A stretch of 64,000 nt of DNA from contig NZ_JAGGJF010000001.1 of the NCBI RefSeq assembly GCF_030466405.1, forward strand, positions 434,001 through 498,000, read 5' to 3'. Under the pieces are notes generated by a model. That model saw only the letters and a list, made by a program, of their open reading frames with translations. It was not told the DNA's origin and searched no databases. The translations under genes were made by a program, and so were the position numbers. This stretch comes from Pseudidiomarina terrestris. GTDB lineage: Bacteria; Pseudomonadota; Gammaproteobacteria; Enterobacterales; Alteromonadaceae. How positions within the stretch are numbered: position 1 is the first letter of the stretch; each line of letters opens with the position of its first letter. Positions 1 to 64,000 of the stretch are shown here, piece after piece.

Positions 1-1120
1 CGCCAAGCATGTAAGTGTTGGTCATGCGTGGCATAGGCAAATGAGCATAGGACTCTCGGCGACCATTACCGGTTGCTGCAACACCCATTAGCCGGGCATT
101 CATTTTGTCCTGCATGTAGCCCACCAGACGGCCTTTTTCGATGAGAACGTTGTAGCCACCAGGAGTGCCTTCATCGTCAATACTTAACGAGCCGCGGCGA
201 TTGGCCAGGGTACCGTCATCAACAATGGTGCAAAGTTCGGACGCAACGCTTTCACCGATTTTGCCAGAGTAAGCTGAAGCCCCCTTGCGGTTGAAGTCGC
301 CCTCTAAGCCGTGGCCGACCGCTTCATGCAATAGCACCCCGGGCCAACCTGCACCAAGCACCACTGGCATGGTGCCAGCTGGAGCCGGACGCGCGTCAAG
401 ATTGACGATGGCCTGACGTACAGCCTCTTTGGCATAACTCTGCCAGCGCGGCAAGGTTTCCTGGTCCTCGGCATTGAAAAAGTACTGATAATCCACTCGG
501 GCACCGCCGCCTGCACTGCCGCGCTCGCGCCGGCCATCTTGCTCTGCCAGTACGGTACAATTGACGCGTACCAAAGGGCGTACGTCAGTGGCTAAGGTGC
601 CGTCGGTTGCGATTACTAAAACCTCATCATAGCTACCGCTGACACTGGCGATGACCTCAACCACGCGCTTATCCAGAGCGCGCGCGTAAGCGTCAATTTC
701 GCGCAGCAGGTCGATCTTGGCTGCTTCGTTTAAGCTTGCCAATGGATTGCTCGGCTGATAACGCGCTGTGGCCGTGACGGCCGCAGGAACCTGCACAGTT
801 TTGGCTTGCCCGGCAGTGGCAATTCCCCGTGCCGCGCTGGCAGCTTGCGTGAGTGCGGCAGCGGTGATTTCATCCGCATAAGCAAAGCCGGTTTTCTCTT
901 CGTGTAAGGCGCGCACGCCTAGCCCGCTTTCAATATGAAAGCTGCCCGACTTAACGATGCCGTCTTCCAGCACCCAGGACTCGTTAGTGCTGTGCTGTAA
1001 ATAGATATCTGCGTAGTCAATCGAGCCTGTGTAGAGACTCCCTAAGCGTTGCTGCAGCGCAGCAACGTCGAGATCGTTCGCTGTCAGTAAATGTTCAATG
1101 ACCTGATTGTGATGACTCAT
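1..1120 (-). CDS. tldD: Metalloprotease TldD (partial, C-terminus outside window)
   Basis: Subunit of the cytoplasmic TldD/TldE (PmbA) protease pair, which trims unfolded or modified peptides; in E. coli it matures microcin B17 and degrades the CcdA antitoxin. From the ATG at 1118-1120, 373 codons are present before the window ends. The family is about 480 residues, so roughly the last fifth lies outside. The zinc motif HExxxH is seen as HEAVGH at residues 265-270, followed by [10 protein letters not shown], a context typical of TldD rather than of its partner TldE. The start lies within the 3' end of the nitrilase-like gene (26-base overlap), so it is the last visible gene of the mreB-to-tldD unit. 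The truncation comes from the window edge, not from damage. Confidence 0.95.
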
Positions 1121-1967
1121 GGATTACCTTCTTACTACTGGCAAAGTGTTTTGCCACAGGAATATTTTTACGAATGTCGCCGAGCTGACTCAGGTCAACG
1201 CTGGCGCTGCTTAGGCACGGGCTTTGTTGTCCGTCACAAGCGCTTAAAACTTTGCCCCAGCCATCAATCACCAGAGCGTGTCCATAGGTTTCGCGACCGT
1301 TGGCATGAGTGCCGACCTGAGCGCCTGCGACCAATGCGCACTGTTGTTCGATGGCTCGGGCTCGGGTTAACACTTCCCAATGCGCCGCGCCGGTCACTTT
1401 TGTGAAAGCTGATGGTAAGGCAATCACCTCGGCACCAGCCGCGCGCAACGCACGAAACAATTCCGGAAAGCGCACATCATAACATACCGCTAAACCCAAC
1501 ACGCCGAATTCAGTGGCGACGGTCACGATCTCCTGGCCCGGATGAGTCCAGGCGGATTCGCGATACTCTTTGGTTGAATCGGCAACATCGACATCAAATA
1601 AATGGATTTTGTTGTAACGCGCCAGGCAGCCACCGTCCGGGCCATAGAGCAACGAAGCGGCGCTAAACTTGTCATCGCTCTGACCATCGATAATAGGGAC
1701 GGTTCCCGCCAACAAATAAATGCTGTGTTGCCGGGCCAGTTTTGCCAGCCGTTCTTGCAACTCCCCGCTACCAAAAACTTCCGCCCGCTCCCGCTGACGT
1801 TTGTCACCAGCGCCAAAGCACAAGCAAGCCTCCGGCAGAACTACGAGTTGCGGACGCGCGGGGGGGAGTTGCGTCAGCACCTGCTCAATGATTTTGAGGT
1901 TGTCCTGAGGATCCGGCTGACTGGTCATTTGTACTGCTGTCAGCTGCACTATTTTGGTTGCTGTCAT
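1095..1967 (-). CDS. Carbon-nitrogen hydrolase, Nit2/omega-amidase-like
   Basis: Nitrilase-superfamily amidohydrolase of 290 residues, probably cytoplasmic. The catalytic triad is visible: Glu46 (VVLPEA), Lys120 (RYNKIHLFD) and Cys162 ([13 protein letters not shown]). This combination is characteristic of the Nit1/Nit2 branch, which includes deaminated-glutathione amidase and omega-amidase; I cannot choose between these substrates. A longer reading frame starts at 1991, but the ATG at 1967 is preceded by AGGAGGAAGGCA, a near-perfect ribosome binding site, so I start there. The gene overlaps the 3' end of yhdP by 83 bases and the start of tldD by 26, so translation of the three is probably coupled. 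A nitrilase between yhdP and tldD is familiar from marine gammaproteobacteria. Confidence 0.9.
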
Positions 1968-4900
1968 TGCCTTCCTCCTGCGGTAGTTCATCTACGGGAA
2001 TGGTGACTTCGCGACTGTCACGGGATACTTCTTTCACCACCGGTTCGTCAATGGTGCCGGTAATTTTATATTCAAGTCGGCTAATCACCTGCGCATCCTG
2101 CAGCATCTGATCGATTAATAAGGCGGCTAAGCCAGACGGTGGATTCACCATCCAGGCCAAAATAACGGGTAAACTTGAGGTGACCTTAGGCACATAAAAT
2201 AACTGATAGTCGATGGCTTCTGTTACCAAATTACTGGTGCCACTGATCTCCATATCGCCGGCAGAGCCATCCATTTTAGCATTACGGGTGGTGACGACGC
2301 CGTCGTCAATGGTGAAGCTTCCGGCAAATTCCGTAAAAAACAGCCCATTGGCAAAGATATCACGAAAATCGAAACGTAATTTTCGCACAATACTATCCAG
2401 ACTTAACAAGGAAAACAGCCGTGCGCCGCCATCGCTGACATCATTTAAATAGCCTTTGCCCAGTCGCCAGTCCATCTCGCCGTCTAAACTCTGCACATCA
2501 AACTCATCCGGACTGCCCTGCCAACTGAGTTGGAAGTCAAAGTCAGCGGGACTGTCCTGTATGATTGAAGTGATCTCGTAATCATCCAGAAAAGCGCCCA
2601 GATCGGAGCTCGAAAAACTTCCTTGCAGACGGGTTTGCGCGGCGCGCTGATCGGTGGCTACCAGCCAATCGAGACCCGCTTGCAACTGATGCTGGCCCTG
2701 CTTGATAGAGATATTCTCAAAGCTGAGTTCAGCTGCGCTGGGACTGAGTTCAAATGCTACTTCACCGAGCTGGTACGCACCATAACGGCAACGTTTACAA
2801 TCAAACTCAATCTTCGGCCATAAGCTGTAGTCCTGCGCCTCCTGCACTTCCGTGACCACTTGTTCATCGGCGGCTGGAGGAACGACATCAAGTTCAAGGT
2901 AGTCGGCTTCAATCTGCAGTTGCGCAGCTTGATCTTCAGACTCTGGCCAATATCCACCGGCTAGCGCTGCTTGCTCTGCGCGCCAGCGGAAGCGCCAGGT
3001 ATCCACCACCGAAGTTTCGTTCGGATCCTGCTGCCGCCAGGCGACGATCGCATTATCAGTCAGTTCATGACCCGCGAGCGTCAGCCGATCTGCACGAAGT
3101 TCTATCAAATCAGGAACAGGTGCAGCGATGGCCGAATCAGATTCATCAGCAACTGCACCGCTGTCACCGGCCATGCTGATCTCCAGCCATTGTCCGATAC
3201 CCACAACTTTGCGCAGCCATAAACTGGCATCCATCTCGGTCAGGCCGATCTCAAGCGGAAAGCGCGGATTTAAGCCAAGCAAGTCTGGATTCGGCGTCTC
3301 GTTTACGCGATCACCTATGCGGGCGTAGCCCTGCTGCAATTCACTCGCATCCCCGTTGTACTGCAACTCAATCAGGCTGGCGTCGCCTAAGCTACTATTG
3401 ATTAACAGACTCTCCGGTCCGCCGGAAACCTGCAATTGCCATGGCAGCGATTCGCCCACGGTGGTGTGAAGTGGCTGCGGTAGATCCAGAGCCAGCTCAC
3501 GCAAGTCCGATTGTTGCGTCCAGTGGAATGAGTAGCCACCCGTGTTCGGTAACGAGAGTGCCAGTTGCCCCTGCCATATCAGCTCACCTGCGGCAATCGC
3601 TGCGGTAGCCGGGTTACGCTCATTCAGCGCCGCCATTGACCAGTTTCCTGAGGTCTTCAAGCGCACGTGATAGTCATCCGCACGCGCTTGCGCATTCAGA
3701 TCTGCGGTAACAGGCAACTGTTGCCACAGAAACTGCAGTTGCTCGGCCTCAATCACGTCGTTACGAAACGCGATATCGCCACTGACTCCGGTAAATTGCT
3801 GCTGCAGACTGCGGACAAAAAGTTGGTTGTCAGCGAGCGTTGCAACCCCCTCCGCAACGACGGACTTAGAGTCATCAAGTGGAATGGTTAACTGCAATTC
3901 ACCTGTTATGGGTCCGCTCAACTGAAGTTCGCTAAACGTTTCGCCAAGGCTCGACGCCATCGGACTTGCCGCAAAAACGGGTTGCAAGCCTGCGCCATCA
4001 CCCCCGATATCACCACTTATCTCAAGGCTGGGGGGCCGTGCAAGAACGTCTGGAATTAACGTGTCTACCCGAGCCAGACGCATTTCCCCGAGCTTGCCGT
4101 CCGTCGTCACAATGTGCATGCGCTGGTTGGTGAAATTCACCCGCGCTTTGGCATCGGTAACCGCAGGCCAGTTGGGTTGGAAGCGATAGACCAGATCGCG
4201 AATGTTCGCCTGAGCCTGAAACCGACCGCTCGGCTGCTGGTAAGGGAAGTCTGTCAGCGTGCCGCGCCAGACCATCGCTAAATCTTCGGCGCTGCCTTCG
4301 ATAAGTGCGGTCTGCAGATAATCGTGGAGTTTGGCACCCATCACCGTCGGTAGGTAATCCCGTAACGTCGCTGCCGGAATCAAGTTCTCGCCGGTGTCGT
4401 GCACCCTGGCTTCAATCTCAAGCTGCTCACGTTGCCGGATTTGGGCGCGCACGGCCAGTGGTAGCCCGACCAGATCGGCGTGACTGCCCTCTGCGACGGA
4501 CAAGTCCCATTGACCTTGCTGCCAGCGAAAATCCCCCCCCAGATGCAAATCCTGTAACTGCCAGGGTCTCGTGTCACTTAGCGCGTCACTATGCAGCGCC
4601 ACATCAGCACCAGTCAGCAGCCAGCGGGCATCGGAGCCGCGGCCAATGGCTTCCAGAGCGACTTGATTCAGGCCCGGAGCGCCCTGGGTCTGTTTCCAGC
4701 TCACCTGATGCGCGCGCAAATGCCAGTGCAGAGGCTGTTGCAGCTGCTGTTCCAGACTCAAGTTAAGCCGTCCTTGTAACTCACTTTTCTGGACCGCATC
4801 GGCAAAGCGCTGGCCCTTGCTGCCAGCTAAACTGGTCAATTGCACAAGCGGGGCCACGGGCACGTCTTCGGCACTCAAGGCAAACCTGTCAGGAGTCTGC

Positions 4901-5865
4901 AGCCAACTCACCGTAGGTAGGGTCCAGGTGGTTTTGTCTTGCACGAAAGTGATAGGATTATTATTCACCAGCCAACCGTTATCCTGTGGCCGCAGACGCA
5001 GTAGGCCTTTCGGGATAACCAACTGATGTTTGCGCTCGGCGACCTGCCAGTGCAACTCGTTGCGACCCAGCTGCAAGATCCCGTTAGAGAAATCACTGGC
5101 AGCGAAATTCAGCCACATGGTGAAGTTGAACTCAGCTTGCAGCACTTTTGAATCTACCACTTGCTGCTGCAGCCAGGCGGCAATATCCAGGTTTGAAGCT
5201 TGTACATAGATCTGGCCGTTCAAGTCGGCGGGGTCGTTCCCCTCCACCTCGATCATCACATCCAGGGCGTTACTCGCTAGCGCATCGATACGAAAGCTAC
5301 CGATGCCCTGGTGCGAGCGTCCCTGATTGGTCCAGCTCAGGCGATCAACGACAATGGCACGACGCACACCAACGAGGTTTACCAGCTCGAGGGTACTATT
5401 CTCTATGGTGACCTGATCCAACTGATTAAGAAAAAATCGCGGTAACTGATCACCGAGTCCGGTATTACTGGTCAGCGAGGAGTCACGCAAATCGTAAGTG
5501 ACATGGAGATCGGCGAGGGTCACCTGCTCAAACTGCACCGACCAGGAGCGCAAACTGTGCCAGAAATTAAACATCACGCGGGCTTCGTTAAGCTTAAGGC
5601 TGGTCTGCTGGCCAGCAACCTCACTGACCGCAATATCACGCAGGATCAGTTGTGGCCCGGCGCTATTCCAGTCGGCGCCCAGCTCATCGATGGTTACCTG
5701 CACCTCGTAATTGCGGCTAAGAAAGTCTTCAACGTTGGTGGTCACATCAGGCAACTGTGGCAGCAGGTAACGCAGTATGCTTAGCACCACAGCAAATAAC
5801 ACCAGGGCTGTCGCCAGAGTGTAGAGTAAGGTCCGATAAGCTACTTTAACCGAAATCCGCCACAT
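1885..5865 (-). CDS. yhdP: AsmA-like envelope lipid-transport protein YhdP
   Basis: Very large protein (1326 residues; E. coli YhdP is 1266) of the AsmA/TamB/VPS13-like group. In E. coli, YhdP works with TamB and YdbH to move phospholipid from the inner to the outer membrane. One N-terminal membrane anchor is seen at about residues 10-34 (TLLYTLATALVLFAVVLSIL), followed by a long periplasmic beta-rich body. The last 35 or so residues are a Ser/Asn/Gln-rich, probably disordered tail. Much of that tail is encoded in the 83 bases shared with the downstream nitrilase gene. The gene starts 5 bases after the rng stop codon, so it belongs to the mreB operon. Confidence 0.93.
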   Translation of the reverse strand: MWRISVKVAYRTLLYTLATALVLFAVVLSILRYLLPQLPDVTTNVEDFLSRNYEVQVTIDELGADWNSAGPQLILRDIAVSEVAGQQTSLKLNEARVMFNFWHSLRSWSVQFEQVTLADLHVTYDLRDSSLTSNTGLGDQLPRFFLNQLDQVTIENSTLELVNLVGVRRAIVVDRLSWTNQGRSHQGIGSFRIDALASNALDVMIEVEGNDPADLNGQIYVQASNLDIAAWLQQQVVDSKVLQAEFNFTMWLNFAASDFSNGILQLGRNELHWQVAERKHQLVIPKGLLRLRPQDNGWLVNNNPITFVQDKTTWTLPTVSWLQTPDRFALSAEDVPVAPLVQLTSLAGSKGQRFADAVQKSELQGRLNLSLEQQLQQPLHWHLRAHQVSWKQTQGAPGLNQVALEAIGRGSDARWLLTGADVALHSDALSDTRPWQLQDLHLGGDFRWQQGQWDLSVAEGSHADLVGLPLAVRAQIRQREQLEIEARVHDTGENLIPAATLRDYLPTVMGAKLHDYLQTALIEGSAEDLAMVWRGTLTDFPYQQPSGRFQAQANIRDLVYRFQPNWPAVTDAKARVNFTNQRMHIVTTDGKLGEMRLARVDTLIPDVLARPPSLEISGDIGGDGAGLQPVFAASPMASSLGETFSELQLSGPITGELQLTIPLDDSKSVVAEGVATLADNQLFVRSLQQQFTGVSGDIAFRNDVIEAEQLQFLWQQLPVTADLNAQARADDYHVRLKTSGNWSMAALNERNPATAAIAAGELIWQGQLALSLPNTGGYSFHWTQQSDLRELALDLPQPLHTTVGESLPWQLQVSGGPESLLINSSLGDASLIELQYNGDASELQQGYARIGDRVNETPNPDLLGLNPRFPLEIGLTEMDASLWLRKVVGIGQWLEISMAGDSGAVADESDSAIAAPVPDLIELRADRLTLAGHELTDNAIVAWRQQDPNETSVVDTWRFRWRAEQAALAGGYWPESEDQAAQLQIEADYLELDVVPPAADEQVVTEVQEAQDYSLWPKIEFDCKRCRYGAYQLGEVAFELSPSAAELSFENISIKQGQHQLQAGLDWLVATDQRAAQTRLQGSFSSSDLGAFLDDYEITSIIQDSPADFDFQLSWQGSPDEFDVQSLDGEMDWRLGKGYLNDVSDGGARLFSLLSLDSIVRKLRFDFRDIFANGLFFTEFAGSFTIDDGVVTTRNAKMDGSAGDMEISGTSNLVTEAIDYQLFYVPKVTSSLPVILAWMVNPPSGLAALLIDQMLQDAQVISRLEYKITGTIDEPVVKEVSRDSREVTIPVDELPQEEGNDSNQNSAADSSTNDQSAGSSGQPQNH

Positions 5866-5870
5866 GCCGA

Positions 5871-7340
5871 TTACATCATGACGACGTCGAACTGCTCTTG
5901 ATGATAGAGTGGTTCGACTGAGACTTTAACTTGCTTGCCGATAAACACTTCGAGTTCAGCAAGTGCGTGAGATTCTTCATTCAGCAAGGCCTCCGTGACC
6001 GCTGCCGACGCATACACCACGAAGTGATCTGCAGCATAGGCGCGGTTGACCCTTACAATTTCGCGCATCACTTCATAACAGACGGTTTCAACAGTTTTCA
6101 TGCTTCCGCGGCCGCTACATACCGGGCACTCCGAACAGAGTACATGTTCCAGGCTTTCGCGTGTGCGCTTCCGGGTCATTTCTACCAGCCCCAACGAGGT
6201 GAAACCATTAATCGAGGTTTTCGCGCGGTCTTTGCCCAGCGCCTGCTCAAGACTGTGCAGCACACGGCGTTTGTGGTCAGCGTTTTGCATATCGATAAAA
6301 TCGATAATGATAATTCCGCCGAGGTTACGCAAACGCAACTGCCTGGCGATAGCCTGGGTCGCTTCCGTGTTGGTATTAAAAATCGTTTCTTCAAGGTTAC
6401 GATGACCGACGAACCCACCGGTATTAATATCAATTGTAGTCATGGCTTCGGTCTGATCAATAATGATCGAACCGCCTGACTTTAATTCTACTTTGCGATC
6501 CAGAGCTCGCTGCACCTCGTTTTCGACATCGAACATGTCAAAAATCGGCCGCTCGCCCGCATAGTATTCAAGCGCCTCCGCGAGCTCAGGAATGAACTGA
6601 TTGACGAACTCCTGCAAGAGCTCAAAGGTGACTTTGGAGTCCACCCGTATACGTTCAATTTCGTCGCCAACAAAATCACGTAAGATGCGACAGGAAAGAT
6701 TGAGATCTTCGTACACCAGGCCAATTTTCCGCATTCCTTTACGGCGTTTTTGCAGGGTGTCCCACAGGCGCCGTAAAAATGCTGCATCGTGCTTAAGCTC
6801 TTCATCGCTGGCACCTTCTGCTGCGGTGCGCACGATAAACCCGCTTTCTTCGTCACAATAAGGTTGAGCCGCTTTTTTCAGCCGCTCGCGCTCACTATCG
6901 TCTTCGATCCGTTGCGAAATACCGACATGTGGAGATTGGGGCATCAGCACCATGTAGCGCGAAGGGATGGTGATATCCGTGGTTAAGCGGGCACCTTTGG
7001 TACCCAGTGGATCTTTCACAACCTGCACCAGAATGTGCTGCCCTGGACGCACCAGGGTAGCGATATCCGGTGCTAATTCTGGCCGCGGTGCCACGCCCTC
7101 TGCCGCCGAAAGTGGTGAGACAATGTCAGAAGCATGCAAAAATGCAGCCTTATCCAGACCAATATCGACGAAAGCCGCTTGCATTCCGGGTAAGACGCGG
7201 GCGACTTTACCGACATAGATATTCCCCACCAGACCACGTTTGGCCTGACGCTCGATATGGATTTCCTGCAAAATACCGTTTTCAATTAACGCCACCCGGG
7301 TTTCCGTCGGGGTAACGTTCATCAGAATTTCAGCGCTCAT
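5871..7340 (-). CDS. rng: Ribonuclease G
   Basis: Endoribonuclease of the RNase E/G family (489 residues, the same size as E. coli RNase G). It matures the 5' end of 16S rRNA and degrades some mRNAs. An N-terminal S1 domain is visible (RGLVGNIYVGKVARVLPG, then AAFVDIG). The catalytic magnesium-binding aspartates lie in TIDINTGGFVG and IIIIDFIDM. The zinc-link cysteines appear as CSECPVCSGRG. There is no long C-terminal degradosome scaffold, which separates it from RNase E. Its start overlaps the end of maf by 11 bases. Position between maf and yhdP matches the E. coli order. Confidence 0.97.
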   Translation of the reverse strand: MSAEILMNVTPTETRVALIENGILQEIHIERQAKRGLVGNIYVGKVARVLPGMQAAFVDIGLDKAAFLHASDIVSPLSAAEGVAPRPELAPDIATLVRPGQHILVQVVKDPLGTKGARLTTDITIPSRYMVLMPQSPHVGISQRIEDDSERERLKKAAQPYCDEESGFIVRTAAEGASDEELKHDAAFLRRLWDTLQKRRKGMRKIGLVYEDLNLSCRILRDFVGDEIERIRVDSKVTFELLQEFVNQFIPELAEALEYYAGERPIFDMFDVENEVQRALDRKVELKSGGSIIIDQTEAMTTIDINTGGFVGHRNLEETIFNTNTEATQAIARQLRLRNLGGIIIIDFIDMQNADHKRRVLHSLEQALGKDRAKTSINGFTSLGLVEMTRKRTRESLEHVLCSECPVCSGRGSMKTVETVCYEVMREIVRVNRAYAADHFVVYASAAVTEALLNEESHALAELEVFIGKQVKVSVEPLYHQEQFDVVMM

Positions 7341-7905
7341 CGTAGCTACGCTCCGCTGCTTGGATTAGTTGCTCAGTCTCATATAACGGTAGACCCACAA
7401 CCGCCAGGTAGCTACCCTCAATGTGCGTCACAAATTTGCCCGCTCGCCCCTGAATACCATAGCCACCCGCTTTATCCTGGGGTTCACCGGTTTGCCAGTA
7501 GGCACTTATATCGTCGTCCGTCAGAATTTTAAAATGGACGGTGGTGGAGACTAACACCCGGTCAGTTGCACCATTATGGTGCAAAGCCACTCCGGTTAGG
7601 GCCTGATGCGCGCGTCCGGATAGCTTTGCCATCATCCGTTTAAAATCCTGTTCGTCTGTTGGCTTCTCGAGTACCTCATTGTCGCAAACAACCACGGTAT
7701 CTGCACCTATCACCGCGGCATCTGAGCCGCTAAGCTGCGCGCCTGCCTCAGCTTTTTCTGCCGCCAAACGCAGCACATAATCCCTGGCGTGCTCGCCACT
7801 TTGCTGCTGTTCAGGGACCTGCGGCCGGACCACCTGAAAGGGGCGATCCAATAACTGCAATAATTCATTGCGACGTGGTGAACCTGAGGCAAGCACGAGC
7901 TGCAT
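7330..7905 (-). CDS. maf: Maf-family nucleoside triphosphate pyrophosphatase (YhdE type)
   Basis: House-cleaning pyrophosphatase of 191 residues. The YhdE branch hydrolyses dTTP, UTP and some modified pyrimidine nucleotides to monophosphates. The N-terminus MQLVLASGSPRRNELL carries the family SGSPRR phosphate-binding signature. The GADTVV segment and the GGYGIQGRAG segment are two further conserved Maf blocks. The location directly downstream of mreD and overlapping rng is the same as that of yhdE in E. coli, which supports the YhdE rather than the YceF subgroup. The 29-base gap to mreD has no terminator. Confidence 0.94.
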   Translation of the reverse strand: MQLVLASGSPRRNELLQLLDRPFQVVRPQVPEQQQSGEHARDYVLRLAAEKAEAGAQLSGSDAAVIGADTVVVCDNEVLEKPTDEQDFKRMMAKLSGRAHQALTGVALHHNGATDRVLVSTTVHFKILTDDDISAYWQTGEPQDKAGGYGIQGRAGKFVTHIEGSYLAVVGLPLYETEQLIQAAERSYDER

Positions 7906-7934
7906 GACGAATTCCTTTTAGTACTTCTAAAAAT

Positions 7935-8417
7935 CTAACGGATCAGATAACGACGGCGGTAACGGCGCATGATTAGAAAGACCCATGGCCATATTATCGC
8001 CGACGACACCACCGGATAAAAGTAAGGCCAGTTAAATGCCGCATCGTTCAATAAATGTTCGAATTCGTAGACCAATGCCCGTTTAATCAGGATAAGGACG
8101 CCAACAATCAGCAACTGCTGAGTAAGTGAGTAGTTACGTATGCGCTGAAAATGACGTAATGCTGGGTAAGCCATCAATACAAATGCTGTGGCGTAGATCC
8201 CGAAAGTGGTCCCCATCAGGATATCCGTTAGCAGACCGACAATAAGCACGGTACCAAAACCGACCCGGTGCGGAATCGCTATCAACCAGTAAATCAACAC
8301 CAGGCTGACCCAGTCAGGCCGCCATGGTTCAAGAAATGAGGGGATCGGCATCACCATCAGCACCAGGGCGACGACATAGCTCAGTAATAGTGGGACTAAC
8401 CCAGACTTAATCCACAT
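7935..8417 (-). CDS. mreD: Rod shape-determining protein MreD
   Basis: Inner-membrane component of the elongasome (160 residues), which links the MreB cytoskeleton to peptidoglycan synthesis. The sequence is almost entirely hydrophobic, with about five predicted membrane segments beginning at residues 5-25 (SGLVPLLLSYVVALVLMV). The short motif RPDWVSLVLIYW after the first segment is typical of MreD. The start codon lies inside the end of mreC (11-base overlap), so translation is likely coupled. Confidence 0.95.
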   Translation of the reverse strand: MWIKSGLVPLLLSYVVALVLMVMPIPSFLEPWRPDWVSLVLIYWLIAIPHRVGFGTVLIVGLLTDILMGTTFGIYATAFVLMAYPALRHFQRIRNYSLTQQLLIVGVLILIKRALVYEFEHLLNDAAFNWPYFYPVVSSAIIWPWVFLIMRRYRRRYLIR

Positions 8418-9273
8418 CCGTCACCTCGTTATCAAATACCGGAGTTTCGGTCGCGTTCGCCGGCCACAGGAGTAACAGGGTGCGAATGCGATCAAGCTGC
8501 GCGAAAGGAGTCGCCGTCACCTTCGCGTACTGCAAGCGCTCATCGCGGTCGATCTCAGTGATCTGGGCCACTGGATAGCCCTCGGGGAATACTCCTCCAA
8601 GCCCTGATGACATCAGTACATCGCCTTCCTGCAATTCGGTGCTATGGGGAATAAAGCTGATGTCCAGGCGATTCAGATCACCCACGCCTTTGGCAATCAC
8701 GCGGATATCATTACGCTCAGCGCGCAGGGATAATGCGTGGCTTTGATCAGAAATCAGCAGCACCCGCGCGGTGGTGCGCCCGACACTGTTGACTTGCCCT
8801 ACAATACCGCGATTATCGAGCACCGGTTGGCCCTCGTACACACCATTGGCGTAGCCTTTATTGATGACCACCTGATGAGAGAACGGGTCGGTGGCGACAG
8901 CGACCACCTCAGCGACCATGCGCCGGCTCGCCGCGCGCACTTCCGAGCCTAATAACTGGCGCAGCCGGGCGTTCTCATTCTCCAGAAAATTCAATCGCTG
9001 CACTGCCATTTGCAATTCCAGTAATTCATCGCGTAAGCGTTGATTATCTTCGCGCAGGGCTGAACGGGTAGTGGCAAGGTAAACCAGGCGATCGAGGACT
9101 TCTTCAGGCAAAACAGCCAAATATTGAACGGGGGCGGTTGCGGTACTCAAAAACGAACGCACCGGCTGCATGGTTTGCAACCGGTGGTCGAGGAACATCA
9201 AACTGCCAGCAACAATAAGCGCTAACAGTAAACGTGTTCGTAATGAAGGGCCGTGTTCGAACAGCGACTTCAT
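8407..9273 (-). CDS. mreC: Rod shape-determining protein MreC
   Basis: Periplasmic scaffold of the elongasome (288 residues) that bridges MreB/MreD and the PBP2-RodA synthase. One N-terminal anchor is visible (about residues 13-28, RTRLLLALIVAGSLMFLD). It is followed by a coiled coil at about residues 65-110 (rich in Leu, Glu and Arg, with ALREDNQRLRDELLEL). The C-terminal beta-barrel pair contains the family signature VVINKGYANGVYEGQPVLD and the later SSGLGGVFPEGYPV. It starts 6 bases after the mreB stop codon. Confidence 0.96.
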   Translation of the reverse strand: MKSLFEHGPSLRTRLLLALIVAGSLMFLDHRLQTMQPVRSFLSTATAPVQYLAVLPEEVLDRLVYLATTRSALREDNQRLRDELLELQMAVQRLNFLENENARLRQLLGSEVRAASRRMVAEVVAVATDPFSHQVVINKGYANGVYEGQPVLDNRGIVGQVNSVGRTTARVLLISDQSHALSLRAERNDIRVIAKGVGDLNRLDISFIPHSTELQEGDVLMSSGLGGVFPEGYPVAQITEIDRDERLQYAKVTATPFAQLDRIRTLLLLWPANATETPVFDNEVTDVD

Positions 9274-9279
9274 TTGGTG

Positions 9280-10347
<1,068 letters not shown>

Positions 10348-10382
10348 TTAATTTTATCTGGTTGGTGGGGGGAGCCGCGCTA

Positions 10383-10411
10383 ACTTTAGCAACTGAAGAT
10401 CTTTCGAGCAA
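10383..10411 (-). promoter_or_regulatory. Candidate sigma-70 promoter of the mreB operon
   Basis: On the minus strand, TTGCTC (10406-10411) and TAAAGT (10383-10388) are separated by 17 bases, upstream of the mreB start at 10323. The -35 is part of a perfect 14-base palindrome GAGCAAGCTTGCTC (10406-10419). The rest of the 176-base gap between mreB and mshC is AT-rich, with a second weak -10-like TGCAATAAT. No terminator for mshC is visible in it. Confidence 0.45.
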
Positions 10412-10499
10412 GCTTGCTCCCCTTAGTTTGGGTGTATTATTGCATATTTTTTGCATGGTTTTACTACAGATTCCCGCGCCATTATTCTTTCCCTTAAAA

Positions 10500-11003
10500 T
10501 CAACTACAGGCCCCGGTCCGAATGTAACCATGACTTTGCACACAGACATAGCGGGTATCCACGCCTGCAATACTAAATTCGACGCTACTTTGCCCGCAAG
10601 GTTCCGCGGTCGAGCTATGCTGACTGGAAACCGGGCAGCCCCAGCTGTTAAATAAAATTCTCGCTGCTGCAGCTGGCAGAGTTGAGGATACGGTAACGCT
10701 GACACCAGCCGGCACTGATATGATGCGCTCAGAGTTAATACTGGCGCCGCACTCAACGGGCGTGATGGCTGTGTTGCTCAGGGTCAGACCGTAACAGCGG
10801 TTGCTGACATCCTGCATGGCACGCTCCTGACTCAGCCGCAGCAAGCTCACCAACTCAGTTCGCAAGAGGTTCTCATCGACGTTATCGTCACTCAAAAATA
10901 CCGGTGCCGCGGTGACTGCCATGATGCCGAGAATAATAATAACGACTATTAATTCGATTACCGAGAAGCCTTGCCATTTCTTTACACTTGCCAGTTTGTT
11001 CAT
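10500..11003 (-). CDS. mshC: MSHA minor pilin MshC (GspH/FimT-like prepilin)
   Basis: Type IV prepilin of about 167 residues, probably a minor (priming) pilin of the MSHA pilus. The class III signal is visible: a short basic leader ending KKWQG, cleavage before F, then FSVIELIVVIIILGIMAV with the required Glu at position 5 of the mature chain. Four cysteines are spread through the C-terminal half. Three in-frame starts are possible (GTG at 11027, ATG at 11009, ATG at 11003); none has a strong ribosome site, and I use the last because it gives the normal leader length. It faces away from mshD, whereas in the usual MSHA cluster mshC runs in the same direction just before mshD. Assignment to MshC rests on context and the FimT-like form. 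Confidence 0.75.
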   Translation of the reverse strand: MNKLASVKKWQGFSVIELIVVIIILGIMAVTAAPVFLSDDNVDENLLRTELVSLLRLSQERAMQDVSNRCYGLTLSNTAITPVECGASINSERIISVPAGVSVTVSSTLPAAAARILFNSWGCPVSSQHSSTAEPCGQSSVEFSIAGVDTRYVCVQSHGYIRTGACS

Positions 11004-11040
11004 GACCATGCCCAGGTTGCGATGCACAATTTAGAAAAAG

Positions 11041-11078
11041 AGTATAGTATTGACTTAACAAGTTAAAGATTGTTGATA
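11041..11078. promoter_or_regulatory. Divergent promoter region of mshC and mshD
   Basis: The 121 bases between the divergent mshC and mshD starts are AT-rich. Plus strand: TTGACT (11050-11055), a 17-base spacer and TTGATA (11073-11078) form a candidate mshD promoter. Minus strand: TATACT (complement of 11041-11046) is a candidate -10 for mshC. An inverted repeat TTAAC-N2-GTTAA (11055-11066) lies between them and would overlap both. No matching regulator family is identified. Confidence 0.4.
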
Positions 11079-11124
11079 AACTGACGATAAAATAATCTCT
11101 GCGCAACCACTATCGAGCTTGCTT

Positions 11125-11685
11125 ATGCGACAACCAAATCACGCTAAATTCGGTCAATTCTCCCGAATGACGACCGGCTTTACCCTGATCGAGCTGATTA
11201 TCGGTGTGGTTGTACTCGCCTTTGCTTTCTCGCTGATTGCTACTCTTATTTATCCGCAAGCTATTCGCAGTGCTGAACCCGTGCTACAAGTGCGCGCGGC
11301 GAACCTGGCGCAGGCTTTTATCGATGAAATTCAGGCCAAGGCTTTTGACGAAAACAGCTCACAAAGCGGCGGGGACTTGCGTTGCGGTGAAACCGGCGCG
11401 CCCCCATGTAGCACGACCTTAGGCCCTGATGGCGAAACCCGGGATCGCTTTGATGATGTTGACGACTATCATCAGTTACAACTTACGCAGCCCAATTTGG
11501 CCGATGTGCTAGGCGCCAGCCTCGCCGATGATTATCGCGGCTTCAGCTATGCCATCAGCGTCTGTTATAGCGATGTGCAAGGCACCTGCAGCAGCGCTGT
11601 GACCACCTTTAAACGGGTGACCGTGTCGCTCGCAACATCTCAGTCACAGGACTTTGTCTTCTCCTATGTGAAGGGGAACTATTAA
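11125..11685 (+). CDS. mshD: MSHA minor pilin MshD
   Basis: Type IV prepilin of 186 residues, first gene of the plus-strand mshD-O-P-Q unit. A basic leader is followed by the cleavage site [20 protein letters not shown], with Glu5 present. The next region, about residues 45-70 (RAANLAQAFIDEIQAKAF), is typical of the MshD/PilV-like minor pilins. Paired cysteines in the C-terminal half probably form disulfides. The ATG at 11125 is preferred over a TTG six bases upstream. The stop overlaps the mshO start by one base (TAATG). Confidence 0.85.
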   Translation: MRQPNHAKFGQFSRMTTGFTLIELIIGVVVLAFAFSLIATLIYPQAIRSAEPVLQVRAANLAQAFIDEIQAKAFDENSSQSGGDLRCGETGAPPCSTTLGPDGETRDRFDDVDDYHQLQLTQPNLADVLGASLADDYRGFSYAISVCYSDVQGTCSSAVTTFKRVTVSLATSQSQDFVFSYVKGNY

Positions 11686-12524
11686 TGCGCCAGCAAGGTT
11701 CTCGTTCAGCGTCCGGTTTTACCCTGATTGAAATTATTATCGTCATTTTACTGTTGGCGACGCTGGCGATTTACTCGTTTGGGTTTTTGGGCCTTGGCAC
11801 GGACATGGTCGTGCAGGTCAATCAGCGTAACCAGCTGGTCGCTGAGCAGCGCTTTGCCATTGAGCGCATGAATCGCGAGCTGCGCTCGTCGGTGCCACGC
11901 AGCGCCCGGGCCAATGCCGCTTGCCTCGAGTATATGCCGATGCTCGGCAGCAACGTCTACCTGACCCTGCCCCGTCCGGGTCCCGGGGGCAGCCAGCCGA
12001 TGGTGGTGGTCACGCCTTACCTGCCGTCAGCCCAGATGGTCAGCAATTACGTGTTGGTGTACGCCACCGGCGCCAACTTTATTTACGGAAACAATCAGCA
12101 ACGTCGTAAAGTAGTTTCAGCTGTCGCCAATGATGCCCCGCAGGTAGGTCTGAGCACCCTGACCCTGACCGGCACCCCAGCAACCTTCTTTACCGACAGT
12201 CCGGCACGAACCTTCTTTATCGGTGCCAGCCCCGTTAGTTGGTGCGTCAATACCGCCAACCAAACCTTGGTGCGTTTTGCTGATTACGGTTTACTCCCGG
12301 CTCAACCTGACTTGGCAGCACTTAGCATCACGGCCTCCAGTCAGCAGGTAATGGCGGTGGATGTGGTGAATGATCTGAGTCTGGGGCAGCAACCATTTCA
12401 TGTCTCGGCACCTACGCTGCAACGAAACAACCTGGTAAAACTTTTTCTTGCGTTCCGCTCGTCGGAGGCGTCAGCAAGCGCGGTCGAAATCACGCACGAG
12501 GTACATATACCGAATGTTCCCTAA
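11685..12524 (+). CDS. mshO: MSHA minor pilin MshO
   Basis: Prepilin of 279 residues, comparable to PilW-type minor pilins. The leader MRQQGSRSASG is followed by FTLIEIIIVILLLATLAIYS, with Glu5 of the mature chain intact. The next segment (VAEQRFAIERMNRELRSSVPRS in two parts) is the amphipathic helix found in PilW/MshO proteins. Two cysteines lie in the globular part. It is translationally coupled to mshD (TAATG) and overlaps mshP by 11 bases. Function is in the tip or priming complex of the MSHA pilus, by analogy with other type IV pili. Confidence 0.85.
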   Translation: MRQQGSRSASGFTLIEIIIVILLLATLAIYSFGFLGLGTDMVVQVNQRNQLVAEQRFAIERMNRELRSSVPRSARANAACLEYMPMLGSNVYLTLPRPGPGGSQPMVVVTPYLPSAQMVSNYVLVYATGANFIYGNNQQRRKVVSAVANDAPQVGLSTLTLTGTPATFFTDSPARTFFIGASPVSWCVNTANQTLVRFADYGLLPAQPDLAALSITASSQQVMAVDVVNDLSLGQQPFHVSAPTLQRNNLVKLFLAFRSSEASASAVEITHEVHIPNVP

Positions 12525-12996
12525 CTTAAGCCGTTTAGCTTTACCACAGTCTACCCGCTGCCAGCGGCAACAGGGTGCCGCGCTGGCGATTGCATTATTT
12601 GTGCTGCTGGTGATGAGTCTGGTGGGCCTGACCTTAGTGCGCTCACTCAATGATACCGCCGATGCCGTCGCCAGTGATGTGCTCGGGGGCCGAGCTCAGC
12701 TGGCCGCCAGCAGCGGTGTGCAGGCGATCATGGTCGAGCTGTATCCGCTCAACATGGGCTTTGACCCCTCGGTGTGTCCAGCGCGGGTGGCCAGCGAGCC
12801 TCCGGTCGTGCGCAGCTATAGCTTCACCGCACCGGGTCTGAGCCAGTGCACCGCGCAAGTACGCTGCAACCAACTAGACTTAACAAGTCCCTACAGCGGC
12901 ACACACATTAGAATCATTGCTGAAGGAAGCTGTGACGGTGGCGCAATGATGTATTCCAAACGTATCTTAGTCGAGGTCGCTGATGCCATTAAGTAA
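12514..12996 (+). CDS. mshP: MSHA biogenesis protein MshP (PilX-like)
   Basis: Protein of 160 residues with one N-terminal membrane helix after the motif RQQGAALAIALFVLLVMSLV. Unlike the true prepilins around it, it lacks Glu at mature position 5, as is usual for PilX/MshP proteins. An upstream extension of the frame to 12448 is arginine-rich and lies wholly inside mshO, so I start at the ATG at 12514, which gives a normal leader. Paired cysteines are present in the C-terminal half. It overlaps mshO by 11 bases and mshQ by 14, so the four genes form one tight operon. Confidence 0.82.
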   Translation: MFPNLSRLALPQSTRCQRQQGAALAIALFVLLVMSLVGLTLVRSLNDTADAVASDVLGGRAQLAASSGVQAIMVELYPLNMGFDPSVCPARVASEPPVVRSYSFTAPGLSQCTAQVRCNQLDLTSPYSGTHIRIIAEGSCDGGAMMYSKRILVEVADAIK

Positions 12997-15961
12997 GTCT
13001 ATACCTTTGCTTACCACGAGCTTGACCAGTAGCCTCGTCGCTTTGTTGCTCGCTACAGCAAGTTTGCCAGCACAAGCACAAAGCACGCCTGACGCCACCC
13101 AATGTGATCAGTACAGCGAGCTTTTTGATTATGGCATTATCGGTGAGTCGGGGTTTGATTATGGTAATAACTCGGAGATTAACGGTAATCCAATCGACGG
13201 TTCTGGCAATACCCCGACGCCAGAGGGCCAGGTCGATACCGTAGACTTAAACTATCCGCCACTGAACCCAAGCACCTTTCCGAGCGGCCAGACAGGCGGT
13301 CCTGATTTAACCAACGCTACGGGTATTCAGGCAGGCAGTTACGGCACCATTTCAACGAATAAACAAGGCAAAGCGACACCCTTTGTTTCCTTTACCGGTG
13401 GCGGAACTTACTATATTGAAGAGCTCATTTTTGACGGTAAGGACTCGACCGCGGAGCTGGCACCTGGCGACTACTTTATCGAGCGCTTAAACCTTGATAA
13501 TAACTCGTATATTAATATCGTTCCGCAAGGCCAGGTGCGCTTGTATGTGCGCGACTATTTGATCGGTGATAACAACATCTTCGTCAATAGTAATGGTCCA
13601 GTGGGTGACATGCTGGTTTACCTGTACGAGAACGCCTACGTGGATTTGGGAAATTTCAACGAAGGTGGCGGCAGTAATACGGTCGTCAACTTCAATGGAC
13701 TTATTTACAGTCCCTACGCGTCGACCTCCGTTACCCTGGGCAACAACAACAATTATCAGGGTGCTATTCTGACGCCGGGCACAGTTAGCGTAGGCGCGAA
13801 CACCAGCTTCAGCTACAGTCCAGAGGTTCAGGACCAGCTACTAGAGGCGGTCGGCTGCGAACCTACCTCAAGTATCCACCATCTTCGTATTCGCCACCCA
13901 CAGTCGATTGTCAGCTGCTACAGTGCCGTGGTTGAAGTACTGGCCTGCGCTGATGCCAGCTGCTCGCAGCTCTATGCCGGCAATGTGGCTGTGGATCTTA
14001 ATGCTGGCACGAGCGGCCCTACCTGGCAGGGTGGCAATGTCACCAGTAGCTCCGGTGCCAGCGCAACACTAAACTTCAGCAACGGCAGTGGTGTGGCCGG
14101 TTTGCAGTGGGTCAGCGGGGGAACCGCGACGCTCTCGGCACCGGCCAGCTCACCGGCTCCGGTGGCGGCAACTCAGTGCGTGACCAGTAACGGCACTGTG
14201 GCAACCAATTGCGAACTGACATTCTCCACTGCGGGTCTTATTATTACAGACGCCGATGGCCAAAGCGTGATCCCGGGACACTATGCCGGCATAGATTTCC
14301 CAAGCGTACTCCGGGCCGTTGAAACCAATACCACAACGGGCGCGTGCGAGGCACGTGTGAGTGGCCCGCAGACCGTTGAGCTCGCCGTGGAGTGTACCAA
14401 TCCCGTCGCCTGTCAGCCTGGGCAAACCTACACGGTGAACGGCAACACTGTGCCATTAAACGACGCCGGCAGTGCGCTGAGCTACACCAGCGTGAACCTG
14501 AACTTTGACAGTCAGGGCGCGGCCAATTTAACGAATAATTATTCTGATGTCGGGCTACTGAGCATGCACGCGCGACTGGAACTGGATGAAGCGCCCGCCG
14601 CCGGACATGCCAGTGTTTCTGATCCGACCACGACTCTGACGGGCTCGAGCTTAAACGACTACGTGATTAAGCCGCACACACTCGAAGTGGTTGCGCTGGA
14701 TGAGAATGACCAACTGTGGACAGCCACAACCGCAAGCGGGCCAGGCTTCGTGGCAGCGGGCGAGCCATTCAAGATGGTCGTGTTAAGCCGCAATGCTGGA
14801 GGCGCTATTACGCCTAACTTCGGTAATGAAGTCAGCCCGGTTGCGGTGACTGCGAGCTTTGACTCCATGGCCTACCCGCTTCCCGCCGATGCCAGCTCCG
14901 ACGGCAGTAAACTGGCCATCAATCAGCCGTTCTCACCCAGCACCGCCCTCGCCGGCGCTTACCAGACTGAAGGTGCGACCTGGCTGGAGGCCGGAACAGT
15001 CAACTTACGCGCCGCCTTTTCCGGCAACGATTACTTAGGTGGCGGCGACGCCTTAGAACGCCCTGCCAGTCCGGTGGGACGCTTCTATCCGCATCATTTT
15101 GCCCTGATTAACAGCAGTCTTACCAATAGTTGCACTACCTTCTCTTATATGGGCGACACCGGGGTCAACCTCGACGCTTTGGTCGAGGCCCAGGCCCTGG
15201 CTGGTCAGCGACTACGGAACTATGGCAGTAATTATGCCAATACAGCAGTGCTGGAATCTGTGGCCCGTAACACCCCAGCCGATCAACCGACGGATAATTT
15301 TGTCACGCGCTGGCAGGCGTCCCTGCCAACGGCCTGGACCACTGGGCAACTGCTGATAGCGGTCACTAACGCGACCCTGTCACGACGTGCCGATGCGCAA
15401 CCCGATGGTCCTTTTGAGCAAGTTGAAGTCGGATTACAAGTTGCGAGTGAAATGGACAACAGGGACTTCCCGAGTGGTGACGCAACCCTCGCCACAATTG
15501 CCGGCGATGCGGTACCACTGAGTGGCAGTCTGCTATTGCGCTACGGACGACTCGTGCTCGATAACAGCTACGGCCCTGAGTCTGAAAATCTACCGGTGGC
15601 CTTGCGCGCGGAATACTGGAACGGCGCGTTGTTTACCACTCATGGTCTGGACCAATGTTCTGAGTACGCGCCAACGGAGCTGAGTGTGGTGGACTATATC
15701 GACCCTATCACCACATCAGCTGATGGCGCCCCTGGCTCCTTGGTAGATGGCCGGGTCGGCACCAGCCCACTGTTCTGGCTCGCTCCGACGGGAACCCCGG
15801 CGCAGGGTGAGTTTATCTTTGAGTTCGATGCCCCGTCCTACCTCGAATATCCCTGGCAGGACGCCGATGGCAACAGCTTTTCAGATCCGCGCGCCTTTGC
15901 CGGCTTTGGTTTATACCGCGGCAATACCCGTAAAGCGACCGAGAAAGATCTGACCCAATAA
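12983..15961 (+). CDS. mshQ: MSHA-associated large exported protein MshQ
   Basis: Large secreted protein (992 residues) encoded at the end of the MSHA minor-pilin operon; probably surface- or pilus-tip-associated. Its biochemical role is unknown. A signal peptide is clear (residues 1 to about 33, cleavage after QAQ). Residues about 45-295 form a Gly/Asn/Ser-rich beta-solenoid-like region with repeated short motifs (YIEELIFDG, YFIERLNLDN, VRLYVRDYLIG, VVNFNGLIYSP). From about residue 300 to the end it resembles the large conserved C-terminal region of MshQ proteins, rich in beta strands and with scattered paired cysteines. No membrane segment follows the signal. The gene is followed by a terminator within one base of the stop codon. 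Confidence 0.8.
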   Translation: MPLSKSIPLLTTSLTSSLVALLLATASLPAQAQSTPDATQCDQYSELFDYGIIGESGFDYGNNSEINGNPIDGSGNTPTPEGQVDTVDLNYPPLNPSTFPSGQTGGPDLTNATGIQAGSYGTISTNKQGKATPFVSFTGGGTYYIEELIFDGKDSTAELAPGDYFIERLNLDNNSYINIVPQGQVRLYVRDYLIGDNNIFVNSNGPVGDMLVYLYENAYVDLGNFNEGGGSNTVVNFNGLIYSPYASTSVTLGNNNNYQGAILTPGTVSVGANTSFSYSPEVQDQLLEAVGCEPTSSIHHLRIRHPQSIVSCYSAVVEVLACADASCSQLYAGNVAVDLNAGTSGPTWQGGNVTSSSGASATLNFSNGSGVAGLQWVSGGTATLSAPASSPAPVAATQCVTSNGTVATNCELTFSTAGLIITDADGQSVIPGHYAGIDFPSVLRAVETNTTTGACEARVSGPQTVELAVECTNPVACQPGQTYTVNGNTVPLNDAGSALSYTSVNLNFDSQGAANLTNNYSDVGLLSMHARLELDEAPAAGHASVSDPTTTLTGSSLNDYVIKPHTLEVVALDENDQLWTATTASGPGFVAAGEPFKMVVLSRNAGGAITPNFGNEVSPVAVTASFDSMAYPLPADASSDGSKLAINQPFSPSTALAGAYQTEGATWLEAGTVNLRAAFSGNDYLGGGDALERPASPVGRFYPHHFALINSSLTNSCTTFSYMGDTGVNLDALVEAQALAGQRLRNYGSNYANTAVLESVARNTPADQPTDNFVTRWQASLPTAWTTGQLLIAVTNATLSRRADAQPDGPFEQVEVGLQVASEMDNRDFPSGDATLATIAGDAVPLSGSLLLRYGRLVLDNSYGPESENLPVALRAEYWNGALFTTHGLDQCSEYAPTELSVVDYIDPITTSADGAPGSLVDGRVGTSPLFWLAPTGTPAQGEFIFEFDAPSYLEYPWQDADGNSFSDPRAFAGFGLYRGNTRKATEKDLTQ

Positions 15962-15987
15962 AAAAGGCGCTCCCAGAGCGCCTTTTT
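15961..15987. terminator. Bidirectional intrinsic terminator between mshQ and the pilin genes
   Basis: AAAAA (15961-15965), stem GGCGCTC (15966-15972), loop CCA, stem GAGCGCC (15976-15982), TTTTT (15983-15987). The A-run and T-run make it work in both directions. It sits between the convergent mshQ (plus) and the second major pilin gene (minus, ending at 16020). Confidence 0.9.
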
Positions 15988-16019
15988 CAACTTATAGCTT
16001 TACCGTTTTAGGACTAGAA

Positions 16020-16505
16020 TTAACAGCCCCTGACATCCACAACTACAGTTGCTGGGGTATCTTCATCAGCAGCCTGAGTGTAGAGAACATGACAGCTGTC
16101 CGCACCGGAGAAATCTGGAGTTTGTCCGGTAGGCGCAAACGCAACTTCTGATGCAGAATTCGTCGCCGGAGTGGTGCCACTGTCATAACGAGACCAGTCA
16201 GTACCAAGACCTGCCGCGCGATCGATACCGTTCACTGCCGCCGCCGGGTAACCGTATACAGTATCGACAACACCGCCTTCTGTGGTCACTGTTGAAGTTC
16301 CTTCATCTTCTGTGCCATTTACCAGGCTGCGTGCATACACCAGCTGCATGGCGCCCTGAATAGATGCTTGTGCACCTTTCACCGTAGACTCACGTGCGTC
16401 CGACGAAAAATTAATGAACTGTGGCGCTGCAGTAACCGCTAAGATACCGAGCACAACAATCACGATGATTAACTCAATTAACGTAAAACCTTGTTGACGT
16501 TTCAT
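16020..16505 (-). CDS. mshA: MSHA major pilin, second tandem copy
   Basis: Type IV prepilin of 161 residues. The short leader MKRQQG is cleaved before [18 protein letters not shown], with Glu5 present, then [22 protein letters not shown]-terminal disulfide loop is expected between the Cys of ADSCHVLY and the final residue Cys (DVRGC), as in MSHA major pilins. The first 45 or so residues are nearly identical to those of the pilin just upstream (16534-17034), while the surface-exposed C-terminal half is different. A ribosome site GGAGAAG precedes the ATG. The gene is last in the minus-strand msh unit and meets a terminator at 15961-15987. Which copy builds the pilus shaft cannot be told from sequence. 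Confidence 0.88.
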
Positions 16506-16533
16506 AACTACTTCTCCATGGACTCAAAAAAAA

Positions 16534-17034
16534 TTAACAACCCGAAACGGTAGCAACAGGCAGTGGTTTCCCTGTATCGTCGGCATTATCTTCGTACGTA
16601 ATATAACAGTTTGTGGCCTCAATTTCAGTCGCCGTGGAACCTGCTGCAGCAAGACTTGCCAGTGTACCCACGTAGACACCGTTCGTTCCGCCTGCATAAT
16701 CTCCCGCGGTTTTCTCGGCAAAGGTCCAGTCGCTACCAGCGCCGGCCGCTGTGGCAATCGCTGCCGCTTTCGGATAACCATTGGCGATGGCAATAACCAC
16801 AGTCGACGAGTTGGTCGGTACCGTGTTTTCACCCGCTAGTTTGCCATCGATGGCAGCCTTGGCGTAGCTCAGCTCAACCGCGGATTTCATGCTCGCCTGC
16901 AAGCCTTTCAAAGTGCTTTCACGAGCATCACTCGAGAAATTGATAAATTGCGGAGCTGCAGTCACCGCTAGGATACCAAGTACCACGATAACAATGATCA
17001 GCTCGATCAGCGTAAAACCTTTTTGTGTATTCAT
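16534..17034 (-). CDS. mshA: MSHA major pilin, first tandem copy
   Basis: Type IV prepilin of 166 residues. Leader MNTQKG, cleavage before [18 protein letters not shown], then [20 protein letters not shown]. The C-terminal loop is closed by Cys in EATNCYITYED and the terminal Cys (VSGC). The spacing and shape fit the MshA main subunit. It lies 28 bases before the second copy; these bases hold a T-rich stretch but no hairpin, so both may be on one transcript. Upstream (17035-17090) there is a good AGGAGAA ribosome site and possibly an internal promoter (TTGCAA and a TGATAGT -10-like sequence), which would fit the high expression of a major pilin. Confidence 0.88.
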   Translation of the reverse strand: MNTQKGFTLIELIIVIVVLGILAVTAAPQFINFSSDARESTLKGLQASMKSAVELSYAKAAIDGKLAGENTVPTNSSTVVIAIANGYPKAAAIATAAGAGSDWTFAEKTAGDYAGGTNGVYVGTLASLAAAGSTATEIEATNCYITYEDNADDTGKPLPVATVSGC

Positions 17035-17090
17035 TCCGTTCTCCTGTTACGACTATCATGCCTTCCATAATGCGTTTTGCAAGCGGCGAT

Positions 17091-17687
17091 TTAATTATTA
17101 CTAAAAATGCTCACACCACCGGTGCGAGGGTTATAAACAAAAGCATTGCCCACGCTTAAGTAATCATTACCAGCAGGGGCTGAGCCAAGATTTTTAATGG
17201 TGTTTGCTAAAAAGTACACACATATATCGTTAGTACCATTATTTTCCCGTGCCACGTAATAACGATTTTCGCCAAGCAGGGCATAGTTTGCCGTCGCCGT
17301 CGGTGCGCCCTGGAGGATGGCCTGCATAATGGTGCGGCAGTCCTCACTGCTCATGTTCTGATCATGAGCATCCGGATTAGTATTCCCGCTGACCGGATAA
17401 CCGGTGCTTCCGTCAACGTTTACGGGGACGCCATCCATCACGATCACTGCTCCGGCACCCACATTGTTACCTTTGGGACGGCCGCGTAGCTCCCATTCTG
17501 CGCGGACCAGGCTGACCGCACTGGCGAAGCCTCCCGCTACACCTTCTAACGCCGCATCTTCAGCGTCAGCACTGACGCTGGTAAAGCGTGGCAAGGCCGA
17601 TGCAGCTAAGAGACCGAGAATGACAATGACGATTATCAACTCGATCAAGGTAAAGCCGCGCTCTTGAGTCGCTTGCTCGGGGTTCAT
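17091..17687 (-). CDS. mshB: MSHA pilin-like protein MshB
   Basis: Prepilin of 198 residues. After a 12-residue leader ending QERG, the mature part starts [24 protein letters not shown]; Glu5 is intact. The stretch ALEGVAGGFASAVSLVRAEWELRG matches the MshB pattern rather than MshA (alanine- and glycine-rich helix followed by W). A frame extension reaches 17750 inside mshG, but the ATG at 17687 has AGAGGA eight bases upstream and gives a normal leader. Only 43 bases separate it from mshG, so the mshF gene expected here in other MSHA clusters is missing. Confidence 0.85.
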   Translation of the reverse strand: MNPEQATQERGFTLIELIIVIVILGLLAASALPRFTSVSADAEDAALEGVAGGFASAVSLVRAEWELRGRPKGNNVGAGAVIVMDGVPVNVDGSTGYPVSGNTNPDAHDQNMSSEDCRTIMQAILQGAPTATANYALLGENRYYVARENNGTNDICVYFLANTIKNLGSAPAGNDYLSVGNAFVYNPRTGGVSIFSNN

Positions 17688-17730
17688 AATAATGTCCTCT
17701 TCACCATTTTGTTGTTCATAAATACGTTGA

Positions 17731-18951
17731 TTAACGACCTTTGTAAGCATCCATCATGTCCCACATCGGTGTGAATATTCCCAGCGCCATAATCGCCACC
17801 ATCACTGCTACCAGCACCAGCAGAATAGGCTCGATGCGGGCAGTCAGGCTTTTTAAATCGTAATCGACTTCGCGTTCATAGTAATCCGCCACTTCATTGA
17901 GTAATTCATCAACCCGCCCGGTTTCTTCGCCGACGCTTATCATCTGCATGACAAGTGGTGTAAACAAATTCGTACCTTGCGCTGCGCGGGTCAGACCTTC
18001 GCCTTTTTCAATGGTACGGCGCATTTCCTCAATGCGGTCATGCATCCAATAGTTATCTACCGCGTCAGCAACTAAATGTAGCGACTGAGTCAGCGGCACT
18101 CCGGCCCGCAACATCACCGAAAAACTACGGGAAAAGCGCGACAGCAAACTACGCAAAACAATATCGCCAAAGATCGGCATACGCGTTTTCCAGCGATCCC
18201 ATTTAACTCGACCTGTTTCACTGGTTTTAAAACGATTCAACGCAAAAATAGCCGCCACAATTGCTAACAGCATCAATGGCCACCAGTCGACGAAGAAATT
18301 CGACACGCCAATCAGAATTTGTGTGGGTAACGGCAGTTCCGCGTTAAATTGCTCGAACATACGGGCAAACGTCGGAATCACCCAGATATTCAAAATAAAC
18401 ATTGCGACCACCAATGCAGAAACGATAAACATTGGGTATCGCAATGCTGACTTGACTTGCTTACGCGTGTCCTGCTCCCGGCCCAGGTAATCCGAAAGCT
18501 GTTGAAATGCCTCTTCCAGCTGCCCCGTATTTTCCCCCACATGCACCACAGCGACCAGCAAGCGTGGAAAGACTTTGGGATGCGCTCCCATGGCAACAGA
18601 GAGCTCACGTCCACGTTCCAGCTGTTCGACCACATCACCCAGCACTTCCCGCATACGCCGTTTCGGACTATTGACGGCCAGCCCGTCAATGGCGCGCAAC
18701 AAGGGAATACCCGCCTTCGTCAGCGAGTACATTTGGCGGGTGAAGACAATCAGATCATCGAGATCGATTTTTTCATCAAATAGCCGCAAGCCTGACCCGC
18801 GCGAAACTTCATTGCTGCGAGGCGCTATGGTAAGTGGCGTCACACCGCGGCGGATCAGAGTATCCGCGGCGACCCGCTCGGACGCAGCTTCCAACGCTCC
18901 GGTGACCAGCTCTCCTGAAGCATCGCGACCGCGGTAGCTAAACTCAGCCAT
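17731..18951 (-). CDS. mshG: MSHA inner-membrane platform protein MshG
   Basis: GspF/PilC-type polytopic platform protein (406 residues) that couples the MshE motor to pilus assembly. It starts MAEFSYRGRDASGELVTGALEA, the usual GspF opening. Two repeated GspF domains follow, each with the pattern FxRQMYSLTKAGIPLLRA / FSRSFSVMLRAGVPLTQS, and membrane segments at about residues 165-190, 215-235 and near the C-terminus. The longer frame begins at 18972, but the ATG at 18951 has GAGGAGA upstream. It overlaps the mshE stop by 8 bases. Confidence 0.93.
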   Translation of the reverse strand: MAEFSYRGRDASGELVTGALEAASERVAADTLIRRGVTPLTIAPRSNEVSRGSGLRLFDEKIDLDDLIVFTRQMYSLTKAGIPLLRAIDGLAVNSPKRRMREVLGDVVEQLERGRELSVAMGAHPKVFPRLLVAVVHVGENTGQLEEAFQQLSDYLGREQDTRKQVKSALRYPMFIVSALVVAMFILNIWVIPTFARMFEQFNAELPLPTQILIGVSNFFVDWWPLMLLAIVAAIFALNRFKTSETGRVKWDRWKTRMPIFGDIVLRSLLSRFSRSFSVMLRAGVPLTQSLHLVADAVDNYWMHDRIEEMRRTIEKGEGLTRAAQGTNLFTPLVMQMISVGEETGRVDELLNEVADYYEREVDYDLKSLTARIEPILLVLVAVMVAIMALGIFTPMWDMMDAYKGR

Positions 18952-20704
18952 GGGCTGTCTCCTCGGCCTCATCGACGATGCTACGTAATTCTTCCTCTTC
19001 TACAGTTTCGGCCAGGAACAGAACCTCATCAATGCTGGTAATCCCCTCACGGGCATAGTCCAGTGCGGCCAGCGCCAGCGGCCGGAAATTCTCGGCAGCT
19101 CTGGCGGCGCTGGCGAACTCACGCATATTGGAGTCACGCAGGGCATTGATCATGGCTTCGTTTAATTCCAGTAATTCAAATACCCCAATGCGGCCCTTGT
19201 AGCCGGTATGGTTGCAATTGCGGCAGCCTTTTCCTTTGACGAAGCCGCTACCATCAGCGGGGACATCCGGTGCCATATGCCGGATCAAGGTCAGATCGGC
19301 AGGCTCAACGGTGGTTTCGGTCTTACAGCTATCACATACTTTGCGAATTAAGCGTTGCGCCAGCACCCCGCGTACTGCGGCGCCAACCAGATACGGCGCA
19401 GCCCCCATGTCGATTAAGCGCAACGCGCTGGTAATGGAGTCGTTGGTGTGCAGAGTCGTCAGCACCAGGTGACCGGTGATCGCGCCGCGAAGGCCAATTT
19501 CAACGGTTTCACCATCGCGCATCTCACCGACCATAATGATATCCGGGTCCTGGCGTAAGGTGGTACGCAGTACCCGCGAAAAGCTCAGCCCAATTTTACT
19601 GTTCACCTGCACTTGCGAAATGCGCGGCAACCGGTATTCAACCGGGTCTTCAACAGTAATGATCTTCTTTTCAGCTTTGTTTAATTCATTCAGCACACCA
19701 TACAAAGTGGTGGTTTTACCTGATCCAGTAGGGCCAGTGACGAGCAGCATGCCGTAAGGTTTATGGATCAGGTTGCGAACGCGCTCGAGTAGGTTCTCAG
19801 GTAATCCGGTCTGTTCAAGATCCAGAATACCCGCTGACTGATCCAATAAGCGCATGACGCAGGACTCGCCATATTGCACGGGCATCGTCGCCATCCGTAC
19901 ATCAATTGCGTGATCCCGCACTTTGATATGAAACCGGCCATCCTGCGGCATCCGTTTCTCGGAGATATCCAGCCCTGCCATCAGCTTGAGGCGCAGCACT
20001 AAAGCACTGGCGATAGTGGTCTCGTTCAGCACGTTCTCCTGCAACATACCATCCACGCGCATCCGGATCCGTAACGAGCGGTCATCCGGCTCAATGTGGA
20101 TATCCGAAGCCCGCACCTGTACCGCGTCAGCGAAGATGGACTGCAGCAATTTCGCAACTGTTGCGTCATCACCCTCATCTTCAAGGGACAATGCCGCGAG
20201 GTCGACCACTTCATCCTGTTCGTACTCGGTTTGCAGCTGGCTCGCAAATTGGGCGATGTCTTTGGTGCGCCGGTAAAGGTTATCAAAGGCTTCCAATAGT
20301 TCATGATCAGGTGCGACGGCGAGCTTAATCGAGCGCGGTTGCAAAAACTGACTGATGGCATCCACCGCGGCTAAATCTGCGGGATCACTCATTGCAACTA
20401 AAGCTTCGCTATCATCTGCCTCAACCACCAACGCCCGATGCCGGCGTGCCTGAATCTCAGGCAGTAAATTCACGACATCATCGGCGATTTTGCGTTCGCT
20501 CAACTCGACAAAAGGAATATTCAACTGGCGCGCAAGGAACTCAAGCAGCTCCTGTTCGCCAATGAAGCCCATATCAACCAGAGTTACCCCAAGCTTACGC
20601 CCGTTGGTGCGCTGATCATCAAGCGCCTGTTTCAGTTGCGACTCAGTGATAATGTTCTCTTGCACCAGCAGGTCGCCAAGGCGCATTTTTAAACGAGGTC
20701 GCAT
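18944..20704 (-). CDS. mshE: MSHA extension ATPase MshE
   Basis: PilB/GspE-family motor (586 residues) powering MSHA pilus extension at the inner membrane. The N-terminus carries the two tandem 24-residue MshEN motifs: RLGDLLVQENIITESQ beginning at R8 and KLGVTLVDMGFIGEQ beginning at K37. In Vibrio cholerae MshE this domain binds c-di-GMP. The ATPase core has Walker A GPTGSGKTTT (K330), Asp-box and Walker B RQDPDIIMVGEMRD, then the His-box TTLHTND. The zinc tetracysteine is CDSCKTE...CRNCNHTG. The second motif begins with Lys where the consensus has Arg. It sits between mshN and mshG. Confidence 0.95.
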   Translation of the reverse strand: MRPRLKMRLGDLLVQENIITESQLKQALDDQRTNGRKLGVTLVDMGFIGEQELLEFLARQLNIPFVELSERKIADDVVNLLPEIQARRHRALVVEADDSEALVAMSDPADLAAVDAISQFLQPRSIKLAVAPDHELLEAFDNLYRRTKDIAQFASQLQTEYEQDEVVDLAALSLEDEGDDATVAKLLQSIFADAVQVRASDIHIEPDDRSLRIRMRVDGMLQENVLNETTIASALVLRLKLMAGLDISEKRMPQDGRFHIKVRDHAIDVRMATMPVQYGESCVMRLLDQSAGILDLEQTGLPENLLERVRNLIHKPYGMLLVTGPTGSGKTTTLYGVLNELNKAEKKIITVEDPVEYRLPRISQVQVNSKIGLSFSRVLRTTLRQDPDIIMVGEMRDGETVEIGLRGAITGHLVLTTLHTNDSITSALRLIDMGAAPYLVGAAVRGVLAQRLIRKVCDSCKTETTVEPADLTLIRHMAPDVPADGSGFVKGKGCRNCNHTGYKGRIGVFELLELNEAMINALRDSNMREFASAARAAENFRPLALAALDYAREGITSIDEVLFLAETVEEEELRSIVDEAEETAHG

Positions 20705-20706
20705 AC

Positions 20707-21837
20707 TTATTGGCCTCCTAAAACGTATTGTCGCTGCAAGGCATAACGTCTCGCATCCTGACTCAGGTCAGCGTCTTCGAGCGCATGCTGATAGCTGTTT
20801 AAGGCAGCTTTGGGTTGCTCGGCATCCTCGTAGGCCACGGCTGCAGCCAGCCACCAACGACCTTCCTGAGTGCGCTCAGCCAGGCGCTGGTAATCAGCAG
20901 CGGCCTCACCGTAGCGCCCAAGCTCACTTGCGGCGGTCGCACGCATTTGTAGTAAATCCGAGGTTTCAGGCGTATTTGCGGGAATTTCGCTAAGCACCGA
21001 AAGCAGCTTTCCATAGCTGCCACTTTCCAACATGATGCGGGCGTAAAGTATTTGCCAGCGCGTTTGCAGTGGCTGTCGCTGTAAGCCTTCTTCAAGGACC
21101 GCAACCGCCGATGCGACGCGTCCGCGACCATACCAGTACGCGGCGAGTTCACTTCGCGCATCAACGTGCTCAGGAGCCAGCGCAATCACTTGCTCAAGTA
21201 AACTTCCTGCGCGCTGGCGCTCGCCGTTTTGTAAAGCTTCTCTGGCCTGGTTGAGTTTTACTTCCGCTAACTCTTCAGCACTTAATTCAACCCGGGTAAC
21301 CTTCATGGTGCCACTGCTGGCGTCAACGGCTTCGCCCCCCGCGTCGCCCGACTGCGGTTCAGTAGTCATTTTTTGACCGGCCCCGGACTGTTGCTCCGGG
21401 CCAGGCGTTTGCTGTGGCCGAGTTAGCTGCTCTGGCTGAGACTGTTGCGGTTCAGACTCTGTTGCAAGGTTGGATCCTGTTTGCGCATTCACCGGCGCTG
21501 GCATCAATTGGCGCTGAGGTTGCACCGCTTGCGGGGCAGGCGTACTCTGTTGCTCCGCGGCCGCTGTCTCTGGCGCTGCAGCTAGCGATGTTGGCTCCTG
21601 CTCAGCCCCTTTGATCGGTGCTGGCGTCGACTGTACACGCAAATCTGGTTCCGAGCCGGACATGCTGTCATAAATTGCCATGAAAGCGACCACGCTAATC
21701 GCCACGACTACAAATATGCCCAGCAACCACGCCCAAGGAAAGCCACCAGGAGCTGCCGCAGCAGGGGTAAGATTGCCTTTGCGCTCCTGCTGTTTTCGCT
21801 GATCTAAATCGCGCAACATGCGGTTAATTACACTCAT
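20707..21837 (-). CDS. mshN: MSHA biogenesis TPR protein MshN
   Basis: Membrane-anchored protein of 376 residues. It starts MSVINRMLRDLDQRKQQ, the typical MshN opening, followed by one membrane segment (about residues 35-57, WLLGIFVVVAISVVAFMAIYD without its ends). A long Pro/Gln/Ala-rich linker spans about residues 60-190. The C-terminal half has tetratricopeptide-like helices (AREALQNGERQRAGSLLEQ, YGRGRVASAVAVLEEGLQR). The frame opens 90 bases earlier inside mshM, but the ATG at 21837 forms an ATGA overlap with the mshM stop and gives the conserved N-terminus. Exact role is unknown. Confidence 0.88.
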   Translation of the reverse strand: MSVINRMLRDLDQRKQQERKGNLTPAAAAPGGFPWAWLLGIFVVVAISVVAFMAIYDSMSGSEPDLRVQSTPAPIKGAEQEPTSLAAAPETAAAEQQSTPAPQAVQPQRQLMPAPVNAQTGSNLATESEPQQSQPEQLTRPQQTPGPEQQSGAGQKMTTEPQSGDAGGEAVDASSGTMKVTRVELSAEELAEVKLNQAREALQNGERQRAGSLLEQVIALAPEHVDARSELAAYWYGRGRVASAVAVLEEGLQRQPLQTRWQILYARIMLESGSYGKLLSVLSEIPANTPETSDLLQMRATAASELGRYGEAAADYQRLAERTQEGRWWLAAAVAYEDAEQPKAALNSYQHALEDADLSQDARRYALQRQYVLGGQ

Positions 21838-22751
21838 GATAGATACTCCGTCAGCCAGCCCTGCTGCCACGACCATAGCAGTGCTACAGCTACGCCTCCG
21901 ACTCCCGCCAGGCTCCACCAGAGCCATGTCCGCGAGGGTAAGGCAACATCCTCAGTATCGGCGACCGCAAAGCGCACGTGCCGCGGCGTGACCTGATAAC
22001 AGCCCTCACCATAACAGAGCATAAGCACTTTGTGGCAGAGCACATTCGCCAGTCGGGGAATGCCGCGACTGGACTGATGTAACATTTTCACCACCCGGCT
22101 GGAAAAAACCGGAGCGCCCTGATAACCGGCGATATGCAAGCGATGCGATATGTAGCGGGCAAGTTCGGTTGGGCTCATCGCCTGCAATGAGTAGCTAAAG
22201 GTGACGCGTTGGCGTAGCTGGCGATGCTCCCGGGTAGCTAGCCGCTCATCAAGTTCCGGCTGGCCGAACAGGACAATATGTAAAAGCTTGCGTGTCTCTG
22301 TTTCCAGATTCGAAATTAATCGCAAAGCTTCCAGACTTTCTGCCGGCAGGGCTTGTGCTTCATCAACAACAATTACAGCGATCTGCCCGGCCCGGCTGAT
22401 CTCCACCAGTCGTTCCTGGATCGCCTGCGTTAGTAACTGCTCACTTTGCTCAGCAGGCGGCTCAACCTGGAGCTCGCGAGCAATATGCGCGCGCATTTCG
22501 CTCGGTGTCAGGTACGGATTAGGAATATAGGCGGTCACGTAATGGTCAGGCAGCTCATTGAGGAGCTTGCGGCACAATAGGGTTTTTCCAGTGCCCACTT
22601 CACCGACGACTTTAATAAAACCTTCACCCGCCTCAAGGGCGGTGAGCAAAACCTCAAACGCAGAACGGTGACCCTCGAGATCGCAGTAAAAACTGGTGTT
22701 CGGGGTCAGCGTAAAGGGCAGTTCTGTCAATCCGTAATGCGTTTGATACAT
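21834..22751 (-). CDS. mshM: MSHA biogenesis AAA ATPase MshM (ExeA-like)
   Basis: ExeA/GspA-type ATPase of 305 residues, thought to help place the secretin in the cell wall. It begins MYQTHYGLTELPFTLTPN, the usual ExeA-family opening. Walker A is GEVGTGKTLL (about residues 50-59) and Walker B is IAVIVVDEAQALP. A C-terminal membrane segment is visible (TWLWWSLAGVGGVAVALLW, about residues 273-292). There is no peptidoglycan-binding domain after it, unlike ExeA itself. It couples to mshN by an ATGA overlap and follows mshL after 12 bases. Confidence 0.92.
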   Translation of the reverse strand: MYQTHYGLTELPFTLTPNTSFYCDLEGHRSAFEVLLTALEAGEGFIKVVGEVGTGKTLLCRKLLNELPDHYVTAYIPNPYLTPSEMRAHIARELQVEPPAEQSEQLLTQAIQERLVEISRAGQIAVIVVDEAQALPAESLEALRLISNLETETRKLLHIVLFGQPELDERLATREHRQLRQRVTFSYSLQAMSPTELARYISHRLHIAGYQGAPVFSSRVVKMLHQSSRGIPRLANVLCHKVLMLCYGEGCYQVTPRHVRFAVADTEDVALPSRTWLWWSLAGVGGVAVALLWSWQQGWLTEYLS

Positions 22752-22763
22752 AATGTTTATCGG

Positions 22764-24410
22764 TTACTCGTTGTACCAGCGTTTCAGCAAGTCGCTGGAG
22801 CGCTCAAGTTCTTGTTTCCAGGTGTCTACACCTACAACCACTGGTCGAATAAGGATAACTAACTCTTTTTTCTGTTCCGTACGCCGCTTGTTTTTGAACA
22901 AGTTACCGACCACCGGAATATCACCGAGGACCGGGGCTTTGGATTCATTGTCCGTATAACTGGTCTGCATCAGGCCACCCAACACCACAATTTCTCCATT
23001 ACGCGCACGGACAATGGTATCGCTTTCGCGAATATTGCTTTGTGCTAAAGGCAGGATAAACGACTCCTGATTGAGGGTAATGGTCTTATTTTGCTCGGTG
23101 GTCTCAACCACTGAAGGGTGCACATGCAAAATCACTTCGCCGTTATCACTTATTTGCGGAGTGATATCCAGTGAAATCCCCGAGAAGAATGGTGTTAACT
23201 CAATATTCGGTGTCGATGTCGTGGCAGTGCCGGTCACCGTTGTAGTTGAAACATCGGTGACGAAATACTCATCTTCACCAATTTTAATCACAGCTTTCTG
23301 GTTATTACTGGCACTTACCCGGGGATTTGACAGAACTTGCACATTGCCCTGATCCTGCAGTAAGTTCAGAACGCCGCTGAAATCACCAACATCCAGTGAC
23401 ATACCAAAGACACCATTGGTGCCACTCACACTACCACCGCTGAAACCAATACTGCCGTTGGCGTTCCCAAGGCTGAACAAGTCGCTCCAGTTGATGCCTT
23501 GCTGATAATTATCGTTCAGTGCGACTTCAACAATGCGAGCCTCTAAAATCACCTGGCGCTGCAAGCGTTCTTGCGCAGTGGCAAGAAACTCGCGTGCGGC
23601 CCGCAGCTCACCCGGCAACGCAGTCACGGTCACCAGGCCTGCTTGCGGTGATACCACCACCCGCCGGCCATCGCCCTCGCCCACGATACCCTGAACAATT
23701 TCTTTAAGATCGCCCCAGAGGTCAGTTTCAGATTGAGTAGAAATCGATGAACCATTGGTTTGCATGCCGTTATTCATGCCATTCAGACCACGATTCGCTA
23801 AGTTGCCCTGGCCGGCAAGTCCACCCTGATTACCAAGTAAGGCATTGTTGTAGGTACCACCGCCATAAAGACCATTTTGATCATCGTTGTCTTTAACCCC
23901 GCCCGAACTCACCCGGGTCTGCGACAGACCCATACGTTGCAAAGCCAGGTAATCAAGAGCAATAGTTTCAGTGCGCAAGCCTGCCGGGAAAACCCGAATC
24001 ATCCGTCTTTCATGCTTAATGTCGTAACCATAGATATCAGAGATGACGTCCAGGGTTTCCATCAAGGTCACCTCTTTCAAGCTGACGGTAATGGTACCGC
24101 TCACCTCAGGATGAACCACAATATTATAGGGCGAGTCGGCGGCGAGCCCGCCAAAGAACTCGGCTGCCGCAATACCATTGGCGTTTACCGAAAACCGTGG
24201 CTCCGCGAGCAGCTGCTCACTGGCATTACGAGTCTCAAACGCCGATGGTCGGAGAGTTTCGCGAACCGAATCAGGCAGTGGTGGTCGTGCAGACTCTTGC
24301 AATTGGGCAGCCGGGTTTAAGGCCTGTTGTGCCTCTACCGGTTTGCGCTCAGGTTGATGCGCACACGCTGATACAACCATGGTTGCTGCAATAAGAGTGG
24401 CAATCCGCAT
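22764..24410 (-). CDS. mshL: MSHA outer-membrane secretin MshL
   Basis: Secretin (548 residues) forming the outer-membrane gate for the MSHA pilus. A lipoprotein signal ends at Cys16 (TMVVSAC). An STN/N0-like domain lies at about residues 75-160 (VVHPEVSGTITVSLKEVTLMET in two parts). It is followed by an N1-like domain broken by a Gly/Asn-rich insert (about residues 175-225). The secretin barrel occupies about residues 270-530, with the conserved VLSNPRVSASNNQKA and the VPVVG-type ending DIPVVGNLFKNKRR. The mshK stop and the mshL start share TAATG. Confidence 0.95.
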   Translation of the reverse strand: MRIATLIAATMVVSACAHQPERKPVEAQQALNPAAQLQESARPPLPDSVRETLRPSAFETRNASEQLLAEPRFSVNANGIAAAEFFGGLAADSPYNIVVHPEVSGTITVSLKEVTLMETLDVISDIYGYDIKHERRMIRVFPAGLRTETIALDYLALQRMGLSQTRVSSGGVKDNDDQNGLYGGGTYNNALLGNQGGLAGQGNLANRGLNGMNNGMQTNGSSISTQSETDLWGDLKEIVQGIVGEGDGRRVVVSPQAGLVTVTALPGELRAAREFLATAQERLQRQVILEARIVEVALNDNYQQGINWSDLFSLGNANGSIGFSGGSVSGTNGVFGMSLDVGDFSGVLNLLQDQGNVQVLSNPRVSASNNQKAVIKIGEDEYFVTDVSTTTVTGTATTSTPNIELTPFFSGISLDITPQISDNGEVILHVHPSVVETTEQNKTITLNQESFILPLAQSNIRESDTIVRARNGEIVVLGGLMQTSYTDNESKAPVLGDIPVVGNLFKNKRRTEQKKELVILIRPVVVGVDTWKQELERSSDLLKRWYNE

Positions 24411-24772
24411 TAGTTCTGTCCCCCTGAACCCGACGCAGACTCGGTCGTTAACGGATTCTGCGTGTAAAGTGATAATTTAAATTCGCTGCCATTTGCGGCA
24501 TCGCGCACGATCACGTGGTTCATTGTGATTTTTGTTATGGTGTACGGTGGTAAGTGTTCGCCTTCCACTATCCGCTGCCCATTGATATAGGCCGTGAAAC
24601 CTGAGGGCCGCTGTTGGATAGCGTTAAGACGTAAATCAGTAAGCTGGGCCTGTTGCTGTGCAGCTGCGCGGTTTTGCGGCGGCTGGGTCGGATCATTCAG
24701 CTCTTGCGCTGCGGCCGCTGATACGACAAAACAGCTGGTCAGGAGCCAGGCGTTAACTCGCAACATAATCAC
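24410..24772 (-). CDS. mshK: MSHA biogenesis protein MshK
   Basis: Small exported protein of 120 residues with an N-terminal signal (about residues 1-22, ending SAAAAQ). The mature part contains DPTQPP just after cleavage and later SGFTAYINGQRIVEGE. It resembles PilP/GspC-like periplasmic connector proteins in size and position between the MshJ-type and secretin genes. The frame overlaps mshJ by 20 bases, and a second in-frame ATG lies two codons in. Identification is mostly by position and the DPTQPP/TAYINGQRI features. Confidence 0.82.
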   Translation of the reverse strand: MIMLRVNAWLLTSCFVVSAAAAQELNDPTQPPQNRAAAQQQAQLTDLRLNAIQQRPSGFTAYINGQRIVEGEHLPPYTITKITMNHVIVRDAANGSEFKLSLYTQNPLTTESASGSGGQN

Positions 24773-25397
24773 GCTCCAGGCTAAGAGTGTATATTTCTAA
24801 TAACAGTGTCGCATCCGGGTGTTCTTTGACTTCATAGTCCATGCGCTGCCAGTAGAACGACCAGGGCAATTGTTCCAGCTTTAAGAAATAGCGGTAGATT
24901 TCATTGTAGTCACCGCGCAAAATCAGCTGCAATCGATGTTTGTAGATGGCTCCGGCGGTCGCCTCGCCATCACCGTAGACACGCTCAGCTGGCAATGCCT
25001 GAGCCGACTGTACTTCGAGCGCGCCGGCGCTGCCCAACAACGCCTTTAACAGTTGTCGATTATCTGCCGCACTCACATAATTGGTTTCAGCCCGGAGCCT
25101 GCTATTCAGCTGTGCTAAACGCTGCTCCAGCTCACTTAATTTAGTTCGTAGCGGCGCTTGCGGATCCCCTGCCAGACGAATTTCTACGGCCTGCAGTTGT
25201 TGCTGCAACAACTCCACCCGTGATTGCTGCTGCTTCAGTTTGGTTTGCTCGGTTTTATAGGTTTGCCAGGTCGGCAGTAGCGCTACCCATAAGCCCAGAT
25301 AAGCGATAAATATCAGGGTCAGCACAAACCAGAACTTGCGCCGGCTAAGGGGCAGCTCATTGAATTTTAGTTGTAACTGCTGCCATCTCGCTTTCAT
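24753..25397 (-). CDS. mshJ: MSHA biogenesis protein MshJ (PilO-like)
   Basis: Bitopic inner-membrane protein of 214 residues, PilO/GspM-like. One membrane helix lies at about residues 22-42 (FWFVLTLIFIAYLGLWVALL). A coiled coil follows (about residues 50-115; Gln/Leu/Glu-rich) and then a small ferredoxin-like periplasmic domain. The gene overlaps the PilN-like gene upstream by 4 bases and mshK by 20 bases. It probably forms the PilM-N-O type alignment complex with its two upstream neighbours. Confidence 0.85.
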   Translation of the reverse strand: MKARWQQLQLKFNELPLSRRKFWFVLTLIFIAYLGLWVALLPTWQTYKTEQTKLKQQQSRVELLQQQLQAVEIRLAGDPQAPLRTKLSELEQRLAQLNSRLRAETNYVSAADNRQLLKALLGSAGALEVQSAQALPAERVYGDGEATAGAIYKHRLQLILRGDYNEIYRYFLKLEQLPWSFYWQRMDYEVKEHPDATLLLEIYTLSLERDYVAS

Positions 25398-26014
25398 TGC
25401 ATGCTCCCCGAAACGGCCTGAACGTCGCGACTATGCTGCAAGTGACCGACAGTAAAACGCAAGCCTCGCTCACCTTCATCACGAAGCTCAAATACACCGA
25501 AAGGCCGATCCTTAAGGGTTGGATATTGGCTGAAATCCGCCAGCCAGGCCGGTAATTGCTGAGGTTCCAACGTTACCCCCTGCAGCGTCAACGCCTGATC
25601 TTGCAGCAAAATCCGATGCAACCAGATGGCGTGTTCATCGGCAGCGGCAAGATCGACCAGGAGTTGCGAGAAACTCACGCTGTTTCTCCCCGTAAGCTGC
25701 TGCATTTGCACCAGCAGGCGTTGCCGCAACGTGAGCCGGTGTTGCACGCTCTCCAGTTCTTCATTAAGGGAGCTGTCGTTCAGTGCTTGTTCAAGAGCCG
25801 CCTGGCGCTGGCGCAGCTGAACTTCAATTTGGTTGGCTTGCGTAACACTGGCAACGAAGGCTGCTTGCTGTTGCCCGGCAATAAACTTGAGCACCAGCCA
25901 GGCCACCACGAACACCGCAATCAAGGACACTGCCGTGACGACAAAACGTTGTAACGTTAACCATTCACGGTTGGGCCGTAACTCAGGTACATAGAGGTTA
26001 GCGAATGTTTTCAT
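25394..26014 (-). CDS. MSHA alignment protein, PilN-like (second MshI part)
   Basis: Bitopic membrane protein of 206 residues with a PilN-like plan: a short cytoplasmic N-terminus (NLYVPELRPNREWLT), one membrane helix (about residues 25-48, VVTAVSLIAVFVVAWLVLKFI), a coiled coil and a periplasmic domain. The NLYxPELRP opening resembles the segment of PilN that docks into the PilM-like protein. The upstream gene ends on the preceding base, so the two are co-translated. In some genomes this product is annotated MshI2; I leave the symbol blank. Confidence 0.82.
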   Translation of the reverse strand: MKTFANLYVPELRPNREWLTLQRFVVTAVSLIAVFVVAWLVLKFIAGQQQAAFVASVTQANQIEVQLRQRQAALEQALNDSSLNEELESVQHRLTLRQRLLVQMQQLTGRNSVSFSQLLVDLAAADEHAIWLHRILLQDQALTLQGVTLEPQQLPAWLADFSQYPTLKDRPFGVFELRDEGERGLRFTVGHLQHSRDVQAVSGSMQ

Positions 26015-26947
26015 TTACGCTCTCCCCTCTAACTTGCACGACATCAAAGCGCCGCCCAGAGCCGCAAAGTCACTGTAGTCCCCGGCGCCCAACTCGCTTG
26101 CCCATGCTGGATACTCGGCCCAGTTGGCGGTCAGTCCCAAATCTTCATGTAATTTAGCCAACACTTCTTCATTTTTACTCATCGCCATTGCCAGCACCAC
26201 GTCAGTAATCGGCCGCTGCCGCAGTTGCCGCTCGAAGTAGTCCGCCGAGCGCTGGATTTCGACGCTTAAGGGTTGCAAGCCACCCATACGAACTTCTTCA
26301 ATGCTAAGCTCACTGATATTTTCCAAGGCCCGAACAGAACGGTTGACCTGCAGAACTCCCTCACGATAAACCTGCAATAATGCAGCCTGCTGCGGTTGCT
26401 GATAAACCAACACCGCCGGCTCTGAAACCGATGTAAACATTTCCCTTATCGCCTGTTCTTCAGCAAAAATCCCGATAACATTATCTGAGACGTCGTGGAT
26501 CGCTGGCAAAATCTGCTCCAGCTGAGATTTATTGGCGGCGATGGCGTGAATTTTGTCGTGCCCGGGCAGCTGCACAGGAAGTTCATAATAATCCGCGATG
26601 CAATTTTCCGGCTCAACATCAATAAGATCACGCAGGTTGTAGCGCAGGCTTGTGGCAATTTCGTCTTCAGGAAGGTTCGGTCGATCGAGTGCGACACTCT
26701 GGTAAAAACCACTGCCCAGCACCAGCGATAGCCTGGGCTGGCCACGGCAATAACGCGCGTACTCATGAGCCAACTGCTGAATAGCGGTCGCGAAATCATT
26801 ATCTTTGGCGTCACGCTCATCAGAAACGACGAGGCTTGGCGGACCGTCAGCCTGAGGCTCTACGACCACGAGATGCACCTTACCCTTGCGAATAGCAAAG
26901 GTAAGGATGAGCTGGTTCGACTTGCGCGCACGAAGGAAATTAAACAA
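26015..26947 (-). CDS. mshI: MSHA biogenesis protein MshI (PilM-like)
   Basis: Cytoplasmic actin-like protein of 310 residues, PilM/GspL-like, the first gene of the minus-strand msh unit. No membrane segment is visible. The fold-typical pattern is seen in VLGSGFYQSVALDRPNLPEDE and the later FAALGGALM near the end, as in PilM proteins. The start is a TTG (26945-26947) with a weak GAG ribosome site. A stop codon lies two codons upstream and no nearer ATG preserves the domain, so TTG is the only good choice. This may keep the first gene weakly translated. In many species mshH precedes mshI; here pyrC does instead. Confidence 0.83.
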   Translation of the reverse strand: MFNFLRARKSNQLILTFAIRKGKVHLVVVEPQADGPPSLVVSDERDAKDNDFATAIQQLAHEYARYCRGQPRLSLVLGSGFYQSVALDRPNLPEDEIATSLRYNLRDLIDVEPENCIADYYELPVQLPGHDKIHAIAANKSQLEQILPAIHDVSDNVIGIFAEEQAIREMFTSVSEPAVLVYQQPQQAALLQVYREGVLQVNRSVRALENISELSIEEVRMGGLQPLSVEIQRSADYFERQLRQRPITDVVLAMAMSKNEEVLAKLHEDLGLTANWAEYPAWASELGAGDYSDFAALGGALMSCKLEGRA

Positions 26948-27074
26948 ATCTCAGTCCCTGTTCATTTTATAATTTTTATTAAAGCCTGGACTCGACTTCT
27001 TAACGTAAGTTTGACACTTTCCGCCTGAAAAACAAGCACTGTTATATGTAAAAGGTACTTGTTTTATTTTTGTT
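26948..27074 (-). promoter_or_regulatory. Upstream region of the minus-strand msh operon
   Basis: The 127 bases between pyrC and mshI are AT-rich and must hold the promoter of the mshI-to-mshA unit unless it is read through from pyrC. Several -10-like sequences are present on the minus strand (TTTAAT, TATAAA), but I see no convincing matching -35. No intrinsic terminator for pyrC is visible. Confidence 0.3.
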
Positions 27075-28109
27075 TTACTTCTCCACTTGCCAGTTCAGGG
27101 TTTCGTTCGCCCAATAAGGAACCATCGGCCCTACAGCGGTATCGATAGTGGCGGCAACCTGCCAGGGCTCGCGCCGCAGCGTGACGGTCTCAGTTGCACG
27201 TGGATAGCCGTAGAAATCAGCGCCAAAGTGGCTGGCAAAATCAGCTAACTTATCCAACGCGTCCATGCGCTCAAAAAATTCAGCGTAGAGCTCCAGCGCA
27301 GCTGGCGCAGAATAACATCCGGCACATCCACAGGCGGCCTCTTTCTTCGACTGTGCATGGGGTGCAGAGTCAGTCCCCAGAAAGAACTTAGGGCTACCTG
27401 AAACCGCAGCTTTCTGCAGCGCCAGCTGATGTTCCCGCCGCTTGAGAATTGGCAAACAATAGTTATGTGGCCGTACGCCGCCCACCAGCAGATCGTTACG
27501 GTTCATCAACAGGTGCTGTGGCGTAATGGTGGCCGCGACATTGGCGCCCATACTTTCGACAAAAGCCACGGCATCACTGGTGGTGATGTGTTCAAGTATA
27601 AGTTTAAGCTGTGGATGGCGCTCCATTAACGGTCGCAGTTTGGTGTCGATGAACACTTTTTCGCGGTCGAATATGTCAATATCTGCTGTCGTCACTTCAC
27701 CATGCACCAGCAAGGGAACCTTTAGCTCTGCCATTGCCGCAAAAACATGGTCTAAAGCTTCGATATCAGTGACGCCCGCTGCCGAATTGGTGGTCGCGCC
27801 CGACGGATAAAGCTTAAAGCCAATAATATTTTCATCGGCGGCGGCTTCCTCAACCTGCACACGCGAGGTTTGTTGGGTCAGATAAAGCGCCATTAACGGT
27901 TGAAAATCGGCCCCTGCTGGAACCTCTGCCATAATCCGTTCCCGGTAGGCCATGGCCTGCTGTGCGTCAGTAACTGGCGGTACCAGATTTGGCATGATCA
28001 CCGCCCGCCCGAATACGGAAGCACTGGCGGGAACCGTGGTCGCCAACAGTTCATTGTCACGCAGGTGTAAATGCCAGTCATCTGGACGAGGAAGAGAAAG
28101 CTGTTGCAT
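27075..28109 (-). CDS. pyrC: Dihydroorotase
   Basis: Type II (bacterial, E. coli-like) dihydroorotase, 344 residues versus 348 in E. coli. It closes carbamoyl-aspartate to dihydroorotate in pyrimidine synthesis. Metal-ligand motifs are visible: RPDDWHLHLRD at residues 9-19 (HxH), the carboxylated Lys region GFKLYPSGATTNS, HGEV, LEHITTSDAV, and the catalytic Asp in FLGTDSAPH. It stands alone between the putative diguanylate cyclase and the msh operon, each in the same direction. Confidence 0.96.
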   Translation of the reverse strand: MQQLSLPRPDDWHLHLRDNELLATTVPASASVFGRAVIMPNLVPPVTDAQQAMAYRERIMAEVPAGADFQPLMALYLTQQTSRVQVEEAAADENIIGFKLYPSGATTNSAAGVTDIEALDHVFAAMAELKVPLLVHGEVTTADIDIFDREKVFIDTKLRPLMERHPQLKLILEHITTSDAVAFVESMGANVAATITPQHLLMNRNDLLVGGVRPHNYCLPILKRREHQLALQKAAVSGSPKFFLGTDSAPHAQSKKEAACGCAGCYSAPAALELYAEFFERMDALDKLADFASHFGADFYGYPRATETVTLRREPWQVAATIDTAVGPMVPYWANETLNWQVEK

Positions 28110-28162
28110 GAAAACCTCTTAACTTCAGAAAAGTGGATCTTAATATGGGTAGTATAACTGCT

Positions 28163-30499
28163 CTAGTCTTTAGTTACAGTCACACATTGGTTGCGACCCT
28201 TGGCTTTTGCTTTGTAGAGCGCTTCATCCGCCCGTGCCATCCAATGATCGAGTTTTTCGTCGTCTTTTCGAACCTCGGCAATACCGGCGCTGATGGTAAC
28301 CGAGATCTCCTCTCCTTCAACCTTAAAGGACTTCTCGGCGATCGCTTTCCGAATACGCTCCAACGCCGTCGTCGCAGCATCAACCTCGGTATGCGTAAAT
28401 AGTATCGCAAATTCCTCACCGCCAAGTCGACCGAATAAGTCCATGTCGCGCAGTTGCTTCTCCGCACGATGACAGAATTCGCGTAGCACCTGATCACCTG
28501 CAGCATGACCGTAGTTGTCATTGACGCTTTTAAAATGATCCAGATCGATAACAGCAACGGTCATGGGCACCTGGTAACGCTTAAACTCATCAAATCGTTT
28601 ACTCATGGCCTCCCAGAACACGCGCCGGTTGGCTACCCCGGTCAACTCGTCAGTGGTGGCTAATTTGCGTAGCTCTTCCACCGCCTGTCTGCGTTCTTCA
28701 TCCATCCGCCGCATATGCATCAGCGTTCCTAAGGTATCCAACATGGGTCGCAACAGACCCAGATACTCTTGTCTGTAATGCCCATCAGTATTGGCCAGCA
28801 CCATCAGTCCAACCACGTCGCGCTTAAAGTAAAGTGGCATGACCAGAGCGTTATTCAGGTCCGGTAGCACCAGCGGCTTTAACGTCAGGTCCTGCTCGGA
28901 CAGCGGCTCATGATAAAACTCGGGTTCGCCGCGCACTAACACAGAGCGCAGTACATCGCCCCCCACCTCGACCTCCAGCGACTGCTGAATCAGTTGCTGC
29001 ATCGACTCTGATTTGTGCTCTATGCTACCGAGCCTCAAGCCGTGGGCCAGCACTAGATTTCGCTGTTGCGAGTGAGCAGGTAACTCACCGATAAAACCGA
29101 CCTTACTGTCGGTCATGGTCATCAGTTTAGGCAGTGCGAAATCACAAACCTCGCTAAAGTTTTTTGCCAGCATAAACTCATTTTGCACGTGTGATACGAG
29201 CTCCAGAACCTCAGCCTGCTGCTCAAGGACTTTTTCACTGGCAATCAACTGAGTAATATCGTGATGAATGCCCATCATTTTCAGTGGACGCCCCTGGGCG
29301 TCACGAGCGATAATTTTTCCAACACTGTGAAGCCACAAATAGTGACCTGCCCGATGGCGCACACGAAACCGTGCATCGAAGCGATGCGTCACGCCTTTTG
29401 CATGCGCGCTCATCTGTTCTTGCATTTTCTCTATATCATCTGGGTGCACCAGTGTTCGCCAGTCCAGTTGCCGCTCTTGTTCAGCTGTATAGCCAGCAAG
29501 GGCCCACCACGAGTGGCTCAGCGTCAGTTTATCCGTTGGGATCGTCCACGACCAGTTAAAGAACTCGCCGGCAGCCAGCGCCAGCTCAAAATTCTGATTG
29601 GCTTCAAGCAGCGCTAATTCGAGCTCTTTACCCTTGCTGTCATCAAGTAAGTAGCCACGCACCCGTAGTACATTACCCTCTGTATCTTTATCCACCCGCG
29701 CATAATGATGAATCCAGCGAATCGTCGTGCTGTCATCTTGCTCGCCGACCACCCGATAATCCATTTCCAGAATGTCTTCGTCTCCATCGAGAACAGCGTG
29801 CATACGGCTTAACAGTTCCTCACGTTCATCAGGGTGGACGATGGACTCGTAGTTGACATCCTCACGCAGAAGGTAATCGTTGCCGTAGCCCAGCACTCGC
29901 TCGGCATTTTCGGCCACATAACTCAGATGGACGTCGGGTTCGACTCGCCATACCACAGCGCAGACCGGTCCGTGCGCGAGCACTTGCTGTTCAGCATGAT
30001 AGTTTTCCAGTTCGTAGCGAGCAGTAATCGTTTCCGATACCCACTCCGCTAATACTTCCAGATAACGAATTTTTGAGGGAGGAAATTTATAAGGGGTTTG
30101 GGAAATAACGCACAAACTGCCCAAATGGTAATCGTTATATAAGGTAATCGGAGCGCCAGCATAAGACCGCACACCGCCTTCGGCCGTCACGTAGGGATTC
30201 TCACTAAAGCGCTCATCATCGATGGCATTTTCAACGATAACGGTCTCGCCCGCCGCAACCACGTGGGTGCAGAACGAAACCTCGCGCGGGGTTTCCGGCT
30301 CATCAAATCCCACTTTAGCTTTGAACCATTGACGCTCTTCGTCGACCAGCGTGATCAAAGCCGCATCAGCGCCGAGAACTTCTTTCACCAAAGCTGTGAT
30401 CCGGTCAAAAATTGGATCTGCTTCAGTATCCAGAATGTCAAGTTGGTGCAGGAGTTGTAGACGAGCCTGCTCATTCGTAGGCAGCGGCACTGACCCCAT
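28163..30499 (-). CDS. Soluble GAF-PAS-PAS-GAF-GGDEF diguanylate cyclase
   Basis: Sensory protein of 778 residues without membrane segments. Reading along: GAF (about 20-165, with FCTHVV), PAS (about 175-290), PAS_3-type (about 300-425), a second GAF (about 435-600), then GGDEF (about 615-775). The active site is GGEEF in GRLGGEEFAILF, and the inhibitory site RxxD (RDMD) stands exactly five residues before it, so the cyclase should be active and feedback-inhibited. The input signal is unknown; the first GAF resembles those preceding many soluble cyclases. It is transcribed towards pyrC and msh, 53 bases before pyrC. A link to MshE through c-di-GMP is inference. Confidence 0.9.
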   Translation of the reverse strand: MGSVPLPTNEQARLQLLHQLDILDTEADPIFDRITALVKEVLGADAALITLVDEERQWFKAKVGFDEPETPREVSFCTHVVAAGETVIVENAIDDERFSENPYVTAEGGVRSYAGAPITLYNDYHLGSLCVISQTPYKFPPSKIRYLEVLAEWVSETITARYELENYHAEQQVLAHGPVCAVVWRVEPDVHLSYVAENAERVLGYGNDYLLREDVNYESIVHPDEREELLSRMHAVLDGDEDILEMDYRVVGEQDDSTTIRWIHHYARVDKDTEGNVLRVRGYLLDDSKGKELELALLEANQNFELALAAGEFFNWSWTIPTDKLTLSHSWWALAGYTAEQERQLDWRTLVHPDDIEKMQEQMSAHAKGVTHRFDARFRVRHRAGHYLWLHSVGKIIARDAQGRPLKMMGIHHDITQLIASEKVLEQQAEVLELVSHVQNEFMLAKNFSEVCDFALPKLMTMTDSKVGFIGELPAHSQQRNLVLAHGLRLGSIEHKSESMQQLIQQSLEVEVGGDVLRSVLVRGEPEFYHEPLSEQDLTLKPLVLPDLNNALVMPLYFKRDVVGLMVLANTDGHYRQEYLGLLRPMLDTLGTLMHMRRMDEERRQAVEELRKLATTDELTGVANRRVFWEAMSKRFDEFKRYQVPMTVAVIDLDHFKSVNDNYGHAAGDQVLREFCHRAEKQLRDMDLFGRLGGEEFAILFTHTEVDAATTALERIRKAIAEKSFKVEGEEISVTISAGIAEVRKDDEKLDHWMARADEALYKAKAKGRNQCVTVTKD

Positions 30500-30584
30500 A
30501 TAACCTCCTGATCTTTGACTACCATTTTAAGCATAGCAGACGACGCGCAAAACACTGAATCAGATGAGTTAATCGAGTGATGAC

Positions 30585-31166
30585 TTAACGCAGCCCGAGT
30601 TTCTCCTTCCAATGCTTGCGGCAGCAAGAGATGTACCGGTCATTGCCACCAATTGCAATTTGCTCACCCACTTTAACCGCATCGCCATTTTCATCGATGC
30701 GCAGATTCATGGTCGCTTTGCGTCCACAGGAGCAAATGGTTTTCATCTCACTGACTTTATCCGCTACCGCGAGCAGCACTGCACTGCCCGGAAAGGCCTG
30801 TCCAAAAGCATCGGTACGGATGCCGTAACACATGACCGGAATATCAATGCGATCCACAACATCGGTCAGCTGCCATACCTGGGTTTCAGTCAGGAACTGC
30901 GCCTCATCAATGAGCACGCAATCCACCGGATCTTGCCCGTTGCGTGCTTCTATGAGCGCAGCGAGATCAGTACTGCTGGTGAAGGCTAATGCTTGCCGGT
31001 CAATTCCTAAGCGCGATGCGATTTTGCCTTTGCCCGCGCGTTCATCGATCGCCGGCGTCAGCAACAGCACACGCTGGTCGCGTTCTTCATAGTTGTGGGC
31101 AACTTGTAACAGCGAGGTACTCTTACCTGCGTTCATCGCCGAATAGGTGTAGTAAAGTGAAGCCAT
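30585..31166 (-). CDS. tdk: Thymidine kinase
   Basis: Class II thymidine kinase, 193 residues, which phosphorylates salvaged thymidine. The P-loop is SAMNAGKSTSLLQ (residues 9-21). DEAQFL is the magnesium-binding block. The zinc lasso cysteines are in CSCGRKATMN and the later YISCCRKHW. It is divergent from add, giving a small nucleoside salvage neighbourhood. A good promoter lies 43-71 bases upstream. Confidence 0.97.
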   Translation of the reverse strand: MASLYYTYSAMNAGKSTSLLQVAHNYEERDQRVLLLTPAIDERAGKGKIASRLGIDRQALAFTSSTDLAALIEARNGQDPVDCVLIDEAQFLTETQVWQLTDVVDRIDIPVMCYGIRTDAFGQAFPGSAVLLAVADKVSEMKTICSCGRKATMNLRIDENGDAVKVGEQIAIGGNDRYISCCRKHWKEKLGLR

Positions 31167-31208
31167 AGGTATGTCGTCTGGTTGGTTAATTGCGCACTGT
31201 ACTTCAGA

Positions 31209-31237
31209 TTTATACTGAGTTTAAGCGCTGATTGCAA
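31209..31237 (-). promoter_or_regulatory. Sigma-70 promoter of tdk
   Basis: On the minus strand, TTGCAA (31232-31237), a 17-base spacer and TATAAA (31209-31214) stand upstream of the tdk start at 31166. Spacing is optimal. Confidence 0.6.
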
Positions 31238-31247
31238 AGCTCTATTT

Positions 31248-31256
31248 TGCTATACT
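31248..31256 (+). promoter_or_regulatory. Candidate extended -10 promoter of add
   Basis: TGC followed by TATACT (31251-31256) lies about 27 bases before the add start, an extended -10 arrangement. The -35 is poor. A good AGGAG ribosome site follows (31272-31276). Confidence 0.4.
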
Positions 31257-31282
31257 AACGCAAACTTACAGTAGGAGTCCTT

Positions 31283-32512
31283 ATGTCAAAGCGTTATTCT
31301 GAAGCCTTTCTTAAAGCGATGCCAAAGGCAGATCTCCATTTACATCTTGATGGCAGTTTGCGACCCGATGGCTTGATAGAAATGGCGAAGCGCAGTGGCG
31401 TTGAGCTGCCCTCCTATACCGTCGAAGGTCTTTACGAAAAAGTTTTCAAAGAGAGTTATAACAACCTTGGCGAATACTTAAATGGTTTTCAATACACCTG
31501 TGCTGTCCTGCGCGATATGGAAAATCTTGAGCAAGCCGCCTACGAGCTGGCAATGGATAATCTGGCCGAAGGCGTTATCTATATCGAAGTACGTTTCGCG
31601 CCACAATTGATGATGGATCCCAGTCGCGGTATCGACTTTGACAGAGTCATGCACACCACCAATGCTGGGCTCAAACGCGCCAAAGAGGAATACAACGGCC
31701 AGGAAGAAGTCCGCAACGGCAGCAAGCCCCCGTTCGATTACGGCATTATCAACTGCGCCATGCGCATGTTCGGCAAAAAAGGGTTTTCGCCTTATTACAC
31801 CCAGTTATTTCAGACCCTGCGTGACCACCAACCAAAGCATGTGATCAAAATCGCCGCCATGGAAATGATACGCGCCAGTATTCGTTTACGCGACGAAGAA
31901 GGTTTGCCTATTGTCGGCCTGGATATTGCTGGTCAGGAAATGGGATACCCTGCGCATGAGTTCAAAGAGGTCTATGAGTATGCCCATCAAAACTTTTTGC
32001 TGAAAACCGTCCATGCCGGTGAAGCTTATGGTGCGGAAAGTATCTTCGAGGCATTGACCCAGTGCTATGCAGATCGCCTGGGCCACGGCTACTCTTTGTT
32101 TTCGCCGGAAATGATTCAGGACCCGACGATTACTGACAAAGAGAGCTACGCCAACAAATTAGCCTCTTTCATTGCTGATCGGCGGATCGCGGTAGAGGTC
32201 TGTATCACCAGTAACCTGCAGACCAACCCGGCCATTGGCGATGTCACTCAGCATAACTTTAAGCACATGTATGCGCATCGCCTGGCAACCGTCATCTGCA
32301 CCGATAACAGACTGGTGTCCCGCACTACAGTCACCCGCGAATACGAACTTGCTCTGCAAACCGCAGAGGTGCCACTGAAACGGCTAAAAGATATGGTCGC
32401 GTATGGCTTCAAAAAGAACTTTTTCCCGGCCAACTATCTGGCGAAAAGGGAGTATGCGAAGCACGCGCTGCAGTATTTTGATAAAGTCGCCGCAGAGCAT
32501 AACGTCAGCTAA
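31283..32512 (+). CDS. add: Adenosine deaminase
   Basis: Zinc-dependent deaminase of adenosine and deoxyadenosine to inosine forms, 409 residues and so longer than E. coli Add (333). The metal and catalytic motifs are seen: KADLHLHLDGS at residues 15-25 (HxH), HAGEAYGAE, GHGYSLFS, and CTDNRLVS near residue 340. The last has Asn where mammalian and E. coli enzymes have a second Asp (TDDP), a variant that also occurs in other bacterial Add-like proteins. It has an insertion of about 40 residues around position 120-165. The gene is divergent from tdk and convergent with the GGDEF-EAL gene, ending 49 bases away without a visible terminator. Confidence 0.9.
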   Translation: MSKRYSEAFLKAMPKADLHLHLDGSLRPDGLIEMAKRSGVELPSYTVEGLYEKVFKESYNNLGEYLNGFQYTCAVLRDMENLEQAAYELAMDNLAEGVIYIEVRFAPQLMMDPSRGIDFDRVMHTTNAGLKRAKEEYNGQEEVRNGSKPPFDYGIINCAMRMFGKKGFSPYYTQLFQTLRDHQPKHVIKIAAMEMIRASIRLRDEEGLPIVGLDIAGQEMGYPAHEFKEVYEYAHQNFLLKTVHAGEAYGAESIFEALTQCYADRLGHGYSLFSPEMIQDPTITDKESYANKLASFIADRRIAVEVCITSNLQTNPAIGDVTQHNFKHMYAHRLATVICTDNRLVSRTTVTREYELALQTAEVPLKRLKDMVAYGFKKNFFPANYLAKREYAKHALQYFDKVAAEHNVS

Positions 32513-32561
32513 CATCCGCAGCCGGCAAGTCCCCATAGGAACCTCCTGAACGAAAGTTTTT

Positions 32562-35012
32562 TTAGCTCGTAAAGTAGTTCCTATGGAAGTCTTCTATCGG
32601 CAGCGGCTTATCGAATAAATAGCCCTGCAGCACCATGTCTGCATCATGGCGGGCAAGATAATCCACCTGTTCCTGGGTTTCCACACCTTCAGCAACGATG
32701 CGCAAGCGTAAGTTACTGGCAATGGCGACAATCGAATCGACAATAGCTTGTTGCTCCTGGTTGCCTACTGCCTGCACGAAGCTTTTATCGATTTTGAGCT
32801 CTTGCAATGGCAGACGTTGCAAATAGGAGAGTGATGAGTAACCTGTGCCAAAATCATCAATAGAGAATTGCACACCGCTTTGCTGCAGCGCCTCCATTTT
32901 ACTAATGATGTCGCCAAGGTCTTCGACAAACAGGTTCTCGGTGACCTCTAAAATCAACCGACTCGGATCTGCACCACTTTGCTGTAACTCATGTTCAATG
33001 AAGTAAACAAAGTCGTACTTCCGGAACTGCCGTGGACTGATGTTAATGGCCAACGTTAGCGGTGCCGGCAATCGTTTAAGTTCGGCGAGCGCAGCGCGAA
33101 CAATCCACTTGCCCAAGTCGACGATGAGGTCAGTTTGCTCTGCAACCGCTATGAAATCTGCCGGCGATACCATGCCGCGTGAGGGGTGATTCCAGCGCAA
33201 CAACACTTCCGCACCCACTAGTTCACCGTTTTCTCTGACCTGGGGTTGTAAATAAAGCTCAAGGCCACTGTCGTTCAGAGCCAGTCGCAGTTCACGTTCA
33301 ATCTCGTAACGCTTCTCAAGTTCAGTACTGTAAGACACGTCATAGACTGCAGTTTGGTTACCGCCAGCATCCTTCGCCGTGTGCACGGCTGTTTCTGCAT
33401 GTCGGATGATGGCGTCTGCGGATTCGGCGCACTCCTGATAAATCACAATGCCCGCACTGGCAGTCACGGATACCTGTTCACTCTGGATCAAAATTGGCTG
33501 ACCAATTTCGGCCAGTACTAATTTTACCAGCATCTGGGTATCCGCAAGCACAGACTCCTGTGAGGCCTGTTTGGCAGAGAGTAATACCGCAAATAAATCG
33601 CCGCCCAGATTGGCCACAAAAGCACCGTCTTCGTCCGCGACCAAACCTCGAATCCGGCTGGCCGTGGTTTTCAAAATAGCATCGCCAAACTGGAAACCGC
33701 GCACGTCGTTGATACGTTGCAAGCCGTCCAGGTCAAATAAAACCACTGAACCCTGACCACCGCGAGGAAGTTCCTCCAGCTGCTGCGCTAAATGCTCAAT
33801 ACAGCTGGTGCGATTGGGTAATTCTGTAAGTGCGTCGTAATAAGCCAGATATTCCACCTTCGCTTCAGCTTCGACGCGCTCAGTAATATTTGTTTTACTC
33901 GCTAAATAATGTGTAATTCGTCCGTGCTCGTCACGCAGCGGCGAAACCGTTGCCCATTCCCGAAACTCCTGGCCTTGCTTGGTGCGGTTATACAGCTCGC
34001 CCTGCCAGATCTCTCCTTCGACCAAGTTGCTCCAAAGCTGCTGATAGTCCTCTTCCGGGGTACGTCCGGAGGACAGAATGCGGGGGTTTTCACCGATAAT
34101 TTCTGCCGCACTGTAGCCTGTGGTACGTTCAAAGGCCGGGTTCACGTACTCAATCTTCCCATCCAGGTCGGTAATCATAATGCTTTCATTGGCTTGTTCT
34201 ACCGCAGCCGAAAGTTTGCGCAACTGAGTTTCACGCTTCCTGCGCTCGCGTATGGCCAGTTTAAATCGCTGGGCCAGCACACCAAATTCATTGGGGAGTC
34301 GGGTCGGCAAGGGCGCGGTCGAGGCATCACCATCACCGAATTGTGAGACTGCGAAGGCCAGTTGCTCGGCTGGTCTGACAACAAGTCGTTGCAAGCCCCA
34401 CCATAACGCAACGCCGACCACCAGTAACAGCAACATGAGTAAACTAAGGGGTACCCAAGGCAGTCTTTCCAGTAAATACCAATCTGAGGAATGACGGTAT
34501 TCTGCCACCAACAAGTTACGCTGAGTCCGTTGGGAAACCCTGATGCTTTCAAAAATCGGCGCAATAGCAATAAAGTGATCGTGTTCGGGATGGAACTCAA
34601 TAAAGGTTTTGCCGCTATAGGCGACTTGCGACAACGTTAACTGATCAAGGTCACCTAATAGATGTTGCAGCTGGCCACTGACTTGGTGTGGTTCATAGCC
34701 AGCAACAATGCTACCACTGACATCAACGATTGCCGCATTCGCCAACCGCGGGTGGACGTGCATCTCACTTAGCAGCTCTGGAATTGAAGTCTCACGGTCG
34801 GCGGTGTACATGCGGTTAAACGAGCCCTGTGCCATGGTCAGGTTACTGAGTAACTCCAGTCGGGCTGAGCTCAACGCAGTTTTTTGCTGTGCGTTAATAA
34901 GGAAGTACATCAACCCGAGGACGATGGCAAAGATCGCCACCACGACCGGTATGGTTAACTGCACAGAGAGCTTATTCCACCAATGCAAACGCCTCATTCC
35001 ATAGCTCCGCAT
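32562..35012 (-). CDS. Membrane PAS-GGDEF-EAL protein, probable c-di-GMP phosphodiesterase
   Basis: Inner-membrane signalling protein of 816 residues. Membrane helix 1 is at about residues 15-38, a periplasmic sensor of about 140 residues follows, and helix 2 is at about 178-200. Then HAMP-like (205-255), PAS (265-385), GGDEF (395-550) and EAL (560-815). The GGDEF site is degenerate (GGDLF), so cyclase activity is unlikely. The EAL site reads EVL but keeps Glu, and the other catalytic motifs are intact: LEVTEN, SIDDFGTGYSS, LKIDKSFV, AEGVET. I infer an active phosphodiesterase. Its start overlaps by 19 bases the end of the binding-protein gene upstream, so the pair is probably one sensory unit. 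Confidence 0.88.
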   Translation of the reverse strand: MRSYGMRRLHWWNKLSVQLTIPVVVAIFAIVLGLMYFLINAQQKTALSSARLELLSNLTMAQGSFNRMYTADRETSIPELLSEMHVHPRLANAAIVDVSGSIVAGYEPHQVSGQLQHLLGDLDQLTLSQVAYSGKTFIEFHPEHDHFIAIAPIFESIRVSQRTQRNLLVAEYRHSSDWYLLERLPWVPLSLLMLLLLVVGVALWWGLQRLVVRPAEQLAFAVSQFGDGDASTAPLPTRLPNEFGVLAQRFKLAIRERRKRETQLRKLSAAVEQANESIMITDLDGKIEYVNPAFERTTGYSAAEIIGENPRILSSGRTPEEDYQQLWSNLVEGEIWQGELYNRTKQGQEFREWATVSPLRDEHGRITHYLASKTNITERVEAEAKVEYLAYYDALTELPNRTSCIEHLAQQLEELPRGGQGSVVLFDLDGLQRINDVRGFQFGDAILKTTASRIRGLVADEDGAFVANLGGDLFAVLLSAKQASQESVLADTQMLVKLVLAEIGQPILIQSEQVSVTASAGIVIYQECAESADAIIRHAETAVHTAKDAGGNQTAVYDVSYSTELEKRYEIERELRLALNDSGLELYLQPQVRENGELVGAEVLLRWNHPSRGMVSPADFIAVAEQTDLIVDLGKWIVRAALAELKRLPAPLTLAINISPRQFRKYDFVYFIEHELQQSGADPSRLILEVTENLFVEDLGDIISKMEALQQSGVQFSIDDFGTGYSSLSYLQRLPLQELKIDKSFVQAVGNQEQQAIVDSIVAIASNLRLRIVAEGVETQEQVDYLARHDADMVLQGYLFDKPLPIEDFHRNYFTS

Positions 35013-35920
35013 TCGGTCAGTGGCACCACGGCATCATGCATACCGCTGGCAACCAGGTAGTTCGCCGTGGCGGGCATATCCTTTTGCAACACACGCTCAA
35101 GCGCACTCTGTTGCTCGGAACGCGTCACAAAATGCACCCCTTGCAGGGCCTTTTCCAGCTCTTCTGTAGAGCTACCGGTTAACTCAATAAGCCCCTGCCA
35201 GAACTCCTGCTCACGCTCCTGTAACTGCGCCAACGCCTGCGGCCAGAGACTTTGCTTTAACCGCTGCACCAACGGTTTGGCCCTGGACCAGGCCGCCTTA
35301 TGTAAAATCAAGATATCCACCACTGAGACATCCGGATGCGAAGAGTCAAAAATGACTTTCGCTCCACTTTCACGCAGTTTCTCGATAAAAGGTTGATAAG
35401 TGATAATAGCGTCCACTTTTCGCTCGCTGAATGCGTCAAGGTGTTGGGTCGGCAACAGAATTCGCGTCGTGACATCGGTCATGTTCAGGTCATGCAGGGT
35501 TAACCAGCGCGACAGCATGTAACGGGCGATAGTACTATCTTCAAGACCTACCGTGATGGGTTCTTTGGCCTGCGGCTGCCAATCATTCTGCACCATCACC
35601 GCATCGGCACCCATGGAACGGTCGAGCACCATGGCAATGCAATAGTCACCATCGGTGAAGGTATTGACGCTGAGGGCGTTATCCAGAGTTACAAAGGCAC
35701 CACTTACGGCCTCGTTGCCCAGCATACGCATTACGCTTACATCTGAAGCCAGCATCACGGTTTTCAGACCTGGCGGGATAAGCTCGGGGTCAACTGCAGC
35801 GAGCGTATAGATCGGCATGGCGCCCAGCCAAGCATTACCTACAATTACCACGTCATCTTTAGGTGGACTGCAGCCAAGTAAGGTAAAACTGACAAGACAG
35901 CTGAGTATAAATCGCATCAC
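34994..35920 (-). CDS. Lipoprotein periplasmic ligand-binding protein (NMT1/TauA-like)
   Basis: Exported lipoprotein of 308 residues. The lipobox LLGC places the acylated residue at Cys17. The mature part looks like an ABC-type substrate-binding protein of the NitT/TauT/THI5-like kind: VVIVGNAWLGAMPIY near the start, then MLASDVSVMRMLGNEAVSGAFVT across the hinge region and DAIITYQPFIEKLRESGAKVIFDSS in the second lobe. No ABC permease or ATPase for it is adjacent. Instead the next gene, overlapping by 19 bases, is a membrane GGDEF-EAL protein with a periplasmic sensor. I therefore infer it is a signalling receptor rather than an importer. The ligand is unknown. Confidence 0.83.
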   Translation of the reverse strand: MMRFILSCLVSFTLLGCSPPKDDVVIVGNAWLGAMPIYTLAAVDPELIPPGLKTVMLASDVSVMRMLGNEAVSGAFVTLDNALSVNTFTDGDYCIAMVLDRSMGADAVMVQNDWQPQAKEPITVGLEDSTIARYMLSRWLTLHDLNMTDVTTRILLPTQHLDAFSERKVDAIITYQPFIEKLRESGAKVIFDSSHPDVSVVDILILHKAAWSRAKPLVQRLKQSLWPQALAQLQEREQEFWQGLIELTGSSTEELEKALQGVHFVTRSEQQSALERVLQKDMPATANYLVASGMHDAVVPLTECGAME

Positions 35921-36037
35921 AAAAGCGTTAACCCTGATAAATTGAACGCATGATGGTGATAGTTTAGGTAATAACGTCTGATTTTTCGAGCTTTATCGTG
36001 CGATTAACACGCTAGAACGCGCGTCATTGGTGAGCGA

Positions 36038-37117
36038 TTAATCGAGTCGTTTTTTAAAGCGTAAGGTCGCCAGTACCATAAATACTGCGAAAAAAGCCAG
36101 AAGTGGCCAAATTTCCATGTGTAATTCGCCGATCTCTGTACCGCGCACCAGAATCCCCCGCGACAATCGCACAAAGTGCGTCAGTGGTATCACTTCGCCG
36201 ATCCACTGTGCTGCCCGCGGCATCCCCTCAAAAGGGAACATGAATCCTGACAACAATATCGATGGCAAAAACGTAAATACGGTCAACTGCATGGCTTCAA
36301 ACTGAGTTTTGGCAAATGTGGAAACGGTCAAGCCCAGCGCCAGCGAAGCGAGAATAAACAACATCGACGCCAGATAAATGTCTATAACGCGACCACGCAC
36401 TGGAACATCAAACAGCCACTGACTCACCAGCACAATTAAGGTCACCTGAATCAGACCGATCAGTACGTAGGGCAAAATTTTGCCTAACATCAGCTCAACC
36501 CGTTTCACCGGGGTAGTAATTAACATTTCCAGGTTACCGCGCTCACGTTCGCGCACGATGGCGATAGCGGTGAACAGCACCATGGTCATGTGCAAGATAA
36601 CGCCGATTAATGCCGGGACGATGTTCACCGGCGACCTGCGCTCTGGGTTGTAATAGGTCCGCGGTTCGAACAAAGGCGAACGCAGCTGCTGGCCCGGCAG
36701 CGGCATTTCGCTTAAGCCCCGGGCGATTCGTTCCACCGTCGGATCTGAACCATTGATCAGTAACTGGCCCACCGGACGCTCAGCATCGATGACGCGCCGC
36801 TCAAAATCGGGTGGGATAAAAATCCCGACATCAATCTGGCCGGTATCCAGCAACTCTTTAAGCTCTTCTGGTCCGCTTGCAGCTCTGGAGATACTGATCA
36901 CCTGGCTGGCATCTGCAGACGCAACCAGTTGCCTGGAGAGGGTGGTATTGGCGTGGTCAGCTACAGCCGCGTTGACATTGCGCACATCCAGATCGATAGC
37001 ATAGCCAAACAGTAGGATTTGTAATAGCGGTACACCGACGATCATGCCAAAGGTAAGACGGTCTCGTTTCAGTTGCCGTACTTCCTTTCCGGCAATCGCC
37101 AGCAGTCTACGCAGCAT
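36038..37117 (-). CDS. ABC-2 type export permease (YbhR/YbhS-like)
   Basis: Membrane protein of 359 residues, last gene of a three-gene export operon. It opens MLRRLLAIAGKEVRQLKRDRLT with the usual KExxQLxRD motif, then one membrane segment (TFGMIVGVPLLQILLFGYAID). A periplasmic domain of about 150 residues follows, then five helices. IVRERERGNLEMLITTPV is the conserved cytoplasmic ERExGTLE-type block. An earlier in-frame start (37168) lies inside the ATPase gene, so I use the ATG at 37117, which leaves an 11-base overlap. The related E. coli system has two permeases; only one is present here. Confidence 0.88.
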   Translation of the reverse strand: MLRRLLAIAGKEVRQLKRDRLTFGMIVGVPLLQILLFGYAIDLDVRNVNAAVADHANTTLSRQLVASADASQVISISRAASGPEELKELLDTGQIDVGIFIPPDFERRVIDAERPVGQLLINGSDPTVERIARGLSEMPLPGQQLRSPLFEPRTYYNPERRSPVNIVPALIGVILHMTMVLFTAIAIVRERERGNLEMLITTPVKRVELMLGKILPYVLIGLIQVTLIVLVSQWLFDVPVRGRVIDIYLASMLFILASLALGLTVSTFAKTQFEAMQLTVFTFLPSILLSGFMFPFEGMPRAAQWIGEVIPLTHFVRLSRGILVRGTEIGELHMEIWPLLAFFAVFMVLATLRFKKRLD

Positions 37118-38063
37118 GGCCAGGCTCTCCATCCTTACGGTTGGGCCGAGTTGCCACCACGAAAACATCTTCCAGATTGGCGGTGACAGCTGTGACCTCT
37201 GCCTCGACCTCGGCCTCGTTCAGGGCCTCACGTATGAGTTTTGCTGGCTCTGCAAGGTTCTTGTCGGTAAGTGCATGCAAGCGCGCACCGAGCTGCGCGA
37301 CGCTCTGGACTCCGTCAATGCCTTCCAGGCAATCTCTGGCGGCCCGCGGTGACGAGGTTTCGATTTCGACAACACCGGCGTCGATCTCACTGATAAGATC
37401 CCGGGGCCTGCCTTCAGCAACAAGTCGCCCTTTATTAAGAATAGCTAACCGGTGACACCGCTCCGCTTCATCCATGTAATGGGACGATACCAGTACCGTG
37501 GTGCCATCTTCAGCGAGCCCAAATAAGATATCCCAAAAGTCCCGCCGGCTTTGTGGGTCGACCGCTGAGGTCGGTTCGTCAAGAATAAGTAGCCGCGGCC
37601 GATGTAGCGTTGCGCCGGCCAGCGCCAGCCGCTGTTTCTGGCCTCCGCTTAAGGTCGCCGCAAACTGATGACGTTGCTCATTCAGCCAATAACGCTCCAG
37701 CGCACCATCGATGGTTTTGCTCAGCTCCTTGCCGGGCACTCCGTACACTGTTGCTAAAAACTTCAGGTTCTCGGCAACGGTCAGATCTTCGTAAAGTGAA
37801 AATTTCTGCGTCATGTAGCCGATTTCGCGCTTCACTTGCTCGGCCTGACCCGGGACCTGATAGCCCAGGACCTCAACCTCGCCGGAGCTGGGGGTGAGCA
37901 AGCCACAAAGCATTCTAATCGCCGTTGACTTGCCCGATCCGTTCGGTCCCAAAAAACCGTAGATAGCCGCTTCCGGAATCTCCAGATCGACACTGTCGAC
38001 AGCGGTTAAGTCGCCAAAGTGTTTCGTGAGTCCTTTAGCGGTAATGGCCACTGACTCACTCAT
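37107..38063 (-). CDS. ABC exporter ATP-binding protein
   Basis: ATPase of 318 residues driving the export permease encoded downstream. Walker A is GPNGSGKSTAI (about residues 37-47), the signature is LSGGQKQRLALA, and Walker B is LLILDEPTSAVD. The H-loop follows in VLVSSHYMDEAERC. The C-terminal 80 or so residues form an accessory domain found in drug/multi-ligand exporters. The ATG at 38063 begins MSESVAITAKGLTKHFG; the longer frame up to 38126 lies inside the adaptor gene and is Cys/Arg-rich, so I reject it. Confidence 0.92.
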   Translation of the reverse strand: MSESVAITAKGLTKHFGDLTAVDSVDLEIPEAAIYGFLGPNGSGKSTAIRMLCGLLTPSSGEVEVLGYQVPGQAEQVKREIGYMTQKFSLYEDLTVAENLKFLATVYGVPGKELSKTIDGALERYWLNEQRHQFAATLSGGQKQRLALAGATLHRPRLLILDEPTSAVDPQSRRDFWDILFGLAEDGTTVLVSSHYMDEAERCHRLAILNKGRLVAEGRPRDLISEIDAGVVEIETSSPRAARDCLEGIDGVQSVAQLGARLHALTDKNLAEPAKLIREALNEAEVEAEVTAVTANLEDVFVVATRPNRKDGEPGHAA

Positions 38064-39027
38064 TGCTCGTCTCCGCGCTGCCTGGCAGCACCACCATGCG
38101 CACCGGGATGCCACTTGGCAGCTCACTGGCGTCGTTCAGATCAATTTCCACCAAGTAGCTAAGACGCTCGGCGTCATGTTCGGTGAGCGCAAAATAAGGC
38201 GTGTAAGAGGCTTCACCGGCAACAAAGCGAACTTCACCTTCGCGCTCACCGTGCCCATCAACGTTCACCCTGACCTTATCCCCTGCCTGCAGCTGATGAT
38301 GCAGCGCTGCCGGGACGTAAACCCTGGCATAGGGAGCTTGATCAGTGGCCTGCAAAATGACCAACGCAGCACCTGCCGGCGGCCGTTCGCCCAGCTCAAA
38401 TGGCAACGCCTCGACGCGCGCGGCACGGGGTGCCGTTTGCACGAGACGTTTGACGGTGAGTTGCTGCCGGGTGACGGCGGCCTCCGCCTCACGCACCGCT
38501 GCGCGTGCCTGCTCTAACTGCTCAACGGTCGTACCAGCCAATAAAGCGGCCAATGCTGCCCGCGCGGCAGCGACCTGACCTGCAGCCTGCTCCCGCGCAT
38601 TGCGGGCGCGCTCGAGTTGTTCACGGCTGGCAAGGTTTTGTTGTTCAAGTGGCGCAATACGCTGCACGTCTTGCCGAGCCGTCTGCAGTTCCGCCTCCGC
38701 CGCGGTAAGATGGCCTCGAGCTTCGTCGATCGCTTCTTGCCGCGGTCCGCGCACCAGTTCGTCTAAGCGTCGCCGAACACGGTCGGCAGCGGCCGTGAGT
38801 CGCGCCAGCTCCGCATTTACCCGCTCATTATCCTGCTCAATCAGTGTCTCGCCGACGGTGACCTGCTGTCCCTCGCGCACATGAATCGCCGTTACCGGTT
38901 CACCCAGTTCCGCGCTGAGCTGGATACGGTCACGTTCGAGTGTGCCCACCACCATAAATTGTGTAGGGTCGCTGCAGCCGCTAAGAAATAAGAGTGTCAG
39001 CATGAAAAGCCGGCGAATATGAATCAT
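38056..39027 (-). CDS. Lipoprotein HlyD/AcrA-type membrane fusion protein
   Basis: Periplasmic adaptor of 323 residues for the ABC exporter. It starts at the ATG at 39027, preceded by AGGAGACAGG. The signal ends in a lipobox LSGC with Cys18. The biotinyl-lipoyl half-motif is seen in HVREGQQVTVGETLIEQD. A long alpha-helical hairpin, rich in Ala, Arg, Glu and Gln, covers about residues 75-215, and a beta-barrel domain follows. YbhG of E. coli is the nearest familiar protein. Gene order adaptor-ATPase-permease with overlaps of 8 and 11 bases shows a compact operon. Cargo is unknown; an outer-membrane channel must be supplied from elsewhere, as no TolC-like gene is near. Confidence 0.88.
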   Translation of the reverse strand: MIHIRRLFMLTLLFLSGCSDPTQFMVVGTLERDRIQLSAELGEPVTAIHVREGQQVTVGETLIEQDNERVNAELARLTAAADRVRRRLDELVRGPRQEAIDEARGHLTAAEAELQTARQDVQRIAPLEQQNLASREQLERARNAREQAAGQVAAARAALAALLAGTTVEQLEQARAAVREAEAAVTRQQLTVKRLVQTAPRAARVEALPFELGERPPAGAALVILQATDQAPYARVYVPAALHHQLQAGDKVRVNVDGHGEREGEVRFVAGEASYTPYFALTEHDAERLSYLVEIDLNDASELPSGIPVRMVVLPGSAETSNE

Positions 39028-39188
39028 GACCTGTCTCCTGAGGGAAACTTCGTTGGCGGTGTTGGCGAATCGAATAGCCTGAAGTCGCACTGTTGCTGCC
39101 GTTGGATGTTCCTATTTAATAAGCATTTTATGGCTCAAGTCAACCGACCTAAAGGCGCAAGGATTGCCGCAGAGCCTGTCCAGTCAAT

Positions 39189-39212
39189 AAAAAGCCCCTG
39201 CGAAGAGGGGCT
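39189..39212 (-). terminator. Intrinsic terminator downstream of ssb
   Basis: Read on the minus strand: stem AGCCCCT (complement of 39206-39212), a six-base loop, stem AGGGGCT (complement of 39193-39199), then a T-run. It lies 38 bases after the ssb stop codon. Confidence 0.85.
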
Positions 39213-39249
39213 CTGAAGATAAGCTTTGATTACCGATGACGCATCGACT

Positions 39250-39795
39250 TTAGAACGGGATGTCGTCGTCAAATTCCTGATCTGGCACAAAAGGTTCAGG
39301 TTCAGGCCGCTGCGCCGGGCGCTGTTGTGGTTGCTGCGGTGCCGGCTGGCGTTGTTGCTGGCCACCTTGCTGGTACTGGCCGCTTTGTCCACTTGTCTGG
39401 CCTTGGCCCTGGCTTTGACCCTGGCTTTGATAGCCGCCACCTTGTCCGCCACCCGGACGACCGTCAAGCATTTGCATTTCGTTAATGACGATCTCGGTAG
39501 TATAGCGCTCGACGCCATCCTGGCCTTGCCACTTACGAGTTTGCAGGCGGCCTTCGACGTAGACCTTGGAGCCTTTCTTTAAATATTCACCAGCAATTTC
39601 TGCCAGACGGCGATAGGCTACACATTTGTGCCACTCGGTTTGCTCGCGCGGCTCACCGGTTTGCTTGTCTTTCCAGCTTTCGCTGGTGGCAATCGACAGG
39701 TTGGCAATCGCTGTGTTGTTCTGCGTGTACCGGATCTCTGGGTCGGCACCTAAGTTGCCGATAAGTATAACTTTATTAATGCCACGACTGGCCAT
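39250..39795 (-). CDS. ssb: Single-stranded DNA-binding protein
   Basis: SSB of 181 residues (E. coli 178). The N-terminal OB fold starts [20 protein letters not shown] and covers residues 1 to about 112. A Gly/Gln-rich disordered linker follows (about 113-170). The acidic interaction tip DDDIPF ends the protein, the tail that recruits partner repair proteins. It lies 18 bases after the YajR-like gene and is probably co-transcribed with it, facing away from uvrA. In E. coli ssb and uvrA are directly divergent. Confidence 0.97.
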
Positions 39796-39813
39796 GCCCT
39801 GCTCCTATCTTAT

Positions 39814-41196
39814 CTATTGGTACGACGCCACGAGCGTCGTTATCGCTTGTTCATTGTAATCAGTTTTGTGAACTTTTAAATAGGCGGTTTGCTCACTGCT
39901 GACGATTCGCACTTCCTCGACACCTTCGGCATCGGCGAGTTGGTCGGCAAGCTGCTGCAGTTCCTCATTTTCAAGTTCGCGTAATTTGAAACTCACATTC
40001 TGCCATTGTGGCGGGGCTTGCATACCAAAGCTAATCACAAACCAACATACTAGCAGCAGTACACTGAACCAAACAACGCCGCTGAGGCCGTAACTCTGTA
40101 ACAATGCGCCACCGGCTAACCCACCGACGAAAGCACCGCCGAACTGAGCCGTCGCGTAAACACCACTGGCGCTGCCTTTGCGGCCCGCGGGCGCGAAGCG
40201 CGTCAGACTCGAGGGCAAGGTCGCCTCAAGAAAGTTAAAACCCGTGAAAAAGAGGATGATTGCGATACTGAATATCAGCCAACTGCCCTGCGCCCATCCG
40301 ATAATTCCTATGGCGGTAATAAGTAAAATAATCGCAACACGGAAGAACCGTGGTTGTTGGCGACGTTTCTCAGCCCAGATCAGCATCGGGATCATGAAAG
40401 CAAAGGAGACAAACAGCGTCGGCAGATACAGCCAGGCATGGTGCTCACTCGCCAGGCCACCGGCGACAAGCTGCGTCGGCACGACCACGAAAAAAGCGGT
40501 TAACAGGCAATGCAAAATAAATACACCAGCGTTCAGTCGCGCCAGTTGCGGATGTTTGGCAATCTGTCCCAGCTCTGCCAGATTCGGGAGCAAATCCCCC
40601 CGCGCTGCGCGCAGCTCGACCTTAGGCACCGCAAAAGCGAACACCAGCAAACCGAACACAGCACTGCAGGCGGTAAACAGGAATAATCCGGATAAGCCGA
40701 TATGTTGCCCCAGCAAAGGCCCCAGCACCAGTGCCAGGGCAAAGGAGAGGCCAATGCACATACCGATCATCGCCATCACTTTCGGTCGCTGTGAATCACG
40801 GGTGATATCCGCGGCAAGCGCCAGAATGGCGGCGGCGATAGCGCCCATGCCCTGTAACGCACGCCCAAGCACGACGCCAGTTAGAGTTTCTGCGTAGGCG
40901 GCCACCAGACTGCCAACAATAAACACCAACAAACCACCGATAATCACCGGCCGGCGGCCGATGCGGTCCGATAACATTCCCATCGGGATCTGTAGCAATG
41001 CCTGGGTAAGCCCATACGCACCGATCGCGAGTCCGATCAGCAGCGGCGTATAGTCTGGATAATTTTTTCCATAAATCGCCATTACCGGCATGATCAGAAA
41101 CAGCCCCAGCATGCGTAACCCAAATACAGCAGCTAAAGCACCCGAGGCACGGCGTTCTACGGCGGTAAGGCGTTGATCGTTCGAAGACTTAGGCAT
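39814..41196 (-). CDS. yajR: MFS transporter, YajR type
   Basis: Twelve-helix major facilitator of 460 residues (E. coli YajR 454). MFS motif A is seen as DRIGRRPVIIGG after helix 2 (about residues 77-88). The helical core ends at about residue 390. It is followed by a soluble domain of about 65 residues with EGVEEVRIVSSEQTAYLKV, which fits the ferredoxin-like YAM domain that marks YajR. Substrate is unknown; proton-driven efflux is the family expectation. It lies between ssb and the divergent uvrA, so it may share the proposed LexA-controlled region. Confidence 0.8.
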   Translation of the reverse strand: MPKSSNDQRLTAVERRASGALAAVFGLRMLGLFLIMPVMAIYGKNYPDYTPLLIGLAIGAYGLTQALLQIPMGMLSDRIGRRPVIIGGLLVFIVGSLVAAYAETLTGVVLGRALQGMGAIAAAILALAADITRDSQRPKVMAMIGMCIGLSFALALVLGPLLGQHIGLSGLFLFTACSAVFGLLVFAFAVPKVELRAARGDLLPNLAELGQIAKHPQLARLNAGVFILHCLLTAFFVVVPTQLVAGGLASEHHAWLYLPTLFVSFAFMIPMLIWAEKRRQQPRFFRVAIILLITAIGIIGWAQGSWLIFSIAIILFFTGFNFLEATLPSSLTRFAPAGRKGSASGVYATAQFGGAFVGGLAGGALLQSYGLSGVVWFSVLLLVCWFVISFGMQAPPQWQNVSFKLRELENEELQQLADQLADAEGVEEVRIVSSEQTAYLKVHKTDYNEQAITTLVASYQ

Positions 41197-41225
41197 CTAT
41201 CTCTCGGCGTTGCTAGAAAAATTCG

Positions 41226-41241
41226 CTGGTGATTGTACCAG
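41226..41241. promoter_or_regulatory. Candidate LexA (SOS) box between yajR and uvrA
   Basis: The sequence CTGGTGATTGTACCAG has the CTG-N10-CAG frame of gammaproteobacterial LexA sites and 5-base palindromic arms (CTGGT/ACCAG), though its centre is less AT-rich than the consensus. It covers TACAAT (minus strand, complement of 41232-41237), a likely -10 of the yajR-ssb unit. It lies 16 bases before GATAAT (41258-41263), a likely -10 of uvrA. uvrA and ssb are classical SOS genes, so the position makes sense. Confidence 0.5.
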
Positions 41242-41301
41242 AAGGTGGTCACTGTGCGATAATGCTCGATTCAATTTCGCCAACGGAGTTACAGGTTAAC
41301 T

Positions 41302-44142
41302 ATGGACTTTATAGAAGTACGCGGCGCCCGCACCCATAACTTAAAAAATCTGCAGCTGACGATGCCCCGCGATAAACTTATCGTGATCACCGGCCTGTCT
41401 GGCTCGGGAAAATCCTCGTTGGCGTTCGACACGCTTTACGCTGAAGGTCAACGTCGCTACGTCGAATCGCTATCAGCTTATGCACGTCAGTTTTTATCTC
41501 TTATGGAAAAGCCCGACGTCGACAGCATCGAAGGCCTGTCACCGGCCATTTCCATCGAACAAAAATCAACTTCCCACAATCCACGTTCGACGGTGGGTAC
41601 CATCACCGAGATCTATGATTATCTGCGGTTGATGTTCGCCCGCGTCGGCGAACCACGCTGCCCTGTGCACCACGAGCCGTTAGCAGCACAGACGATCTCG
41701 CAGATGGTCGATCAGGTACTGGAGCTACCTGAGGGCGAAAAGTTAATGATCCTGGCTCCCATCATTCAAGATCGCAAAGGCGAGCACACTAAAGTTCTTG
41801 ATAATCTCGCAGCGCAGGGCTTCATCCGCGCGCGCATTGACGGCGAACTCTGCGACCTGAGTGATCCGCCCTCACTGGAATTGCAAAAGAAACATACCAT
41901 TGAAGTAGTGGTCGACCGCATTAAGGTCCGCGAAGGTCTGGAACTGCGTCTCGCTGAATCTTTTGAAACAGCTCTGGAACTCAGTGGCGGTACTGCTATC
42001 GTCGCGCCACTGGACGCTGATTCAAAGCTCGAGTCGATGATTTTCTCAGCCAATTTCGCCTGTCCGCAATGTGGTTACAGCATGCAGGAACTCGAGCCAC
42101 GGCTATTTTCCTTCAACAATCCTGCAGGCGCCTGTAGTTCGTGCGATGGCCTCGGCATTGAACAGTTCTTTGACCCACAGCGCGTCATTAACAATGATGA
42201 ACTGAGCCTGACCGGTGGCGCCATTCGGGGCTGGGACAAACGTAACTTTTACTACTACCAGATGCTGCAATCGCTCGCTCGGCATTATGGTTTTGATTTA
42301 AATAAGCCGTTTAATCAGCTCAGCGAAAAGCACCGCGAAGTGATTCTCTTTGGCAGCGGCCGCGAGGAAATTGAGTTTACCTATCTGAATGACCGTGGCG
42401 ATCGGGTGATTCGTAAGCATAGCTTCGAAGGTATCATCCCGAACATGCAACGCCGTTATCGGGAAACGGACTCCACCGCGGTGCGCGAAGAATTGTCTAA
42501 ATACTTAGCCGCTCAGCCCTGTAAGAGCTGTGGTGGTGCGCGGTTGCGCCAGGAAGCAAGAAACGTGTTCGTTAATGACACTACCTTGCCGGAAGTTGTG
42601 GACCAGTCCATTGGTGCGGCACTGGAGTTCTTCCAGAACCTCGAGCTCGATGGCCAGCGCGCTCAGATCGCAGAAAAGATTCTTAAAGAGATCAACGACC
42701 GTCTTGGCTTTTTGGTCAATGTCGGCCTGAACTACCTGAGCCTGTCCCGCAGTGCCGAAACCTTGTCCGGTGGTGAAGCCCAGCGTATTCGCCTCGCCAG
42801 CCAGATTGGTGCCGGACTGGTCGGCGTCATGTACGTGCTGGACGAGCCATCCATAGGCCTGCATCAGCGTGACAACGAACGTCTGTTAAATACCCTTACC
42901 CGGCTGCGCGATTTGGGCAACACTGTGATCGTCGTAGAGCATGATGAAGATGCGATCCGGGCTGCGGACCATGTCATCGATATCGGGCCCGGAGCGGGCG
43001 TCCATGGCGGCGAGATCGTTGCTCAGGGTACCTTTGAAGACATTCTTAAGAGTGAGCGCTCGCTCACTGCGGACTACCTGTCAGGGCGCAAGAAGATTGA
43101 CATTCCAGCGCAACGTCATCAGCCGGGAGACAAGTGGTTAACCTTGTCCGGCGCAACTGGCAATAATCTCAAAAACGTGACGCTGAAACTGCCCGTCGGA
43201 GTGATGTCCTGCATTACCGGGGTTTCCGGTTCCGGTAAATCGACACTGGTGAACGATACCCTGTTCCGCATTGCCCACCGCGATCTGAATAAGGCCACTG
43301 CCATTGAGCCGGCGCCCTACGCTGACATCGATGGCATGCAGTACCTGGATAAAGTAGTCGATATCGATCAAAGCCCGATTGGCCGTACGCCGCGTTCAAA
43401 TCCGGCAACCTACACCGGCATTTTTACGCCGATTCGTGAACTGTTCTCGGGGACTGAGGAAGCTCGTTCACGCGGTTACAAGCCGGGCCGTTTCAGTTTT
43501 AATGTCCGTGGCGGACGCTGTGAAGCCTGTCAGGGCGACGGCGTCATCAAAGTCGAAATGCATTTTTTACCCGATGTCTATGTCCCCTGCGACGTTTGTA
43601 AGGGTAAACGCTATAACCGTGAAACCCTGGAAATTAAATACAAAGGTAAAAGCATTCACGAAGTGCTCGATATGACCATCGAGGATGCCCATGAATTCTT
43701 TGCGCCAGTGCCTGCTATCGCGCGTAAATTGCAAACTCTGATGGATGTCGGGCTCAGCTACGTGCGACTCGGACAATCCGCAACCACCCTTTCCGGGGGT
43801 GAAGCACAGCGGGTCAAGTTGTCTCGCGAGCTGTCTAAACGGGATACCGGAAAAACCCTGTATATCCTGGATGAACCGACCACGGGTCTGCATTTTCACG
43901 ATATCCAGCAGTTGCTGAACGTACTGCATCGCCTGCGTGACCACGGCAATACTGTGGTTATCATTGAGCATAATCTGGACGTCATAAAAACTGCGGACTG
44001 GATTGTTGATTTAGGTCCCGAAGGTGGCGCTGGCGGTGGTGAGATCCTCACCGAAGGTGCGCCGGAGACGATCATCAATTGCGAACGGTCACATACTGCA
44101 CGCTTCCTGGGTCCTATGTTAAAGTCTGACCATGACGCATGA
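41302..44142 (+). CDS. uvrA: Excinuclease ABC subunit A
   Basis: DNA damage sensor of nucleotide excision repair (946 residues; E. coli 940). Two ABC modules are visible: Walker [13 protein letters not shown] near residue 31 and [10 protein letters not shown] near residue 640. Signatures are [12 protein letters not shown] and [12 protein letters not shown], and the Walker B motifs are [10 protein letters not shown] and [10 protein letters not shown]. Zinc-finger cysteines include CPQCGYSM...CSSCDGLG and the later [10 protein letters not shown]...CDVCKGKR. Start ATG at 41302. The last 11 bases overlap glsB. A candidate LexA site lies upstream. Confidence 0.98.
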
Positions 44143-45088
44143 TGTGATTAGTGGTGGGCAATCCATAAACGCCCCGGACAATCTGAAGCCCTTGCTGCAA
44201 GAGATCTTGCAGCAAGCCCTGCGGGTTGGTGAAGGTAAAGTCGCCGACTACATTCCAGCGCTCGCCGAGGTAAAGCCAGACTACTGCGCGCTGACGGTCG
44301 CGACCCTGGATGGTAAAGTCACTTCCGTGGGTGACAGCGAGGTTGCTTTTTCGATCCAGTCTATTTCAAAGATTTTTGGTTTAATGCTGGCCATGGAGCG
44401 TATGGGCGAAAGTCTCTGGGACCGCGTCCAGATGGAACCTTCCGGACAGCCTTTCAATTCCATTGTGCAGCTTGAGTGGGAGCGCGGCATTCCCCGTAAC
44501 CCCATGATCAACGCCGGCGCGATTTTAGTAAGTGATGTGCTGGTCAGTCATTACTCGACCAGTAAAGCAGCGGTTCTGAGTATGGTACGCGGTCTCTGCA
44601 ACAACGAAACTGTGTCTGCCGACAGCCGCGTGCACGAATCCGAAGTTGAACACGGTTCGCGCAACGCCGCACTCGCTTATCTGATGAAAAGCTTTGGCAA
44701 TATTGACGCAGACGTTGAAGAGGTACTGGACCACTATTTCTGGCAGTGCGCATTAACCATGAACACCGAAGACCTGGCCCGTAGCCTGGCGTTTTTAGCC
44801 AACCGTGGTAAGTGCCCTCGTAGCGGTCGCCAAATTACCTCCCACCGGGACGCCCAGCGGATCAATGCCTTACTCAGTACCAGTGGCATGTATGACCAGT
44901 CCGGACAGTTCGCGTTTACTGTGGGGCTGCCCGCAAAGAGCGGTGTTGGCGGCGGTATTGTTGCCATTGTCCCTGACTACGGTGTGATCGCAGCCTGGTC
45001 TCCACCTTTAAATAGCTACGGCAACTCCGCCCGTGGGATGGCGATGATTCGCAATCTCGCCAATCAATTAGGTCTTAGTGTCTATTAG
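44132..45088 (+). CDS. glsB: Glutaminase
   Basis: Serine-dependent beta-lactamase-like glutaminase, which converts glutamine to glutamate and ammonia (318 residues; typical size 305-310). The catalytic SxxK is seen in [11 protein letters not shown]. Further conserved blocks are [12 protein letters not shown], the ESE-containing segment followed by [17 protein letters not shown], and [14 protein letters not shown] near the end. It starts inside the end of uvrA (11-base overlap) and so is probably read from the same transcript, an unusual pairing. It converges on the binding-protein gene, with the two coding ends overlapping by 21 bases. Confidence 0.94.
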
Positions 45089-45874
45089 TACATTGACCCG
45101 CGCCGGAGGCCAGGGAAGATCGTAATCAGCCAGCAGGTTCGCCAGGCTACCGTCCTCAATTAACGGCTGCAGCACCTGTTGCCACTCTTCTAAAGTAAAG
45201 CCCTTTGCCGGGTTGACCAGGGTCCGCAATTCGTAGGTATCGTAGGGCTCGCGCTTAAGCAACAAATCATCAAACCATGGCTCATGGCGAAGCTGGTGCA
45301 GGTACTCATCATGCAACATGACCACATCCAGCCGACCGTTGAGCAACATTTTGATGTTCACTCTATGGCTGAGTGACAGGTAGACATTGTAATGATCTTC
45401 TAAAACAGCCTGATCAGTCTGGTTATTCAAAAATGGATAATGGTAACCTGTTAATCCGCCAAAGCGTAAGCCTGGCTGCGCAAAGAAACTCTGTCCCCGA
45501 TCTTCTTTTTGCAGAGCTACAAAGCGTTCAGCACCCTGCACTAAAACTCTTCCCGCGCGAATTCCCGGAAACTGCTGAGGCCAACCCCAGGCCGGCGACT
45601 CAAACAGGATCATGTTGCAGCACCCAGCTTCGCTGAGCGCGCGAAAGCGTGCTTTTGAAGGTATGTCCTCAAGGACAAAGAAATAATCGCTCTGGCGGCT
45701 GTTGAGGGCCTCCAGGAGGTCTCCTACCAGGTGAGTATCACTGTAAGCTGAGAAATAGGGAGGGAAATCGTATGCAGCTACCACAATCTGCTCAGCAGCC
45801 TGAGGTTTGGCAGCCTGCACCGGCGCGAAAGCAGCGGCCACTATAAAAACAAAAAGCAACGTAAATTGACGCAC
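45068..45874 (-). CDS. Periplasmic amino-acid-type solute-binding protein
   Basis: Exported protein of 268 residues. The signal peptide covers about residues 1-21 (LLFVFIVAAAFAPVQA). The mature protein opens EQIVVAAYDFPPYFSAY, as in SBP_bac_3 (family 3) proteins, and later has LDVVMLHDEYL and a C-terminal EEWQQVLQPLIEDGSLANLL. No transporter genes are adjacent. Two neighbouring cysteines (AGCCNMI) are unusual for the family. It may be a sensor or orphan binding protein; the ligand is unknown. It follows tuf by 180 bases but is separated from it by a terminator, and it overlaps the end of glsB. Confidence 0.72.
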   Translation of the reverse strand: MRQFTLLFVFIVAAAFAPVQAAKPQAAEQIVVAAYDFPPYFSAYSDTHLVGDLLEALNSRQSDYFFVLEDIPSKARFRALSEAGCCNMILFESPAWGWPQQFPGIRAGRVLVQGAERFVALQKEDRGQSFFAQPGLRFGGLTGYHYPFLNNQTDQAVLEDHYNVYLSLSHRVNIKMLLNGRLDVVMLHDEYLHQLRHEPWFDDLLLKREPYDTYELRTLVNPAKGFTLEEWQQVLQPLIEDGSLANLLADYDLPWPPARVNVLIDTKT

Positions 45875-46000
45875 TAGGGCCTCGGTATCAGCTAATCTGC
45901 CATCATCTTCGTTTGCACCCCAGCGAATGTCAAGCCATTGCCAGTTGCGCGACTGGAAAGACGTTATGCCACAGTTATAGTCTTACTCCGTCCTCTCAAT

Positions 46001-46028
46001 AAAAAAGGGAGCCGAGGCTCCCTTTTTT
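46001..46028. terminator. Intrinsic terminator downstream of tuf (first copy)
   Basis: AAAAAA, then stem GGGAGCC (46007-46013) and GGCTCCC (46016-46022), then TTTTTT. The A/T runs on both sides make it bidirectional. The same element follows the second tuf gene at 63025-63052. Confidence 0.92.
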
Positions 46029-46976
46029 CAATGCGTCAGTTGTACGCAGCGTAATTAGTCTAAGATTTTAGAAACTACGCCAGCACCTACTGTACGGCCA
46101 CCTTCACGGATTGCGAAGCGTAAACCTTCGTCCATCGCGATGGGGTGAATCAGGTCAACAACAAACTTCAGGTTGTCGCCTGGCATTACCATTTCCACGC
46201 CTTCTGGCAACTGTACTGCACCAGTTACGTCAGTGGTACGGAAGTAGAACTGTGGACGGTAGCCTTTAAAGAATGGCGTGTGACGGCCACCTTCTTCTTT
46301 GTTCAATACGTATACTTCCGCTTCAAACTTAGTGTGCGGAGTGATTGAACCTGGCTTCGCCAGTACCTGACCACGTTGGATCTCGTCACGCTTAGTACCA
46401 CGCAACAAGGCACCGATGTTCTCACCTGCACGACCTTCGTCAAGCAGCTTACGGAACATCTCAACACCAGTTACGATAGTCTTCGTAGTGTCTTTGATAC
46501 CTACGATTTCTACTTCGTCACCTGTGCGAACGATACCGCGCTCAACACGACCGGTAACTACAGTACCACGGCCTGAGATTGAGAATACGTCTTCGATTGG
46601 CATGATGAACGGCTTATCGATATCACGCTCTGGCTCTGGGATGTAGCTGTCCAGTGCTTCTGCCAGTTCGATGATTTTCGCTTCCCACTGCTCTTCGCCT
46701 TCCAACGCTTTCAGCGCTGAACCTTGAATCACTGGTAAGTCGTCACCTGGGAAGTCGTATTCGGAAAGAAGTTCACGAACTTCCATCTCAACCAGTTCCA
46801 ACAGCTCTTCGTCGTCAACCATGTCACATTTGTTCATGAATACAACGATGAAAGGTACGCCTACCTGACGTGACAACAGGATGTGCTCACGAGTTTGTGG
46901 CATTGGGCCGTCAGTCGCAGCTACAACAAGAATCGCGCCGTCCATCTGCGCAGCACCGGTGATCATGTTTTTCACA
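46003..46976. repeat. Tuf duplication, first copy of the shared tract
   Basis: The stretch 46003-46976 matches 63027-64000 base for base except for five substitutions (46331, 46634, 46763, 46892, 46916). The match includes the spacer after the stop codon and the terminator, and ends just upstream of the terminator's A-run. It continues past the window edge in the second copy. Both copies are in the same orientation. Confidence 0.97.
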
Positions 46977-47239
46977 TAGTCAGCGTGTCCTGGGCAATCA
47001 ACGTGAGCGTAGTGACGCGCTGGCGTGTCATACTCAACGTGTGACGTTGAAATGGTGATACCACGCGCTTTCTCTTCTGGTGCGTTATCGATCATAGCGA
47101 AGTCTTTCGCTGAACCACCGTAGGTTTTTGCCAATACAGTGGTGATCGCTGCAGTCAGAGTAGTTTTACCATGGTCAACGTGGCCGATTGTACCGACGTT
47201 CACATGCGGTTTCGAACGTTCAAATTTTTCTTTTGACAT
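46055..47239 (-). CDS. tufA: Elongation factor Tu (str operon copy)
   Basis: GTPase that brings aminoacyl-tRNA to the ribosome, 394 residues. G1 is [14 protein letters not shown] (about residues 19-32), G3 is [12 protein letters not shown], and G4 is NKCD. It ends with the conserved [15 protein letters not shown]. It is last in the order rpsL-rpsG-fusA-tuf. The second copy (63079 to beyond the window) is identical in protein over the shared part, with five silent base changes. A hairpin lies between fusA and this gene. Confidence 0.99.
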
Positions 47240-47260
47240 GACTTTTCCTTAACTTAAGTT

Positions 47261-47288
47261 AAAAGTCCGGTCCCTTAGAGAACCGGAC
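47261..47288 (-). terminator. Weak hairpin between fusA and tuf
   Basis: Arms GTCCGGT (47265-47271) and ACCGGAC (47282-47288) with a 10-base loop, followed on the minus strand by only TTTT. It could attenuate or serve as a processing or stability element. Downstream is a perfect palindrome TTAACTTAAGTTAA (47249-47262), then the tuf ribosome site AAGGA. Confidence 0.4.
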
Positions 47289-47298
47289 CAGACTCTAC

Positions 47299-49422
47299 TT
47301 AATCTTTAGTTTGACGAGCAGCAATAACCTGCTCAGCAATGTTGTTTGGTGCTTCAGCGTACTTCAGGAATTCCATTGCATAAGATGCACGGCCCTGAGT
47401 CTGCGAACGCAGGTCAGTAGCGTAACCGAACATTTCTGATAATGGAACTTGCGCGCGGACTTCTTTCAAATCACCTGCAGCATCTTCCATGCCTTCGATG
47501 ATACCGCGACGACGGTTCAAGTCACCAACTACGTCACCCATGAAATCTTCAGGAGTAACGACTTCGACTTTCATCATCGGCTCTAGAATCGCTGGATTCG
47601 CTTGCAATGCGCCTTTCTTGAACGCCATGCTACCTGCGATTTTAAACGCCATTTCAGAGGAGTCAACATCGTGGTATGAACCATCATACAAGGTTGCCTT
47701 AACGCCGAGTAGCGGGTAACCAGCAAGTACACCATTCTGCATTTGCTCTTGGATACCTTTATCTACCGCAGGAATATATTCCTTCGGTACCACACCACCA
47801 ACGATTTCGTTAACGAATTCGTAGTTTGCGGTCTCTTCGTCAGAAGCATCGAATTCCATCGGCTCGATCTTCAACCAAACGTGACCAAACTGACCACGAC
47901 CACCTGATTGACGTACGAACTTACCTTCAACTTCCACTGGTTTGCGGATAGTTTCACGATAAGCAACCTGCGGTTTACCTACGTTACACTCAACGTTGAA
48001 TTCACGCTTCATACGGTCAACGATGATGTCCAGGTGAAGCTCACCCATACCTGAGATGATCGTTTGACCAGACTCTTCATCGGTTTTCACGCGGAAAGAC
48101 GGATCTTCTGCAGCCAATTTACCTAAAGCAATACCCATTTTTTCCTGGTCAGCTTTAGTTTTTGGTTCTACCGCAACAGAAATTACCGGCTCAGGGAATT
48201 CCATCCGCTCAAGCGTAATAATGTTGTTCGGATCACACAGAGTGTCACCGGTAGTGACGTCTTTCAGGCCGATTGCAGCTGCAATGTCGCCCGCCAGGAT
48301 TTCTTTGATTTCCTGACGATCGTTTGCATGCATCTGAACCATACGACCGATACGCTCACGCTTGCTCTTCACTGGGTTGAAAACAGTATCGCCCTGTTTT
48401 ACTACACCCGAGTAGACGCGTAAGAAAGTCAAAGTACCGACAAACGGGTCAGTTGCGATTTTGAATGCCAATGCTGAAAACGGTTCAGCATCATCAGACT
48501 TACGCACGCCCTCTGACTCATCGTCCAGAATACCGCGAATCGCTTTAACTTCTGTAGGTGACGGTAGGTACTCGATAACAGCATCAAGTACAGCCTGTAC
48601 ACCTTTGTTCTTAAATGCAGAACCACACAAGCACAATACGATTTCGTTGTTCAGTGTACGCTCACGCAGACCAAGCTTGATTTCAGCTTCAGTCAACTCA
48701 CCTTCTTCAAGGTATTTGTTCATCAGCTCTTCGTTAGCTTCAGCTGCTGCTTCAACCAACTCGGCGTGATATTCCTCGGCTTGATCAACCAAATCTGCTG
48801 GGATTGGGTCATAAGTGAAAGTCATACCGGAATCTTCTTCGTTCCAGTTGATCGCTTTCATTTTGATCAAGTCAACAACGCCTTTGAAGTTTTCTTCAGC
48901 ACCAATTGCCAAATGAATTGGCACTGGCGTCGCGTTCAGACGAGCTTTGATCTGCTTAACAACACGCAAGAAGTCCGCACCTGCACGGTCCATCTTGTTA
49001 ACGAAGACCATACGTGGAACTTCGTACTTGTTAGCTTGACGCCAAACAGTTTCTGTTTGCGGCTGCACGCCTGATGATGCACACAGAACAACAACAGCGC
49101 CATCAAGTACACGCAAAGAACGTTCTACTTCAATCGTGAAGTCAACGTGTCCTGGGGTGTCGATGATATTAACGCGGTGTTCTGGGAACTGTGCATCCAT
49201 ACCACGCCAGAAACAGGTAACCGCAGCAGAGGTAATAGTAATACCACGCTCTTGTTCCTGTGCCATCCAGTCGGTGGTTGCTGCACCGTCATGTACCTCA
49301 CCAATTTTGTGAGATAAGCCGGTGTAGAACAACACACGTTCTGTGGTGGTTGTTTTACCTGCGTCTACGTGAGCACAGATACCGATATTACGGTAGCGCT
49401 CAATCGAAGTTTTACGGGCCAT
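47299..49422 (-). CDS. fusA: Elongation factor G
   Basis: Translocation GTPase, 707 residues (E. coli 704). G1 is [15 protein letters not shown] (residues 19-33), G3 is DTPGHVDFT, and G4 is NKMDRAG. Domain IV begins near residue 485, and the protein ends at AARQTKD. It lies 27 bases after rpsG and is followed by tuf in the usual str operon order. Confidence 0.99.
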
Positions 49423-49449
49423 AAATTCCTCTTTAGGTTAACTGTGAAT

Positions 49450-49920
49450 TTACCAGCGGTAATGGGCGAACGCTTTGTTCGCTTCGGCCATACGGTGGAC
49501 GTCTTCACGCTTCTTCACAGCAGAGCCTTTATTTTCAGATGCGTCTAGCATTTCACCTGCTAGGCGCTGAGCCATGGATTTTTCACCCCGAGTACGCGCG
49601 GCATCAACTAACCAACGCATAGCCAGTGCATTACGACGCACCGGACGAACTTCTACTGGTACCTGGTAAGTTGAACCACCAACGCGGCGCGACTTAACCT
49701 CTACCGTAGGACGTACGTTGTCCAATGCTGTTTCAAATACTTCTAAGTGCTCTTTCTTGGTCTTTTCAGCCATGATGTCTAAAGCACCGTAGATAATATG
49801 TTCTGCGACAGATTTTTTGCCGTCTACCATGACGACATTGATAAATTTAGCCAACAACTCTGATCCGAACTTAGGATCCGGCAGGATTTTACGTTGACCA
49901 ATGACGCGTCTTCTAGGCAT
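49450..49920 (-). CDS. rpsG: 30S ribosomal protein S7
   Basis: Primary 16S rRNA-binding protein of the small subunit head, 156 residues. It opens [20 protein letters not shown] and contains [16 protein letters not shown], both typical of S7. In E. coli S7 represses its own operon by binding the rpsL-rpsG spacer. Here that spacer (49921-49997) is 77 bases and could hold a similar site, but I have not identified its structure. Confidence 0.98.
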
Positions 49921-49997
49921 CTTAATATTCTCCGGTTATTTCAGGGTTACCCCAAAACTAAAAATTTACAGTGTTTGGCCTTACTAACGGAGAACCG

Positions 49998-50372
49998 TTA
50001 AGACTTGGGCCGCTTCGCGCCGTACTTCGAACGGCCTTGACGCCGATCGTTTACGCCAGCGCAGTCAAGCGCACCGCGCACTGTGTGATAACGTACACCT
50101 GGCAAGTCTTTTACACGGCCGCCGCGAATCAATACGACAGAGTGTTCTTGCAGGTTGTGACCTTCACCACCGATGTACGAAGATACTTCGTAACCATTGG
50201 TCAAACGCACACGGCATACTTTACGTAGCGCTGAGTTTGGCTTTTTCGGGGTGGTTGTATAAACACGGGTACATACACCGCGTTTCTGTGGGCAAGCCTC
50301 AAGCGCCGGAACGTTGCTCTTAACAACCGGCTTTTGACGACCTTTGCGCACCAGCTGATTAACTGTTGCCAT
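49998..50372 (-). CDS. rpsL: 30S ribosomal protein S12
   Basis: Decoding-centre ribosomal protein, 124 residues. It opens [19 protein letters not shown] and ends YGAKRPKS. The loops [15 protein letters not shown] and [13 protein letters not shown] have the wild-type lysines at the two sites where changes give streptomycin resistance. First gene of the str operon, with a strong promoter about 95-123 bases upstream. Confidence 0.99.
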
Positions 50373-50466
50373 TCAATACTCCTGATTTTGTTGATGTCGC
50401 TCAACAGAGTGAAAATCCAAGTTTCCCTGCACCACGGGCTAAATGCCCTAGATATAGGGAGGCCGA

Positions 50467-50495
50467 ATTTTAATGGTCAATAATTGGACTGTCAA
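50467..50495 (-). promoter_or_regulatory. Strong sigma-70 promoter of the str operon
   Basis: On the minus strand, TTGACA (50490-50495), a 17-base spacer and TAAAAT (50467-50472). The bases after the -10 read TTCGGCCTCCC, a GC-rich discriminator typical of growth-rate and stringent control. The 301-base gap between rpsL and rpoC holds this promoter, the rpoC terminator (50618-50649) and a leader; nothing else was recognised. Confidence 0.85.
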
Positions 50496-50617
50496 GGAAA
50501 AGCGGTGATTGGAGGAAAGCGGGTGCTGCTATTTTGCCCTGGTTGGGTCACTAAGTAGATGTTGTGTCTCACCATTCATTAGCGAATGCCATTTTACCAC
50601 AGTTCTTCATTCGGCAA

Positions 50618-50649
50618 ATAAAAAAGGCCAGCCGATAAAACGGCTGGCC
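50618..50649 (-). terminator. Intrinsic terminator of the rpoBC operon
   Basis: Minus strand: stem GGCCAGCCG, six-base loop TTTTAT, stem CGGCTGGCC (positions 50626-50649), followed by a T-run. A 9-base GC-rich stem 25 bases after the rpoC stop. Confidence 0.92.
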
Positions 50650-50673
50650 TCTCATATCACAAGCTACGAACGC

Positions 50674-53600
50674 TTATTCTGCGTTATCGCCGCTGTCCTT
50701 TTCTTCGTTGCCGAAGTTCAGAGCATCTGCCAATTGCTGTTCTGCTTCTTCTGCAGTCAGCTTCGGCGCAGCTTCACCCTGACCCAGTGCTTCCATGCGC
50801 TTGCGCGCACGTTCGCGGTGGTAGGCGAAACCTGTACCCGCAGGGATCAGGCGACCCACGATAACGTTCTCTTTCAGACCACGTAACGGATCCTGCTTAC
50901 CTTGTACGGCAGCTTCGGTCAGTACGCGCGTCGTTTCCTGGAACGATGCCGCAGAGATGAATGACTCCGTCGACAATGACGCTTTGGTAATACCAAGCAA
51001 TTGACGCTCATAAGTCGCTGGCAGCTTGCCATCTGCCTCAGCTTTCGCATTGGCAGCAAGCACTTCAGACAGCTCCATCATTTCGCCTTCAAGCAGCTCC
51101 GTTTCACCTGGGTTCAAGATAATCGCTTTACGCAACATCTGACGCACGATGGTCTCGATGTGCTTATCGTTAATCTTAACACCCTGCAAACGGTAAACTT
51201 CCTGAACTTCGTTAACGATATAGTTTGCCAACGCGCTTACGCCACGCAGACGCAGAATATCGTGTGGCGCCTCTGGACCATCAGCAATAACTTCACCTTT
51301 GGTCACTGATTCACCTTCGAAGATGTTTAGCTGACGATGCTTAGGAATCATCTCTTCGTATTGATCATTACCATCATGTGGCATGATCAACAGACGACGC
51401 TTGCCTTTCGTCTCTTTACCGAAACTCACGGTACCCGTGACTTCTGCCAAAATTGCTGGCTCTTTCGGACGACGTGCTTCGAACAAGTCGGCAACCCGTG
51501 GCAGACCACCGGTGATGTCGCGAGTCTTCGAACCTTCTTGCGGAATCCGCGCAACTGTATCACCAACTTTCACCTCAGCATTATCTTCGAGGTTAATGAT
51601 GGCATTACCTGGTAAGAAGTACTGCGCTGGCATATCGGTGTCAGCAATGTTGACATCCTTGCCTTTCGCATCGACCAGCTTAACCATCGGCCGCATGTCT
51701 TTACCGGCACTTGTACGCTGACCTGTTTCCAGTACAACGATACTTGACAGACCGGTCAGTTCATCGGTTTGACGGGTCATGGTGACGCCATCAATCAAAT
51801 CAACAAACTTCAGACGACCTGCTACCTCGGTGACGATTGGGTGCGTGTGCGGATCCCAGTTCGCTACGATTTCGCCAGCTTCGACGGTATCGCCTTCATT
51901 CTTCTTCAGCACTGCACCGTAAGGTACTTTGTAGCGCTCACGCTCACGGCCGAACTCATCAATAAGGGTCAGTTCAGTTGAACGCGAGGTGATTACAATG
52001 TGGTCATCGCTGTTGGTAACGTACTTAGCGTTATGCAACTTCAATGTACCTTTGTTCTTCACCTGAATGTTGTTGGCGGCTGAGTCACGTGATGCTGCAC
52101 CACCGATGTGGAAGGTACGCATCGTTAACTGAGTACCTGGCTCACCGATAGACTGGGCAGCGATAACACCTACTGCTTCACCTTGGTTGACCAGATGTCC
52201 GCGCGCCAAATCACGACCATAACAGTTGGCACATACGCCGAAGTCTGTATCACAGGTAATGACCGAGCGAACTTTAACTTCGTCGATTGAGTTCTGTTCC
52301 AACACGTCACACATCTTCTCATCAAGAAGCGTATTACGGCCGATCAGAACGTCGTTACTGCCAGGGGCAAGCACGTCATCACAAACCACACGACCGAGGA
52401 CACGTTCACGTAGTGGCTCAACGATATCACCGCCTTCGATCAATGGTTTGATGAAGAGGCCATCGTGGGTACCACAGTCTTCCTGAACGATAACAACGTC
52501 CTGCGCAACGTCGACGAGTCGACGGGTCAGGTAACCTGAGTTCGCTGTTTTCAGAGCCGTATCCGCCAAACCTTTACGCGCACCGTGCGTCGAGATGAAG
52601 TACTGAAGTACGTTCAAACCTTCGCGGAAGTTCGCGGTAATCGGCGTTTCGATGATGGAGCCGTCCGGCTTCGCCATCAGACCACGCATACCCGCCAACT
52701 GACGAATCTGAGCAGGGCTACCACGAGCGCCTGAATCAGCCATCATGTAGACCGAGTTAAACGAGTCTTGCTGTTCTTCTTCGCCTTTTGCGTTGATAAC
52801 AGTTTCTTTCGACAGGTTTTCCATCATTGCCTTAGAAACTTTCTCATTCGCAGTCGACCAGATATCGATAACTTTGTTGTATTTCTCGCCTGCGGTAACC
52901 AAGCCTTGCTCGAACTGTTCCTGAATCTCCGCAACTTCTTCTTCAGCTGCGTCGATGATCTCTTTCTTCGCATCAGGAATAACCATGTCATCGATACCTA
53001 CCGATGCACCTGCAACCATTGCGTAATGGAAACCGGTGTACATGATTTGGTCAGCAAAAATTACCGTCGGCTTCAAGCCGATGTCACGATACGAGCGATT
53101 CAACAAGCGACCGATTTGCTTTTTGCCCATCGACTGGTTGATCATTTCGAACGGCATGCCTTCAGGAAGAATCAGCGACAGAATGGCACGACCAACAGTC
53201 GTGTCATAAATCGTCGTTAATTCACTACGCTCGCCTTCTTCACTGATCAGCACTTCGTCTAAACGCACTTTAACGCGCGCATGCAATTCAGTCGCACCAG
53301 TACGGTAAGCTTTTTCAGCTTCCTTGGCGTTCTTGAAGATCATGCCCTCGCCTTTAGCGTTAATCTTTTCGCGCGTCATGTAGTACAGACCCAAGACCAC
53401 GTCCTGTGAAGGAACGATGATCGGATCACCACTGGCAGGTGACAAGATGTTGTTGGTCGACATCATCAGGGCACGAGCTTCAAGCTGCGCTTCGAGTGTT
53501 AACGGCAAGTGGACGGCCATTTGGTCACCGTCAAAGTCAGCGTTATAGGCCGCACACACCAATGGGTGCAACTGAATCGCTTTACCTTCGATCAGGACAG

Positions 53601-54915
53601 GCTCGAACGCCTGGATACCCAAACGGTGCAAAGTTGGTGCACGGTTGAGCATCACTGGGTGTTCTTTGATCACTTCGTCCAGCACGTCCCACACTTCCGG
53701 GATTTCGCGCTCTACCATTTTCTTGGCAGCCTTAATGGTGGTCGCTAAACCGCGGCCTTCAAGCTTGCCGTAGATGAATGGCTTGAATAACTCCAGGGCC
53801 ATTTTCTTAGGTAGACCACACTGGTGTAAGCGTAACTTAGGACCAACAGTGATAACTGAACGGCCTGAGTAATCGACCCGCTTACCCAACAGGTTTTGAC
53901 GGAAACGACCTTGTTTACCTTTAATCATATCCGCAAGTGACTTCAATGGACGCTTATTGGTGCCGGTAATGGCACGGCCACGACGGCCGTTATCCAACAA
54001 TGCATCCACTGCTTCTTGCAGCATACGCTTTTCGTTACGTACGATAATGTCCGGTGCTGCCAGATCTAACAAACGCTTCAGGCGGTTGTTACGGTTGATA
54101 ACACGACGGTACAAATCGTTCAGGTCTGAGGTTGCGAAACGGCCACCATCCAGCGGTACCAAAGGACGTAAATCCGGTGGCAGCACAGGCAGCACTTTCA
54201 GGATCATCCACTCGGGCTTATTGCCTGACTGGTGGAATGATTCCAGCAACTTCAAACGCTTGCTAATTTTCTTACGTTTGGTTTCTGAGTTGGTTTCTGG
54301 CAGCTCTTCACGCAAGGTTTTGATATCCGCTTCGATATCAATATGCTTGAGTAAGCTCAGTACCGCTTCAGCACCCATTTTTGCTTCGAACTCGTCGCCA
54401 TTTTCTTCTAACGAATCAAGGTACTCGTCTTCAGTCAGAATTTGGCCACGCTCAAGCGATGTCATACCGCCTTCGGTAACGACATAAGATTCGAAATACA
54501 ATACCCGCTCGATATCACGCAAGGTCATATCCAGCATCAAGCCGATGCGGCTTGGCAATGATTTCAGGAACCAGATGTGCGCAACTGGGCTCGCCAGTTC
54601 AATGTGACCCATACGCTCACGACGGACCTTGGTCAGGGTGACTTCAACGCCACACTTCTCACAGATCACACCGCGGTGCTTCAAGCGCTTGTACTTACCG
54701 CACAAGCACTCGTAGTCTTTTACCGGGCCAAAAATACGCGCACAGAACAGACCATCACGCTCAGGCTTGAACGTACGATAGTTGATCGTTTCTGGCTTTT
54801 TCACTTCACCGAAAGACCAGCTGCGGATCATGTCCGGAGAAGCAAGTCCGATGCGAATCGCATCGAACTCTTCAGTCTGATTTAACGGCTTTAAAAACTT
54901 TAATAAGTCTTTCAC
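50674..54915 (-). CDS. rpoC: RNA polymerase beta' subunit
   Basis: 1413 residues (E. coli 1407). The N-terminal zinc site is [20 protein letters not shown]. The catalytic magnesium site is NADFDGDQM. The second zinc site is [19 protein letters not shown]. The protein ends with an acidic tail [11 protein letters not shown]. It follows rpoB after 35 bases and ends before a strong terminator. Confidence 0.99.
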
Positions 54916-54950
54916 GATTTATCTCCTGGCAATTAGCGTCCGGTGTGGTC

Positions 54951-57900
54951 TCAGTCTTGGTCCAACTCAATGTTGATACCGAGCGAGCGGATTTCCTTCA
55001 GCAATACGTTGAAGGACTCCGGCATACCTGCTTCCATCCGCAAGTCGTTGTCGACAATGTTTTTGTACATCTTCGTCCGACCATTTACGTCGTCCGACTT
55101 CACCGTCAACATTTCTTGCAAGGTGTACGCAGCACCGTATGCTTCCAATGCCCAGACTTCCATCTCACCGAAGCGCTGGCCACCGAACTGAGCTTTACCA
55201 CCCAACGGCTGTTGGGTAACCAAGCTGTACGAACCGGTCGAACGTGCGTGCATCTTGTCATCAACCAAGTGGTTAAGTTTCAACATGTACATGTAACCGA
55301 CGGTTACATCACGCTCAAAGCGCTCACCAGTACGCCCGTCATACAAAGTGATCTGGCCAGACTCTGGCAAATCACCCAGTTTCAGGAGTTCTTTAATTTC
55401 ACTTTCTACAGCACCATCGAAAACTGGCGTTGCGGTCGGCAGACCTTTCTTCAAGTTGGTCGCAAGACGCATAACTTCGTCATCGCTAAACTCGCTGATC
55501 TGAACGTCCTGACGCGTTGAACCCAGGTCATAGACCTTTTGCAGGAACTCACGCATCTCTGCCACTTTCGCTTGCTGCTTCATCATTTTTTCGATCTTGG
55601 TACCGATACCACGAGCAGCAAAACCTAAGTGCGTCTCAAGGATCTGACCGATGTTCATACGCGAAGGTACGCCCAACGGGTTAAGTACGATATCGACAGG
55701 ATTACCATCAGCATCATAAGGCATGTCTTCAACCGGTTGGATGGTTGAGATAACACCTTTGTTACCGTGACGTCCAGCAAGCTTATCACCTGGTTGGATG
55801 CGACGACGGACTGCCAGGTAAACCTTAACAATCTTCAATACGCCTGGGGCAAGGTCATCACCCTGGGTGATCTTGCGGCGCTTGTTTTCAAACTTGTCAT
55901 CGAAATCGGTGCGCAGTTCTTCATACTGCTGAGCGATCTGCTCAAGCTGCAGCTGGGCATCTTCATTCTTCAAGTTCTGCGTTAACCATTTGCTCTGCTC
56001 CAGACCGGCCAGCTTTGACTCATCAAAACCGTTCGCCAGCAACAGGCTACGTGCACGCTCGTAGATACCACGCTCAAGAATCTTGAATTCGTCAGTTAAG
56101 TCTTTCTTGACTTGTTCCAACTGCATATTCTCGATATCAAGTGCGCGCTTGTCTTTCTCTACGCCGTCACGGGTGAACACCTGAACGTCGATAACAGTAC
56201 CCGTGACACCATTAGGCACACGTAATGAACTGTCTTTTACGTCAGATGCTTTTTCACCAAAAATAGCTCGCAATAGCTTCTCTTCAGGCGTCAGCTGGGT
56301 TTCACCTTTAGGCGTTACCTTACCGACCAGAATATCACCACCGTTGACTTCGGCACCGACGTAAACAACACCTGACTCATCAAGTTTGTTCAACGCTGAC
56401 TCACCAACGTTTGGAATATCAGAAGAAATTTCTTCCGCGCCAAGTTTAGTATCACGGGCAACACAGCTCAGTTCCTGAATGTGAATGGTGGTTAAGCGGT
56501 CTTCTTGTACCACTCGCTCCGAGATCAAGATTGAATCCTCGAAGTTGTAACCATTCCATGGCATGAATGCCACGCGCAAGTTCTGACCCAATGCCAGCTC
56601 ACCCATGTCCGTAGACGGACCATCGGCCAGTACGTCACCACGAATTACCGGCTCACCAACATTGACGGTCGGGGTCTGGTTAATACAGGTGTTCTGGTTC
56701 GAACGGGTGTACTTCACAAGGTTATAGATATCGATACCGGCTTCGCCAGGTACCATTTCTTCTTCATTGACTTTAACAACGATACGGCTCGCATCGACTT
56801 TGTCGACCACACCACCACGCTTGGCGACTACGGTTACACCCGAGTCAACAGCTACAGTGCGCTCAATACCAGTACCTACCAGCGGCTTATCAGCACGCAG
56901 AGTTGGCACGGCCTGGCGTTGCATGTTCGAACCCATCAACGCACGGTTCGCATCATCGTGTTCAAGGAATGGAATCAAGCTCGCAGCGATCGAAACGATC
57001 TGTTGCGGCGCAACGTCCATATACTGAACTTGTTCTTTCGACATCAGGGTAAATTCGTTCTTATGACGACACGGCACCAGGTCTTCGACCAATTCACCTT
57101 TGTCATTCAAAGCAACGTTTGCCTGTGCGATAACGTACTGACCTTCTTCGATCGCTGATAAGTAATCAACATCGTCAGTCACGACACCATTGTCGATACG
57201 GCGATATGGCGTCTCGAGGAAACCATACTCGTTGGTGCGCGCAAAGGTCGACAAAGAGTTAATCAGACCGATGTTTGGACCTTCAGGAGTCTCAATCGGA
57301 CACACTCGACCGTAATGCGTTGGATGCACATCTCGAACTTCGAAACCAGCGCGCTCACGCGTCAAACCACCCGGACCTAAGGCAGAAATACGACGCTTGT
57401 GCGTGACTTCTGACAACGGGTTATTCTGATCCATAAACTGCGACAACTGGCTGGAACCAAAGAACTCTTTTACCGCAGCACTAATAGGCTTGGCGTTAAT
57501 CAAGTCTTGTGGCATTACCGCATCCAGATCACCCAGGCTCAGGCGCTCTTTTACTGCACGTTCTACACGTACCAGACCAACCCGGAACTGGTTCTCCGCC
57601 ATCTCACCCACAGAGCGGATACGACGGTTACCCAAGTGGTCAATATCGTCCACTTCATCGATGCCGTTACGGATTTCGATCAGCTTACGCATGACTTCGA
57701 TGATGTCTTCTTTGGTCAGGGTACCTGAACCGGTCAGATCATCACGACCCAGACGACGATTGAACTTCATCCGACCTACCGCCGATAAATCGTAACGGTC
57801 ATCACTGAAGAATAAGTTGTCGAACAAGGCTTCCGCTGCTTCTTTCGTAGGTGGCTCACCTGGGCGCATCATACGATAGATTTCAACCAGCGCTTCCATA

Positions 57901-58979
57901 CGGTTGTTGCTTGGATCAATACGCAGCGTCTCGCTCATGTACGGACCATGATCCAGGTCGTTCACGAACAAGGTTTCAAATTTCTTGAAGCCTGCTTCAC
58001 GTAATTCAGCTAACAATTCCAGCGTCAGTTCGGCGTTCGCTTCGGCGACCACTTCACCGGTTTTCTTATTGACGTAATCCTTCGCTAGTACTTTACCGAC
58101 CAGATATTCTAATGGAACTTCCATCTCTGGCTGATTCAGGCTTTCGATCTGTTTGATATGACGCGCAGTAATACGACGTCCTTTATCCACGATCACTTCG
58201 CCGTCATCGTTTTTAATATCAAACTTCGCAGTTTCGCCGCGTAAACGCTCTGGCACTAACTGCATAAATACTTTCTTACCACGGAACTGGAAGTACGTGG
58301 TATCGAAGAACATCTCAAGGATTTCTTCAGTGGTGTACTCGAGGGCACGCAAAATGATCGACGCCGGTAATTTACGACGACGGTCAATACGTACGAATAC
58401 GTTGTCTTTCGGGTCAAATTCAAAATCCAACCACGAACCACGGTATGGGATCACACGTGCGTTGTAGAGCACTTTACCTGACGAATGGGTTTTACCCTTG
58501 TCATGGTCAAAGAACACGCCCGGCGAACGGTGCAACTGAGAAACGATAACGCGCTCGGTACCGTTAATAACAAAAGTACCATTCTCGGTCATGAGCGGAA
58601 TTTCGCCCATGTACACTTCTTGCTCGCGCATATCTTTTACGGTACCTGCCGCTGCTTCTTTATCATAAAGAACCAGACGCAGTTTTACTCGCAATGGAGC
58701 AGAATAGGTAATACCGCGAATTTGACATTCTTTCACGTCAAATACCGGCTCACCAAGACGATAGCTCACATATTGCAGTTCCGAATTGCCTGAATACGCA
58801 GTAATCGGAAATACTGAGCTAAAAGCTGCTTCCAGACCGTTGTTGCCTTCTGGATCCAGCTCAATGAATTTTTTAAATGAATCTAATTGGATTGACAGCA
58901 GGTATGGCACTTCAAGTACATGAGGCCGCTTACCAAAATCCTTGCGAATACGTTTTTTCTCAGAGTAGGAGTACGCCAT
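54951..58979 (-). CDS. rpoB: RNA polymerase beta subunit
   Basis: 1342 residues, equal to E. coli. It opens [19 protein letters not shown]. The rifampicin pocket reads [20 protein letters not shown] then [10 protein letters not shown], i.e. wild type at the common resistance positions. Near the end, [19 protein letters not shown] is the conserved C-terminal block. Upstream is a 216-base spacer with a strong terminator hairpin after rplL. Confidence 0.99.
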
Positions 58980-59126
58980 GGGGTTCCTCAGCTAGCTGAT
59001 TGATGACCCTAACCACCGGGGAGTCGATGGTTAAAAACAAGCTTTTTAACGACTTGTCGTTCCCGTTTTTGTCACCGCGAGCATGCACCCCAATAACGGG
59101 CAAAAATGATACATGCTTAACAGCGC

Positions 59127-59158
59127 AAAAAGCCTGGTGACTCAAAAAGTCACCAGGC
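59127..59158 (-). terminator. Terminator/attenuator between rplL and rpoB
   Basis: Minus strand: GCCTGGTGACT, loop TTTTG, AGTCACCAGGC (59132-59158), then TTTTT. The stem is 11 bases and perfect. In E. coli an attenuator in this spacer lowers rpoBC expression relative to the ribosomal genes; the position here is the same. The rest of 58980-59195 holds no recognised gene. Confidence 0.9.
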
Positions 59159-59195
59159 CCAGGCCTAATTGGCCAAGTTTTTTGTATGCAGTTGT

Positions 59196-59570
59196 TTATT
59201 TAATTTCAACTTCTGCACCAGCTTCTTCAAGCTGCTTCTTCAGTGCTTCAGCTTCGTCTTTGTTGATGCCTTCTTTAACGGCAACAGGTGCAGACTCAAC
59301 CATAGCTTTTGCTTCTTTCAGGCCAAGACCAGTTGCGCTGCGAACTGCTTTGATCGCGCCAACTTTGTTTGAGCCCGCTGCTTTCAACACAACGTCGAAT
59401 TCAGTTTGTTCTTCAGCAGCTTCAGCAGCGGCAGCTGGACCAGCAGCTACTGCAACAGAAGCAGATGCGTCAACACCAAACTTTTCTTCTGCAGCTTCAA
59501 TCAACTCAACCAGTTCCATAACTGGCATTTCAGCGATTGCATTCAAAATATCATCTTTAGTAAGAGCCAT
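59196..59570 (-). CDS. rplL: 50S ribosomal protein L7/L12
   Basis: Stalk protein of 124 residues. It has an N-terminal dimerisation helix region ([20 protein letters not shown]), an alanine-rich hinge (about residues 38-52) and a C-terminal domain with [20 protein letters not shown]. It lies 53 bases after rplJ. Confidence 0.99.
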
Positions 59571-59623
59571 AACTCTAAACTCCTGGGTTATAAATTACAA
59601 AAAATTGGTTAATAAAACCGTCT

Positions 59624-60142
59624 CTATTTAGCGTCTTTAATTGCCGCCAACACCCGCACAAATTTAGTAGGAACTTCGTTAACTGTACGAACGAACTTAC
59701 TAACAGGTGCTTTGAAGGTGGCCAGCAATTTCGCCAATGCTTCGTCACGCGTCGGAAGAGATGCAACTGCATCAAGTTTATCTGCACCCATCACACCGTT
59801 ACCGATATGCAGGGCAGTTACTTTAAGGTGCTTGTTTGCTTTAGCGAAATCTTTGAACAGACGCGCAGAAGCGCCTGGTGCGTCCAAAGAAAAGCCGTAA
59901 ACAAGTGGGCCTTTCAGTACTTCGTCCATGTCGTTAAACTGCGTACCTTCAAAGGCACGTTTCGCAAGCGTATTCCGAATAACTTTCAGATATACACCTT
60001 GCTCACGCGCTTGACGGCGCAGCACGGTCATGTCCGCAACTTCCATACCGCGATACTCAGCAACAGCGACGGATAGAGCGTTTGAAGCAACTTCGTTAAC
60101 TTCTTTAACGATTGCTTTTTTTGCTGCTAAACCTAGTGCCAC
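59624..60142 (-). CDS. rplJ: 50S ribosomal protein L10
   Basis: Base of the L7/L12 stalk, 172 residues (E. coli 165). The frame is open further upstream (to 60196), but the conserved N-terminus [18 protein letters not shown] starts at a GTG (60140-60142). GAGGTGA stands six bases before it. GTG is therefore chosen as the start, and the upstream 18 codons belong to the regulatory leader. The [18 protein letters not shown] block is typical of L10. Confidence 0.97.
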
Positions 60143-60399
60143 TGATATCACCTCTTTTTTTAGTCCTTGGCAAAGCCGCGGACTATCGTTACACATAGGC
60201 AGACCGGAACTGCATCTACCACGTTGTCACGGTGAATCTCTTACCCAGAGAGTCTGAGCCGGATTACACCATCTGCGCAGGAAATTAAGTGTCGCTAATC
60301 ATTTCTTCGCAGAAATCACCGCGAGACACCTGCGGTCTTGGACGGGAGCCACATTCACTTAGCTATTACACTGAAGTGGCGACTCCAACCCACAAACCT
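60143..60399 (-). promoter_or_regulatory. L10-type autoregulatory leader of rplJL
   Basis: The 257 bases between rplA and rplJ have no gene. On the minus strand, the segment CTTAATTTCCTGCGCAGATG followed by GTG closely resembles the conserved core of the enterobacterial L10 leader, where L10-L7/L12 binds and represses rplJ translation. Several hairpins are possible (for example CACCTGCGG/CCGCAGGTG near 60325-60340). Assignment is by position and recalled resemblance, not a covariance search. Confidence 0.7.
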
Positions 60400-61095
60400 T
60401 TACTTGCTATCCAACGTACCCTGGTCGATGGCTACGCCAGCGCCCATAGTTGTCGACAAGCTAACTTTCTTGATGTACTGGCCTTTTGCTGAAGAAGGCT
60501 TAGCTTTCTTCAGAGCTGCCAATAGCGATTCTAAGTTTTCTTTCAATTTGTCGTTATCGAAATCAACTTTACCGATAGTTGCGTGGATGATACCCGCTTT
60601 ATCGTTGCGATAACGAATCTGACCCGCTTTCGCGTTTTGTACCGCTGTTGCTACATCAGGTGTTACCGTGCCCGTTTTCGGGTTTGGCATCAGGCCACGT
60701 GGGCCTAAGATTTGACCTAACTGGCCAACAACACGCATAGCGTCTGGAGAAGCGACAACAACGTCAAAGTTCATTTCGCCTTTCTTCACCAGCTCAGCCA
60801 GGTCTTCCATACCGACCAGGTCAGCACCAGCTTCTTTAGCTTTTTCTACGTTTGCGCCGCTAGTGAATACTGCTACGCGAACGTCACGACCAGTACCGTT
60901 AGGCAGTACAGTTGCACCACGAACGTTTTGGTCAGATTTACGAGCGTCGATACCGAGGTTGACAGAAACATCAACGCTTTCTTTAAATTTTGCTGTCGCA
61001 AGTTCTTTCAACAGGCTGATAGCTTCGTTGATTTCGTAATCACGAGCTTCAACTTTTTCTGCGATCATGCGAGCGCGTTTGCTTAATTTAGCCAT
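60400..61095 (-). CDS. rplA: 50S ribosomal protein L1
   Basis: 231 residues (E. coli 234). [20 protein letters not shown] is the expected start at the ATG at 61095; the six upstream codons of the open frame overlap rplK and are excluded. [18 protein letters not shown] is the L1 signature. It follows rplK with one base between stop and start, so translation is coupled. In E. coli L1 represses the rplK-rplA mRNA. Confidence 0.99.
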
Positions 61096-61096
61096 C

Positions 61097-61528
61097 TTAC
61101 AGACCCTCCACATTCAGGCCCATCGCGCGAGCAGAGCCGGCGATAGTACGTACTGCTGCATCAAGGTCAGCCGCTGTTAAGTCAGGCTCTTTAACCTTGG
61201 CAATCTCTTCTAACTGAGCACGGGTAACGGTACCCACTTTCTCTGTGTTAGGACGACCTGAACCACTTTTGATACCTGCCGCTTTCTTCAACAAGAAGGC
61301 TGCTGGAGGAGTCTTAGTGATAAACGTGAAAGAACGATCTTCGAACACTGTAATTTCAACTGGAACTGGCGCGCCTTTTTCAAGCTGGTCAGTTGCTGCG
61401 TTGAACGCTTTACAGAATTCCATGATGTTCACACCGTGTTGACCAAGTGCTGGACCAACAGGAGGTGACGGGTTAGCTGCACCAGCTGCTACTTGCAGCT
61501 TGATGATAGCACTTACTTTCTTAGCCAT
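61097..61528 (-). CDS. rplK: 50S ribosomal protein L11
   Basis: 143 residues (E. coli 142). [20 protein letters not shown] is the conserved N-terminal domain; the C-terminal rRNA-binding part ends [17 protein letters not shown]. It lies downstream of a clear promoter in a 230-base spacer, separate from secE-nusG. Confidence 0.99.
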
Positions 61529-61651
61529 GTTCTATACCTCTTGGTTTGGGTCTAACGCCTTGTAAGTCTTCAATTTTTGCTGTCATTTTCAGACCTCAAA
61601 AACCAAGGGGTGACTTACTCAAACGGCTCCCCTACGGAAAAAAGGACGCGA

Positions 61652-61680
61652 ATTATAGCTGTATTCGCACCCTATTGCAA
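61652..61680 (-). promoter_or_regulatory. Strong sigma-70 promoter of rplKA
   Basis: On the minus strand, TTGCAA (61675-61680), 17 bases, TATAAT (61652-61657), a perfect -10. It lies about 125 bases before rplK, leaving a leader that could carry L1-binding structure. No terminator for nusG is evident in the spacer 61529-61758. Confidence 0.85.
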
Positions 61681-61758
61681 TACACCGAGCCACAATAGTG
61701 GTCGTTATTCGTACACTATTTTTTAGCATCAGCACAGTTGCCGATTTCGGCCTTACGC

Positions 61759-62298
61759 TTAAGCTTTCTCGACCTGAGCAAACTCAAGTTCAACTGGCGT
61801 CGCACGGCCAAAGATGGAGACCGATACTGTCAGGCGACTCTTTTCGTAGTCAACGCTTTCAACGGTACCGTTAAAGTCTGCAAATGGACCATCGTTAACG
61901 CGCACGACTTCACCTGGTTCAAATAAGGTCTTAGGACGTGGTTTATCAACAGACTCCTGCAGGCGGTTAAGAATCGCGTCTGCTTCTTTCTGTGTGATCG
62001 GGGTTGGGCGGTCTTGCTTACCACCGATGAAACCCAGTACCCGAGGAATGCTTTTCACTAAGTGCCAGCTTTCTTCGTCCATGGCCATTTCGACCAAAAC
62101 GTAACCCGGGAAGAATTTGCGTTCGCTCTTGCGACGCTGTCCCGCTTTCATTTCGACGACTTCTTCGGTTGGCACAAGAACTTCACCGAACTTGTCTTCC
62201 ATACCGTGCATCTTGATGTACTCGCGTAACGATTGGGCAACGCGAGCTTCATAACCTGAAAATGCCTGGACCACGTACCAGCGTTTCTTATCGCTCAT
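61759..62298 (-). CDS. nusG: Transcription termination/antitermination factor NusG
   Basis: 179 residues (E. coli 181). The NGN domain opens [19 protein letters not shown], contains [11 protein letters not shown], and the KOW domain starts [19 protein letters not shown]. It lies 3 bases after secE, the universal pairing. Confidence 0.99.
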
Positions 62299-62301
62299 TA
62301 T

Positions 62302-62682
62302 TTAAAACTCCAGTCCGGTGAAAAAGCCAACTACGCGTACTAGAATGGCATCCATACCCCACAGAATCAATGATACGATCGCTGTTGCGATGACCACGAT
62401 GATAGTGGTTTGAGTGGCTTCCTGACGGCTTGGCCATACCACGCGGCGCACTTCAGTGCGGCTTTCTTTCGCGAAAGAACGGAAGCGACGGCCCTTACCG
62501 GTCATCCCTGCGACAATGCCAGCTACCGCAACAAGCACGACCACGGCGATGGCACGATAGAGTACAGATACGGTTTCACCGTAATAGTAGTTACCCACCA
62601 CGGCTGCAGCTAAAAGCGCGATAGCGATGATCCACTTAATGCTATCGAAAGAACTGCTTTGCGTTTCGGAAGTTGCACTCAT
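62302..62682 (-). CDS. secE: Preprotein translocase subunit SecE
   Basis: 126 residues, the three-helix gammaproteobacterial form. Helices are visible at about residues 14-31 and 38-58 and in the C-terminal part (TIIVVIATAIVSLILWGMD). The amphipathic segment FAKESRTEVRRVVWPSRQEA is the conserved SecE motif. It is upstream of nusG and downstream of tRNA-Trp. Confidence 0.98.
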   Translation of the reverse strand: MSATSETQSSSFDSIKWIIAIALLAAAVVGNYYYGETVSVLYRAIAVVVLVAVAGIVAGMTGKGRRFRSFAKESRTEVRRVVWPSRQEATQTTIIVVIATAIVSLILWGMDAILVRVVGFFTGLEF

Positions 62683-62749
62683 TATTCAATCCTGTTCATT
62701 AAAAAATCGTTTTCGTGACTCGTACGTTCGGCTCCGCCTCACTTTTCGT

Positions 62750-62827
62750 GCGTTCGCGATACTCGCTCTTCGTGTAAAACGAACAACAAAGTGCCGAGCA
62801 GCGAAGCGTTCGAGTAACGAGGAACGC
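62750..62827. repeat. Short palindromic repeat cluster between tRNA-Trp and secE
   Basis: This spacer holds related 16-17-base units. A minus-strand unit GCGTTCCTCGTTACTCG is the complement of 62811-62827, and a plus-strand unit GCGTTCGCGATACTCG lies at 62750-62765. A hairpin with arms GCGTTC (62806-62811) and GAACGC (62822-62827) overlaps the first. A third unit lies on the other side of the tRNA at 62987-63003. No gene is seen in 62683-62841. Confidence 0.55.
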
Positions 62828-62841
62828 CTTTGAATATTCTT

Positions 62842-62918
62842 TGGCAGGGGTGGAGGGATTCGAACCCCCAACCGTCGGTTTTGGAGACCGCTGTTCTACC
62901 AATTGGAACTACACCCCT
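62842..62918 (-). tRNA. trpT: tRNA-Trp (CCA anticodon)
   Basis: Read on the minus strand the acceptor arm AGGGGTG pairs with CACCCCT, with discriminator G and an encoded CCA end (62842-62844). The anticodon loop is CTCCAAA with anticodon CCA. The T arm contains GGTTCGAATCC and the D arm GTTC/GAAC with TTGG. The D loop is one base longer than in E. coli tRNA-Trp. It lies between tufB and secE. Confidence 0.97.
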
Positions 62919-62956
62919 AAAATTTCCCGCGATATTCGTCGGAAAATGGACGCTGT

Positions 62957-62984
62957 ATTATACCGATCAAGTGACTTAAAACAA
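62957..62984 (-). promoter_or_regulatory. Promoter of tRNA-Trp and probably secE-nusG
   Basis: On the minus strand, TTGTTT (62979-62984), 16 bases, TATAAT (62957-62962), ending 39 bases before the tRNA. No terminator separates the tRNA from secE, so co-transcription with processing is likely. Confidence 0.7.
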
Positions 62985-62986
62985 GA

Positions 62987-63003
62987 GCGTTCCTTGTTAT
63001 TCG
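62987..63003 (+). repeat. Right arm of the inverted repeat flanking tRNA-Trp
   Basis: GCGTTCCTTGTTATTCG agrees at 15 of 17 bases with the complement of 62811-62827. The two arms enclose the tRNA gene and its promoter. Confidence 0.6.
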
Positions 63004-63024
63004 TGTGTTTCAGTTCACCCCATC

Positions 63025-63052
63025 AAAAAAGGGAGCCGAGGCTCCCTTTTTT
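63025..63052. terminator. Intrinsic terminator downstream of tuf (second copy)
   Basis: Identical to 46001-46028: an A-run, stem GGGAGCC (63031-63037), stem GGCTCCC (63040-63046), T-run. It separates tuf from the tRNA-Trp transcript. Confidence 0.92.
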
Positions 63053-64000
63053 CAATGCGTCAGTTGTACGCAGCGTAATTAGTCTAAGATTTTAGAAACT
63101 ACGCCAGCACCTACTGTACGGCCACCTTCACGGATTGCGAAGCGTAAACCTTCGTCCATCGCGATGGGGTGAATCAGGTCAACAACAAACTTCAGGTTGT
63201 CGCCTGGCATTACCATTTCCACGCCTTCTGGCAACTGTACTGCACCAGTTACGTCAGTGGTACGGAAGTAGAACTGTGGACGGTAGCCTTTAAAGAATGG
63301 CGTGTGACGGCCACCTTCTTCTTTGTTCAATACGTATACTTCCGCTTCAAACTTGGTGTGCGGAGTGATTGAACCTGGCTTCGCCAGTACCTGACCACGT
63401 TGGATCTCGTCACGCTTAGTACCACGCAACAAGGCACCGATGTTCTCACCTGCACGACCTTCGTCAAGCAGCTTACGGAACATCTCAACACCAGTTACGA
63501 TAGTCTTCGTAGTGTCTTTGATACCTACGATTTCTACTTCGTCACCTGTGCGAACGATACCGCGCTCAACACGACCGGTAACTACAGTACCACGGCCTGA
63601 GATTGAGAATACGTCTTCGATTGGCATGATGAACGGCTTATCGATATCACGCTCTGGTTCTGGGATGTAGCTGTCCAGTGCTTCTGCCAGTTCGATGATT
63701 TTCGCTTCCCACTGCTCTTCGCCTTCCAACGCTTTCAGCGCTGAACCTTGAATCACTGGTAAGTCGTCACCTGGGAAGTCGTATTCAGAAAGAAGTTCAC
63801 GAACTTCCATCTCAACCAGTTCCAACAGCTCTTCGTCGTCAACCATGTCACATTTGTTCATGAATACAACGATGAAAGGTACGCCTACCTGACGTGACAA
63901 CAGGATGTGCTCACGCGTTTGTGGCATTGGGCCGTCAGTAGCAGCTACAACAAGAATCGCGCCGTCCATCTGCGCAGCACCGGTGATCATGTTTTTCACA
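63027..64000. repeat. Tuf duplication, second copy of the shared tract
   Basis: Same-orientation copy of 46003-46976, offset 17024 bases, with five substitutions (63355, 63658, 63787, 63916, 63940) and no insertions or deletions. It runs off the window. Confidence 0.97.
63079..64000 (-). CDS. tufB: Elongation factor Tu (second copy, partial at window edge)
   Basis: The C-terminal 306 codons of a second EF-Tu gene, with the same protein sequence as the tuf copy at 46055-47239 over the shared part. It includes the NKCD motif and the ending GVVSKILD. The N-terminal 88 or so residues, with the P-loop, are beyond the window. The gene is intact as far as seen. Position upstream of tRNA-Trp-secE-nusG corresponds to tufB. 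Confidence 0.98.

Follow-up and report, generated by a model that had tools for sequence, protein, structure and literature searches.

A TauA/SsuA-fold lipoprotein and an adjacent PAS-GGDEF-EAL membrane protein of Pseudidiomarina as a candidate two-gene sensor

The gene pair and its surroundings

The window, by which we mean the whole stretch of 64,000 nucleotides analysed here, holds an adjacent pair of genes on the minus strand, one encoding a lipoprotein and the other a membrane protein with GGDEF and EAL domains. Their host is a marine bacterium of the genus Pseudidiomarina. Both open reading frames lie where the initial annotation had placed them, and the pair which it described is real. 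The locus comprises the following features:

34994–35920, minus strand: lipoprotein of the TauA/SsuA-fold solute-binding class, 308 aa, starting at GTG 35920 or alternatively at ATG 35917
35870–35872, minus strand: codon of the lipobox cysteine C17 (TLLG-C, next residue Ser), read from the sequence
34994–34997, minus strand: ATGA shared by the lipoprotein stop and the likely membrane-protein start, read from the sequence
32562–34997, minus strand: membrane PAS-GGDEF-EAL protein from its likeliest start (811 aa), placed from relatives and the GGAG spacing
35012, minus strand: first in-frame ATG of the membrane protein, giving 816 aa
34473–34901, minus strand: periplasmic PAS/Cache-type domain, residues 38–180 counted from 35012, recurrent partner of the lipoprotein family
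33903–34217, minus strand: PAS domain, residues 266–370 (Pfam)
33354–33845, minus strand: degenerate GGDEF domain, residues 390–553 (Pfam and motif)
33591–33605, minus strand: GGDLF in place of GGDEF, residues 470–474 (alignment)
32604–33296, minus strand: EAL domain, residues 573–803, with the catalytic residues EVL, N, E, DD, KID, E and Q (Pfam and alignment)
36038–39090: ABC-2 exporter operon (HlyD, ATPase, permease), 118 bases upstream of the pair, named from its sequences and not by family search

An overlap of 19 bases between the two genes, as first proposed, would hold only for a start at ATG 35012. Since ATG 34997 overlaps the lipoprotein stop by four bases (ATGA), follows a GGAG located 7 bases upstream and coincides with start codons at the same place in many relatives, the overlap is most likely 4 bases long. 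The earlier remark that no ABC transporter genes are near is literally untrue, as an ABC-2 exporter operon ends 118 bases upstream. Its exporter type, together with a permease matched beside the pair in just one of 18 relatives examined, makes it look like a local insertion, and for the latter reason it was rejected as a partner. In most relatives examined, ssb is found within about 1 kb upstream of the pair. At 18/18 Idiomarinaceae loci from a scan of genome contigs, a transmembrane GGDEF-EAL gene is immediately preceded by a gene for a solute-binding protein (SBP), with a short gap or an overlap between the two.

Among 26 Pseudidiomarina genomes, 17 carry both parts and in 8 neither was found, one fragmented genome being left unscored. 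Wherever one of the two genes was detected, i.e., in 17 genomes, the other lies close by, which puts the pairing beyond chance, and three of the 8 genomes without the pair feature an empty adenosine-deaminase/ssb site. Within the genus, the pair is present or absent as a unit.

The lipoprotein and its putative receptor

The predicted fold of the lipoprotein (pLDDT 93.5) matches TauA with a Z score of 29.4 (277 aligned residues, rmsd 2.4), so that, judged by its model, it is a binding protein of the TauA/SsuA fold. Pfam NMT1_2 scores just above its cut-off (25.6 versus 24.7 bits), while the best NCBIfam model, TIGR03427 (“urea ABC SBP”), reaches 55.2 bits, and the lipoprotein as well as the ten relatives scanned all stay below the equivalog cut-off of 333.9. 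With TauA/SsuA and NMT1_2 as best matches, it does not group with the polyamine binders of the PotD/PotF type. A single-sequence search returned no solved structure for it. No relative was found on viral contigs; plasmids yielded one, in Niveispirillum, directly before an EAL gene whose product gave no match to the periplasmic-domain profile described below. In E. coli, an Asp directly after the lipobox cysteine acts as an inner-membrane retention signal. Here C17 is followed by Ser, and Asp is rare at this place (4/17 sequences of the genus and 3/70 others), which would allow an outer-membrane location of the lipoprotein, apart from its receptor.

In the membrane protein, PAS, GGDEF (105.6 bits) and EAL (229.2 bits) exceed their Pfam cut-offs and HAMP remains below. 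The degenerate GGDEF and the intact EAL motifs noted in the initial annotation were both confirmed across the window protein and 18 relatives: the catalytic Glu of GGDEF is absent in 19/19 sequences, the window protein reading GGDLF and thus lacking a usable diguanylate cyclase motif ([S/G]GDEF), whereas the catalytic residues of EAL domains, E(xL), N, E, DD, K, E and Q, are kept in 19/19. Four metal ligands of the EAL domain have been named (PMC9993111). As far as such motifs can tell, the enzyme should break down c-di-GMP and should not make it. The EAL domain might instead be an inactive, c-di-GMP-binding effector domain similar to LapD, the lipoprotein then setting how the receptor uses c-di-GMP and not its breakdown. 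The uniformly degenerate GGDEF would suit such a role, and a domain layout alone is no proof of activity; an effector would, however, have no need for the catalytic residues that all 19 sequences retain, and we regard this option as very improbable.

The periplasmic domain matches no Pfam family over its cut-off, CHASE8 staying under its gathering score (E 0.0079; 16.9 versus 27 bits). Its moderately confident model (pLDDT 81.5, pTM 0.58) resembles the extracellular domain of WalK (Z 13.9, 135 aligned residues, rmsd 3.2) and, in addition, ligand-binding PAS/Cache domains including CitA, TlpQ and PctD, all taken from a VIA-align list to which further folds might be added. According to profile search and hhalign, this domain is conserved, with homologues in EAL, GGDEF and kinase partners alike. 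Residues invariant in an alignment of 19 rows include E65, E69, V72 and H73 (numbering of its first row). A profile built from the domains of other partners matches 17/17 domains of the genus (E ≤ 1.5e-7), and hhalign gave 95.6% for the genus domains versus those of kinase partners and 98.2% versus those of c-di-GMP partners; in the reverse direction, the genus profile matches only 11/45 domains of other partners. Outside the training set of the profile, 24 further matches were obtained. Five of them stand beside this lipoprotein family and eight directly downstream of a PhnD-like binding protein, so that two classes of binding protein have this domain as a recurrent neighbour; the remaining 11 have no recognised binding protein alongside, and the domain is consequently not always in need of one.

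Both the latter matches and the PAS/Cache fold would fit a domain that binds a small ligand of its own, like other Cache domains, with the lipoprotein either modulating the signal as an additional input or assisting assembly. Within the genus, however, every copy of the domain that was found is accompanied by the lipoprotein (the fragmented genome apart), and its best solved match, WalK, has a further entry as a complex model together with the YycH protein. We consider a ligand of its own unlikely and favor docking of the lipoprotein on this domain.

A recurrent partnership across output types

The initial annotation had reckoned with orthologues located mostly next to ABC permease/ATPase genes, which would have spoken for an importer. 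This is not what the wider family looks like. Of 88 typed loci of the strong family (defined by a line at 203 bits), 83 adjoin receptor genes, namely 59 of the GGDEF/EAL and 24 of the histidine-kinase type, and a search covering the TauC-like type detected no such permease across the 88 stretches fetched. Two relatives below this line are likewise of receptor type: L103, with an EAL partner, scores 119 bits, and L181, with a kinase partner, falls just short of 203 bits. The arrangement varies: the kinase lies upstream of the binding-protein gene at L102, and the GGDEF-EAL frame begins 760 and 626 bases downstream at L153 and L160, respectively. No partner type was assigned to five of the 88 loci. 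L114 runs into a contig end, its next frame holding the periplasmic domain; at L126 the next gene encodes periplasmic domain, HAMP and PAS only; at L127 the next frame has no Pfam family; L159 has a GGDEF response regulator upstream instead; the fifth is L142. Across the class, 73/272 sampled genera have a match to the binding-protein profile, a count that takes in importer types, and 59 of the places matched in this survey, mostly the stronger ones, were fetched and typed.

Could the lipoprotein nevertheless be an orphan importer subunit that feeds a permease encoded elsewhere, its operon with the EAL gene being incidental or serving only co-regulation? It shares its fold with TauA, SsuA and TIGR03427-like importer proteins, some of which are riboswitch-linked, and six weaker relatives do adjoin TauBC-type importer genes. 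An ABC ATPase also lies upstream at three of the 88 loci: a TOBE-type frame 181 bases from L142, a frame cut by the contig end 459 bases from L130 (kinase downstream), and a protein with two ABC domains 124 bases from L110 (kinase downstream), the last of which we take to be ABC-F and not an importer. Unlike these six, however, the window lipoprotein has no adjoining importer genes, and the strong family is free of TauC-like permeases as far as searched. A cysteine occupies the C17 column in 87/90 receptor-clade rows versus 1/6 importer-type rows (L191), besides the unassigned L185, and the pair comes and goes as a unit in the genus. Importer and receptor types part with a single change on the tree (branch support 92, from a quick tree with long branches flagged). 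Because of the neighbours and the tree, we rejected the importer as main reading and judge it quite improbable, leaving a sensory role as the preferred one.

The binding-protein tree also bears on what is kept within the partnership. Over the same 57 rows, the type of periplasmic domain requires 2 changes (shuffled mean 11.9, minimum 8 in 300) and the output type 10 (shuffled mean 16.2, minimum 13), a test from which all rows of the genus were omitted, together with 12 receptor rows that carry neither of the domain labels. Among the 13 rows labelled “large domain”, Phosphonate-bd was confirmed by Pfam in seven, L129 was scanned without a match and five rest on weak phmmer matches. In 18 Idiomarinaceae sequences, lipoprotein identity correlates better with that of the periplasmic domain (partial r 0.68) than with that of the EAL domain (0.16), tree and correlation counts all being inflated by lineage effects. 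As the domain type follows the tree while outputs swap, lipoprotein and periplasmic domain look like a conserved unit, and tree and correlation lend indirect support to a putative contact between the two.

Proposed mechanism, known systems and ligand

We propose, at a probability of about 0.7, that both genes encode parts of a single sensor. Held by its lipid anchor, the binding protein would bind a small periplasmic metabolite and, when in one particular state, dock on the PAS/Cache-type domain of the receptor, thereby altering a two-helix transmembrane signal and with it the c-di-GMP phosphodiesterase activity of the EAL domain. By analogy, the docked state would lower this activity. The PAS and degenerate GGDEF domains may serve as further inputs or as a relay, and lipoprotein plus periplasmic domain could represent a portable input module placed before EAL, GGDEF and histidine-kinase outputs.

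The closest precedent is NspS-MbaA of Vibrio cholerae and Sinorhizobium meliloti, where the binding-protein gene overlaps that of a two-helix GGDEF-EAL receptor as in the window, and NspS acts on MbaA from the periplasm (PMC9993111, PMC8967002). The overlap amounts to 16 bases in V. cholerae, whose MbaA has EVL and conserved metal ligands (PMC9993111); EVL is found likewise in the window protein. NspS, however, is a polyamine binder of the PotD/PotF type, whereas the window protein combines a TauA/SsuA fold with a lipobox; MbaA, which reads SGDEF, can also make c-di-GMP, whereas the GGDEF domain in the window lacks its catalytic Glu. A second c-di-GMP precedent is ScrABC of Vibrio parahaemolyticus, whose operon encodes both the dual enzyme ScrC and its periplasmic controller ScrB (PMC10269520). 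That operon also includes scrA, the gene for a signal-making enzyme, whereas an exporter permease lies upstream of the window pair. Gene context speaks against membership in the ScrABC type, as the genes scanned upstream of seven distant pairs comprised four M48 peptidases and no aminotransferase. RmcA of Pseudomonas aeruginosa similarly uses an SBP-type domain as input of a c-di-GMP receptor (PMC8846402), there as a fused SBP_bac_3 domain and here as a separate lipoprotein of another SBP family. The suggestion that a binding protein of a different class is paired with an EAL protein in the manner of NspS-MbaA thus holds for the receptor neighbours and the class; as a kind it is already general in print, SBP-controlled receptors having been described for at least 13 SBP families (PMC9602780). 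Our literature search found no paper on this lipoprotein/EAL pair or on the TauA-fold family as receptor partners.

With respect to the ligand, the NMT1/TauA label given initially stands for the fold and not for taurine or sulfonate, which the fold would suggest. Of the family residues S102, G104, D106 and E127, none is present in TauA or SsuA, both of which carry Glu in place of D106; the position of W31 is Gln in TauA and a gap in SsuA. A guanidine-I riboswitch is located directly upstream in 5/9 importer-type or unassigned relatives, among them the importer SBP L186, and these five share W31, G33, D100, S102, G104, D106, P177, S193 and D202 with the window lipoprotein. Riboswitch context and conserved residues thus argue against taurine or sulfonate and make a guanidinium-type compound the ligand lead, which for the lipoprotein family is a guess from sequence. 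This lead is weakened, as at gathering score the riboswitch was found at 0/40 receptor-clade loci (flanks up to 1.5 kb; three of these, L063, L075 and L076, without assigned partner) and in 0/26 genomes of the genus. Moreover, the acidic residue 81, Glu in 72/73 other receptor-clade rows, is Asn in 17/17 rows of the genus, where the ligand may accordingly have shifted. The broader idea, doubtful at present, is that the family consists of periplasmic receptors for guanidinium compounds and shares its ancestry with riboswitch-controlled (guanidine) importers; through a recurrent docking domain unnamed in Pfam, these receptors would signal guanidine outside the cell, or a relative of it, to c-di-GMP enzymes and histidine kinases.

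Many c-di-GMP receptors have no assigned signal; here, the sensing part is a soluble and screenable protein that stays with a single type of periplasmic domain whether the output is EAL, GGDEF or a kinase, and a ligand for one family member would provide a lead for many receptors. The riboswitch-linked relatives give a first ligand class to try. Protein-based guanidine signalling is described as an open question in a 2025 review, according to which future work may reveal guanidine-binding signalling proteins (PMC12186494). If the guanidinium reading proved true, these receptors would be of the kind foreseen there.

Gene pair and predicted enzymatic output

The binding protein and its putative receptor are encoded by adjoining genes:

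34994-35920, minus strand: lipoprotein, 308 residues
32562-35012, minus strand: membrane protein with PAS, GGDEF and EAL domains

The initial annotation let the two genes overlap by 19 bases, which requires that the membrane protein starts at ATG 35012. Its frame holds a second candidate start, ATG 34997, which appears more likely, since it gives a 4-base overlap (ATGA) with the lipoprotein stop, has a GGAG 7 bases 5' and corresponds to a start codon in many relatives. In Pfam, the lipoprotein gave only a borderline match to NMT1_2, and the periplasmic domain of the membrane protein matched no family above the cut-off. In predicted structures, the lipoprotein (pLDDT 93.5) best matches TauA (Z 29.4, 277 aligned, rmsd 2.4), and the nearest solved domain to the periplasmic domain (pLDDT 81.5, pTM 0.58) is the extracellular domain of WalK (Z 13.9, 135 aligned, rmsd 3.2); by this model, it is of the PAS/Cache type.

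All 19 proteins compared (window and 18 relatives) conserve the EAL residues and lack the Glu of GGDEF (GGDLF in 17), from which we infer that the receptor should only break c-di-GMP. Two genes from the pair, the window encodes a GAF-PAS-GAF-GGDEF protein with GGEEF (28163-30499). Between the pair and ssb lies an ABC-2 exporter operon (36038-39090; HlyD, ATPase, permease), apparently a lineage-specific insertion, the permease being matched beside the pair in one of 18 relatives (P. halophila).

Partner genes across the binding-protein family

The queries used to type the neighbours of 99 family loci were TauABC, EnvZ, ArcB, OmpR and Tsr of E. coli together with the window's GGDEF, EAL and PAS domains; Pfam served for odd cases. 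At 83 of the 88 loci scoring at least 203 bits with the family profile, the lipoprotein lies beside a GGDEF/EAL (59) or histidine kinase gene (24), the other five being assigned to neither type, and none of the 88 stretches holds a TauC-like permease. Without the 16 loci of the genus, a receptor-type partner was found in 67 of 72. Lipoprotein and partner frames overlap or lie at most 100 bases apart in 79 of 80 measurable pairs, spacing being taken from stop-to-stop frames and overlap lengths being upper bounds. Among the 11 loci below 203 bits, six are of importer type, two adjoin a fatty-acid-desaturase-family gene, two are of receptor type (L181, L103) and one was left unassigned.

An ABC ATPase frame occurs within 500 bases at three of the 88 loci, namely L110 (two ABC domains), L130 and L142. 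At L130 and L142 it is upstream of a receptor-clade lipoprotein gene; L142, whose ATPase is TOBE-type and which has no recognised receptor downstream, may represent a return to transport.

Further arrangements were observed. L152 carries a run of five consecutive signalling genes (chemoreceptor-like, PAS-GGDEF-EAL, lipoprotein, large kinase, EAL protein). At L155, L161, L165 and L159, the lipoprotein gene immediately follows one for a GGDEF response regulator, and at three of these loci it is followed in turn by a histidine kinase gene; such an arrangement might form an SBP-kinase-cyclase relay. On an alphaproteobacterial plasmid (Niveispirillum, L231), a family lipoprotein (234 bits) lies 9 bases before an EAL gene; the periplasmic domain of the EAL protein escapes the profile.

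The periplasmic domain and inheritance of the pair

In 61 partners, 140-169 residues separate two predicted transmembrane helices. All 17 genus domains are recovered by a profile built from 45 non-genus domains (E between 1.3e-17 and 1.5e-7); the reverse search with the genus profile recovers 11 of these 45, and searches between kinase-borne and c-di-GMP-borne domains succeed in both directions (27/28 and 15/17). The type of domain (Cache-like versus larger, mostly PhnD-like) switches two times on the binding-protein tree, where shuffling gives a mean of 11.9; for output type, the same 57 rows give 10 changes and a shuffled mean of 16.2. Among 18 sequences from Idiomarinaceae, the identity of the lipoprotein correlates with that of the periplasmic domain over and above PAS, GGDEF and EAL (partial r 0.68, versus 0.16 for EAL). 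Lineage effects are present in both the counts and the correlation.

Used as a probe, the domain gave 24 hits outside the training set: five beside the lipoprotein family, eight immediately preceded by a gene for a PhnD-like binding protein (L196, L200, L201, L202, L203, L225, L227, L230) and 11 with none recognised. At seven other loci (L130, L131, L132, L135, L146, L164, L174), a Phosphonate-bd domain sits inside the receptor, next to a TauA-fold lipoprotein.

A contig scan of genomes identified 19 loci: 14 in Pseudidiomarina, two in Idiomarina (including I. loihiensis), one in an Aliidiomarina MAG and two in gammaproteobacterial MAGs. An EAL partner lies directly downstream in 18, and a histidine kinase in the last, a gammaproteobacterial MAG. 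Within the genus, lipoprotein and receptor are inherited as a unit: 17 of 26 genomes carry the lipoprotein and the same 17 the periplasmic domain, the genome of the window being 2.63 Mb and 99.96% complete. Neither was found in eight of the 26 (six of them 99% complete), of which three (G022, G024, G015) show an empty site where adenosine deaminase adjoins ssb; in the fragmented, 77% complete G001, the EAL end of the gene remains beside adenosine deaminase, so this genome is counted neither among the carriers nor among the eight. In a P. indica metagenome copy (L101, genome G009), the lipoprotein gene has an in-frame TAA and the EAL partner frame is open.

Proposed docking mechanism and candidate ligand

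By analogy, the likeliest reading, to which we give a probability of about 70%, is that ligand would govern whether the binding protein docks on its receptor, as described for NspS on MbaA (PMC9993111, PMC8967002). The pair differs from NspS-MbaA in its binding-protein class, its lipobox and the lack of a usable cyclase motif. The lipobox position holds Cys in 87 of 90 sequences of the receptor clade versus one of six importer types, and the residue after C17 is Ser. By the sorting rule of E. coli, this Ser would place the lipoprotein in the outer membrane, and such an anchor would be a problem for docking.

Relatives outside the receptor clade offer a lead on the ligand. In an Rfam scan, five of nine importer-type or unassigned relatives (L182, L183, L184, L186, L189) showed a Guanidine-I riboswitch where the gene for the binding protein starts; in L183 and L184, a fatty-acid-desaturase-family gene adjoins the SBP in place of importer genes. 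All five share W31, G33, D100, S102, G104, D106, P177, S193 and D202 with the receptor-clade majority, and three share E127 (Asn in L183 and L184); TauA and SsuA have different residues at most of these positions. The riboswitch was found at none of 40 receptor-clade loci and in none of the 26 genus genomes. Position 81 holds Asn in all 17 genus rows and Glu in 72 of the 73 receptor-clade rows from outside the genus. Because of these observations, a guanidinium-type ligand is a lead for the lipoprotein family, and a weaker one for Pseudidiomarina.

PMC9602780 describes control of receptors by SBPs as a general theme that involves at least 13 SBP families. According to a c-di-GMP review (PMC8846402), SBP_bac_3 (RmcA) is the one domain from the periplasmic-binding-protein clan that has been studied in c-di-GMP networks. 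The literature searched yielded no description of the present TauA-fold family as receptor partners.
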